Shown: positions 1-37,778 of the stretch, piece after piece
Layout: each line of letters opens with the position of its first letter
How positions within the stretch are numbered: the first letter of the stretch is position 1
Source of the DNA: a virus
IMG/VR virus record: IMGVR_UViG_3300045999_007984
Coordinates: 1-37,778 of that record
Length of the DNA: 37,778 nt
Reading direction: 5' to 3' (one strand)
Notes under the pieces: generated by a model
Seen by the model: the letters and a program-made list of their open reading frames with translations, nothing else
The model's database searches: none
Told to the model about the DNA's origin: nothing
Position numbers and translations under genes: made by a program

Positions 1-94
1 CAGGGCGCCGAAAACGGGGGCTGGCCGGTTTCCCATTTTGGCGAAAAATCTCTGGTCGACAGTATATATATACAGACCTGTGCGGTTGGGGGAA
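1..94. repeat. Terminal direct repeat, left copy
   Basis: The first 94 bases are identical to the bases near the right end; identity stops at base 95. The repeat includes a palindromic AT-rich run (GTATATATATAC). Repeats of this size at contig ends are usual when a circular or circularly permuted molecule is assembled, so the unit genome is probably 37,681 bp. A true short terminal redundancy is possible but less likely, because the copy at the right end is followed by three bases that do not continue the match. Confidence 0.9.
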
Positions 95-132
95 TCGGGG
101 TGGCTGGGGCTGGTTGCTGGCGGCTGGTGCTG

Positions 133-163
133 GTTTCCACAGGTTATTCACAGGTTTTCCACA
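133..163 (+). promoter_or_regulatory. Cluster of three DnaA-box-like sites, 11-bp period
   Basis: Three nine-base sites start at 133 (GTTTCCACA), 144 (TTATTCACA) and 155 (TTTTCCACA). The middle one fits the classical TTATNCACA DnaA box and the other two are close variants. The starts are exactly 11 bp apart, so the sites fall roughly on one face of the helix, as in co-operative initiator binding. Across the circular junction they lie about 330 bp from two perfect TTATCCACA boxes, supporting a single origin region. Confidence 0.7.
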
Positions 164-273
164 GGTTGGGTGGGTGTCTGGTTCGGGCCCCCTGGGGCGG
201 GGGCCTGGGGGTCTGGTCCTTCTGGTAGCGGGCGAACTGGTGTTCGGTCCTGGGTCCCTTGTCCCCTGGATGG

Positions 274-306
274 TGTGACACAAGTCACACAGTGACATCC
301 GTCACA
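274..306. promoter_or_regulatory. Two CRP/GlxR-type palindromes in tandem
   Basis: Bases 274-289 are an exact TGTGA-N6-TCACA palindrome. Bases 291-306 are AGTGA-N6-TCACA, one mismatch away. The centres are 17 bp apart. TGTGA-N6-TCACA is the established consensus of CRP-family regulators (CRP in enterobacteria, GlxR in corynebacteria). The sites lie between the DnaA boxes and the first rightward promoter, so they could couple host cAMP-type signalling to origin firing or early transcription. The protein that binds here is not known. Confidence 0.6.
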
Positions 307-503
307 GGCCCACAGGCTCCAGGCCTGGAAGCCTAGGGACTGGTCACAGGGTCTAGTGTCCGTGACCGTATCAGGGCAGGAGACAGGGCAGGAGGGAGCG
401 GGCGGCGGGAGGGTCTGGGGTCGGGTTGTTCGGTGTCGCTGATCCGCGGATCGGTGTGGTTCTGGGTGTGACGGATTTCACAGGAGAATAGGGGCTGGAC
501 TTC
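307..503. other. Intergenic leader upstream of the first early promoter
   Basis: I see no credible gene here. The stretch contains an inverted repeat GGTCAC (342-347) / GTGACC (362-367), the palindrome CCAGGCCTGG, and a purine-rich run with near-repeats of CAGGGCAGGAG at about 374-400. These may be operators or part of the origin region; nothing more can be assigned. Confidence 0.5.
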
Positions 504-533
504 TTGACATTTGTCGGCGGGTATGCACGGTAG
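504..533 (+). promoter_or_regulatory. Early promoter candidate P1
   Basis: A perfect TTGACA (504-509) is followed after 18 bases by CGGTAG (528-533), about 50 bases before the first early gene. The same arrangement occurs before the second early gene. The -35 element is convincing for a host housekeeping sigma factor, but the -10 hexamer is far from TATAAT, so the exact -10 position is uncertain. Confidence 0.5.
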
Positions 534-583
534 TCATCGCCGACCACAGTGGTCGGCAACCTACAAGAAGGAGACAGAAGGAA

Positions 584-1078
584 ATGGAAGACAAGACACA
601 GGAAATCTTCAGCGAGTGGGCGGAGAGCGTGAGCGCTCCCGTCTGGTTCGTTGAGGCGGTCGGGCACGCTGTCGGCAGCATCTGCGAAGACGCCCCGCTG
701 TGCGACTTCATCGACGGGGCGAATGACGAGATGCTGGACAACGCGGCGAGTGCGGCCGAGCCGGTGTGGGATGAGCAGGCGCTGGAACTGATGGAGTACC
801 CAGACACGGCGAATGTCTGGGACTTGGCGACCGAAAACCTGGATGACGACGACCTGGGTCGTCTGATGCGAGAGAGCGGACCGCACGCCGGCGTTGCGCA
901 CATCGCGCGGGCGGGCTTCTTCTGGATGTTCCGCGATTGTGTGGCCAGCCAGTTGGAGCGCATCGTGGAGGAGTTGGCGGAGATGTCGCCCGAGTTCGGT
1001 CGGCTGGCTGGCGAGTGGCACGGAACACTGAACGAACTAGTCGAGGCGTGCGAGAACTTGGAGGTGGCGCCTGCTTGA
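584..1078 (+). CDS. Early hypothetical protein with shared C-terminal motif
   Basis: This is a 164-residue acidic protein of unrecognised family. It begins at an ATG with a strong AAGGAG-type Shine-Dalgarno sequence just upstream. It has no signal peptide or obvious membrane segment, although residues near 105-115 (ARAGFFWMF) are hydrophobic. Its end, around residues 142-158 (EWHGTLNELVEACENL), matches the ends of three other early proteins here, with the pattern W-x-G-T/S-x3-D/E-L-x2-T/A-A-x2-L. Being first in the rightward block, behind its own promoter and next to the origin, it is probably an immediate-early host-takeover or control protein. That role is inferred from position only. Confidence 0.75.
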   Translation: MEDKTQEIFSEWAESVSAPVWFVEAVGHAVGSICEDAPLCDFIDGANDEMLDNAASAAEPVWDEQALELMEYPDTANVWDLATENLDDDDLGRLMRESGPHAGVAHIARAGFFWMFRDCVASQLERIVEELAEMSPEFGRLAGEWHGTLNELVEACENLEVAPA

Positions 1079-1104
1079 CAGCGGCGCCAACCTGGGAACG
1101 GTAG
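1075..1104 (+). promoter_or_regulatory. Early promoter candidate P2
   Basis: A perfect TTGACA (1075-1080) overlaps the stop of the first early gene. CGGTAG follows after exactly 18 bases (1099-1104), the same pair of hexamers and spacing as P1. The next gene starts 25 bases downstream. The recurrence of both hexamers makes chance less likely. Confidence 0.5.
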
Positions 1105-1129
1105 AGAGCAACAAGGAAAGGACAGAGAG

Positions 1130-1747
1130 ATGACATCAACGAGAACGAAGGCAGCGACGAAGAGGGCGAACAAGTCGGTCACGCTTGGCCGGCTTCTGCT
1201 TGGCGAGTGGGTGAGCGTGCCGGTGTGGGTTTGGACTTACACGAATACGCGGATCCGCGACAACTCGCAAGTGGTGGGCACGGACTACTCGGAACGTCTA
1301 GCCGGTGACAGTGAGGCGAACCGCTACCGCGCGAACTCTGACGCTTACAAGGCGGAAACCTTGGTCGGGTTTGTTGTTGGGTCTTCTCGTCTGACTGACG
1401 GATCTACGATCTTGGACATCTGCGTGAATGGTGAAGACCGTGTGTCTGTGCGGTTTGGTGCGCGTGGGAAGAAGGCAACGGCGGAGTATCGCTTCGCTGG
1501 CCCTGCGTCGGTGCGTGTGGTGCGTCCTCCTGCTGATGTGAAGGTGCGCGGATCTTGGCTTCTCTATCTGCTGACCGCTGCGGTCGGCGGTCGCCGGTAT
1601 CGTGTGATCCCTGTGGCGGAGACGGTGCGCGACTTTGGTGCGGAGGTTTTCGGATCCGCGGAACTGGCGGACACGGTCGCCGGTTTGTGCGACGGCTGGG
1701 ATGGGTCGGTTGGTGACCTCATCGAGACTGCGCGGGCCCTGTCGTGA
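1130..1747 (+). CDS. Early hypothetical protein, basic N-terminus, shared C-terminal motif
   Basis: This 205-residue protein of unrecognised family starts at an ATG behind an AAGGAAAGGA ribosome-binding site. The first 18 residues are strongly basic (Lys/Arg-rich), and the middle looks rich in beta strands (for example VSVRFGARGKKATAEYRF), which would suit nucleic-acid contact. The last 20 residues (GWDGSVGDLIETARALS) carry the motif shared by four early proteins. It overlaps the next gene by four bases (GTGA), so the two are probably translationally coupled. The function cannot be assigned. Confidence 0.75.
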   Translation: MTSTRTKAATKRANKSVTLGRLLLGEWVSVPVWVWTYTNTRIRDNSQVVGTDYSERLAGDSEANRYRANSDAYKAETLVGFVVGSSRLTDGSTILDICVNGEDRVSVRFGARGKKATAEYRFAGPASVRVVRPPADVKVRGSWLLYLLTAAVGGRRYRVIPVAETVRDFGAEVFGSAELADTVAGLCDGWDGSVGDLIETARALS

Positions 1748-2145
1748 GTATCGCCGGCCCGTGCTTCTTCTGTCAGCAGCCTGTTCCCTGGGAGGACGAG
1801 GAAGGCAACGATGCCCGCGAGTTCCAAAACGAAGACGGGACCGACGGGTTCGTGTGCGAGGAGTGTTGCGACAGTGAGACCTACTGGTGTGAGTGCTGCT
1901 TGGTTTATGTGACGCGCATAGGCGAGCCGAACGAATGGGAGGCCGAGGGCGTGAATGTCTCGGCGTGGGTTGGCGGCGAGTATGCCTATCTTTGTTCGTG
2001 GTGTGCTGGTGTGAAGTATGAGAGCGCGAAAATGTGGGCTGACCTTCTTCCCGACGACGAGCAGCGCGAGGCGGCGGCGGTGCTGTGGTCGGAGGGTTGG
2101 ACGCTGACCCGTGAGGACCTGGCCGACACGGTGCGGGCACTGTGA
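1744..2145 (+). CDS. Early Cys-rich, probably zinc-binding protein
   Basis: This is a 133-residue protein starting at GTG inside the previous stop (GTGA overlap). It has ten cysteines in the order CFFC, CEECC, CECC and CSWC, spaced like paired zinc knuckles in the first 90 residues. The part after residue 100 ends in EGWTLTREDLADTVRAL, a divergent copy of the C-terminal motif of its neighbours. I infer a metal-stabilised adaptor or DNA/protein-binding factor of the early programme; no exact family is recognised. Two hairpins follow the stop codon. Confidence 0.75.
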   Translation: MSIAGPCFFCQQPVPWEDEEGNDAREFQNEDGTDGFVCEECCDSETYWCECCLVYVTRIGEPNEWEAEGVNVSAWVGGEYAYLCSWCAGVKYESAKMWADLLPDDEQREAAAVLWSEGWTLTREDLADTVRAL

Positions 2146-2156
2146 CAGGCGGCACA

Positions 2157-2173
2157 CCCGCCGGTAGGGCGGG
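2157..2173 (+). terminator. Hairpin after the first early block
   Basis: CCCGCC and GGCGGG form a perfect 6-bp stem around a five-base loop, 12 bases after the stop of the Cys-rich gene. There is no U-tract, so it is either a weak terminator of the kind common in GC-rich hosts or simply an mRNA 3-prime-protecting hairpin. Confidence 0.4.
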
Positions 2174-2208
2174 CGGAAACCCCGTCCTTTCCAGTGACCT
2201 GAGGCCCT

Positions 2209-2227
2209 CGCGTCTTGTTTAGACGCG
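2209..2227. terminator. Second hairpin between convergent genes
   Basis: CGCGTCT and AGACGCG form a perfect 7-bp stem with a five-base loop. The hairpin straddles the stop codon of the HNH gene on the minus strand and lies downstream of the early block on the plus strand. It could stop transcription from either side. Confidence 0.4.
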
Positions 2228-2596
2228 GTGCCTGATACGGTTCAGGCGTCCTTGTGTGTGTTCCAGTCTGTCTTTGAGCATCTGGTTTTCTTCTTCGAGT
2301 TTGGCGATCTTGTCTTCGAGGGCTTTGCGGGTCAGCATCTCTGCGAGGTTGTCTTGGTGTGTGGTTGCTTGGAGATGTTCCGGCCTGACGCACGCACGGT
2401 TGCCGCAGCGGTGGTGGACTACTGCCCCGTCGGATAGTTCTCCGATGAACAGTTCGTATGCGACACGGTGTGCGCGTCTGGGTTTGTTGTCCAGTTTGAA
2501 GCGCCCGTATCCGTTCGCGTCGAGCTGCCCTTGCCAGATGTCGCAGCCTTCTGTCCTTTTGGTGAATGCTGTGAAGCGTTGCTCTATGGTTGGCAC
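2219..2596 (-). CDS. HNH endonuclease, probable free-standing homing nuclease
   Basis: This 125-residue protein has the familiar phage HNH arrangement. A Cys/Trp start (CDIWQG, residues 18-23) and a GYGRF turn precede RRAHRVAYELFIGEL. The metal-binding core is VVHHRCGNRACVRPEHL (about 59-75), with H61/H62, N66 and H74, followed by TTHQDN. The C-terminal third is a coiled coil (EDKIAKLEEENQMLKDRLE). It lies on the minus strand inside a rightward early region, an isolated position typical of free-standing homing endonucleases. HNH proteins can also assist terminases, but that gene is usually next to the terminase and this one is not. The assignment to HNH is firm; the homing role is inferred. 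Confidence 0.88.
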   Translation of the reverse strand: MPTIEQRFTAFTKRTEGCDIWQGQLDANGYGRFKLDNKPRRAHRVAYELFIGELSDGAVVHHRCGNRACVRPEHLQATTHQDNLAEMLTRKALEDKIAKLEEENQMLKDRLEHTQGRLNRIRHRV

Positions 2597-2711
2597 GCCT
2601 GTTTATTGTGCGCGACCTTCTCAAAATCGCACACATCGGAGAGCAGAAGGACTGGTCACTCTCCGTGGTGGCAGCTCACTAACAGTGGTGAGTGCTATCT
2701 CGCTGACCGCC
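2597..2711. other. Spacer upstream of the HNH gene
   Basis: Together with the elements listed next, this is part of a 309-base gap between the divergent HNH gene and the next rightward gene. I see no gene in this part. It should hold the promoter of the HNH gene, but no convincing -35/-10 pair was found on the minus strand. Confidence 0.4.
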
Positions 2712-2766
2712 CGAACAATCGAGCAGGCGCGTCGCTTCCGCAGAGCGCCGCTCGCTCGATTGTTCG
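2712..2766. repeat. Perfect 13-bp inverted repeat (possible operator or cruciform)
   Basis: CGAACAATCGAGC at 2712-2724 is the exact reverse complement of the sequence at 2754-2766. Inside it a second pair, GGCGC/GCGCC, extends the structure. The 29-base spacing rules out a simple terminator, and no U-tract follows. Its place just before a CRP-like site and promoter P3 suggests an operator for a dimeric regulator; a remnant of a mobile element is the alternative. Confidence 0.55.
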
Positions 2767-2786
2767 ACAGCATAAGGGTAAAATGG

Positions 2787-2802
2787 TGTGACAAACATCA
2801 CA
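2787..2802. promoter_or_regulatory. CRP/GlxR-type palindrome upstream of P3
   Basis: This is an exact TGTGA-N6-TCACA site centred about 30 bp upstream of the -35 hexamer of P3. That is near the class I activator position used by CRP-family proteins, so activation of the main early operon is a reasonable inference. Confidence 0.6.
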
Positions 2803-2823
2803 CCGAAAACAGGCCGAACCTAC

Positions 2824-2853
2824 TTGACACCCTGTTGGATAGTGGCACATTCT
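2824..2853 (+). promoter_or_regulatory. Promoter candidate P3 of the main rightward operon
   Basis: TTGACA (2824-2829) is followed after 18 bases by CATTCT (2848-2853) and then AAG. The same pair of elements, with identical spacing, occurs at P4. The start codon of the next gene lies 52 bases after the -10 region. Confidence 0.55.
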
Positions 2854-2905
2854 AAGAAGCCAGGCACAGTGTCTGGTAGCTCAACTACAAAGGAGACAAA
2901 CCAAA

Positions 2906-3493
2906 ATGAGCAACGACATCATCAACAAAATCAACACCCGCGCAGTGGTCACGAAGGCGCTCGGCATCAGCGATGACGGCTACACAACCCTTATCAACAC
3001 GCTGAACCGGCTCGACTATCTCGAGGCCTCCGACTTCCGTCGCGGCACCCCACTGTTTACCGTTCTTCGTTATACGGCTGCGTTGTTCAGCGCTGACCCG
3101 AAGAAAGCCGCGGCTGCTATGCTCGCCATCAGCGGGTCGAAGAAGTGGTCGCTTCCTATGCTGATCGAGATCCTAGAAGACATTGACGGTGTCGTGTCTG
3201 TCGCACAGGTTGCGTCGGTCATCGAGCTTGCTCGTACCGGTATCTCGTATGCTGAAATCACCCGTCGGACTGGCGTCCCGCAGGGTGCTTGCGGTCGGGT
3301 CGAGAACCTGTTCGGTTTCCAGCAGCGCCGTGAGGACGAGGCGATGGATGCTGCTATCTGGGCTGTGCAGCGTGGCTTGTCTTCGCACAAGGCGCAGGCA
3401 CAGCATCCTGTGCTCAACCGTTTCGGTCAGTGGAATGTCAATAAGTTGATGGGCAAGGCCCGTAAAGTGTTGGCAGAAGTTGAGGGTTTGTGA
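2906..3493 (+). CDS. Putative helix-turn-helix DNA-binding protein
   Basis: This is a 195-residue protein with an ATG start behind AAAGGAG. Residues about 111-134 (IELARTGISYAEITRRTGVP and the following GACGRV) resemble a helix-turn-helix of the resolvase/Hin or MarR-like kind, where ISYAEITRRTGVP would be the first helix and turn. The rest is mostly helical and not recognised. It is the first gene after the only complex regulatory region inside the genome (inverted repeat, CRP-like site, P3), which would suit an autoregulator of the early operon. A role in replication initiation at the DnaA-box origin is another possibility. Both are inferences. Confidence 0.65.
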   Translation: MSNDIINKINTRAVVTKALGISDDGYTTLINTLNRLDYLEASDFRRGTPLFTVLRYTAALFSADPKKAAAAMLAISGSKKWSLPMLIEILEDIDGVVSVAQVASVIELARTGISYAEITRRTGVPQGACGRVENLFGFQQRREDEAMDAAIWAVQRGLSSHKAQAQHPVLNRFGQWNVNKLMGKARKVLAEVEGL

Positions 3494-3511
3494 TGGGAGG
3501 CGTGGTCTGGT

Positions 3512-3904
3512 ATGCGATACAACGATTGGCGAGAGTTCTGGGATTGGTTAGAGAGCGAGCGCAACGCCTTCCTTTTTTCTATCTTGAACCGGCAGAGTTC
3601 TGCGACGAGTATTGCGACTGTGGTTGCCAAGATGGATGAAACGTTCTTTGATGCTGGCCGCATCGTCATCGATGACGGCGAAGTAAAACTCTATCTGGAC
3701 AGGAAGACGCTGCTCAACGACAACCTGGTTGCGATGCGCATCGCTGTGCATCTGCTGCTGAATGTTGGGCGTTCGCTGCCTATGGCCGTGCAGTTCCTGA
3801 TGTCTGAGGGTTTCTCCCAAGGTGAGGCCGAAGCTATCTGTTCGTTGTTCAACGAATGGCAGGGTACTTTTGATGATCTTCTATCGACTGCGAAGATGCT
3901 ATGA
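3512..3904 (+). CDS. Hypothetical protein with shared C-terminal motif
   Basis: This 130-residue protein of unknown family begins at an ATG 18 bases after the previous stop. The N-terminus is rich in Trp and acidic residues (DWREFWDWLESE). The C-terminus NEWQGTFDDLLSTAKML is the best copy of the motif shared with the three proteins at the left end of the genome, although this gene is separated from them by the HNH gene and a control region. It overlaps the methyltransferase gene by four bases (ATGA). The function is not known. Confidence 0.7.
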   Translation: MRYNDWREFWDWLESERNAFLFSILNRQSSATSIATVVAKMDETFFDAGRIVIDDGEVKLYLDRKTLLNDNLVAMRIAVHLLLNVGRSLPMAVQFLMSEGFSQGEAEAICSLFNEWQGTFDDLLSTAKML

Positions 3905-4374
3905 GCGGCTTCGTATCTGCCGGTGGTGCGGCTTTCAGTTCCGCATCCGATAACTGGCCGACCCCGAAAGCATTCTACGATAAACTGGACAAGGAGTTCG
4001 GCTTCGTTCTCGATGTGGCAGCATCATCTGCGAACCATCGAGCCCCAGCCTGGTATGGTTTGGACCACGCGGACCTGTCACGGCGTGACGGTCTCGCGCA
4101 GGACTGGGCTGCCGAGGCTGCACTTCTTGGTGGTGCTGTGTGGATGAACCCTCCGTATGGTAGGGCAATCATCAACTGGGTGGCGAAGGCTGATGCTTCG
4201 GCGCAGGCTGGCGCAACTGTTGTGTGTCTTGTGCCGTCACGCACAGATACCCGCTGGTTCCACGATCATTGCGCACAGTACGAGTTGCGGTTTGTGAAAG
4301 GCCGGCTGAAGTTTGGTGACGCGAAGAACAGCGCACCGTTCCCGTCTCTTCTGGTGGTGATGCGTAATGTCTGA
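3901..4374 (+). CDS. Phage DNA N-6-adenine methyltransferase (Dam-type)
   Basis: This is a 157-residue S-adenosylmethionine-dependent enzyme of the phage DNA N-6-adenine-methyltransferase family. Landmarks are DNWPTPKAFYDKL (17-29), the cofactor-side LDVAAS (37-42), the catalytic NPPYG (83-87) and the conserved end LVPSRTDTRWFH plus GRLKFG and SAPFPS. The length is normal for this compact family. No restriction endonuclease is adjacent, so it is an orphan enzyme. Likely roles are protection from host restriction, or marking DNA for replication or packaging. It overlaps both neighbours by a few bases and so belongs to the main rightward operon. Confidence 0.9.
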   Translation: MSGFVSAGGAAFSSASDNWPTPKAFYDKLDKEFGFVLDVAASSANHRAPAWYGLDHADLSRRDGLAQDWAAEAALLGGAVWMNPPYGRAIINWVAKADASAQAGATVVCLVPSRTDTRWFHDHCAQYELRFVKGRLKFGDAKNSAPFPSLLVVMRNV

Positions 4375-5302
4375 GGCTGTGACAAGCAGGGCTGGGGCGT
4401 GGCACCAGTCCAAGGTCGGAACTATTCTCGACACTTGTGCGAGGCAGTATGCGTTGCAGTATGTGGCGCAGATACAGACACCTGAACCGATGTGGGCTAT
4501 GGCTGGGACCGCATACCACGCCGCTATTGAGGCGCACGAGTTAGCGCGTATGTCGGGGATGGTGTGGTCTCAGGCTGACACGGAAGCGGCAGCGCTGTCG
4601 GCGCTGTCCGCTGCCGGCGCACCAGCTGACCTGGGTGACGAGGTGCTTGCGGCTGTGTATCATTTCTTCAACTCTCCTGACAAGGAGCTGGGCGTTACTG
4701 TACGCGACTATCTATGCGGTATGACACCATTGAAACTGGAAACATACTTTCGTACAGAACTTATCGACGGGTGCCTGCCTTTGGCTGGGACGTTTGACGG
4801 TTTGTATCTGGACGCTGACGGGAACCCGCGGCTCATCGATCATAAGACGGCCGGCAACTTCAACAACTGGGGCAGGAACGGGGAGACGCACAGGACGCAG
4901 GCGTCGTTCTATTCGGCGTGCCTTGTCGCTGCACCCGAGTTCCCTGAGGTGACCGCTTTGCCGCAGGTGGATTATCTGGTGGTGAGGAAGCAGCGCGGTA
5001 AGTCCAAGTCTTTTGACGGGGCGCGTATCGTGTCTGTCCAACCTGACCTTCACGATGTGGCCGTTCTCGGTAGGCGTGTCCGTGAGGCGCAACATTTGGC
5101 GGACGAAGGGGAGTTCCTCCCGAATCCTGCATCGATGTTCTGTTCCGTACAATGGTGTCAGTTTTATGACAGATGCCAGGGGACGGGGGAGCTGGCGGGC
5201 CCGTGGGAACGGGTGAGTGCAGTTATTGAGGGAGCCGGTACAGTGGTAGAGGTCCGTGGCGATAGGCGTCACGGCATCCCGAACAAGGAGACAGAGCAAT
5301 GA
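4367..5302 (+). CDS. Cas4/RecB-like PD-(D/E)XK exonuclease with Fe-S cysteines
   Basis: This 311-residue protein has the core of the PD-(D/E)XK exonuclease fold: GTAYHAAIEAHE (47-58), the catalytic D144 in GTFDG, the D158-H-K160 motif in LIDHK, and the Q178-x3-Y182 motif typical of RecB/Cas4/AddB nucleases. One cysteine near the N-terminus (C24) and three near the C-terminus (C259, C264, C270) match the arrangement that holds a 4Fe-4S cluster in Cas4 and AddB. I infer a DNA-end-resecting nuclease for phage recombination. Its neighbours (methyltransferase, possible ssDNA-binding protein, RecA-fold ATPase) support a DNA replication/recombination module. No CRISPR array is present. Confidence 0.87.
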   Translation: MSEAVTSRAGAWHQSKVGTILDTCARQYALQYVAQIQTPEPMWAMAGTAYHAAIEAHELARMSGMVWSQADTEAAALSALSAAGAPADLGDEVLAAVYHFFNSPDKELGVTVRDYLCGMTPLKLETYFRTELIDGCLPLAGTFDGLYLDADGNPRLIDHKTAGNFNNWGRNGETHRTQASFYSACLVAAPEFPEVTALPQVDYLVVRKQRGKSKSFDGARIVSVQPDLHDVAVLGRRVREAQHLADEGEFLPNPASMFCSVQWCQFYDRCQGTGELAGPWERVSAVIEGAGTVVEVRGDRRHGIPNKETEQ

Positions 5303-6090
5303 CAGAAAACTACGACGACGAAAACAACACGACGGTGTTCACACCAGGGACGGCTGTCGAGTCGTTCACTGTGAGCGTGACCGTCAGCAAGAAGCATCTC
5401 GGTGACTTGATCAGCATCACAGTTGGCGAGACCCGCAAGGGCGAGGAGCTGCTCACCGCAGGTGAGGCAGCGGTCGCACGCCGCGAAGTTGCTGAGGAGC
5501 TGTTGATCCAGGCGAACGCAATCTGTAAGGAAGAAGTCGCATCGCGCGGCTCGGTGCAGATGGCTGCTGTCACTACCGGTTTCACGCAAACCGCAACCAC
5601 TTCGACTGTGCCTGCCGGTACGATGACGATGACCGCACCTGTCACCGGCAACGGTGCTTCTGCTGTTGTGTCCGTTGCTAATGGTGCGCCTGTCGGCAAC
5701 GACGGCTGGATGTCTGTGCCTAACAAGTTCGGTGATGGCGAGATGCGTTTCCTCACCACCGCTGCGTTCTCTTCGCAGCAGATGGAACAGTCAGTTCAAC
5801 AGTGGCTGCTGTCTAAGAACTTGAACCCTGCGTTCTTCAAGGTGTGGGACAACCGTCCTGGTCAGCGTGGCTTGGAGGCCGGCGTGTCTCAGGGCTGTGT
5901 TGCGAACATCAAACTGCAGGAAGGTGCGCCTGGTTCGGAGCAGCTTGGTAAGGCTGCTGCAGCACGCGTGAAGTTCAACAACAACGGCAGCCTTTACATT
6001 TGGCTGACGAAGGAGTTCGAAGCCGCGTTGAAGTTCGTCGGCCAGATGCTCGCACCTGGTGGTGCACCAGCCAGTAACCCGTTCCAGTGA
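5299..6090 (+). CDS. Hypothetical protein, possible ssDNA-binding or annealing partner
   Basis: This 263-residue protein has no family that I recognise with certainty. It starts at an ATG overlapping the nuclease stop (ATGA). The N-terminal 85 residues are mixed, the next 60 are Thr/Ala/Gly/Val-rich low complexity (about 90-140), and the last 120 form a compact domain with beta stretches (CVANIKLQEG, ARVKFNNNGSLYIWL) that could be an OB-like fold. It lacks the acidic tail of bacterial SSB and ends in ASNPFQ. Its place directly after a Cas4-like nuclease suggests an ssDNA-binding or strand-annealing partner, but this rests on context alone. Confidence 0.7.
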   Translation: MTENYDDENNTTVFTPGTAVESFTVSVTVSKKHLGDLISITVGETRKGEELLTAGEAAVARREVAEELLIQANAICKEEVASRGSVQMAAVTTGFTQTATTSTVPAGTMTMTAPVTGNGASAVVSVANGAPVGNDGWMSVPNKFGDGEMRFLTTAAFSSQQMEQSVQQWLLSKNLNPAFFKVWDNRPGQRGLEAGVSQGCVANIKLQEGAPGSEQLGKAAAARVKFNNNGSLYIWLTKEFEAALKFVGQMLAPGGAPASNPFQ

Positions 6091-6302
6091 GCGGGACGGA
6101 TCCATTCAGGGATTCGAGACCTGCCGCGTTGAATCGTCTCCTTGATGCGGCCGCTGAGGGGGGCACCACTGCTGTGGTGCTCCCTTCTGGCGATGCCGAA
6201 GCTGTTGCCGAGTATGTTCGGCTGTTAGAGATTGCTGCTGTGACTGTTGCCACAGCGCTCGAGTTGATTTACACTGGACAAGAGGTGGAGTTCGATGCCT
6301 GA
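6087..6302 (+). CDS. Small hypothetical protein
   Basis: This is a 71-residue protein starting at GTG within the previous stop codon (GTGA). It is mostly helical with an alanine-rich, fairly hydrophobic second half (EIAAVTVATALELIYTG), too polar at its ends to be a clear membrane segment. It overlaps the next gene by eight bases. The function is unknown; it belongs to the coupled DNA-metabolism operon. Confidence 0.6.
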   Translation: MSGTDPFRDSRPAALNRLLDAAAEGGTTAVVLPSGDAEAVAEYVRLLEIAAVTVATALELIYTGQEVEFDA

Positions 6303-6738
6303 GATACTGGTAGTAGACCCTATGGAGCTGGCCGACAAGTTCGGTTCCGACTTTGTGGAGGAAGGCACCTGGCAGGGTGCGACCTCTATCGCAGAGGAAC
6401 TTGACATCGAGGTAGGGTCTGAGGATTTCCTGGAACTGTACGAGCAGGTGAAGGAAGCGCTCGGCTGGGCATCCAACTTCGCGATGCAGGTGTGCCATAC
6501 TTCGCTGCAGGTGATCAATCTGATGCTAATGTCTGGCGACTTCTGGCTGCAGGTTGAGGAAGGCGAGTCGTCTTTGGGTGCGATCTTGAGGGCGACAGAG
6601 ACAGTGACAACGGCAAGCCTGATTTCGATAGCGACCATCAAAGCGGGACCAGGCCACGGTATGCTCACCAACGAACAGGTGGGGATGCTTGACAAAAGCA
6701 CAAGAGTGGTAACATTCTTAGTAGACAACGACAACTGA
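6295..6738 (+). CDS. Hypothetical protein
   Basis: This is a 147-residue, acidic and probably all-helical protein with an ATG start inside the previous gene. No motif is recognised. Its C-terminal coding region contains promoter candidate P4 for the downstream ATPase gene, so it may be the last gene read mainly from P3. The function is unknown. Confidence 0.65.
   Translation: MPEILVVDPMELADKFGSDFVEEGTWQGATSIAEELDIEVGSEDFLELYEQVKEALGWASNFAMQVCHTSLQVINLMLMSGDFWLQVEEGESSLGAILRATETVTTASLISIATIKAGPGHGMLTNEQVGMLDKSTRVVTFLVDNDN
6689..6718 (+). promoter_or_regulatory. Promoter candidate P4 before the DnaB-like gene
   Basis: TTGACA (6689-6694), 18 bases, then CATTCT (6713-6718) followed by TAG duplicates the architecture of P3. 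It lies in the end of the preceding gene, 38 bases from the ATG of the DnaB-like ATPase, and could raise expression of the second half of the operon. Confidence 0.55.
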
Positions 6739-6755
6739 TAGAGACAGGAGACAAA

Positions 6756-7679
6756 ATGAGTTCAGTTGGAATGACAGCAGAGCAAGTGATCAACGGCGTG
6801 AAGTCCGCATCCAAGCGGCCGACGCGTCGTATCCCGACAGGGTTCGCCATCATCGATAAGATGACTGGCGGAGGTGTCGGTGCTGGCGAGGTGTGCCTCG
6901 TCATCGGTAAGTCTGGCAGCGGTAAGTCGCTCGTCGGACAGAACATTGTTGAAGCGAACCTTGACAAGGCCGGCGTGTTCTTCTCGCTAGAGATGCCAGG
7001 TATGCTGTGCTTCGCACGCAGCCTTGCGCAATACACTGGCATTGACTACTTCCAGGTGTTCGACACGATGAACCAGGAAGGTGAGTTGAACGAGAAGCTT
7101 GTCGAGAAGATGGGCGAATGGCAGGAGGCGCACGAGAAGATGTACCTCGTGACGCGTTCCACTCTCACCCTTGACGAGATGTCATCCGTGTTGGCCGAGT
7201 GTGAAGAGAAGCTTGGCGAGAAGCCGGCATACTGTGTCATCGACTATCTGGAACTTGTCGGCGTTGAGGGTGGCAGCGGTGAAGCGATCGAGAACGTGAC
7301 GAATGTTGCGCAACGGTTGAAGGCTTGGGCTAAGCAGCACAACATTGCTGTGTATGTCCTGCACCAGACGAACAAGAGCCTCCGTCACGGGGACGCGCCC
7401 GACGAAGAGTCGGCGCGTTACGGCGGGTTCACCGAAGCTGACGTAGTAATCGGTGTGTGGCGTCCTCACCGCTGGGCACCGCACGACAAGAAGCGCCCGC
7501 CAATGTCGGAGCTGACGACAGAAGCGTTGAAGAACTGGATTGCTGTGAACGTCATCAAGAACCGCCCACGCATCGAACTTGATGACCGTGGCTGGCTGTT
7601 CCCTCTGCATCGCTCAGGCAAGATTGTCAACGACCGTATGGATCCTCCTCCGTGCCACGCAGGGTTTGGGCCTCTCTGA
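6756..7679 (+). CDS. DnaB/RecA-fold ATPase, probable replicative helicase domain
   Basis: This 307-residue protein consists essentially of one RecA-like ATPase core. Walker A is GKSGSGKS (51-58), the catalytic glutamate region is FFSLEM (75-80), Walker B is AYCVIDYLEL (158-167) and the sensor is VYVLHQTN (199-206). The helicase start RIPTGFAIIDKMTGGG resembles the DnaB C-terminal domain (TGF..LD.ltgG). The N-terminal DnaB domain that binds primase is absent, so it could also be a RadA/KaiC-like recombination ATPase. It has a clear GGAGACAA ribosome-binding site and its own promoter candidate. I infer that it loads at the DnaA-box origin with host replisome proteins. Confidence 0.85.
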   Translation: MSSVGMTAEQVINGVKSASKRPTRRIPTGFAIIDKMTGGGVGAGEVCLVIGKSGSGKSLVGQNIVEANLDKAGVFFSLEMPGMLCFARSLAQYTGIDYFQVFDTMNQEGELNEKLVEKMGEWQEAHEKMYLVTRSTLTLDEMSSVLAECEEKLGEKPAYCVIDYLELVGVEGGSGEAIENVTNVAQRLKAWAKQHNIAVYVLHQTNKSLRHGDAPDEESARYGGFTEADVVIGVWRPHRWAPHDKKRPPMSELTTEALKNWIAVNVIKNRPRIELDDRGWLFPLHRSGKIVNDRMDPPPCHAGFGPL

Positions 7680-7930
7680 TGAACATTGAACGCACACCAA
7701 TAGCGAACGACGACTTCAAACGCAAGGTGAATGAAGAGCCGACGCTCGCAGCACGCAGCAATCTTACCGTTCATCTCTTGGCTGAGAACGCAAGGCTGCT
7801 CGCACAGATAGAGGAACTGTTGCCGTGGGCTATCACCGGCGCTAAGCGCGGCGTTACAGATTCAACTTGGAATGAGGCGCAAGAGTTGCTGCGCCGCATC
7901 GAGTTGGGAGAGTTCGGAGAGCAGTCGTGA
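7679..7930 (+). CDS. Small hypothetical protein after the ATPase
   Basis: This is an 83-residue, mostly helical protein. I chose the ATG that shares a base with the ATPase stop (TGATG) over an upstream start that would overlap by 28 bases. It contains LLAENARLLAQIEELL, a short coiled-coil segment also echoed in the next protein. It could be a helicase accessory factor such as a loader or primase-like adaptor, but no motif proves it. Confidence 0.6.
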   Translation: MNIERTPIANDDFKRKVNEEPTLAARSNLTVHLLAENARLLAQIEELLPWAITGAKRGVTDSTWNEAQELLRRIELGEFGEQS

Positions 7931-8388
7931 TGGCCGACCATTCATACCTTCAGCACGTGATGGAAGAGAACGAAAAGCTGCGCAAAGAACTTGACAGTCT
8001 GCGCGCTGAAAACGTAGAACTTCCATCGGTGGTACAAGTTGGGCCCTACACATACAGGGTCACAACAGAGAAGAAAGAACCGACAGAGGAACTGTTCGGA
8101 GAGTGCGACGTGCACAACCAGGTAGTCTACCTGTATCCTGGTCAGGCCCGCGACTCGATGGCTGACAGCCTGCTGCACGAGATCCTGCACGCCTGCTGGG
8201 CGTGCACTGGTATGCACGACGGCAAGTACAACGAGGAACAGGTGGTGCGTGGCTTGACCACGTGGCTGCTGCTTGTGTTGCGTGACAACCCAGAACTGGT
8301 GGAGTATCTCACCTATGAGCAGCCGGCACAAGTTGCTAAGATTGTCGAGCAGTTCCGTGTTGTGCTGGAACAGGAGACATCCCAATGA
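7927..8388 (+). CDS. HExxH metalloprotease-like protein
   Basis: This 153-residue protein carries a classic zincin signature, SLLHEILHACW (81-91), with H84, E85 and H88. A downstream Glu (E103 or E104 in YNEEQVVRGL) is placed to be the third zinc ligand, as in SprT- or ImmA-like minimal peptidases. A short coiled coil (EENEKLRKELDSLRAENVEL) precedes it. Either GTG 7927 or ATG 7930 may start it; both overlap the previous stop. I infer an early protease-like protein, perhaps acting against a host regulator or on DNA-protein complexes. Small phage proteins of this type are common and poorly characterised. Confidence 0.72.
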   Translation: MMADHSYLQHVMEENEKLRKELDSLRAENVELPSVVQVGPYTYRVTTEKKEPTEELFGECDVHNQVVYLYPGQARDSMADSLLHEILHACWACTGMHDGKYNEEQVVRGLTTWLLLVLRDNPELVEYLTYEQPAQVAKIVEQFRVVLEQETSQ

Positions 8389-8921
8389 GTTTCCACGAAC
8401 GTTCAATCCACGAACGTATCTCTGGGCTGGCAGGCAAGCCGGCAGAGAACGCGTTCGAACTGGTGATGGCAGAGCGTGGCCGAATCGTAGGTCAGCAACT
8501 GTTCCGTTTCGGATTCGACCAGGTTGACACACGGGACGGTGCAGTGGCTACGTTCCCGCGTGTTATGCGTCACACACCCGACTACATCTCTGTGGGCGGG
8601 CATCTGTATGAGGTGCAGGGGTGCGGCAATGACCGCACCCTGACCTTCAAAAAGGAGAAGCTGGAAGATATGTTGAAGTGGGCAGAGTTCGCAGGGCGCG
8701 AACTTCGCTGGGCTTTCTTCATCCAAGCTGACGACTGTGTCCTGTTCGCAACTATGGACGCTGTCATCTCCTCACTGTCGGACCCTCGGACGACACAAAC
8801 CATTCTCGATCCTGACACGCAGAACCCGAAGGAAGCGTGGCGTGTACCTGTGGAAGTGTTCTATGACAAACGAGTTAGAGACTGTTTTGCGGCTGATCGC
8901 AAAGTGGGTAGCCGTGGCTAG
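8385..8921 (+). CDS. Putative PD-(D/E)XK-like nuclease
   Basis: This 178-residue protein is not recognised with certainty. The stretch TPDYISVGGHLYEVQGCG (64-81) has the spacing of a PD-(D/E)XK core, with P65-D66 and E76-x-Q78 (a Q in place of K, as in several phage and Hjc-type nucleases). A basic helix follows (LTFKKEKLEDMLKWAEFA). It starts at an ATG overlapping the previous stop and itself overlaps the sigma-like gene by 59 bases. Endonuclease or structure-specific nuclease activity is an inference. Confidence 0.62.
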   Translation: MSFHERSIHERISGLAGKPAENAFELVMAERGRIVGQQLFRFGFDQVDTRDGAVATFPRVMRHTPDYISVGGHLYEVQGCGNDRTLTFKKEKLEDMLKWAEFAGRELRWAFFIQADDCVLFATMDAVISSLSDPRTTQTILDPDTQNPKEAWRVPVEVFYDKRVRDCFAADRKVGSRG

Positions 8922-9336
8922 GAACCCGAAACCCCTACCGTACGACCCGCACCTGGTGGACAGCGGGCAGCTTGCGCCGTTCTTCACTGTCGAAGATGTG
9001 TATTTCGAAGGCGACGAGTTCGATGGTGAGGACACCCTCATCCTTTACATAGGCCGGCTGATGGATGACCTGCCTGAGCGTCAGCGTTCCTGTGTGCAGC
9101 TTTGCGTTATGAACGGGCATTCCTACCTGGAGGCGTCACGTATGATTGGCTGCTCCGACCAGACGGTGCGCCGCGAATGTTTGCGCGCATTGAAAACCAT
9201 CCGTGATGCTATCATCGAGTCTCCGTGGGCTGCAGAACTCGACGACCGTATACCGTCGAGCAACACCACACCGCAGGCTGGCTCATCGTTCTTTGACATT
9301 TTGAACAACCTGACGGAGGACGAAGACAATGGGTAA
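8863..9336 (+). CDS. Sigma-70 region-4-like transcription factor
   Basis: This 157-residue protein has residues 69-116 that read as sigma region 4. LPERQRSCVQL starts the domain, GHSYLEASRMIGCSDQTVRREC gives the helix-turn-helix that contacts a -35 element, and LRALKTIRDAI ends it. Regions 2 and 3, which bind the -10 and core RNA polymerase, are not present; the N-terminus is short and acidic. The ATG used sits inside the previous gene, behind GGAAG. An upstream start in the same frame would add 42 residues unlike any sigma factor. It is the only obvious transcription factor of the family in the genome, so it is the leading candidate for switching on the late leftward promoters. Confidence 0.8.
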   Translation: MTNELETVLRLIAKWVAVARNPKPLPYDPHLVDSGQLAPFFTVEDVYFEGDEFDGEDTLILYIGRLMDDLPERQRSCVQLCVMNGHSYLEASRMIGCSDQTVRRECLRALKTIRDAIIESPWAAELDDRIPSSNTTPQAGSSFFDILNNLTEDEDNG

Positions 9337-9706
9337 GATGAAAGCGCAAGGAACAAGCTGGGAGTCGGAGGTTGTCAAGGACGCCAAGGCTCTGGAGATG
9401 GAGGCGCGCCGCCTCGCAGAGGGCGGCAGCGACGACGAAGGTGACGTCGAGGTTTACGCTGACGAGCGCTGGCTTGTGGAGTGCAAGGCTCGCGCCAACC
9501 TGAACATCCAGGAGACGCTCGCCAAAGCCATCGAGAAAGGCAAGCAGCAGGGCCACACTGGTCCTGTCGCTGTAGTGTGGAAGCGTCTTGTTCGTGCAGC
9601 CGGCAACAGCAAACGCACCCCTGTCGCTGGGGTGCGTGCTGTTGCCATTGTCGAGTATGACCTGTGGTTGGAGATACTGAGAAAGTTGAAGGAGGCCGGC
9701 AAGTGA
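9329..9706 (+). CDS. Holliday-junction-resolvase-like PD-(D/E)XK nuclease
   Basis: This 125-residue protein has the core elements of a PD-(D/E)XK nuclease of the resolvase type: an N-terminal Glu in KAQGTSWESEVV, DDEGDVEV (D39), and the WLVECKAR motif with E51-x-K53, followed by the helix NIQETLAKAIEKGKQQ. The length fits small phage resolvases. It likely cleaves branched DNA to prepare packaging substrates or finish recombination. It overlaps the sigma-like gene by eight bases and the next gene by four. Confidence 0.82.
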   Translation: MGKMKAQGTSWESEVVKDAKALEMEARRLAEGGSDDEGDVEVYADERWLVECKARANLNIQETLAKAIEKGKQQGHTGPVAVVWKRLVRAAGNSKRTPVAGVRAVAIVEYDLWLEILRKLKEAGK

Positions 9707-10044
9707 TCAAGCAGATAGCGAAAAAGTATGGTGTTGACGACCCGCACGCACGGCGTGTCGGGCGCCCGCAGTTGTCGCGCAAAGAGCGCGCCTACGTTCA
9801 GCGGTTGAAGCGCAAATACTCTGAGCTGTTGAGCACGATCACTGTGTCACGCCACGAACTGCTCGCAGCAGCTGCCGGTCAGGACACCAGACTGCTGGTT
9901 GCTCGGCTGGCTGAGGAAGGGCACGAGCTTACGGCGATGGCTCTCATCTATAACAACGAGCAGATTGCTGTGTTGTTGGAGTTGAACTCAGGCAAGGCCG
10001 AGAATAGCGGCAGCCTCATCGATAGCCCGTCCGAAACGGATTGA
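9703..10044 (+). CDS. Hypothetical protein ending the rightward operon
   Basis: This 113-residue basic, helical protein starts at GTG (GTGA overlap with the resolvase stop). A longer in-frame ATG start would overlap by 43 bases and lacks a better ribosome-binding site. The N-terminal part (IAKKYGVDDPHARRVGRPQLSRKERAYVQRLKRKY) is rich in Arg and Lys and may bind DNA. Its end overlaps the end of the last leftward gene by 57 bases, so the two programmes converge without a spacer. The function is unknown. Confidence 0.62.
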   Translation: MIKQIAKKYGVDDPHARRVGRPQLSRKERAYVQRLKRKYSELLSTITVSRHELLAAAAGQDTRLLVARLAEEGHELTAMALIYNNEQIAVLLELNSGKAENSGSLIDSPSETD

Positions 10045-10452
10045 CGGGTCACGCCTCTGGATTTCCTCGGCAGCCATAAGGACTGCCGGCGGGATGCTCA
10101 TACCCTCGATCGGGCCCGCTGACGCTTCCGCTGGGATAGGCTGCTGAGGGGCCGCCAGAGGGGCTGAAATAGGGGCGGCTGGTACCTGCATAGGGAGAAT
10201 GCTCTCGAAGCCAGCAGGCGCCGTCTGAGGGGCCAATGCGGGGATTCTGGGGGCAGGCTGAGCAAACTGCTCCAATGGTGTGGGCTGTGGGGCTGGCTGT
10301 GCTGGGGCTGGTGCCGGTTGTGGAGCAACTCGAGGGGTTGGGCGCAGCACCTGCTGTTCCCTGACAGTGGGCAGCTGAGGTCCCTGACCCAAACCCTGGG
10401 CCTGCTTGGCGCGCATCTTGGCGACCATAGTCGAGATAGGGTCGAGCGCCAT
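9988..10452 (-). CDS. Pro/Ala/Gln-rich hypothetical protein, last leftward gene
   Basis: This 154-residue protein has residues about 25-120 that are low complexity, dominated by Pro, Ala and Gln, with repeated PAPAP and PQP units. The last 35 residues (IQRRDPSIRFGRAIDEAAAILGLA) look helical. The start is ATG 10452, which shares a base with the previous stop (TGATG); a GTG one codon earlier is possible. Flexible Pro-rich proteins near the end of the late operon may be minor virion proteins, but no function can be assigned. Confidence 0.6.
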   Translation of the reverse strand: MALDPISTMVAKMRAKQAQGLGQGPQLPTVREQQVLRPTPRVAPQPAPAPAQPAPQPTPLEQFAQPAPRIPALAPQTAPAGFESILPMQVPAAPISAPLAAPQQPIPAEASAGPIEGMSIPPAVLMAAEEIQRRDPSIRFGRAIDEAAAILGLA

Positions 10453-10796
10453 CACTTCACCTTAGGGAGCTTCTTCTGGTTCTGGTAGCGGTCCAGCATA
10501 CGCCGTCCCTTAGCAGCGAGCGCAGCCGCGTCGCTGCGGTCCTGAGGAACAGGCTCACCCCACGCATTAGCAGACAACGCGAGACGGGTCGGCCGGCCCT
10601 TGTCGTCCTTCATAGGACCAGACGGGTTAGTGAAGAACCGTGTAAGGAAGCTGCCTTTGCGGCGCATCTTCTCAGGGGTGTCAGCGGCACCTGTCACACC
10701 AGGCTTCAGGTTCGCGCCCTCTTTAGCTTTGAAATGCGCACGGCCACGAGCAGTCAGCCCGCCTTTAGGATCTTTGATCGGTGGTAGCTTCGCCAT
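10452..10796 (-). CDS. Small basic phage protein (DUF6321-like)
   Basis: This is a 114-residue basic protein. The segments GGLTARGRAHFKAKEG, LKPGV, TPEKMRRKGSFLTRFF and GRPTRLALSANAWGEPVP form a well-conserved pattern of small phage proteins that I associate with DUF6321; the family number is from memory. No biochemical role is established to my knowledge. It sits with two other small basic proteins between the lysis genes and the end of the late operon, and is joined to both neighbours by one-base stop/start overlaps. Confidence 0.75.
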   Translation of the reverse strand: MAKLPPIKDPKGGLTARGRAHFKAKEGANLKPGVTGAADTPEKMRRKGSFLTRFFTNPSGPMKDDKGRPTRLALSANAWGEPVPQDRSDAAALAAKGRRMLDRYQNQKKLPKVK

Positions 10797-11221
10797 TATT
10801 TCACCCTCGGCAATCTCTTCTTACCTATAGGCGACTTGCCCGACGCCTCCCTACGAGCGTCGGCTGCAGCAGGAGTGTTAGGAACGAACTGTTCACCACG
10901 CCGCATACCTTCACGCTTCTTACGTGACGTGGCGGCATACTCGGCGTCGGACAGTTTCTCGATAGCAACCTTAGGTAGGTAGCGTTCACCAGTCTCGAGC
11001 GACGGCTTGCCAGACTTCGTCTGCCACTTCTCTTTAGTCCATTTGCTAAGCGAGGCCTGGCTTTCTGTCTTCTCCCCAGAGTATCCGCCGCCAGCTTTCT
11101 CGTACCGTTGAGCAAGAAGCTGTGCTTTACGCGCAGACCATTGACCAGGCTTGCCGCCTTCGCTGCCAGCCATAATCTTCTTTTTCAGGTTTTCACGCAT
11201 CAACGGTTTCGTGTACGACAT
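10796..11221 (-). CDS. Small basic phage protein (DUF5872-like)
   Basis: This 141-residue, lysine/arginine-rich protein has a pattern common in phage and environmental viral genomes: an N-terminal LKKKIMAGSEGGKPGQWSARKAQL, then GGGYSGEKTESQASLSKWTKEKW, RYLPKVAIEKLSDAEYAATSRKK and a C-terminal run ending in KKRLPRVK. I associate this pattern with DUF5872, from memory. It could bind DNA or RNA because of its charge. Its ATG overlaps the stop of the 46-residue gene upstream by one base. Confidence 0.75.
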   Translation of the reverse strand: MSYTKPLMRENLKKKIMAGSEGGKPGQWSARKAQLLAQRYEKAGGGYSGEKTESQASLSKWTKEKWQTKSGKPSLETGERYLPKVAIEKLSDAEYAATSRKKREGMRRGEQFVPNTPAAADARREASGKSPIGKKRLPRVK

Positions 11222-11361
11222 TATTTCTTTTTGCGCTTCTTAGGCGGCTTCACTTTCTCGGGAAGGTCCTTGCCTTTCGGTGTTTCCTTAGACCACTTCT
11301 CAGCAAGCTTGGGAAGACGGGCATACATATAGCGACGCTGAGCGTCAGACTTGAACGGCAT
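11221..11361 (-). CDS. Very small Lys-rich phage protein (46 residues)
   Basis: A 46-codon gene fits exactly between two late genes, starting at an ATG inside the previous stop (TGATG) and ending in a stop that overlaps the next ATG (TAATG). The protein begins MPFKSDAQRRYMYARLPKLA and ends KPPKKRKKK. The pattern F-K-S-x-A-Q-R-R-x2-Y/L followed by P-K-L-A-x-K-W recurs in tiny phage proteins, so I regard it as real despite its size. It is strongly basic; nucleic-acid binding is plausible but unproven. Confidence 0.8.
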   Translation of the reverse strand: MPFKSDAQRRYMYARLPKLAEKWSKETPKGKDLPEKVKPPKKRKKK

Positions 11362-11792
11362 CACATACCTCGGCGCTTCTTAGCAGGCGGTCGTGAAGCT
11401 GGTCTAGCAGGACGTACAACCGGCTTAGTAGCCGGCATTGGTGCCGCCACTTTCTTAGCTGGTGGGCGTGAAGCTGGTCGGGCCGGTGCAGTAACTGGAC
11501 GCGGTATAGCCATACGCCGGCGTGCCTCCTCGAGCTGCGCCTGGTTGGCTGCCATCTGCTGCTCGACGCGTGCAGCGTCGAGAGCCTGCTGCAGAACAGG
11601 CGTATCCACAGCAGGGTTACCTGTGGCCGTGGACATACCAGGCTGAACCATCGGTGCGGGCATAGGCGCAGGCATAGGGGCCGGCATAGGTGCCGGCATA
11701 ACCGGCTGGCCCATACCAACCTTCCGTGCAGGTGGACGCACAGCAGGACGCCGTGCCATTCTGTTTCTCAGGTAGTCATTGATGTTAGCCAT
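11361..11792 (-). CDS. Pro/Arg-rich repetitive protein
   Basis: This is a 143-residue protein whose start was chosen as the ATG preceded by AAGGAGGG (MANINDYLRNR); an upstream in-frame start lacks this site. It has two low-complexity parts: a tandem MPAP repeat of about 17 residues encoded by a 12-bp repeat, and a twice-used PARPASRPPAKK motif near the end. Between them is a helical segment (LQQALDAARVEQQMAANQAQLEEARRRM). It is probably a minor structural or scaffold-like component; the function is unknown. Confidence 0.65.
   Translation of the reverse strand: MANINDYLRNRMARRPAVRPPARKVGMGQPVMPAPMPAPMPAPMPAPMVQPGMSTATGNPAVDTPVLQQALDAARVEQQMAANQAQLEEARRRMAIPRPVTAPARPASRPPAKKVAAPMPATKPVVRPARPASRPPAKKRRGM
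11653..11700 (-). repeat. 12-bp tandem repeat coding for MPAP units
   Basis: Four copies of a 12-base unit (consensus GG-C/T-GC-C/A-GGCATA on the plus strand) lie inside the Pro/Arg-rich gene and produce the MPAP run. Such repeats can vary in number by slippage. Confidence 0.8.
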
Positions 11793-12318
11793 TGCGGCCC
11801 TCCTTGTTTCGGTCTCTTGTCCACACAACCCAGTTGCACCAGGTCGCAAGACGCTGCGGCCAAATGTGTTCTGGTTTATACGGAAGTGTCAGTTCCAACC
11901 CTGGCGCCGACGCAACTGCTGCTGTCGCCACGTGATTGGAACAAATCATTCTCTCCTTGTTGTCTGCCCACCCTTTAACTTTGATGCCAAGAATGTGGAG
12001 GGCGATACGGAAAATCTCCCCCCACCCATAGGCACGGCCAAGACACCCCTCAGACGCCTCGAGGATACGCTGCCGTTCCCCCTCGTCGCGCCACAGGCGG
12101 ACAACCTTCGTAGGTTTGCGGGTACGTTTGCGCCAAATGACACCTTCACGCGGGCCGGCCTCAATCGTTTCCCACACCCCATTACCGTGGTCAGTGTGAT
12201 AAACCCAGCAGTGCCCGTAAATACCGGTAGTGTGGCGGATGATAAACCCAGACAAGCCAACCCCGCCGTCAAACCCGATATCGCCAGGTTCAATGTTGAT
12301 CCAGTCTGCGTCTCTCAC
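11785..12318 (-). CDS. Permuted NlpC/P60 (papain-like) hydrolase
   Basis: This 177-residue protein has the layout of permuted papain-like (YiiX/NlpC-P60-related) enzymes. GDIGFDGG and GLSGFIIRHTTG come first, then the catalytic histidine in IYGHCWVYH (H36) near the N-terminus, an acidic VWETIEAGP, and the catalytic cysteine late in the chain in MICSNHVA (C126). This Cys-after-His order is the mark of the permuted subfamily. Directly next to the M15 peptidase, it probably helps to open the cell wall, either in lysis or in DNA entry. Amidase and lipid/peptide hydrolase activities are both possible for the family. Confidence 0.75.
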   Translation of the reverse strand: MRDADWINIEPGDIGFDGGVGLSGFIIRHTTGIYGHCWVYHTDHGNGVWETIEAGPREGVIWRKRTRKPTKVVRLWRDEGERQRILEASEGCLGRAYGWGEIFRIALHILGIKVKGWADNKERMICSNHVATAAVASAPGLELTLPYKPEHIWPQRLATWCNWVVWTRDRNKEGRNG

Positions 12319-12866
12319 TGCAACCCTTGCTTCTCAAACTCGAGCACAGCCTTAGGTGTCTTGTCACCAGCAACATACCTGACGTGCCAGGGCTCAGACT
12401 GGGCTTCCCAGCTGTACCCGTACTTGTCGGCGTTGGCCAAAAGCCACGCCACACAGACACCAGAGATAGAGACAGTCTTGCCGTCCTTCTTCTCAGCCAG
12501 GTCAATAGCCAAACCCCAGCCGTGGTTGCTTGTCCCAGGAGTAGCAGCCATAGCAGTCTTAGGTTTCTGCCAGTAGGTGACACCGTCCCACACTTTGGTC
12601 GGTCTGCCAGGCAGTTCCTTGTCGGTGTAACGCTGGTTGAACAGCGCAACTTGGCGCTCATAGGAACGATAGTCGCCCACGTGAGCCAGCTCAAACCCAG
12701 CTTGACGGGCAGCGTGCGCCAAAGCGCGCATCGCACGGGCAGCCGGCAGCACCATTGTGCCGTTGCCAACCCCGCATTTGTGCAGAAGGTTAGCCGGCAC
12801 ACGGCCGTTCTCAACGCCTTTCAAACAGGCGGGCATACGCACCTTGGATACAGGAAGTTTGCGCAT
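12315..12866 (-). CDS. M15 (VanY-type) D-Ala-D-Ala carboxypeptidase/endolysin
   Basis: This 183-residue peptidase has the full active site of family M15. YRSYERQVALF (66-76) is the usual lead-in. SNHGWGLAIDL (113-123) gives zinc ligands H115 and D122, and SEPWHVRYV (157-165) gives the catalytic E158 and zinc ligand H161. No signal peptide is seen, so release would need a holin or passive access. In phages this family acts as endolysin, cutting the peptide bridges of peptidoglycan. The ATG overlaps the stop of the upstream gene (TGATG). Confidence 0.9.
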   Translation of the reverse strand: MRKLPVSKVRMPACLKGVENGRVPANLLHKCGVGNGTMVLPAARAMRALAHAARQAGFELAHVGDYRSYERQVALFNQRYTDKELPGRPTKVWDGVTYWQKPKTAMAATPGTSNHGWGLAIDLAEKKDGKTVSISGVCVAWLLANADKYGYSWEAQSEPWHVRYVAGDKTPKAVLEFEKQGLQ

Positions 12867-13165
12867 CAGGCGCCAGCCTCCAAGACGGCGAGGATAGCCT
12901 TCGCCTTGGTCATCTCGACCATCTCAGCGCGGATAGCTGCACGGCACTCGTCAGCGTACCACAGCTGTGACAGCATAGCAACGAGGTTCAGGTCCTCGAT
13001 CTCTGCTGCTGCGGCGTGCCTGTTGGCTACGCCGCGAAGGTACTCGAACTCTGCCGGCCAGGCATCGGGGAGCGTGGAGAGGATGGCGTTGTACATAGCG
13101 ATGTTTGCTTCGTACTGTGTGACCTCTGCTCTGCGGGCCTCGAGAATCTCTTCTTTGGTTGTCAT
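12866..13165 (-). CDS. Small helical protein between propeller and lysin
   Basis: This 99-residue protein starts at an ATG directly behind AAGGAAAGG; the longer in-frame reading begins with an implausible Cys/Gln/Pro-rich stretch across the neighbouring gene. The sequence is helical throughout (KEEILEARRAEVTQYEANIAMY, then AEIEDLNLVAMLSQLWYADECRAAIRAEM). Its position after the fibre genes and before the lysin suggests a fibre chaperone or a lysis regulator. There is no transmembrane segment, so it is not an obvious holin. Confidence 0.65.
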   Translation of the reverse strand: MTTKEEILEARRAEVTQYEANIAMYNAILSTLPDAWPAEFEYLRGVANRHAAAAEIEDLNLVAMLSQLWYADECRAAIRAEMVEMTKAKAILAVLEAGA

Positions 13166-13187
13166 TGTTTTTCCTTTCCTTGTTGGA

Positions 13188-14333
13188 TCAGTATGCGAAC
13201 ACGCCGCCAGATTGGCCGGCGCCTGCTGTGGTTGATGCTGGTGCGCTGTACTTGGTGCCGAAGCCTGAACCATCAGACCAAGCGTAAGCATTGAACGCCG
13301 TTCCTGTTGAGCCACGTTGCAGCAACACAGCACCATTAGGTCTGAACGCTATACCTCGTCCGTTTGCACCAGTCACAGCTGTACCAGGGTCTGAGTATTT
13401 GGTACCGAAACCAGAGCTTGACCAAGGGTACGCAGTGATAGTTGGAGAGGCGTCGTGTGTTATGGCTATAGCTCCACCGGTAGGTGAGAACGCAAGGTCA
13501 TATGCGTTACCAGTTGGCAATGTAGCTGGGTTAGATACTTTGGTACCGAACCCAGACGATGACCAAGGATACACAGAGACATACGGGGACGAGTCGTGGG
13601 CAACAGCAATGAATGTGTCATCGTCGCTGAACTCGCAGTCACGTGCAGTGCCTGTTGGCACAGTTGCTGGGTTGGCGAACTTGGTGCCAAACCCTGTGCC
13701 AGACGTAAACGGGTACACTGTGATACGAGGACTTGACGCTGACGCAACAGCAATGTACGACCGAGTTGAGTCAAACGCTACACCGCGAGCAACACCGACA
13801 GGAAGTGTAGCTGGGTTAGAGTATTTCGTACCGAACCCAGATGAAGACCAAGGGTACACGTGTACAAGGGGGCTGGCATCGCCAACATAGGCGATGTCAC
13901 TGTCATTGCTGGTCCAGCGCACTGCTCTACCAGCGGTACCGATCATTGACGCTGGGTCAGAGAACTTGGTACCGAAACCAGAAGATGACCACGCCCACAC
14001 AACAATAGACGTAGAGGAGCTGGCTGTCTGCGCCACAGCAGTGCCAGCATAGTTACCAAACACGCCGTTACCCTGCGTTGTAACAAGTGTTGCTGGGTTA
14101 GAGAACCTTGTACCAAACCCAGTGCTGTCCGACCAGGGCCACGCATCAATAAACGGGGTGTTAGCGCCGGCAGCCATAATCACCGCAGGGTCTGGACCAG
14201 ACTTAAACCACTCTTTCCAAGAGCCAGCCACCCTAACCCACGCGGTTGTGACGGTCTTCCACGCACCAGACACTTTGACAGAAACACCAGACACAGTCTT
14301 CCAAGTGCCAGCAACTTTGACTTGACCGGTCAT
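13188..14333 (-). CDS. Tail protein with a seven-bladed beta-propeller
   Basis: This is a 381-residue protein. The first 45 residues contain three short repeats (VKVAGTWKTV, VKVSGAWKTV, VRVAGSWKEW). The rest is seven copies of a unit of about 46 residues whose core is IAVAHDSSPxVxVYPWSSS-GFGTKxSNPATLPTG. The first copy lacks its opening strand and the very C-terminus (SGGVFAY) supplies one, the Velcro closure typical of WD40-like propellers. The start is the ATG overlapping the preceding stop (ATGA). I infer a receptor-binding or adhesin role at the tail tip; sugar or protein ligands are both possible. Confidence 0.82.
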   Translation of the reverse strand: MTGQVKVAGTWKTVSGVSVKVSGAWKTVTTAWVRVAGSWKEWFKSGPDPAVIMAAGANTPFIDAWPWSDSTGFGTRFSNPATLVTTQGNGVFGNYAGTAVAQTASSSTSIVVWAWSSSGFGTKFSDPASMIGTAGRAVRWTSNDSDIAYVGDASPLVHVYPWSSSGFGTKYSNPATLPVGVARGVAFDSTRSYIAVASASSPRITVYPFTSGTGFGTKFANPATVPTGTARDCEFSDDDTFIAVAHDSSPYVSVYPWSSSGFGTKVSNPATLPTGNAYDLAFSPTGGAIAITHDASPTITAYPWSSSGFGTKYSDPGTAVTGANGRGIAFRPNGAVLLQRGSTGTAFNAYAWSDGSGFGTKYSAPASTTAGAGQSGGVFAY

Positions 14334-16459
14334 GGCGTGTACTTCAGCCAAACGTCACCGTTGGCCCCTCCAGTAGGATCCGATGTGGAGTGCGTGATAA
14401 GCCGCACACCAGCAGTATCGGCAGATGTGGTGGACGTCACGTTCAGGTTGACAGTAGGAGTAGACCCTTCGCCAGGTGTGTGCGTCACGCTGATGTTCGT
14501 ACCTGCCGCCACGTCAGCAACATAGTTACCTGTCGTGTCGGTACCAAGGTTGATTGGGTCGTTCACCCAAGCCGAGCCATCCCACTTGAGGAAGTCGCCG
14601 CTCGACGGCGACGGCGCTGTGACGTTACCAATGTTGTCAAGCGACATATCCCCAGCGACGGTTGACGGCGCTGTGTGCTCCCACAGTAGCGTGGTGCTGT
14701 TGTATTGCAGAAGGTCGTTGTTGTTTACGCTGCCGTTTGCTGCTGAAACATTGTGCAGCTCGCCAAGTTCGTAACCGTTTTGTACAGCAACATAAACTAT
14801 ACCGTTGGCATTGGCGCGGCAAACAACACCGATGAACACAAGATGTTCTGGGCCAACAGGCTTAGTCTTGGTAAACCCGCCATCCTCTGCAAGCCACAGA
14901 ATGTCTCCAGGTGTGTACCCAGTGGACAGGTTGATGCCGTCTACGTAGCCGCGCGTAACAACTGTGCCTTCAGCGTTGGCGGCCATACTGGTGGCGACAA
15001 TACCAAGAGTCTTCGATGATGTGGCGTCAGTGTCGTTGTCGGCGCGCTTGACGGTAGCCATATCGCCAGATGCGCCAAAGATGTACACAACCTCACCGAC
15101 GTTCAGTGTGGTAGCCTCAGCGTTCTTGACGCGGGACACAACAGAAGAGTGCTTGTTGATCCAGTTGGTACCGTTGTACTCTAGCGTGTCATACTCGTTC
15201 GGTGTGGTGATGATCACATCAGTCAAGTTGTCCAGTGCGGCGTTCAGCGCGACAGCTGCTGACGACGCCTCGCCAGGAGTGTGGGTGACAGTGATACCTG
15301 TGCCGGCGGTCACATCAGCAACATAGTTGCCGGTGGTGTCAGTACCAAGGTCGATAGCATCATTTACCCACGCTGTACCGTTCCACTTCAAGAAGTCGCC
15401 AGATGCTGGTGTTGGCGCGGTGACATCGCCAACGTCATCCAGCGCCGTAACAGAAGCCGTCACAGTGCTGTTCACCCAGGCTGTCCCGTTCCAGACCAGA
15501 GCCTGACCGTTCGACGGAGATGGTGCTGTCACGTCACCAAGGTCATCCAAGTTAAGGACAGCCGGTGCTGTAGACACAGCTGTCTGCTGCGCAATCCAAG
15601 ACGCACCGTTATCTGTAGTTGTAAACTTGTATATAGCCCAGTCATTAGCACCTTGCGGAAACGCAGGTGCTGATCCACCGGCCCAGTCAACAGTCATCAA
15701 GTTAGACCAGTACAGCGCCCGTCCACCAGTACCGTCCTGCCTGATGATAAGCCAGAAGTCAGCGGCTTGTTCCTCGTATGATACTGTTGGTGCGCCCATC
15801 AGCATATAGGTTGTGTTGACAAGAGTGTAATCAAAGTATGACCCAGTGTTGACCTGTGTGGTATAAGGCAGTGTAGAGTTGGTTGCCTGGACATCAGTTT
15901 GAATATCCAATGCCCAACCGCCACCGCGATTAGCCATAACGAACTCACCCTTAGACTGAATCCAAGTGTCTGTTGCCTGGTCGTAGCGTACAAGTGTTTT
16001 GTTGTTCTTACCTTCAGGTGTGTAGTTGTCAAATATTTTACCGCCGCCAGGCCACCAAGCAAGATCTCTACCGTTAGTACAGTTACCTGCAGGGTAACCG
16101 TTGATGACGCGGCTAACAGCATCGACACCACCAGCATAGCCGACGAGCGGCCAGATAGTTCCACTCTCAGCCTTTGGACCATACCAAGTCCACAGAGCTG
16201 GGTTTACGTTGTTGGTGCGCAGATAGTAGTCACCAATGTTTCCTGTCACATCGGTAGGTTCCGCAGATCCAGCAGTATACCCGTGTTCGGTCCACTGCTC
16301 AAACACGGAGGACAACACAGGGAACTCAGAGGTCTGAGTTCCAGGCTCCTCCACCTCTAGAGGCGTATAGTAGCCATAGCCGACAATGTTACCGTACTGG
16401 TCACCATACGTTATTTTGATAGTGCCGTCTTCGAGAGTTTCAGTAGAAAGAATATACAT
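14330..16459 (-). CDS. Large tail fibre protein with repeated modules
   Basis: This 709-residue protein has an N-terminal segment (residues 1-35) that is probably the virion-attachment part. Four copies of the common fibre module LDDxGDVTAPxPxxGxxLxWNGTAWVN lie at about 304-331, 340-367, 409-436 and 607-634, with a divergent copy at about 565-595. A longer unit with NLGTDTTGNYVADV and THTPGE occurs twice (about 370-408 and 637-674), visible also as DNA similarity. Such LDDL/NGTAWVN repeats are typical of host-recognition fibres. It follows the 521-residue fibre gene by three bases. Confidence 0.82.
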   Translation of the reverse strand: MYILSTETLEDGTIKITYGDQYGNIVGYGYYTPLEVEEPGTQTSEFPVLSSVFEQWTEHGYTAGSAEPTDVTGNIGDYYLRTNNVNPALWTWYGPKAESGTIWPLVGYAGGVDAVSRVINGYPAGNCTNGRDLAWWPGGGKIFDNYTPEGKNNKTLVRYDQATDTWIQSKGEFVMANRGGGWALDIQTDVQATNSTLPYTTQVNTGSYFDYTLVNTTYMLMGAPTVSYEEQAADFWLIIRQDGTGGRALYWSNLMTVDWAGGSAPAFPQGANDWAIYKFTTTDNGASWIAQQTAVSTAPAVLNLDDLGDVTAPSPSNGQALVWNGTAWVNSTVTASVTALDDVGDVTAPTPASGDFLKWNGTAWVNDAIDLGTDTTGNYVADVTAGTGITVTHTPGEASSAAVALNAALDNLTDVIITTPNEYDTLEYNGTNWINKHSSVVSRVKNAEATTLNVGEVVYIFGASGDMATVKRADNDTDATSSKTLGIVATSMAANAEGTVVTRGYVDGINLSTGYTPGDILWLAEDGGFTKTKPVGPEHLVFIGVVCRANANGIVYVAVQNGYELGELHNVSAANGSVNNNDLLQYNSTTLLWEHTAPSTVAGDMSLDNIGNVTAPSPSSGDFLKWDGSAWVNDPINLGTDTTGNYVADVAAGTNISVTHTPGEGSTPTVNLNVTSTTSADTAGVRLITHSTSDPTGGANGDVWLKYTP

Positions 16460-16462
16460 AGG

Positions 16463-18028
16463 TTATACCTCCAACCTAAACCACGGTAGTTTGTACTCGT
16501 TTGCCAAGTACTTAGCTGCGGTTCGTTTCCAGTTAGCATTTGATTGGCTAAACAACTTGCCATTTGTGTTGGCTGTCGTAGACTCTGTGGTATATGTACC
16601 GTAGTTTACCCTACCATTTGTGTCTGCTACCTCAGCCTCTGAACTAGAACGTGTCCTATTGTACGTTATCTTTAGAGTGGTGCTGTTGACGCTGGCTATT
16701 GTGTTTATGCCATCGTATCCTAGACCAACATCTGTTACGTAGATAGTGCTACCTACAGTGAGACCAGTGACAGAATCCATGGTGAGAGTAGCAACAGTAC
16801 CAGAGTGAGCGCGCTTTGTTGTTGTTCTGTACGAAGGAGACTTCCAATACGTGATGGTCTTGGTGGCCTGATCCACAGAAAGAAGATCCAGTGTAGCATC
16901 GTACCTAGCGTCTCCAAACCCAGATACAGCTACCTTAGTTCCAGCTTGGTCGCCAACCTGCCCGTAAAGATTGTCCACATTGTTCATCACAAGGGTGGCA
17001 ATGCCGTTGCTGTAGGAACGAGATACACTGGTTTTTGGAGTGTCAGGTCCTTCAAAGGATGTCGGCGGGCTGTTAAGAATGGTCTTGGATACATAGCTAG
17101 TATCGCCAACCTGCGTAGTTCCAACGTTAAGAATGTACGATGGAGAAATACCAAAGTCTGCAACACCGGTTGCGCCAGCAACCCTATAGTTGTACAACTT
17201 GATTGGTGCGCTTCCGCCTGATGCTAGAGCAACGGTAGCGTCAATGATAGTGTCCTCAGCGTAGTTCACGCTGTAGACTTTTACCAGACCAGGGTTACCA
17301 GTATTGGCAATAGTTACTGGGCCAACGCCAGTAGAAAGCCTTACTATCTCACCGCTGATTAGATAACCAACAGCATAAGCTGTGCCTGCCACAAGAGAAA
17401 TAGGAGATTCCAAGAGTTTTTGAGAAACCTGATCGTCAAAGTTGAAAATGGTAAAGTCGTCAGGTGTCTGACCAACCAGAGTAAAGTTGGTTGCTTTGTT
17501 GTTTGCATCTAGTGTGATTCTGTAAACCACAAACCAGCGCTTACCGCCATACTTCAAACCAGCGTTACCAGAGTCTGAATACCTAGCACCAGTTGTAGAT
17601 GTACCAGCAGCACCACCAGGAAGGTAGTAGTTGTTGTTACGGTAGAAAGTTCCACTAGTTGATATTGGCTGATTGTTGGCGTCCAGGCGCATGAGCGCCC
17701 AACCCTTGGCGTCTGTGGTACTGTTTAGTCTTGCACTACTAACCTTGGTTATAGTCATGTCGTACTTGGCGATGAACGTCGCAAGGTACATCTGATTTTG
17801 AATAACGTTGGTAGTACCACTAGGAATACTTCTGGGGTATGAGTGAATATACGACCTGGTTGAGTCCTCAACGTTGTTGAAAATGTCGCGACTCTGCCAC
17901 TGGCCCGAGCCGCTGTCAAACGCCAGCACCGTACCTTCGGTAGGTGCTGGAACTGTCACATTGGACAGGTCGTCCAGGCTGATGGTTTCGTCCAGCGTCT
18001 GCTGATAGTCAAAGGTAAAGAACGGCAT
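16463..18028 (-). CDS. Tail fibre/appendage protein with two beta-domain repeats
   Basis: This is a 521-residue protein starting at the ATG that overlaps the upstream stop (TGATG); an in-frame upstream extension of 17 residues is less likely. Near its start it has one ISLDDLSNVTVPAPTEGTVL module also used in the next fibre. Residues 335-398 and 404-475 are two copies of a beta domain with the pattern VATLTM..VTGL.VG..IYV..VGLGYDG...I.SVNS.T..ITY. The same domain is found in the tail nozzle protein and inside the capsid protein. I infer a distal tail structure; no enzyme motif is seen. Confidence 0.75.
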   Translation of the reverse strand: MPFFTFDYQQTLDETISLDDLSNVTVPAPTEGTVLAFDSGSGQWQSRDIFNNVEDSTRSYIHSYPRSIPSGTTNVIQNQMYLATFIAKYDMTITKVSSARLNSTTDAKGWALMRLDANNQPISTSGTFYRNNNYYLPGGAAGTSTTGARYSDSGNAGLKYGGKRWFVVYRITLDANNKATNFTLVGQTPDDFTIFNFDDQVSQKLLESPISLVAGTAYAVGYLISGEIVRLSTGVGPVTIANTGNPGLVKVYSVNYAEDTIIDATVALASGGSAPIKLYNYRVAGATGVADFGISPSYILNVGTTQVGDTSYVSKTILNSPPTSFEGPDTPKTSVSRSYSNGIATLVMNNVDNLYGQVGDQAGTKVAVSGFGDARYDATLDLLSVDQATKTITYWKSPSYRTTTKRAHSGTVATLTMDSVTGLTVGSTIYVTDVGLGYDGINTIASVNSTTLKITYNRTRSSSEAEVADTNGRVNYGTYTTESTTANTNGKLFSQSNANWKRTAAKYLANEYKLPWFRLEV

Positions 18029-18282
18029 CAGCCCACACTCCCATACCGCAGGTCGGCTGTAGCATCGCTGACAACACACACAGAAGCCCAGGCATCCATC
18101 TCACGCAACGTGTTAGGAAACTCATAGCCCATACCAGGCAGCAGCTTGAACCCATTGTTGGCTGACACAGACAAATCGGGCCCGAAGTACACTACGCCAG
18201 GCCCAAGGTTTTGCAGAAGAGGACGGGCATTATTGCCTATAGGCAACGACACAGCAGAAGTGGTCACAGTAATCTTGACCAT
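18028..18282 (-). CDS. Small virion-associated hypothetical protein
   Basis: This is an 84-residue protein, beta-rich by appearance (MVKITVTTSAVSLPIGNNARPLLQNL, then GVVYFG and a typical LLPGMGYEF turn). Small proteins of this look next to fibre genes are often head-fibre or decoration-like proteins, but this is not proved. It starts at an ATG sharing a base with the previous stop. A perfect 14-bp palindrome (TTGCCTATAGGCAA, 18233-18246) lies within the coding region. Confidence 0.65.
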   Translation of the reverse strand: MVKITVTTSAVSLPIGNNARPLLQNLGPGVVYFGPDLSVSANNGFKLLPGMGYEFPNTLREMDAWASVCVVSDATADLRYGSVG

Positions 18283-18653
18283 CAGCCGTTCTTCCTGGAC
18301 TCGAGCTCAGCGCGAAGCTTCGCGTTCTCTGCTCGGAGCTCCTCAACCTCCCGCTCGAGCTCCTTGATACGACGATCCTTCATAAGGTCAGAGGTGCGCA
18401 AAGCAGCCACCTCGCTGCGCAACTCGTCTAACTCCCGCTCAAGACGAGTCAGCTCCTCGCCACGGGCATCAAGGGCAGCCTGCAAAGCAGACACGGCTAT
18501 CTCCACAGCAGCCGTGACCTTAGAATCCAGGTCATCGAGGCTGAGCACACGACGCAGAAAAGCCTGACCGGTCTTGGACTTCAAGACAGCCCAAAGACTA
18601 CCGGCAACAGCAGCCAGCGGTCCAGCGAAAGGTATGACGTCGTTAGGATCCAT
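18282..18653 (-). CDS. Coiled-coil protein with one hydrophobic segment (holin-like candidate)
   Basis: This 123-residue protein has residues 7-24 (IPFAGPLAAVAGSLWAVL) that are hydrophobic enough for one membrane segment. Residues 60-118 are a strong heptad coiled coil rich in Arg, Glu and Leu (LTRLERELDELRSEVAALR). One membrane segment plus a charged tail fits a class III-like holin or a membrane anchor. It is the only clear membrane candidate among the late genes, which makes it the best guess for the missing holin. It has its own late-promoter element just upstream. Confidence 0.65.
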   Translation of the reverse strand: MDPNDVIPFAGPLAAVAGSLWAVLKSKTGQAFLRRVLSLDDLDSKVTAAVEIAVSALQAALDARGEELTRLERELDELRSEVAALRTSDLMKDRRIKELEREVEELRAENAKLRAELESRKNG

Positions 18654-18673
18654 AGTTACATTCCCGTGTCCTC

Positions 18674-18695
18674 ACCTATAAGCCCTGTCTCGACA
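18674..18695 (-). promoter_or_regulatory. Late promoter element L7
   Basis: On the minus strand TGTCG is followed by 10 bases and TATAGGT, then GAGGA. The element lies in the 46-base gap between the large internal protein and the coiled-coil gene, and the start codon is 23 bases after the TATA. It matches L3, L5 and L6 in spacing. Confidence 0.65.
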
Positions 18696-18699
18696 AGGC

Positions 18700-21600
18700 T
18701 TACGGCCTCTTGAAATAGCCCTGTTCAATAAACTGTGCCGTCAACTCTGGCCCAACACGGCGCACAGAGTCCCGCACCATCTGCTCATCCAGACCCATAT
18801 CCCCTACGGCCCTGTCAATCTGTGCGCCAATCTCGCCGACACGGCTCCGCAGCTCGCCGGCAATCTGCTCCTCAGTCAGAGTGGCAGTGTTCAAACCCAA
18901 GATCTGCGAACCAAAGTTGCTCAGCCAGCGGTCACGCTGGTCCTGGTCACCAAGACCAAACAGGCGTTCCATAACACCGATAGTTGGGATAGCGTCCCTA
19001 ACAAAATCCAGACGTCCTTGCCCAGCGACCTGCTCCCCTTCAGGGCTGAGCCGCACGTCGAACGCGCGCTCAGCAACCCCACCAACAACCGGCACAGCAC
19101 CAAGAGCTTGCAGCCAGGCTGGTGCGGTCTTGCCTCCCTCTTTGTACGATGCGCCAGTTACAATGTCTTTTCTGGTTAGGGCCTCAATAGGCGCGCGAAT
19201 AACAGGGCTTGTACCACCGACAAACTCCATAATGTCTGGTACGCCCTTAGCACCAAAGTACTTTTCAAGGTCAAAGATCGGGGACTCTGGGCCGATGGTC
19301 AGCTGCTTGCCGGCAATCTTAGAGCCGATAGCCCATCCGAACTTTTCGTTAATCCACTCGGGCATCCACTCGTTGTACATAGCCTCGTCTGTGCCGAACG
19401 CCTCTTTGGCGTTCTCGTTGAGGCGCATAAACGCGTTAATCTTGCCAGGTTCGTAGATTATGGAACGGAAAGCCAATGGGATAGAGTTACGTGTCCACGT
19501 GTAGAACGGAAGGATGTTGCGCATATATTTGCGCTCAAAGTCAGACAAGTTGCTGTAGTCGAAGTGCGTGCCCTTCATAAGGAGAGACGCAAGTTCCTTT
19601 CCTGCCTCATCAGCACCATACTTACGAACACCATTTGAAATAGCGGCTGTGCGAAGATACTGCTCTGCGTAGGTGTTGATAGTTTTGGTTGACTTACCAA
19701 GAGGGTTGCTGCCTGCCACAGTATCAGCGGCCTTGCCAAGACGGCCCAGCTCTTCACGAGTCTTGTTTGGATCGATGATACTAAGTTCCGCACCAGCATA
19801 GCGGCGCACGCCCTCAGACAAGTTCTCTCCCTCATATGCCGGCAAGATGTTAAAGGCGTCAAATACCTGTCCTTCGTCACGAGCTGCTACGTACACATCG
19901 TAGGCGTTTCCACGACCGACCCTAACTTTTGACAACGAGTCAGCAAGCTCACGTTCCACAAAATCTTCTAGGTCCGCACCGAACAGTTTCAAATCCTCGG
20001 CTTTCTTCAAAGCCTGGCGGCGCCCCTGCACAATAGCGTTAGCTACCTTGTAGTCACCACCTGTCACGCCAAGCATAAAGTTCTGCCACAGACCAGACTG
20101 GGCGTTTCTGATAGCGAACCCAGGGCCGCGACCGAACGTCGCGGACGCACGCCAAAACCGCATATAGTTGTCGTACGCTTCTTCGACAGTCTTGCGCAAA
20201 GGAGTCTTCGCACGGTTCAACACAACCATCTTGTTTACCGAATCAAGAATCAACTCTGTAGCAAAGTTATCCTGCAGCATATCTGGCACCACAGCACCAG
20301 CTACACCCTGACCTACTGCACGCAGCCCACGAGCCGCCAACACCTGGCCAGCCATATCAACTTGCGGTGTGACCGACAGAATACCTGCACGTGTGAAACT
20401 GCCAGCCTCATCAATCTGACCAATCTGATCACTGATACCGGCTGCGGTTTCACGCAGACCAGCGGCTGTCTCCAGCAGGGCCTCGTCCGCACCGGCTTTG
20501 GACGCAATGAACTCGCTAGCTTCATCCAAACTGCGGGCATAACGCAGCAAGTCTGCGTCAGAGCCAACCTGCTGGGCGATAAACTTGTTGGCCATCTCTC
20601 CAACCAGGCCACGAGACGAAGCCTCACGTTTTGCGGCAATAAGACCAGCAGCTTCCTTAGCGGCAAGCAACGCCTCTTTGGCTGTGCCGGCATACCGTTC
20701 AGCGCGTGCAATAGTAGCTTGAGCGGCTTTTTGCGCCTCATCAGTGGCTGCCTCACCAAGCCCTTCTCGTGCCGCAGCAGCGAGACGCTGCGCGGACTGC
20801 AGACGCCCAGACTGAATGTCGATCAAGGTGTTGACCATATCGGACACCAGATTGATATCGTTAGCATCAGTAGGGTCGAGCAGCTGCAGGAACTTCGTGG
20901 TAAAGTCCTCAACCGACAAGTTGTTGAACACGGTCTCGTCCACACCGCGGGCCGCCATAAGGACACGTTCAACGTTAGGCTGGTAGGTTACACCACGACC
21001 AACCTGCCGCAGCACACCACGGTTTTGTAGCTCCTGCACAAAACGACGCTGAGACAAAGCACGGCTCATACCCTCAGAATAGTTTACCAGAAGTTCCATA
21101 GGATCGGTCTCGAACACGTCTTCAAGAACTGTACGGTCTGCTGCGCGCACACGAGCATTAGCCTCGGCAGGGTTCAACCACCGCCGGCGCATCACACCGT
21201 TCTCGTCAGGCTCCAACGTAGAGAACTTGGTACGGCCCTTCAACGACTTCCATTCGCGCGCCCCACGGCCAGAGGCTACAACAGGCAGCTGCTCCCTCAA
21301 AGCTTCTTTGGCTTCTTTGGAAAACATCAAAGGCACATAGTCGTCAAGTTCCTGGAACTTGTCACCGAACACCTGCTGTGCCTCATCAGCGTACTCGTCA
21401 AACAGGTCAGTCATACGCCGTGCAACAGCACGAGCCTGGTCGTCCAGTTCCCTCTCAGCCACAGAAAGCGTCGCATCCTGCGCGCTTTCCAAAGCCTGCC
21501 GGTTCAAGAAGTACCGTTGAACAAGTTCCTTAGCCTGCGCTGGTGCACCCTTCTTGTATGCGAAGTCGTGCAGCACGCCAACCACAGAACCACCCTTGGC

Positions 21601-22752
21601 GCGGAACTGGGCAAGACGTTTAGCGTTGTTCTTCGTTGCGGTGCGCAAAGCATTGTACTCGTAGAAGCCACCCAACGCTGGGTCCTTCTTGTACAGGGAG
21701 GACATAGCACGCGCATACGCCTGTCCGTCCTTACCTCCAACCGCTGTAAGAGTAGCGTTGATAGCGTTGCTGATTTTGTTGTCGCCAAAACGAATAGCTC
21801 TACGGGCCTCGCCAAGTTCATCAAGAAGTGGCGCAACGCCAGCGGCCTTTGTAAGAGAGCCGCCCTTACCTACAGTCAATGTACGAGTAAGACCATACTC
21901 GTCCTTTAGCAGAGGGATACGGAAACCAATACCGCCCTGCATAACTTTAGGAACAGTGTTCTCAAAGATGTCGTACCCAGCGTCATCCCCAAGGTTCTTA
22001 GTCAACGACTCTAGAAGACCACGCGAACGAGACTTAGCATATCCTTCTGCCATGTCCGCCCCAAGACGTTGCGCGGCCTTTTCAAAGATCGCATCATCAC
22101 CAGCGTCCAACAAAGCTTTACGTGCAACATCGTCCAGACCGCGAGTAGCCAACTCCTCAACAGCCTCACGTCCAATCTTCTCAGCACCCTCTTGCAAAGC
22201 TTTCTTAGCGATTGCCTCAGTAGCCTGAACGCCGGCCTTCTTGGCTATGCCACCAGCACCAAGAGTTAGATACGTGGTTGGGTCAGCAAGTACGTCACCA
22301 GCAAAAGCGCCAGCAGCTTTCAGGTACTTAAGCCAGCGTGATTCACCTTCTCTGAACTTAAGAAGTTCAGTATCACCAGCACCGTATCCTTCGCTAACCT
22401 GGCGTGTGAAGTCACCCCACGACGCGTCGCCAGATCCGACCGCGTCTGACAGTTCCTTCAAACCAGAGAACACAACAGCACGAGGCTTATCAAGGATACC
22501 CAGAGCAGAGGAGAGAAGACCCTTGTCTTCCTTCTCCTCCTGCCCAAGGGCTGCAAGAACGTCCTGCGAACTTGTATATGAGCCGGCAGCAGTGTTCAAA
22601 GCCTGGGTGTCATATTGCGGGCTTACAGCGCCGCCGCCAATCTCAAAGAGTTTGCCTGTACCAAACCCGCGTTGAGCAAGTGAAAAGAAGTCAGTCGGCC
22701 CGCTGGTGCTAAGGCCGACACTCTTGAGATATTGCTCCCAAGGTGTAGCCAT
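18700..22752 (-). CDS. Large internal virion (ejection) protein, 1350 residues
   Basis: This is the largest gene of the genome, placed where podoviruses encode their largest injected core protein. The chain is mainly helical and alanine-rich, with long coiled-coil-like parts (about 650-750). A segment near residue 1080 (NILPFYTWTRNSIP, preceded by a Phe/Tyr-rich helix) resembles the conserved C-terminal core of big phage polyvalent/ejection proteins (LPD38-like). I searched it for T7-type or N4-type RNA polymerase motifs and saw none. No lysozyme motif is evident either. I infer that it leaves the capsid with the DNA and helps form the trans-envelope channel. Confidence 0.75.
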   Translation of the reverse strand: MATPWEQYLKSVGLSTSGPTDFFSLAQRGFGTGKLFEIGGGAVSPQYDTQALNTAAGSYTSSQDVLAALGQEEKEDKGLLSSALGILDKPRAVVFSGLKELSDAVGSGDASWGDFTRQVSEGYGAGDTELLKFREGESRWLKYLKAAGAFAGDVLADPTTYLTLGAGGIAKKAGVQATEAIAKKALQEGAEKIGREAVEELATRGLDDVARKALLDAGDDAIFEKAAQRLGADMAEGYAKSRSRGLLESLTKNLGDDAGYDIFENTVPKVMQGGIGFRIPLLKDEYGLTRTLTVGKGGSLTKAAGVAPLLDELGEARRAIRFGDNKISNAINATLTAVGGKDGQAYARAMSSLYKKDPALGGFYEYNALRTATKNNAKRLAQFRAKGGSVVGVLHDFAYKKGAPAQAKELVQRYFLNRQALESAQDATLSVAERELDDQARAVARRMTDLFDEYADEAQQVFGDKFQELDDYVPLMFSKEAKEALREQLPVVASGRGAREWKSLKGRTKFSTLEPDENGVMRRRWLNPAEANARVRAADRTVLEDVFETDPMELLVNYSEGMSRALSQRRFVQELQNRGVLRQVGRGVTYQPNVERVLMAARGVDETVFNNLSVEDFTTKFLQLLDPTDANDINLVSDMVNTLIDIQSGRLQSAQRLAAAAREGLGEAATDEAQKAAQATIARAERYAGTAKEALLAAKEAAGLIAAKREASSRGLVGEMANKFIAQQVGSDADLLRYARSLDEASEFIASKAGADEALLETAAGLRETAAGISDQIGQIDEAGSFTRAGILSVTPQVDMAGQVLAARGLRAVGQGVAGAVVPDMLQDNFATELILDSVNKMVVLNRAKTPLRKTVEEAYDNYMRFWRASATFGRGPGFAIRNAQSGLWQNFMLGVTGGDYKVANAIVQGRRQALKKAEDLKLFGADLEDFVERELADSLSKVRVGRGNAYDVYVAARDEGQVFDAFNILPAYEGENLSEGVRRYAGAELSIIDPNKTREELGRLGKAADTVAGSNPLGKSTKTINTYAEQYLRTAAISNGVRKYGADEAGKELASLLMKGTHFDYSNLSDFERKYMRNILPFYTWTRNSIPLAFRSIIYEPGKINAFMRLNENAKEAFGTDEAMYNEWMPEWINEKFGWAIGSKIAGKQLTIGPESPIFDLEKYFGAKGVPDIMEFVGGTSPVIRAPIEALTRKDIVTGASYKEGGKTAPAWLQALGAVPVVGGVAERAFDVRLSPEGEQVAGQGRLDFVRDAIPTIGVMERLFGLGDQDQRDRWLSNFGSQILGLNTATLTEEQIAGELRSRVGEIGAQIDRAVGDMGLDEQMVRDSVRRVGPELTAQFIEQGYFKRP

Positions 22753-24176
22753 TACTTACCTACAGTCAGCCTGATGAACCCGTCAGCACTTGTCGGTAGC
22801 CCAAGACCACCCTCTCTAACTGGTGCTTTCCAAGCATCGTACACAGCGTTTCCACCGTATACCTCGGTTAGCGACTTCTTGGTATTGTCCACAAGAGCAA
22901 TAGCCTCGTTTTCACGCTGCTGCTGCGTATAGTCCTTATAGTTGCCAGTCTGGTCAGTCATGATGTAGTTTACCTGCAGACCAAGGTTGCGGACATCTCC
23001 AGCCATAGCTGCTGTGTTAACAGAAACAGTCTCAGGTTGGCCCTTAACCGTCTTCTCAATAATGAAAGAGCCCCACTCTTGCATAATGGGTTTCTTGTTC
23101 TGGTCAAGAAGTGGCTTACCTGTGTTAGGATCCTTAGCAACTTGCTTGGAACCAAAAGCTGCGCTTAGACGTGCCCCGAGAGGAACAGACTCGATGCTGA
23201 TATTTGGTGTAGTAACAATAGTAGCAGCTTTAGCGCGTGCAGCGGCAGCAGCCGCGGCAGCGCGACGCGCCTCCTCCTGCTGACGCTGAATCTCAGCCGC
23301 ACGACGCAGACGGAAATCCTGCAACTCAGCCTGACGCTGCTGCTCAAACGCAGCAAGCGCCTTCAAACGCTCAGACGCAATAGCAGTCTCAGCGGAAGTC
23401 TGCGCCATTGACAAGTCACGCAAAGCAGCCTGGTTCAACAGCTGCTGCAAAGCCGTAGCAGACTGTGTAGCACCACCAGTAGCAGCACCAACCTCACGGA
23501 TAGCCTGCTCATCAGCTATACGCTGCGCAGCGAACTGCTGCTCGAGAGCCGCACCAGGGCCACCACCAATAGCGGCTGCAGCACCACCCTGCTCAGCCAT
23601 CTGACCAAGAGCCTCAGTGTAACCAGCACCAGTACCGGCAAGAGCCTCAGCCTGCTGCTGCGCAGCCATCTGAGCCAAAGCCTGATACTGCAGATTAGCC
23701 TGACCCTCAGCAGCTTCCTTAGCTGCCTTAGCGGTAGCAATCTGCTCCGCCAGATACTTTTGCTGCACATCAAACTGTTCAGCGTTGAACTGGCGGTTCT
23801 TCGCCTCCTCAATCAGCTGATCGTACATTGTCTTCATAGGTGTAGCAGCAGGACGACGTCCACCACCGCCACCCCCAGATGTTACCTTTGGAGTTGTAGC
23901 AGGACCAGCAGCTAGGCTAGTCAAAGGAACGTTGCTGTTTACAGGAGTAGTTGCCACAACACTGTTCACAACCTCTTTTACCTGCTCAGGGGTAAGGCCG
24001 ATACCACCAGCAGGATTCTTGCCAGTTCTAATGAACTCCTTGATCTCCTCAGGGCTCATCCCAGCAATAGGCTTAGTGGTGACAGGAGTGCTCGACTGCA
24101 CCACAGTACCATTAGGAAGCTTCGTCGTGGTAGTCTTGTTTGTGGACTTACCACCGGTTTCTTTAGGTTTAGACAT
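22752..24176 (-). CDS. Internal virion protein, Ala/Gln-rich coiled coil
   Basis: This is a 474-residue protein. Residues 1-110 are Thr/Pro/Gly-rich and flexible, ending in a glycine run. Residues about 115-320 are an extreme Ala/Gln/Glu helical region (QQQAEALAGTGAGY, then RQQEEARRAAAAAAAARAKA). Residues 330-474 form a more ordinary domain. Long helical Ala-rich proteins between the nozzle gene and a giant core protein match the position of T7 gp14/gp15-type inner-core proteins. It is joined to both neighbours by one-base stop/start overlaps, so stoichiometric expression is likely. Confidence 0.7.
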   Translation of the reverse strand: MSKPKETGGKSTNKTTTTKLPNGTVVQSSTPVTTKPIAGMSPEEIKEFIRTGKNPAGGIGLTPEQVKEVVNSVVATTPVNSNVPLTSLAAGPATTPKVTSGGGGGGRRPAATPMKTMYDQLIEEAKNRQFNAEQFDVQQKYLAEQIATAKAAKEAAEGQANLQYQALAQMAAQQQAEALAGTGAGYTEALGQMAEQGGAAAAIGGGPGAALEQQFAAQRIADEQAIREVGAATGGATQSATALQQLLNQAALRDLSMAQTSAETAIASERLKALAAFEQQRQAELQDFRLRRAAEIQRQQEEARRAAAAAAAARAKAATIVTTPNISIESVPLGARLSAAFGSKQVAKDPNTGKPLLDQNKKPIMQEWGSFIIEKTVKGQPETVSVNTAAMAGDVRNLGLQVNYIMTDQTGNYKDYTQQQRENEAIALVDNTKKSLTEVYGGNAVYDAWKAPVREGGLGLPTSADGFIRLTVGK

Positions 24177-25255
24177 TATCGGACCCCCTGAACAAAGTTG
24201 GCAACAGGATTGATACGAGCCAGAAGCGTACGCTGCGCCGCGTCACGGCGCGCACGAGCCTGCTGCTCCATCTGCTGATACGCAGACAACGCAGCCGCCA
24301 AACGAGCTTCCTGCTCGCTCAACGCCTGCATCCCCTGACGTTCAAGAACACGACGCTGGTACGTCCCCACACCAGCACCACCAAAACCACGGGCAGCCAT
24401 CTCAGCCGCAGAGCGTTGACGCTCCAACGCATTCTGGTAAGCGGCAGCGTTCTGAGCTGCACGGCTCTCAATGGTAGATGCTCTACGACCGCCGGCCGCC
24501 TGCTGCAAAGCCTCAGCAAGCGTCAAGTTTGCGGCCTGCTCCTCCTCAAACAGACGGGCCAACTCGTCACGAGACAAACCAGCAGCAGCACCGACAGCTG
24601 ATGCAGACCCACCGGCACGGGCAATACGCTCAGCCTCAGCCATACGCTGAGCCTGCAGCTCCTCCTCTGTAGGACCAGCCGGTGCAGCAGGAGCATCCTC
24701 AGTGGTAGGGATCACAATGTTGCCAAAATCAACGTTTGAGAAGTCAAGGCTGGGAAGACCAAGTTCGGCGCCAGTAGCAACAGACGGCATAGTAGGACCA
24801 GTGACCTTGTTCTTGGTCTTAACCCACTTTTTGGTCTTCTCATTGTACGACCAGTGCATACCAGGGCCGGCAGGGGTAGACGGCTTAGCCGGCTTGGCAG
24901 CATTAGCCAGCTTCTTCTCAACCGTATCAGCAGACCCTGATGGGCGGGACGACACCACAGAATCCACACGAGACGGCGACACAGAAGCCGGCGTCGACCT
25001 GGGGGGAGTCACCCTGTCAGGTACAATACCGCCAACCCTGGACGGGGTAGGCGCAGGTTTAGCAGGGGTTGTTACCTTAGAAGGGGTTGTTACCTTAGAA
25101 GGGGTTGTTACCTTAGCAGGGGTTGTTACCCTGGCAGGGGTTGTTACCCTGGCAGGGGTCACTGGCTTTGGAGTGGTCGACCTGGGGGCAGCCGGCTTCG
25201 TCTGCGCAGGCGCAGTACTCGTAGTTTTCTTAGGTGCTGGCGGCTTGGGCGGCAT
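24176..25255 (-). CDS. Internal virion protein with N-terminal VTTPAK repeats
   Basis: This is a 359-residue protein. The first 75 residues are Pro/Thr/Lys-rich, including a six-residue repeat (V-T-T-P-A/S-K/R) used about six times. The C-terminal 160 residues are Ala-rich helix (AEAERIARAGGSASAVGAAAG, then AEMAARGFGGAGVGTYQRR). A basic Pro-rich start could touch packaged DNA. It opens a three-gene block of core proteins, behind its own late-promoter element and a GAGGAG ribosome-binding site. The role as smallest ejection/core protein is inferred from order. Confidence 0.7.
   Translation of the reverse strand: MPPKPPAPKKTTSTAPAQTKPAAPRSTTPKPVTPARVTTPARVTTPAKVTTPSKVTTPSKVTTPAKPAPTPSRVGGIVPDRVTPPRSTPASVSPSRVDSVVSSRPSGSADTVEKKLANAAKPAKPSTPAGPGMHWSYNEKTKKWVKTKNKVTGPTMPSVATGAELGLPSLDFSNVDFGNIVIPTTEDAPAAPAGPTEEELQAQRMAEAERIARAGGSASAVGAAAGLSRDELARLFEEEQAANLTLAEALQQAAGGRRASTIESRAAQNAAAYQNALERQRSAAEMAARGFGGAGVGTYQRRVLERQGMQALSEQEARLAAALSAYQQMEQQARARRDAAQRTLLARINPVANFVQGVR
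25061..25160 (-). repeat. 18-bp tandem repeat coding for VTTPAK units
   Basis: More than five copies of an 18-base unit (AG-C/A-AGGGGTTGTTACC-T/C-T on the plus strand) follow each other inside the core-protein gene. The unit is a whole number of codons, so copy-number change would keep the frame. Confidence 0.88.
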
Positions 25256-25271
25256 TACCTGTGACTCCTCT

Positions 25272-25293
25272 ACCTATAGACCCAGCCCCGACA
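25272..25293 (-). promoter_or_regulatory. Late promoter element L6
   Basis: TGTCG, 10 bases, TATAGGT, then AGAGGAG on the minus strand, in a 57-base gap. If transcription starts at the first G after TATA, the leader to the ATG is 19 bases and contains the full GAGGAG ribosome-binding site. A start six or seven bases further on would cut into that site. This favours a TATA-GG start. Confidence 0.72.
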
Positions 25294-25312
25294 GGGGTTT
25301 GGGAGCGGTTTG

Positions 25313-25936
25313 TTATATAGTGATGGCATTAGACCAGTCAGAGAAAGGACCTTGCCCGTCCGCAGTTACGGCAGCCACCCGAACAATGGACGTAACACCA
25401 GCCCCAACACCAACATAACGTATAGACGTATACGGCCAGTTGATGCTCAACTGTATGAAAGAACCCCCATTATAGCTTCGTGTAACAGTATACCCAGTTA
25501 TCGTGGTACCATTTGCTGCTGGGGCGTCCCAGTAAACATCCAAATATACTGAACCAGACTCAACAACTCGGTAAGCCACAGGAGCAGCAGGCTTAGACGG
25601 AAGGCCTATATACGTAACTGCCTCAGACGTAAGAGACCACACACCAGACAGCGTACCACCGACAATAGCCCTAACTCTAAAGTAGTATGCCGTCAGGTGT
25701 GTTAGACCAGTAACCACGGCACTGCTGTTTGCGACATTGTACACTATGTTAGCCGGCGTAGACCAAGTAGACTGATCGGTGGACTGTTGAACCTCATACC
25801 CAGTTATGTTATAGTCATCCGAATACGGGCGCGTCCAGTCCAACGCTATTGAGCCGGCGGTGCTTGTAACAGACACCCAACTTGGCGTGTCGCTGATAAG
25901 ACTGTTTCCACCGATAAAACCCCTATGGAAACCCAT
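25313..25936 (-). CDS. Virion protein with two fibronectin type III domains
   Basis: This 207-residue protein consists almost wholly of two FN3 domains, at about 18-110 and 115-207. Both have the usual landmarks: a tryptophan in strand B (ALDWTRP, DVYWDAP), ITGYEVQQS or ITGYTVTRS, and the tyrosine-rich YYFRVRAI or SIVRVAAV in strand F. The ATG used shares a base with the upstream stop (TAATG). FN3 domains on phage tails and capsids are widely held to bind cell-surface carbohydrates weakly. Here it probably decorates the tail. Confidence 0.85.
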   Translation of the reverse strand: MGFHRGFIGGNSLISDTPSWVSVTSTAGSIALDWTRPYSDDYNITGYEVQQSTDQSTWSTPANIVYNVANSSAVVTGLTHLTAYYFRVRAIVGGTLSGVWSLTSEAVTYIGLPSKPAAPVAYRVVESGSVYLDVYWDAPAANGTTITGYTVTRSYNGGSFIQLSINWPYTSIRYVGVGAGVTSIVRVAAVTADGQGPFSDWSNAITI

Positions 25937-26538
25937 TATACCTTCAGGTCTCCTACCAAGACATATGTGTTGGCCGCAATGCAAATAAGTGTAGCCGCAG
26001 ACCACTGAGACTGAAGGCGCCGACCAGGCGTGGCGTTCAGTGTTACAGGTTGTGTAGGAGTACCTGCGGCAAGAAAACGCACCTGAGCATCCGAGCCTCG
26101 AATAAAGTCTATGCTCTGCCCAGGAGTCATAGCAAGGTCGTGTGTCACAGTTACCTGAACCTCACCAGTTGTCAAAGCTGTTACAACCAACTTGCCAACA
26201 TCGCTCTTGGTTGGGAGATAGATAGTCTCATTGGTTGGCCTGTACATAACAGTCTGTACACTGGCCCACCCAGAGACAGTCTTCTCCGTGGCTACAACAT
26301 AGTTTACAGAGTCTTTAGTCAACAGTAGTACGCTAGTGTTAGCAAACAGTGTGTTGCCTGTCCAGTTCTTGAACTGCACAATAGAGCCAGACGCGGTTCT
26401 TGCGGAACCGCTCTGGCTAAAACCATCATACGACGTTACAGTAGCTAGCTGAGAAGACGGTACAGAAGCCATCTGCGCTTGCAGCTCGTCAATATCACGC
26501 TCTACAGAGCCGTTGTCTCCGCTGAAGATATCGGACAT
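25936..26538 (-). CDS. Tail-associated hypothetical protein
   Basis: This is a 200-residue protein. The N-terminal 25 residues are helical and polar (ERDIDELQAQM), and the remainder is beta-rich, ending in RLQSQWSAATLICIAANTYVLVGDL. That C-terminal pattern (Q-x-S/W-x-A-T-L-x-K/C-I-x-x-N-x-W/Y-x-L-x-G-D) is frequent in phage tail and fibre proteins. It lies directly after the tail nozzle with a one-base overlap, so it may cap or extend the tail. No enzyme motif is seen. Confidence 0.7.
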   Translation of the reverse strand: MSDIFSGDNGSVERDIDELQAQMASVPSSQLATVTSYDGFSQSGSARTASGSIVQFKNWTGNTLFANTSVLLLTKDSVNYVVATEKTVSGWASVQTVMYRPTNETIYLPTKSDVGKLVVTALTTGEVQVTVTHDLAMTPGQSIDFIRGSDAQVRFLAAGTPTQPVTLNATPGRRLQSQWSAATLICIAANTYVLVGDLKV

Positions 26539-29297
26539 TACTTCCTCCGCGGGACTTTACCGTGCTTGTAGACGGTCACACCCTCCACCATTACGTCGCC
26601 AGTGAACACAAGATCGGCAGAGAACTCGACAGATGGGCCCTGGGCTGGTGCAACAAGCTCCCCACGTTCTACCACAGTAGTGTTCAATGTTGCAGTAGTG
26701 CTGTTGCTGGACTGCGCCAGAGCTGGCGTATCCCGCACAACAATACTCTTCAACGTGCCGGTTGTAGAGTTATACACCTGCTTTACACGCACACCAACAC
26801 GATGCCAGAAAGACTTGGCATAGTTGTCGTCACCCTGCAACGTAGCAGTGGACACTGTCAGATCTGGGTATATAACTGTTTGCGTGTATATATTAACTGT
26901 TCCAGAACAAGAGAACAGCGGGATATTGTAGTTCACCCCGAGCCCATACGAGTCGGTGCGTATTCTGTTATTTGCTGTGTCTTTAAGGGGCGCCACTACA
27001 CGATAGCCATCAAATGGCTCTCCAACACCTGATATATAAACGACCGTTCCGCCAGGTATATTTGAAACAGGGTATGAGGTACTTAACGTTAACCAGCTAC
27101 CGTACTGTAAAGGGTATTCATCATCATTACCAGCAGAAGCGTGAGTTACTGCTATCCTAGTGTGGTTATTGCTTCTTATGGAACCCCTGGAAGAAGACAG
27201 GTCTGATTCTGTTTCACTCATAACCAAACTGTAAACCCTAGAGTTGCTGGCAATAAAGTACAACCTGTTCCCTACATCGACCATATGCCTTGGAGCTATA
27301 CGAATAGCTCTCTCGTACTGAGTTGGGGAACTAGAGAGAGGAAATGGATACACAAGCTCCGACCAAGCGTACGCGCCGTCCTCGAGTTGCTTCATCACAT
27401 ACCATCTAAATCCCCTGGACAAGAAAATATAATCTTTGTACGAATACACTTGATCATACGCTGGAAGAGAACCGGCAACTGTCATACTGAAAGGCTCAGT
27501 ATAGTCATAGGACGCGGAAGATGCCTGCTCAAACTGGATTGGCTCGACAGACTTGAAGTTATCTAGCCGCGCCGTCTGATTGCCGTTAGTGGCATAAACA
27601 CCACCGTCTTGTCCAAGGTAAACGGCGGCCGCGTTCTTTGACCAATAACTTGCTCTTGATGGTGTTAGTATGCTATCTACACTTTTACTCCCAATAGCGC
27701 CTTTTACTGTCTCTACACGAACGTTGATAACTGCCTGGTCATCTGCAATATATCCTAGAGAAGTACCGCGCAAAAGAATAACAGCATCTTTGCCAGATGA
27801 ACTAGTGATAACCAAAAGCCCATCCTCAACCGGCACGAACCCAACAATCTGTGCATCAGGAGGACACACGTCCGCCGTAAAAGCAAACGGATGGAACTGG
27901 TCTACAGTACCAGGCTGAGAGAACCATATACCGTTACGATAACGCTTCAACGTGCCAGTTGTAGTTGGCGATGGGGCGCTAGGAAAACCATTAGCGCTCG
28001 ACGTTGCCTTGTTCTCCAGGAACTTTGCTTTCCAAGCCAAGATGTACGTCTTGTACAAGGCAATGTAATCAGTGCCGCGGTTGGGCTGGATAGTAGCGAT
28101 GGCGGTAGGTGGAAGAATGGGGTATACTTTTGTAACAGTCCCGTCAACGTCTGCTGTGCTTCCCTGGTTTCCTGCAGTGGTAGCAAACGTTATAGTGTTG
28201 CTACCACTGTTCACGCCGGTAAGAACACGATAGCCATCATATCCAGTACCAAGGTTTGTGATGTATACAGTGTCACCTATTGACAGGTTGGTCACAGTGT
28301 TAACTGTTACAGTTGCAACAAGAGAGCTAACCGACTTAGTTGTTGTGGTCTTGTTTACTACTGGGTTGGAGCTGTTGTAGGAGTCTTTTGCTGCAAGCCA
28401 GTCTTTATATGCGCCAACGTACAGATCGTAGGCCTCAGAGTGAGCTTTTTCAACCTCTACTGGGTTTGCAAAATACTCTACGTCGCCAAGAATAAGTTGA
28501 CCACGCCACCACACACCAACATTTGCTTTTGGCATAACACCTGACGACACCACGAGAGCACCGCCGTTGTCCAAAACACCATCGAAGTTTGCATCGGTGT
28601 CAGACGTTGCAGACGGCAGCACATTAGTATACTGGTTTACACCAATAGTTCCTGAACTGGTGATGTACACAATGTATGAGATTGTGGACGACGTATTTGC
28701 TGGAGTGCCGCTTATGAGTACAGCGTTAGTGGCTGTGCCGGTGCTATCACTGTATGGTAGATTACATATAAACCTTGGTGCCTGCTTGTCCGTAAGACCA
28801 AAAATCGGAGCAGTATACGTTATCGTACTACCGTTATACGTAACATATTGCCAATCTGAGTAGACTAGGTCCTCGGAGTAACCATCAGCCAGTGGGCTTG
28901 TGTAGTTTTTCCCATCCCACAGCCTTTGGTATTTTATAAAACTAGTCGTGTTAGAGCCACTTGTTGCCTGTCCAGCCTGCGTGCTGTCTAGATATGTACG
29001 TGACAGTTTTTTTGAAACAAGCTTCCAAGAGTTTCCATCTTTTACAAACGCCAACAAATAGCTTACATCAGACGGACCAACCAGCGCTGCCAGCGACTGA
29101 GCGCGATCATCATCATCTTCGCTCAAACCTAGGTCCATCCAGTGCCCAACCTCATGGATAGCCCACTGGCTGCGCAACGTGCGTGCATCCTCAACGACGA
29201 ACCCCTTCAAACGGGCCCACTCGTTAGGCTTGAAATCAGCAGCCGAGAAACGTTCCTGCTGACCGCCACTGAAATCCGAAAGTTCGAACTTCTCCAC
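26538..29297 (-). CDS. Tail nozzle protein (T7 gp12-like tail tubular protein B)
   Basis: This is a 919-residue protein. The start FELSDFSGGQQERFSAADFKPNEWARLKGF and the order after a gp11-like adaptor are typical of podoviral nozzle proteins, and the length is in the usual range (about 800-950). Residues 316-390 are a beta domain (VATVTVNTVTNLSIGDTVYI with LGTGYDGYRVLTGVNS) shared with the fibre and capsid proteins; a second, divergent copy lies at about 745-815. A HEVGH pentapeptide at about 48-52 is probably incidental. The start codon appears to be GTG, three bases after the adaptor stop, without a strong Shine-Dalgarno site. Confidence 0.82.
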   Translation of the reverse strand: MEKFELSDFSGGQQERFSAADFKPNEWARLKGFVVEDARTLRSQWAIHEVGHWMDLGLSEDDDDRAQSLAALVGPSDVSYLLAFVKDGNSWKLVSKKLSRTYLDSTQAGQATSGSNTTSFIKYQRLWDGKNYTSPLADGYSEDLVYSDWQYVTYNGSTITYTAPIFGLTDKQAPRFICNLPYSDSTGTATNAVLISGTPANTSSTISYIVYITSSGTIGVNQYTNVLPSATSDTDANFDGVLDNGGALVVSSGVMPKANVGVWWRGQLILGDVEYFANPVEVEKAHSEAYDLYVGAYKDWLAAKDSYNSSNPVVNKTTTTKSVSSLVATVTVNTVTNLSIGDTVYITNLGTGYDGYRVLTGVNSGSNTITFATTAGNQGSTADVDGTVTKVYPILPPTAIATIQPNRGTDYIALYKTYILAWKAKFLENKATSSANGFPSAPSPTTTGTLKRYRNGIWFSQPGTVDQFHPFAFTADVCPPDAQIVGFVPVEDGLLVITSSSGKDAVILLRGTSLGYIADDQAVINVRVETVKGAIGSKSVDSILTPSRASYWSKNAAAVYLGQDGGVYATNGNQTARLDNFKSVEPIQFEQASSASYDYTEPFSMTVAGSLPAYDQVYSYKDYIFLSRGFRWYVMKQLEDGAYAWSELVYPFPLSSSPTQYERAIRIAPRHMVDVGNRLYFIASNSRVYSLVMSETESDLSSSRGSIRSNNHTRIAVTHASAGNDDEYPLQYGSWLTLSTSYPVSNIPGGTVVYISGVGEPFDGYRVVAPLKDTANNRIRTDSYGLGVNYNIPLFSCSGTVNIYTQTVIYPDLTVSTATLQGDDNYAKSFWHRVGVRVKQVYNSTTGTLKSIVVRDTPALAQSSNSTTATLNTTVVERGELVAPAQGPSVEFSADLVFTGDVMVEGVTVYKHGKVPRRK

Positions 29298-29299
29298 GA

Positions 29300-29986
29300 T
29301 CAGTTACCGAGCCTGGTGTTGCGCCCGTTTCTCCACGAAATACGACCGCCGAGACGGAGAGTGGACTTGTCACGGTTCGACAGATACTCCTCACGCATCT
29401 GCTCCAGCAGCTCCTGGAACTGACCGCGATAGTATTGCCGGCGCTCAGTGTCATCGCCCTCGGCGATGAGCACGCGCACAGCAGCACCATACGCCACGAT
29501 ACCGTGGAACTCGGAATCGAAAATAGGTGACGTAGGAGATGGAGTGGCGACCAAATCAGACACAACAGTCAGATAGTCAATCTTCAACGTTTCAGACCCT
29601 GGTGCAGGATAAAAGAAAATGTAGCCGTTCTTCGTAACGAACTCTGTTGCATCACCAGTGGACCAGCTGCCATCAATGTCGTTGATGGTGTAGCGTGACC
29701 GCTTCGTCAACACACGGCGATCGTCAGCAGGGTCATCCTTATACACCGACAAGATACGGTTCTCACGGATGTTCGGGCTGCTGGTAGGCAACTGGATGCC
29801 AGTGGTCTCGCTATACCCAGCGGTAGACAAAGAGTACGTAGCAGTAAGCCAGGGCCAGTCATAAGCCCTGCAGACATCCCTATACGCCTCGTTGATATAG
29901 ACATCCAGAACCGCATCCGTCAGGATGGCGGTGCTCGACACACCAGTCAACGCGCGCACTCTTGACCGAAAATCAGTAAGGTTCAC
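29300..29986 (-). CDS. Head-to-tail adaptor (T7 gp11-like tail tubular protein A)
   Basis: This 228-residue protein has the helical start NLTDFRSRVRALTGVSSTAILTDAVLDVYINEAYRDVCR and a beta-rich middle, as in podoviral tail tubular protein A and related adaptors. The length agrees with that family (about 190-230). It lies between the capsid and nozzle genes, which is the T7 order. The start is GTG, six bases behind a GAGGAG that is part of late promoter element L5. It should form a dodecameric ring below the portal. Confidence 0.82.
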   Translation of the reverse strand: MNLTDFRSRVRALTGVSSTAILTDAVLDVYINEAYRDVCRAYDWPWLTATYSLSTAGYSETTGIQLPTSSPNIRENRILSVYKDDPADDRRVLTKRSRYTINDIDGSWSTGDATEFVTKNGYIFFYPAPGSETLKIDYLTVVSDLVATPSPTSPIFDSEFHGIVAYGAAVRVLIAEGDDTERRQYYRGQFQELLEQMREEYLSNRDKSTLRLGGRISWRNGRNTRLGN

Positions 29987-29999
29987 GCCACACTCCTCT

Positions 30000-30021
30000 A
30001 CCTATGAACCCCAACCCGACA
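30000..30021 (-). promoter_or_regulatory. Late promoter element L5
   Basis: TGTCG, 10 bases, CATAGGT, then AGAGGAG on the minus strand. It lies immediately after the capsid terminator and 13 bases before the GTG of the tail adaptor. It restarts transcription for the tail genes. The first base of the TATA box is C here, the only such case among the seven. Confidence 0.7.
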
Positions 30022-30027
30022 TACAAG

Positions 30028-30054
30028 AAACCCCCCGCCATTTGGCGGGGGGTT
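30028..30054 (-). terminator. Strong intrinsic terminator after the capsid gene
   Basis: AACCCCCCGCC and GGCGGGGGGTT pair over 11 bases around ATTT; on the minus strand the stem is followed by TTTCTT. It lies 33 bases past the capsid stop codon and directly before L5. This arrangement lets capsid mRNA be made in excess of tail mRNA. Confidence 0.9.
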
Positions 30055-30086
30055 CCAAGTTCATCCAGCCAGACGGCTGGGCCAGA

Positions 30087-31364
30087 TTAGGCGCTGACAG
30101 CCGAGCCGGTTGCGCGGATGAGAACACCGTGAGCACGACGCTCGTTGGTGCCGAATGCGAGCACCGTAGCGAGCGGGGTGATGGTGTCCAACGTGTTCGG
30201 CACAACCTGAGCCTCCATGACCTTCATGAAGTTGCTGTTCAGGTAGCGGGCGATGAGCGCATCCTCGTTGAGGAAGTACGCACGCTTCGTCGGCGCATCT
30301 GGATCGAGTCGGACGGCCATACCGTCGAACTTCAGTTCCTGGAAGCGGGACTCAGCAGTTGCCAGCTGGGTGTAGCGGACGTTCTCGTCGAGCTTGTTCT
30401 CGTACTCCTCGTAGACGTCACGGCCACACACGATGGCGTTCGGACGCTTACCAGAAGCAACGAAGATGTCGTTCGACACGGAACGGAACGCCTGGAAGAT
30501 GTCCAGTCCACCGTCGCCGGTTGCAGGGATGTACTTACGGGTCGAGGACCACGGAAGCAGACCAACCTTACCGGTGGTGTCGTTGCCAGACCCGATGACG
30601 GTCGTGTTCGTGGTTGCGTAGGTGACGGTGGTCACCGACGTTGCGTACGAGATCGAAGCGATCGGGAACACACCGTCCATGCCGCGGCCGAGACCAGAAA
30701 CCGACATCAGCGAGCCCACGATTGCGGGAGACGCCTGGTCGAGTGCTGTTCCGTTCGCATCCACGAAGTTGCCGGTCAAGGTGAGGGTGACAACACCAGT
30801 GCTCGCACGTGCGACAGTCGCGGTTGCGAGAGCAGGAGCGTTCCACTTACCAACACCAACAGCCGCACCAACGTTTGCATCGGCAGGGTTACCGACGTTC
30901 ACGATCTGGTCAAGGGTGAGGAAGTGACCAGCCACGAGCCCACCGTTACCAACGCGGTAGTGGAGGTGCTCAGCCATGTACTTGGCGTGGCCGCCGATTG
31001 CGGAGTCGAGGTGAGCCTTCGCAAGCGAAACGACAGCCTCAGGGCCGCTGTTCTGCTGAAGGTCAGACCACGCAACGCGAACCTTCGACACGAGCGGCTT
31101 CGCCCAGTCGTACTTCACGTTACCGACAACTGCGCTGTCGACGCCAGCGATGGAGGTGAAGTTGCCCGAAGAGTCGGTCTGGGTGGTGGACCCGAGCGTT
31201 GCTGCGACGGGAACGATCACCGAAGTACCGGTTGCGGACTTCACGTTCTTCTTGAAGAGGTCGAGCGTCGGGTGCGACGTCATGACCTGGTCGACCAGAG
31301 TCTTTTCGATCTTCTGGACTGTTGCTGAGAGGAGTTCCGAGAACTCCGAGTTTCCGATTGCCAT
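30087..31364 (-). CDS. Major capsid protein with an inserted beta domain
   Basis: This 425-residue protein follows a scaffold gene and precedes the tail adaptor. It has the N-arm/spine start (GNSEFSELLSATVQKIEKTLVDQV) and late segments typical of HK97-fold coats (GKRPNAIVCGRDVYEEY, LGTNERR-like end). Residues about 182-258 (VVTLTLTGN ... GLGRGMDGVFPIASISY ... TTVTYATT) form a beta domain that matches the repeat domain of the tail proteins; it probably sits on the capsid outside. The ribosome-binding site is AAGGAG, eight bases from the ATG. A strong terminator follows. Confidence 0.88.
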   Translation of the reverse strand: MAIGNSEFSELLSATVQKIEKTLVDQVMTSHPTLDLFKKNVKSATGTSVIVPVAATLGSTTQTDSSGNFTSIAGVDSAVVGNVKYDWAKPLVSKVRVAWSDLQQNSGPEAVVSLAKAHLDSAIGGHAKYMAEHLHYRVGNGGLVAGHFLTLDQIVNVGNPADANVGAAVGVGKWNAPALATATVARASTGVVTLTLTGNFVDANGTALDQASPAIVGSLMSVSGLGRGMDGVFPIASISYATSVTTVTYATTNTTVIGSGNDTTGKVGLLPWSSTRKYIPATGDGGLDIFQAFRSVSNDIFVASGKRPNAIVCGRDVYEEYENKLDENVRYTQLATAESRFQELKFDGMAVRLDPDAPTKRAYFLNEDALIARYLNSNFMKVMEAQVVPNTLDTITPLATVLAFGTNERRAHGVLIRATGSAVSA

Positions 31365-31420
31365 TTAGGTTTCTCCTTGTTGTAGTGGCTTCGACTGGAA
31401 AGGGAACCGTATCAGGCTTT

Positions 31421-32416
31421 TCAGCCCTTACCGGCAGTGAGCTCGTTAAACGCTGCCCAAGCCGCATCCTCGATATTCCCAGGCTTCGGATCTGAAACCG
31501 AGGTCTTCGGGGATGACTTCTTAGTCACCGCAGAAGTTGCTCTCTTTTTGTCGGAAGTCGGCCGCTTAGCCTTCTCCGACTGGAGCTGCTCATACCGCCA
31601 AGCGGCATAGGCCTTCTCCAAGTTTGTGATCTCGCTGTCACGGGCAAACTCGAGGACCGCAACCTTCGTTGCGAAATCCTGCGGGTCCAAACCGTTACGT
31701 GACACCACAGAATCCCACTGGCGTTCGAACTCGGCAACCGCGTCCTGCAACTCGCGCTCCGTTTCTGCGGATTGCGTCCGTTCCAGACGGTCCCGTTCCT
31801 GCTCATCGAGCCGCCTGCGGAGCTCGGCAACCTCACTCTCACGCTTCGCTTCGACCGCCCACTTCTCCTGGACATCTGGCGTGATACCGAACGTCTCAAG
31901 AAACTTGGGATCCAACGCACCGTTACGGGCAAGCTGGACAATCGTTTGCGCTAGCGCAGTTGTGGGGTCATCGACATCCTCAAGGAAGCCGGCGATAACA
32001 CCAACAGGGTTTTCCTCCCACGCAGACGCCAGTTTCTCCACGTACTCCGTCGAGCCAGAAAGCTCTTCGAACTTCGCTTCGAGTTCCTTGCGTTCCTCCG
32101 CGAGAGCCTGCGTCTTGCGAGTGTAGTCAGCCTGACGGAACAGAATGTCCTTGCCACTGACAGTAGAACCGTCAGGGAGCACGAACTCCATGTCTTCCGA
32201 GATTTCGACCACACCTGCCTCAGCAGGTTCGTCTTCCTCTGCTACCTCTTCGGATTCCTCCGCCTCATCGCCCTCAGCTTCCGCTTCGAGCTCTTCGACT
32301 TCCTGATCTTCCGAGTCCGCCTCTGTGACTTCTGCCACCTCTTCGGTTGTCTCGAATCCGTATTCGGCTCCGAGGCCTTGAAGGGCTTCCGCAAAGACAT
32401 CTGCAGTATCTGACAT
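31421..32416 (-). CDS. Scaffolding protein
   Basis: This is a 331-residue, very acidic protein starting at MSDTADVF, where GGAAAGGAAAAA precedes the ATG; an in-frame start 18 codons earlier lies without such a site. Residues 20-85 are Glu/Asp-rich. The FVLPDGSTVSGKDILFRQADYTRKTQAL block and the following coiled coil are typical of phage scaffolds. The tail is basic (KAKRPTSDKKRATSAVTKKS), which would bind the coat. It directs procapsid assembly and is then removed. It lies just before the coat gene and downstream of L4. Confidence 0.87.
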   Translation of the reverse strand: MSDTADVFAEALQGLGAEYGFETTEEVAEVTEADSEDQEVEELEAEAEGDEAEESEEVAEEDEPAEAGVVEISEDMEFVLPDGSTVSGKDILFRQADYTRKTQALAEERKELEAKFEELSGSTEYVEKLASAWEENPVGVIAGFLEDVDDPTTALAQTIVQLARNGALDPKFLETFGITPDVQEKWAVEAKRESEVAELRRRLDEQERDRLERTQSAETERELQDAVAEFERQWDSVVSRNGLDPQDFATKVAVLEFARDSEITNLEKAYAAWRYEQLQSEKAKRPTSDKKRATSAVTKKSSPKTSVSDPKPGNIEDAAWAAFNELTAGKG

Positions 32417-32572
32417 TTTTTCCTTTCCGAGTCCCAAGCGCTGGTTGCTGCCCGCGGCAGTCAGTCTCAAGGGTTGTTCGTGGCTATAGAGGGGAAAAAT
32501 ATCCCCTCACCTATATGCGCCAAAATCGACAAAACTCGACACATGCCGAGAAAGTCTTGAAAATAAAGGAAG
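32417..32572 (-). other. Leader region of the scaffold-capsid unit
   Basis: This 156-base gap holds late promoter element L4, a second upstream TGTCG (32537-32541), and an inverted repeat CTATAGAGGGG / CCCCTCACCTATA around an AT-rich loop just downstream of the promoter. No gene is seen. The hairpin in the 5-prime leader may stabilise this highly needed mRNA. Confidence 0.5.
32509..32531 (-). promoter_or_regulatory. Late promoter element L4
   Basis: TGTCG, 11 bases, TATAGGT on the minus strand, 92 bases upstream of the scaffold start codon. The spacing is one base longer than the mode, but an extra TGTCG lies 10 bases further upstream. It drives the scaffold and capsid genes by position. Confidence 0.65.
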
Positions 32573-32884
32573 TTAGTCCTCTTCGACAACAGATGACTTA
32601 GGCGTCGAAGACACCTTTTTCATCACCGCACCGTTACAACACGGGCAGTTCATCATCTGCTTCGGCATCGTGCACTTCACCTCAGAACCGCACTGCTCAC
32701 AACGCCACATCGAGTAGGCTTGACTGTCGTCCGCCTCCTCCTTGCGTTCCATCTTCGGTTCACGGGTAGATTTCCCGTACTCCATCTTCTCATCGGCGTC
32801 GTCCTCATACCCGCCCATGGCAGCATTTTTCAGCTGACTGACCAGGTCCTCCAACGCTCCGAGTTTGATAACGAGTTTCGCCAT
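32573..32884 (-). CDS. Small zinc-ribbon protein between portal and scaffold
   Basis: This is a 103-residue protein. Residues 60-90 form a zinc ribbon with CEQC (C62, C65) and CPCC (C80-C83 region), plus C71. The N-terminus is a helix (LGALEDLVSQLKNAAM), followed by an acidic charged linker. A good AGGAGG precedes the ATG and overlaps the portal end. Zinc-ribbon proteins here are seen in other phages but their role is unclear; assembly or DNA contact at the portal is a guess. Confidence 0.75.
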   Translation of the reverse strand: MAKLVIKLGALEDLVSQLKNAAMGGYEDDADEKMEYGKSTREPKMERKEEADDSQAYSMWRCEQCGSEVKCTMPKQMMNCPCCNGAVMKKVSSTPKSSVVEED

Positions 32885-32885
32885 G

Positions 32886-34793
32886 TTAGAAACCTCCTAG
32901 TTCACTCAGCGAAGCCAGACTGCCCTGCTCAACAGGCATACCCAGCGCTTCCTCGAGACCACCTGTTGGGGCCCCAAGATCCTGTGGCAGCGCGCCCATA
33001 TCGAGCGGCATCTCCCCACCCATACTCAGCTCAGGTGCGGCCGGCTCCATAGGAGCGGCCTCAGGCGGAGGGGTCTTAGTCAACAGATGGTCAGGGTCAT
33101 ACCCGAGCTCGCGGATAGCGTGACGCAACGCCGGCTCAGGATCATACCCATAGTTGGACAGTGTCGGAATGACCACGTTCATCAGCTCGATGGCGCGACC
33201 CTGCCGTGTAGCAGGGTTCGCAGCCTCAAGAGACCCGCCCTCGACCCGCATATCGTACTCACCGTACAACATCTCAGCGTCAACATCCGCCCACATAGCA
33301 CCGTTAGGACCGAGAATACGGACAGGTTTAGAGTCCGTCATGAACTCTTGGCAGAGACGAATCAGCAGGTTGAACACTCGTGACGCAGCCTTCTCCACAG
33401 ACGCAACCTTGTCCTTAGCGCGCAGCGTAGCAACACCGTCAACTACAGCGGCAGTGTACGCAGCCATACGGTCAGCTCCAACGCCACCAGCCTGGAAGTC
33501 GTTGATGCCCAACACCTGACGCATAGCGTCTTCCATCTTGCCCTGAGCAGCATAAATGTCCGACGGCAGCGAAGCACGCGGCACAGGAACAATAACGTCA
33601 GACAAAGGCTGACCAGTAGCCGGCAAATCAACCTCAACAACAACGTCAGGTTCGTTCGACTCGAGACGGTCCCGCGCATCACTAGACAAAGCACCCTTAA
33701 CAGTCAGATACTTGTTACCTGCACGACGCATATTGTCCACCTGCTCGGTGAACACCTCATTCAACTTCTCCTGCAGAGACGCAATGTTCTCCAGATCGCC
33801 GAACGCCCAGATCTCGTTCCCGCCATCCTTGTAGTTGCTCATATGCACGAACGGGCTGAAACGATGCTGGAACGGAATGTCGCCCTCGAAGAGAGCCTTC
33901 TCGGCTCCCAACTGGAAAACTTTCAACGTGCGGGTCCGCATATCGTAGAACTCGTAGATAGTGGCGTTAGCGAACACCTGCTCGCTGTACTTGTCCGCAG
34001 AGAACTGGGTGCCCATATCGCGCTGGCGGGTATCCCCATCCTCGATAAGCAGATCTTCCGTGTTACGCAACATCGGATTAGCTTTGATTTCGTCCACAGG
34101 CAGAACAACACGCTGAGCAATCCACCGGCAGTCGTCAATACGGCGTGAGTTCTCAGGGAAGAAAATGTCGTACGGAGAAACATACTCCACAAACGGCTCA
34201 TCTTCCTCAACGATCTTCTCAGTTACCGGCACATACTCGGCCAGCTCCTCCAGAGAAGCCATGTCCTCACGCCCCTCGGCGCGGGCCATACGGCCCTCAG
34301 CCTCGATAACGTCAGCGAGCTCAACATCGAACGTTTCCTGGTCCTTGTTCCGCTCAGCTTCAACGTGCGTCCAGCCAACCTTGCAGAAACCGTTACCAAG
34401 AACCACCAAGTCCTGCGCCATATCACGCAGAACAGCCGTAGCACCAGTCCGCAGCCAGTAGTAGTAGCCAACAGACTCCGCAACCTTAGCTGCAACCTCA
34501 GCGACCTCGCCACCAGAGTAAGGAACAGCGATAGGACGCGGGTCACGCGACACGATAGACGCAATGATGATGTTCAAATGCGGCAAAACCATGTTGATCG
34601 TCTCAAGATCAGCAGGCGACAGACGCTCAAACACCTTGTTGTACGCAACCAAATCCGAAATAGGCTGCGATTTACCGGTACGGTACAACAACTCCAGCGC
34701 ACGGAACCACTGATGACGGTGCCTGTAGCGGCTCTTCGCATCCTCAACAAGGCGCTGGGCTTCACTAAGCGTATACGGACGCAAACGACCCAT
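32886..34793 (-). CDS. Portal protein
   Basis: This 635-residue protein fits the large podoviral/P22-like portal class. Landmarks are RYRHRHQWFRALELLYRTGKSQ near the N-terminus, the conserved NMVLPHLNIIIASIVSRDPRPIAVPY, a helix-rich clip region with ELAEYVPVTEKIVEEDEPFVEYVSPYDIFFP, and a helical crown-like end. The ATG overlaps the terminase stop (TGATG). The dodecameric portal is the DNA gate for packaging and the attachment site of the tail adaptor. The C-terminal 50 residues are Pro/Gly/Met-rich and flexible. Confidence 0.9.
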   Translation of the reverse strand: MGRLRPYTLSEAQRLVEDAKSRYRHRHQWFRALELLYRTGKSQPISDLVAYNKVFERLSPADLETINMVLPHLNIIIASIVSRDPRPIAVPYSGGEVAEVAAKVAESVGYYYWLRTGATAVLRDMAQDLVVLGNGFCKVGWTHVEAERNKDQETFDVELADVIEAEGRMARAEGREDMASLEELAEYVPVTEKIVEEDEPFVEYVSPYDIFFPENSRRIDDCRWIAQRVVLPVDEIKANPMLRNTEDLLIEDGDTRQRDMGTQFSADKYSEQVFANATIYEFYDMRTRTLKVFQLGAEKALFEGDIPFQHRFSPFVHMSNYKDGGNEIWAFGDLENIASLQEKLNEVFTEQVDNMRRAGNKYLTVKGALSSDARDRLESNEPDVVVEVDLPATGQPLSDVIVPVPRASLPSDIYAAQGKMEDAMRQVLGINDFQAGGVGADRMAAYTAAVVDGVATLRAKDKVASVEKAASRVFNLLIRLCQEFMTDSKPVRILGPNGAMWADVDAEMLYGEYDMRVEGGSLEAANPATRQGRAIELMNVVIPTLSNYGYDPEPALRHAIRELGYDPDHLLTKTPPPEAAPMEPAAPELSMGGEMPLDMGALPQDLGAPTGGLEEALGMPVEQGSLASLSELGGF

Positions 34794-36514
34794 CAGAGCG
34801 ACCTCATCCTTCTGCTACTCGAGCGTTTCATCTCTCTCCACATACGATTGTTCTTCTTCGCCTCCAAAGACCGAATCCTATCAGCCTCCTCAAAGATAGA
34901 GGATACAGACAGAACAGGTGCGGAAGGCTCCGACCTTTCACCTATAGGCCCAACCCCGACAGTCGACGGGTCCTCCGACAGAACATACACCCCAATAGCC
35001 AAAGACATCACCAAGTCGTCGTGGCAGCCAACGTCCGCGGCCGTAGTCCCGTTCTCACGGCGCACAAAAGTACCCAACTCGTCCCGCAAAAGCGGGTAAA
35101 TGTTCACCAGACGGCACACCCCAGACTCGTCCCTGTTCACAAACTCGGCCAAACGGTCAATGATAAGCGGCTTCGTAGTGCGAGAAGTAGGGAAACCAAA
35201 CACAGGGGCGCGACGCTGGCGCGCCGAAGCCGGAGGCAGCCAACGGTACATGTTCGGATAATGCAAATGGTTCTTCAACTTGTCAATAATCGTGATACCG
35301 GCACCACCACCAGTAGACTCGACCACCAGCAAAGCAGAAGACTGCCCAGAACCAGCAAAGAACCGGCCCACCCTGTTCAACTCCTCAGCCCAATCACCAG
35401 GCTCAGTGCTGTTAGAGTGCATATATCCGACGATCTCCACATCCCCGTTAGGCATCCACGCCAAAATCTGCGCAGCAGAGAAGTCATTACCAACACCGAG
35501 AGCAGGGTCAGCGGACAAAACGAACTTCCTGTTGAACGGAATGTCCGCAGGGTGGCACACCAGATGCAGCGGAGCGAGCCAAGACTCATCATCCCCAGCT
35601 AAACGGAACACAAAACCGTTCTCAGTCTCCTCAACCCAGCCGTGAACACCGAACTCCTCCGCATCATCCACCGGCGGCAACGCTTGAAAGCGTGGCCGAC
35701 CAGACTCACGGAACGCCTCCTCATCCGAAGACGGATACTCAGCGTAAAACAGCCACGGCTCAGAGATAAACTCCCGCTTCTTCGCGTCATAATCATCCTG
35801 CGAAATCAGACGAGACGCCGACCAAGGCTGAAACAGAGCGCGGAAACCGTTCAAACCGCGCTTAGCATCACGGTAAATCTTCGCAAACTGGTTGTTAGAC
35901 CCTCGCGCAGTCGAAATGATAATCAACCTACCACCAGCGTCCGTAGTAGGTTTGATAGTACGATACGTGTTCGCAGGGTCATCCATCAGAGCGAACTCGT
36001 CCAGAATCACCAGAGACGCCGTTTCACCAGCACCAGCAGTCTTAGTGCCAGCAAACGACTTCACACGGTTAAACGAACCGTCAGGGAACTTGAAAATGAT
36101 CTGCTTAGCAGCATCACCATCCAAGGTAGGGCCACGAGCTTTCATCCACTCGGGCAAAAAACTGTACATAAACCTGGACATACCAAGGTTCTTGTCCGCC
36201 GAATCCTGCGACTTACTGATCAATAGAATGTTCGCACGAGGCCGAAACATACACAGCCACAACGCATACGCCATAGCGAGCGTAGTGAACCCCAACTGGC
36301 GGGCTTTCAACACCACCGAGAAACGATCATGGATGAAAGCGTCCAACGCTTCCTCCTGATAATCCCACAGACCGAACAGCTCACGGCCCCGCGAATCCCG
36401 CTCAGATTCAATCCACACATACGTGCGAATAAAATAGTACGGATCCTCAGAACACTTCCGCCACTCCAGCTCACGGTACAGCTTCTCCAGCTCCTCCCGC
36501 TGCTTGTCATTCAC
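34793..36514 (-). CDS. Terminase large subunit
   Basis: This 573-residue packaging motor has the two canonical domains. In the ATPase, KARQLGFTT (70-78) is the Walker A variant and LVILDEFA (168-175) is Walker B with the catalytic Glu; IIISTARGSNNQ holds the coupling motif. In the nuclease, SADPALG (D337), VVESTG (E400) and GCHDDLVMS (D500/D501) supply the metal ligands. I chose GTG 36514, behind AGGAGAG and overlapping the small-subunit stop by eight bases, rather than an ATG 22 codons earlier. Promoter element L3 lies within its last 60 codons. Confidence 0.92.
   Translation of the reverse strand: MNDKQREELEKLYRELEWRKCSEDPYYFIRTYVWIESERDSRGRELFGLWDYQEEALDAFIHDRFSVVLKARQLGFTTLAMAYALWLCMFRPRANILLISKSQDSADKNLGMSRFMYSFLPEWMKARGPTLDGDAAKQIIFKFPDGSFNRVKSFAGTKTAGAGETASLVILDEFALMDDPANTYRTIKPTTDAGGRLIIISTARGSNNQFAKIYRDAKRGLNGFRALFQPWSASRLISQDDYDAKKREFISEPWLFYAEYPSSDEEAFRESGRPRFQALPPVDDAEEFGVHGWVEETENGFVFRLAGDDESWLAPLHLVCHPADIPFNRKFVLSADPALGVGNDFSAAQILAWMPNGDVEIVGYMHSNSTEPGDWAEELNRVGRFFAGSGQSSALLVVESTGGGAGITIIDKLKNHLHYPNMYRWLPPASARQRRAPVFGFPTSRTTKPLIIDRLAEFVNRDESGVCRLVNIYPLLRDELGTFVRRENGTTAADVGCHDDLVMSLAIGVYVLSEDPSTVGVGPIGERSEPSAPVLSVSSIFEEADRIRSLEAKKNNRMWREMKRSSSRRMRSL
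34940..34961 (-). promoter_or_regulatory. Late promoter element L3, inside the terminase gene
   Basis: TGTCG, 10 bases, TATAGGT, then GAAAGG on the minus strand, 146 bases before the portal start codon and within the terminase coding region. It keeps the full consensus although it must also code for protein, which argues that it is functional. It would allow portal expression above that of terminase. Confidence 0.65.
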
Positions 36515-37043
36515 CGGCAGCTCTCCTAGCCAGCTCCGCTTCCAAAGCCTCCACAGGGACCAACTGCACAACACGTTCAATCAGCTGTGCGTCATCCCAG
36601 TCGCGGAAATCCGACTTACGGGACGCGTTCTCCTCCTCCACGAAAGACTTACCGAACGTACGGAAATAAGTCTCCAAAGCGGACTTGTCGCCCGCAGCAG
36701 CCATCGTGATCAGCTTCGCGCGAATCGCAGCATAGTCACCCTCAGCGGACCCGTCCGCAACCACATACTTCGGGGCGGAAGCAACCGTCGAACCGGCCGT
36801 CAAACGCATAGCGTTCTGCTCACGGCGTTTCTCCAACTTCTCTTTGAAGTCGGGACGCGCCTTCCAGTTACGCAAAGTGCGATAGCCGACACCCTTAGCC
36901 TCAGCCCACTGAGCGTCAGTCGTAGGCAGACTGCCAGCCAAACGCTGCGTATGGTCCAACAGCAGCCACTCAACATACTCGTCGCGCAACTTATCCAAAG
37001 TCTCAGGGCGGCCACCCCGCATCGGTTTAGAACTTTCGTCCAT
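36507..37043 (-). CDS. Terminase small subunit
   Basis: This is a 178-residue protein. It is placed directly before the large subunit and overlaps it by eight bases. A helix-turn-helix (TDAQWAEAKGVGYRTLRNWKARPDF) near residues 40-65 would bind the packaging-initiation site, and a C-terminal helical segment (DDAQLIERVVQLVPVEALEAELARR) would bind the large subunit. I chose the ATG behind GGGAGATAACGAG; an upstream GTG start would add 20 residues and lacks a ribosome-binding site. It selects phage DNA for packaging. Confidence 0.82.
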   Translation of the reverse strand: MDESSKPMRGGRPETLDKLRDEYVEWLLLDHTQRLAGSLPTTDAQWAEAKGVGYRTLRNWKARPDFKEKLEKRREQNAMRLTAGSTVASAPKYVVADGSAEGDYAAIRAKLITMAAAGDKSALETYFRTFGKSFVEEENASRKSDFRDWDDAQLIERVVQLVPVEALEAELARRAAGE

Positions 37044-37162
37044 CTCGTTATCTCCCACAGCAACCTCCCAAAACGCGGAGGTGCGCAATCCGAGAGCCCA
37101 CACTACGCTCGTCAGTGGGGGAGATCACCAACCGCAAAAACGCGATCGGACGCACACTCTCC

Positions 37163-37184
37163 ACCTATAACCACAGGCACGACA
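37163..37184 (-). promoter_or_regulatory. Late promoter element L1, upstream of the terminase genes
   Basis: TGTCG, 10 bases, TATAGGT, then GGAGAG on the minus strand, about 120 bases before the small-terminase ATG. It is the first element in front of a late gene and heads the whole leftward programme. Confidence 0.68.
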
Positions 37185-37223
37185 AAAACCGTCGAAACAC
37201 CTCCAGCCCGCCCCGTCGCGGGC

Positions 37224-37240
37224 CCGCGCCGCAAGCGCGG
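37224..37240. other. GC-rich hairpin in the terminase leader/origin block
   Basis: CCGCGC and GCGCGG pair over six bases around CGCAA. It lies in a strikingly GC-rich stretch between L1 and L2. It may be a regulatory RNA structure or part of the DNA packaging site. Confidence 0.4.
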
Positions 37241-37255
37241 TGCCCGCTACCGGCG

Positions 37256-37328
37256 GGCTAGTTACTGGACCGCTCGCGGCGCCGCCGCCCTTAGGCGGGC
37301 GGCTGCCGCTCCGCGGCTAGTTACTGGA
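37256..37328. repeat. 14-bp direct repeat GGCTAGTTACTGGA, two copies
   Basis: The 14-mer occurs at 37256-37269 and 37315-37328, 59 bp apart. The region between contains a near-perfect GC hairpin (37281-37303: GCCGCCGCCC, TTA, GGCGGGCGGC). A repeated non-coding word next to the small terminase gene is a candidate for the site recognised by the small subunit, but nothing in the sequence proves this. Confidence 0.55.
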
Positions 37329-37384
37329 GGGCTACGGCGCGCGCTGGGCCGCGCTGCGCCTCGCCCATCCCCCCTACCCCCCTT

Positions 37385-37405
37385 ACCTATAGCTTCCGTT
37401 CGACA
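37385..37405 (-). promoter_or_regulatory. Late promoter-like element L2, far upstream
   Basis: TGTCG, 9 bases, TATAGGT, then AAGG on the minus strand, with a further TGTCG eleven bases upstream (the GTGTCG at 37411-37416). It has no gene immediately downstream; the nearest is the small terminase 340 bases away. It may make an untranslated RNA across the GC-rich repeats, or supply additional late transcription. Confidence 0.5.
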
Positions 37406-37474
37406 CTTTTTCGACACCCCACTTTTAGTCCTTCTGACCACCAGGAAGCCCAAGCGGGGCGCGGGTTTCGTGAG

Positions 37475-37495
37475 TTATCCACAGGGTTATCCACA
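37475..37495 (+). promoter_or_regulatory. Two perfect DnaA boxes
   Basis: Exact TTATCCACA boxes lie at 37475-37483 and 37487-37495, 12 bp apart and in the same orientation. This is the strongest known DnaA-binding sequence. Together with the iterons and the three boxes at the left end, it indicates an oriC-like origin that uses the host initiator. Confidence 0.85.
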
Positions 37496-37502
37496 GGCTA
37501 GG

Positions 37503-37518
37503 TGTGACAAAAATCACA
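37503..37518. promoter_or_regulatory. CRP/GlxR-type palindrome in the origin
   Basis: An exact TGTGA-N6-TCACA palindrome lies seven bases after the second DnaA box and 16 bases before the iterons. In this place a CRP-family protein could help or block unwinding of the origin. Confidence 0.55.
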
Positions 37519-37534
37519 AAAGATTTACAAAGAT

Positions 37535-37577
37535 TTAACCTTCTGTTAACCTTCCGTTAACCTTGTGTTAACCTTCC
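37535..37577 (+). repeat. Four 11-bp iterons, probable unwinding or initiator-binding element
   Basis: TTAACCTTCTG, TTAACCTTCCG, TTAACCTTGTG and TTAACCTTCC begin at 37535, 37546, 37557 and 37568, exactly 11 bp apart. They are preceded by two copies of AGATTTA. The array is AT-rich compared with its GC-rich surroundings. It is suited as a DNA-unwinding element or as an array for an initiator protein. It is not coding in any plausible frame. Confidence 0.8.
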
Positions 37578-37681
37578 AGGATCCGTTCCTCCTGATGGCC
37601 AGGACCCCCAGCTGCTAGCCGCAAAAAACCCTCCCATTGGCCACAGCCAGATGCCACCCACCCCCACCAGGTGGCAAGCCC
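37578..37681. other. Intergenic spacer between the iterons and the terminal repeat
   Basis: No gene is seen. It contains an inverted repeat TGCCACC (37652-37658) / GGTGGCA (37670-37676) and a run of six A residues (37623-37628), which on the minus strand would read as a hairpin followed later by T6. This might end leftward transcripts that cross the junction. Confidence 0.4.
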
Positions 37682-37775
37682 CAGGGCGCCGAAAACGGGG
37701 GCTGGCCGGTTTCCCATTTTGGCGAAAAATCTCTGGTCGACAGTATATATATACAGACCTGTGCGGTTGGGGGAA
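37682..37775. repeat. Terminal direct repeat, right copy
   Basis: This is the exact second copy of the first 94 bases. The last three bases of the window diverge from the left copy, which looks like an end-of-assembly error. The intergenic region at the right end therefore continues into the intergenic region at the left end. Confidence 0.9.
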
Positions 37776-37778
37776 ATG

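Follow-up and report, generated by a model that had tools for sequence, protein, structure and literature searches.

A noncoding region proposed to combine control of replication, early transcription, and packaging in the genome of a probable actinobacteriophage

The window analyzed here is a single virus record (IMGVR_UViG_3300045999_007984; 37,778 bases), a phage genome of 55% GC in which approximately 1.1 kb of noncoding DNA, with the end repeat counted once, separates the small terminase subunit gene, terS, from the first early gene at position 584. On balance, we favor the reading that this stretch is a composite control region, in which a DnaA-assisted origin of replication and CRP-controlled early promoters lie beside the packaging site. 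Reading through the region, one meets DnaA boxes at 37475 and 37487, a CRP/GlxR-type palindrome at 37503, an AT-rich stretch, iterons at 37535 to 37577, and the end repeat, followed on the other side by DnaA-like boxes at 133 to 163 and palindromes at 274, 291, and 467. The early genes, oriented rightward, extend from 584 to approximately 10.0 kb, and the structural genes occupy 37.1 to 10 kb in the leftward orientation.

DnaA boxes, iterons, and their departure from chance

DnaA cluster A (37475 to 37495, plus strand) consists of two perfect TTATCCACA boxes, at 37475 to 37483 and 37487 to 37495, which share an orientation and are spaced 12 bp start to start. Downstream, four 11-bp iterons of the form TTAACCTT-NNN (37535 to 37577, plus strand) start at 37535, 37546, 37557, and 37568, an exact 11-bp period, and TTAACCTT is confined to these iterons when both strands of the whole genome are checked. 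DnaA cluster B (133 to 163, plus strand) is made of three DnaA-like boxes, GTTTCCACA, TTATTCACA, and TTTTCCACA, again with an exact 11-bp period; the box at 133 to 141 has two mismatches, while those at 144 to 152 and 155 to 163 have one each. No gene starts within approximately 400 bp on either side of the 37475 to 37577 block.

The motif cluster is far beyond chance, as evidenced by comparison with 400 dinucleotide shuffles. Same-strand box pairs (at most one mismatch, within 13 bp) occur twice, against a shuffle mean of 0.0025, and none of the 400 shuffles contained two. Likewise, no shuffle contained a perfect DnaA-box pair, a four-copy 11-bp run of an 8-mer (the maximum was 2), or four palindromes as observed. 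An earlier, sequence-only reading had described two perfect boxes, four iterons, and three DnaA-like boxes in one noncoding block; these motifs are real, could be located exactly, and do lie in the noncoding stretch that separates the terminase genes from the first early gene. The block has no nucleotide match in annotated phages and plasmids, and the exact iteron pattern is absent from every other viral contig searched.

Duplex stability and strand skew

As in iteron-type origins, the DnaA boxes adjoin an AT-rich candidate unwinding element, and the tandem repeats are helically spaced. By nearest-neighbor calculation, no other 50-bp duplex in the 37,681-bp genome is as unstable as the candidate element (37499 to 37548) (rank 1 at 50 bp and rank 2 at 30 bp). 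It has GC-rich flanks and contains two AAAGATTTA repeats (37519 and 37529) 10 bp apart.

The cumulative GC skew reaches its minimum at 37,668, approximately 100 to 200 bp from the block, and near this position the sign of G minus C flips within noncoding DNA. A DnaA-box cluster and an unwinding element thus sit at a GC-skew minimum, as in oriC-type origins, with the reservation that skew is confounded with divergent transcription. The raw maximum, at 10,380, is the transcription switch, and the detrended maximum, at 18,025, is near the antipode. Because transcription diverges at the junction too, the analysis was restricted to fourfold-degenerate sites of leftward genes. Here, the coding-strand skew of minus-strand genes is -0.045 at 10 to 18.8 kb versus +0.119 at 18.7 to 37 kb (bootstrap interval of the difference, -0.33 to -0.03), which is the direction expected for forks departing the junction both ways and is suggestive rather than proof. 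GC skew had been put forward as a check on the origin proposal, and the minimum and the fourfold-site bias both fit. The strongest skew belongs to the genes beside the block (large terminase subunit, terL, +0.55; portal, +0.32). It is common to the closest relative, L002 (+0.50 and +0.32), and absent from most distant relatives, the means for terL and portal across all 13 to 15 relatives being near 0.0 and -0.19.

CRP/GlxR-type palindromes and putative early promoters

The sequence-only reading had missed a set of TGTGA-N6-TCACA palindromes. Exact copies lie at 37503 to 37518 (TGTGA-CAAAAA-TCACA, between the boxes and the AT-rich segment), 274 to 289, 467 to 482, and 2787 to 2802, and a copy with one mismatch lies at 291 to 306. 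Two of the five have a fixed position relative to a promoter-like site. The palindrome at 467 is 37 bp upstream of a TTGACA (504 to 509, plus strand), the -35 element of putative early promoter P1, which has a weak -10, and is 117 bp upstream of the first early gene; that at 2787 is 37 bp upstream of a second TTGACA (2824 to 2829, plus strand), the -35 element of putative early promoter P2, and lies 119 bp ahead of the gene at 2906. A scan with the sigma-70 consensus found no promoter in 36900 to 37778 or 1 to 700, so that P1 is assigned solely from its TTGACA and the shared 37-bp spacing. Just before P2, within the early operon, an HNH endonuclease gene (2219 to 2596) lies on the opposite, minus strand.

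The palindromes at 37503, 274, and 291 do not share this position. In the 37475 to 37577 block there is no promoter-like site at any of the palindrome-to-promoter distances found elsewhere, and for this reason the palindrome at 37503 may serve the origin. In other viruses, those distances are approximately 26, 36 to 37, 46 to 48, and 57 bp, that is, about one helical turn apart, several of them representing homologous copies that are not all independent. TGTGA and TCACA half-sites occur at a spacing of 6 four times in the window and at none of fourteen other spacings; in viruses carrying the module described below, the count is 44 at a spacing of 6 and at most 3 at any other, and the near-exclusive spacing of six is also seen in the window's own clade. 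The virus encodes no CRP-like protein above the cutoff.

A packaging-site-like element at the genome junction

The terS gene (36507 to 37103, minus strand) reaches to 37103, or to 37046 with an ATG start, and is followed by terL (34793 to 36580, minus strand). The ends of the window carry 94 identical bases (1 to 94 and 37682 to 37775), after which two of the three final positions mismatch; if this repeat represents an overlap, then the genome is a circle of approximately 37,681 bp. A conserved element of approximately 75 bp with a GTATATATATAC core (25 to 100, also 37706 to 37778; minus strand) falls in the end repeat. The element is kept upstream of terS in approximately 14 related contigs ranging from 35 to 58% GC, and a relaxed pattern made from it matches this terminase clade only. 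Several clade contigs terminate near it. As for a cos or pac site, this is a conserved sequence adjoining terS at a genome end, and it is probably the packaging site or terminus, with cutting by terminase predicted. Because the end repeat holds this conserved element upstream of terS, the junction has a function of its own, probably as the packaging terminus. The earlier description of an origin lying across the junction needs correction on this point: the junction itself is occupied by a 94-bp end repeat with a packaging-site-like element.

Replication genes and other proteins

The genome encodes a DnaB-type helicase of 307 amino acids that comprises the C-terminal (motor) domain only (6756 to 7679, plus strand) and whose closest annotated relatives are mostly mycobacteriophage helicases. 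Further recognized proteins are a sigma-70 region 4 protein (8737 to 9336, plus strand), which is conserved in the clade, a Dam-type methylase, a PD-(D/E)XK nuclease, and a RusA-like resolvase. Whole-genome searches for family A, B, and III polymerases were negative, the result being weak for one family that matched no control either, and no family match to a Rep-type initiator was obtained in Pfam, PHROGs, or NCBIfam. The earlier statement that no polymerase is recognizable beside a DnaB-type motor is thus supported by the family searches. Ten uncharacterized proteins, the majority early, had no informative match in the same three collections, and structure models for those encoded at 2906 and 5299 (mean pLDDT, 66 and 46) gave no usable fold match.

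The block lacks dnaA/dnaN-type neighbors, being flanked by terS and an uncharacterized early gene. Neither partition nor plasmid maintenance genes were seen in the window, which leaves the suggestion of plasmid-like maintenance without support. The searches run detected no integrase in the window, in keeping with the previous description of the phage as virulent, but that lifestyle is not established, considering that one relative, G030, carries a large serine recombinase and a Gp3-like directionality factor (L211:4037-5779:+ and L211:8689-9771:-). On the strength of these two genes, part of the clade is probably temperate.

Relatives of the phage

A search with the large terminase retrieved a clade of environmental contigs, while the helicase and nuclease used as baits retrieved no close relatives. 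Several clade contigs carry WhiB, which has been named as an actinophage marker (PMC10202952). This gene content points to actinobacterial hosts for the clade, and the virus studied here probably infects actinobacteria as well. One clade contig, L192 (9268 to 9332 and 10001 to 10657), has 35% GC and a partial large terminase approximately 80% identical to that of the 55% GC phage, a GC shift that is unusually large for one clade.

Across these relatives, an AT-rich control region keeps its position; DnaA boxes are distributed patchily, and only the window has the iterons. In L010, L011, and L012, the contig-wide minimum of 50-bp duplex stability falls between the packaging element and terS, as here, with GTTAC/GTTAAC repeats 11 bp apart and no DnaA boxes; L010 and L011 are nearly identical, so these three amount to about two diverged relatives. 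G029, G030, and G034 (17, 36, and 14 kb, respectively) each have one cluster of three perfect DnaA boxes and no perfect box elsewhere. L009, L013, and L014, in which the corresponding stretch is covered, have no DnaA cluster there. Most relatives have only approximately 100 to 190 bp between element and terS and no tandem repeats there. G030, which is near complete, encodes a full-length DnaB and WhiB and no polymerase, and its DnaA cluster is 65 to 115 bp from the first early gene. An imperfect inverted repeat of approximately 95 bp (35998 to 36090) lies beside that cluster.

Paired DnaA boxes with a CRP palindrome in other genomes

We defined a module as two DnaA boxes 12 bp apart followed by the palindrome within 20 bp. 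This pattern occurs in 22 viral contigs versus 2 loci in 84,980 bacterial and archaeal species genomes, a ratio that is rough because the collections differ in size, and many of the 22 contigs are copies of a few lineages. Pairs of the form TTATCCACAGG-N-TTATCCACAGG are common among viruses, with at least 119 such stretches in viral contigs. In viral contigs other than the window, DnaA-box pairs mostly lie upstream of genes, together with CRP palindromes, as in G007, G005, G014, and G021, where both kinds of site lie approximately 95 to 140 bp upstream of genes. The low-GC contigs G005, G007, G008, G012, G014, G020, G021, and G022 (e.g., L155 to L170) have two to seven exact CRP palindromes each, against approximately 0.04 expected per such contig from base composition, and DnaA-box pairs recur upstream of their early genes. 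In 22 kb of sequence read from Samistivirus relatives of these low-GC viruses, exact CRP palindromes were absent.

Two broader ideas about the module were rejected. The idea that it mimics a host chromosomal oriC was set aside, since the only two cellular loci are both from Methyloglobulus; they are on contigs other than those of the full-length dnaA, and the one read adjoins a long helicase-like gene. The idea that polymerase absence goes with the module also fails as a rule, since three large module viruses encode polymerase III, along with DnaB. One of the 22 contigs encodes a putative DUF932-like protein that is closest to proteins of Streptomyces, Mycobacterium, and Microbacterium phages. 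No description of the module turned up in the searchable literature, which lacks most subscription journals. We tentatively propose, as a possibility rather than an expectation, that the module has spread among diverse viruses, many resembling actinobacterial phages, while being nearly absent from cells; that it couples replication or early expression to the host's initiator level and cAMP state; and that here it is fused with an origin and a packaging site.

Comparison with known systems

In classical plasmid origins, an AT-rich unwinding element is accompanied by both DnaA boxes and iterons, and in P1 the DnaA boxes form two arrays (PMC4980987). The iteron origins of plasmids and phage-plasmids (RK2 oriV, P1 oriR, F, and pSC101) likewise hold these three components in approximately 100 bp, and two DnaA arrays, as in P1 (PMC4980987), are found here. 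In contrast to those origins, the phage iterons are 11 bp rather than 17 to 22 bp, no Rep gene was recognized adjoining the block, and the region includes CRP palindromes and a packaging-site element. The block resembles bacterial oriC in that high-affinity TTATCCACA boxes adjoin the least stable stretch of the replicon, where the GC skew is at its minimum; however, the phage has no dnaA/dnaN neighborhood, only two perfect boxes, and 11-bp iterons of another sequence. The sequence-only reading was right about the motifs and their noncoding location, but its label of a host-type origin is too strong.

For phage lambda, host polymerase copies the genome, with help from host DnaA sites (PMC3985674), and a similar arrangement is proposed here. 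Lambda differs in that its iterons are inside gene O and that it encodes O and P, whereas the present block is noncoding and the phage brings a DnaB-type motor. Extrachromosomal mycobacterial prophages have non-RepA origins that are described as RNA-based and as lying approximately 600 bp upstream of parA (PMC7157519), which likewise illustrate actinobacteriophage replication without a recognized initiator protein; unlike the case proposed here, DnaA is unmentioned in the text of that report (PMC7157519), and no parABS was noticed in this phage. Finally, the TGTGA-N6-TCACA sites at fixed, class I-like distances from a -35 element resemble actinobacterial CRP/GlxR promoters, although here they occur in virus genomes, mixed with DnaA boxes, and no viral CRP-like protein was found.

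A proposed mechanism and its alternatives

In the mechanism that we favor, the noncoding region from terS to the first early gene would act as a joint control for replication, early transcription, and packaging. Host DnaA would bind cluster A and probably also cluster B, which lies beyond the packaging element at a distance of 330 bp, while a second protein, host or phage encoded, would bind the four helically phased iterons. Together, DnaA and the iteron binder would melt the AT-rich segment at 37499 to 37548, where the phage DnaB-type helicase would be loaded, and the host replisome, including host polymerase III, would copy the genome. At 37503, a host protein of the CRP/GlxR type may act on the origin by bending or regulating it, and from 467 and 2787 it would activate the early promoters. 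The motifs and their nonrandomness are observations, as are the stability minimum and the skew, and family searches turned up no polymerase; we infer the identity of the binding proteins, melting and initiation at the block, and the role of CRP at 37503.

The main rival is a transcriptional hub, in which DnaA and a CRP/GlxR-type protein regulate divergent early and late promoters, letting the phage sense host replication capacity and nutritional (cAMP) state, while replication starts elsewhere. This is a credible account that we judge less likely. It draws on the exact 37-bp placement of the palindromes at 467 and 2787 before TTGACA, 117 and 119 bp before start codons; on half-sites found essentially at spacing 6 only and promoter distances that are helically spaced; and on module viruses (G007, G005, G014, and G021) with DnaA pairs and CRP sites close upstream of genes. 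Yet the 37475 to 37577 block has neither a promoter-like site at those distances nor a gene start nearby, a promoter needs neither iterons nor the stability minimum of the genome, and a polymerase-less genome would be left without a replication start. The DnaA-assisted origin is itself partly supported: in its favor count the chance-defying motifs, the stability minimum here and in L010, L011, and L012, the skew, a DnaB motor without a polymerase, and the clusters of G029, G030, and G034, while against it count the lack of a recognized initiator, the confounding of the skew, L009, L013, and L014 without a cluster, the position of the module upstream of genes elsewhere, the private nature of the iterons, and polymerase III in three module viruses.

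It is unlikely that the iterons and AT-rich segment are instead part of the packaging site, serving as TerS-binding repeats like lambda cosB. The order of terminus, repeats, and terS is indeed lambda-like, and the conserved element lies approximately 105 bp from the iterons, but most relatives have no tandem repeats in their short element-to-terS gap, and we know of no packaging role for DnaA boxes or CRP sites. Titration of host DnaA, whereby the boxes would slow host initiation or sense copy number and not start phage replication, seems quite unlikely: paired boxes are high affinity and frequent in viral contigs (the 119 or more stretches noted above), including some with their own polymerase III, yet this genome has only two perfect boxes, and they adjoin the stability minimum and iterons. 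Chance clustering or an assembly artifact is highly improbable, for even though the record is a single metagenomic one whose end repeat carries two mismatches at its extreme end, the shuffles argue otherwise, as does the fact that other assemblies contain both the packaging-like element and stability minima equivalent to the one seen here.

Implications

A small phage that lacks a polymerase has to recruit the host replisome, and the mechanism by which this is done is known for few models. The DnaA-assisted origin favored here would offer a compact candidate, one in which host DnaA sites, iterons, and an unwinding element fit into 100 bp. Moreover, the CRP palindromes at early promoters suggest that a metabolic signal of the host is sensed there by environmental phages.
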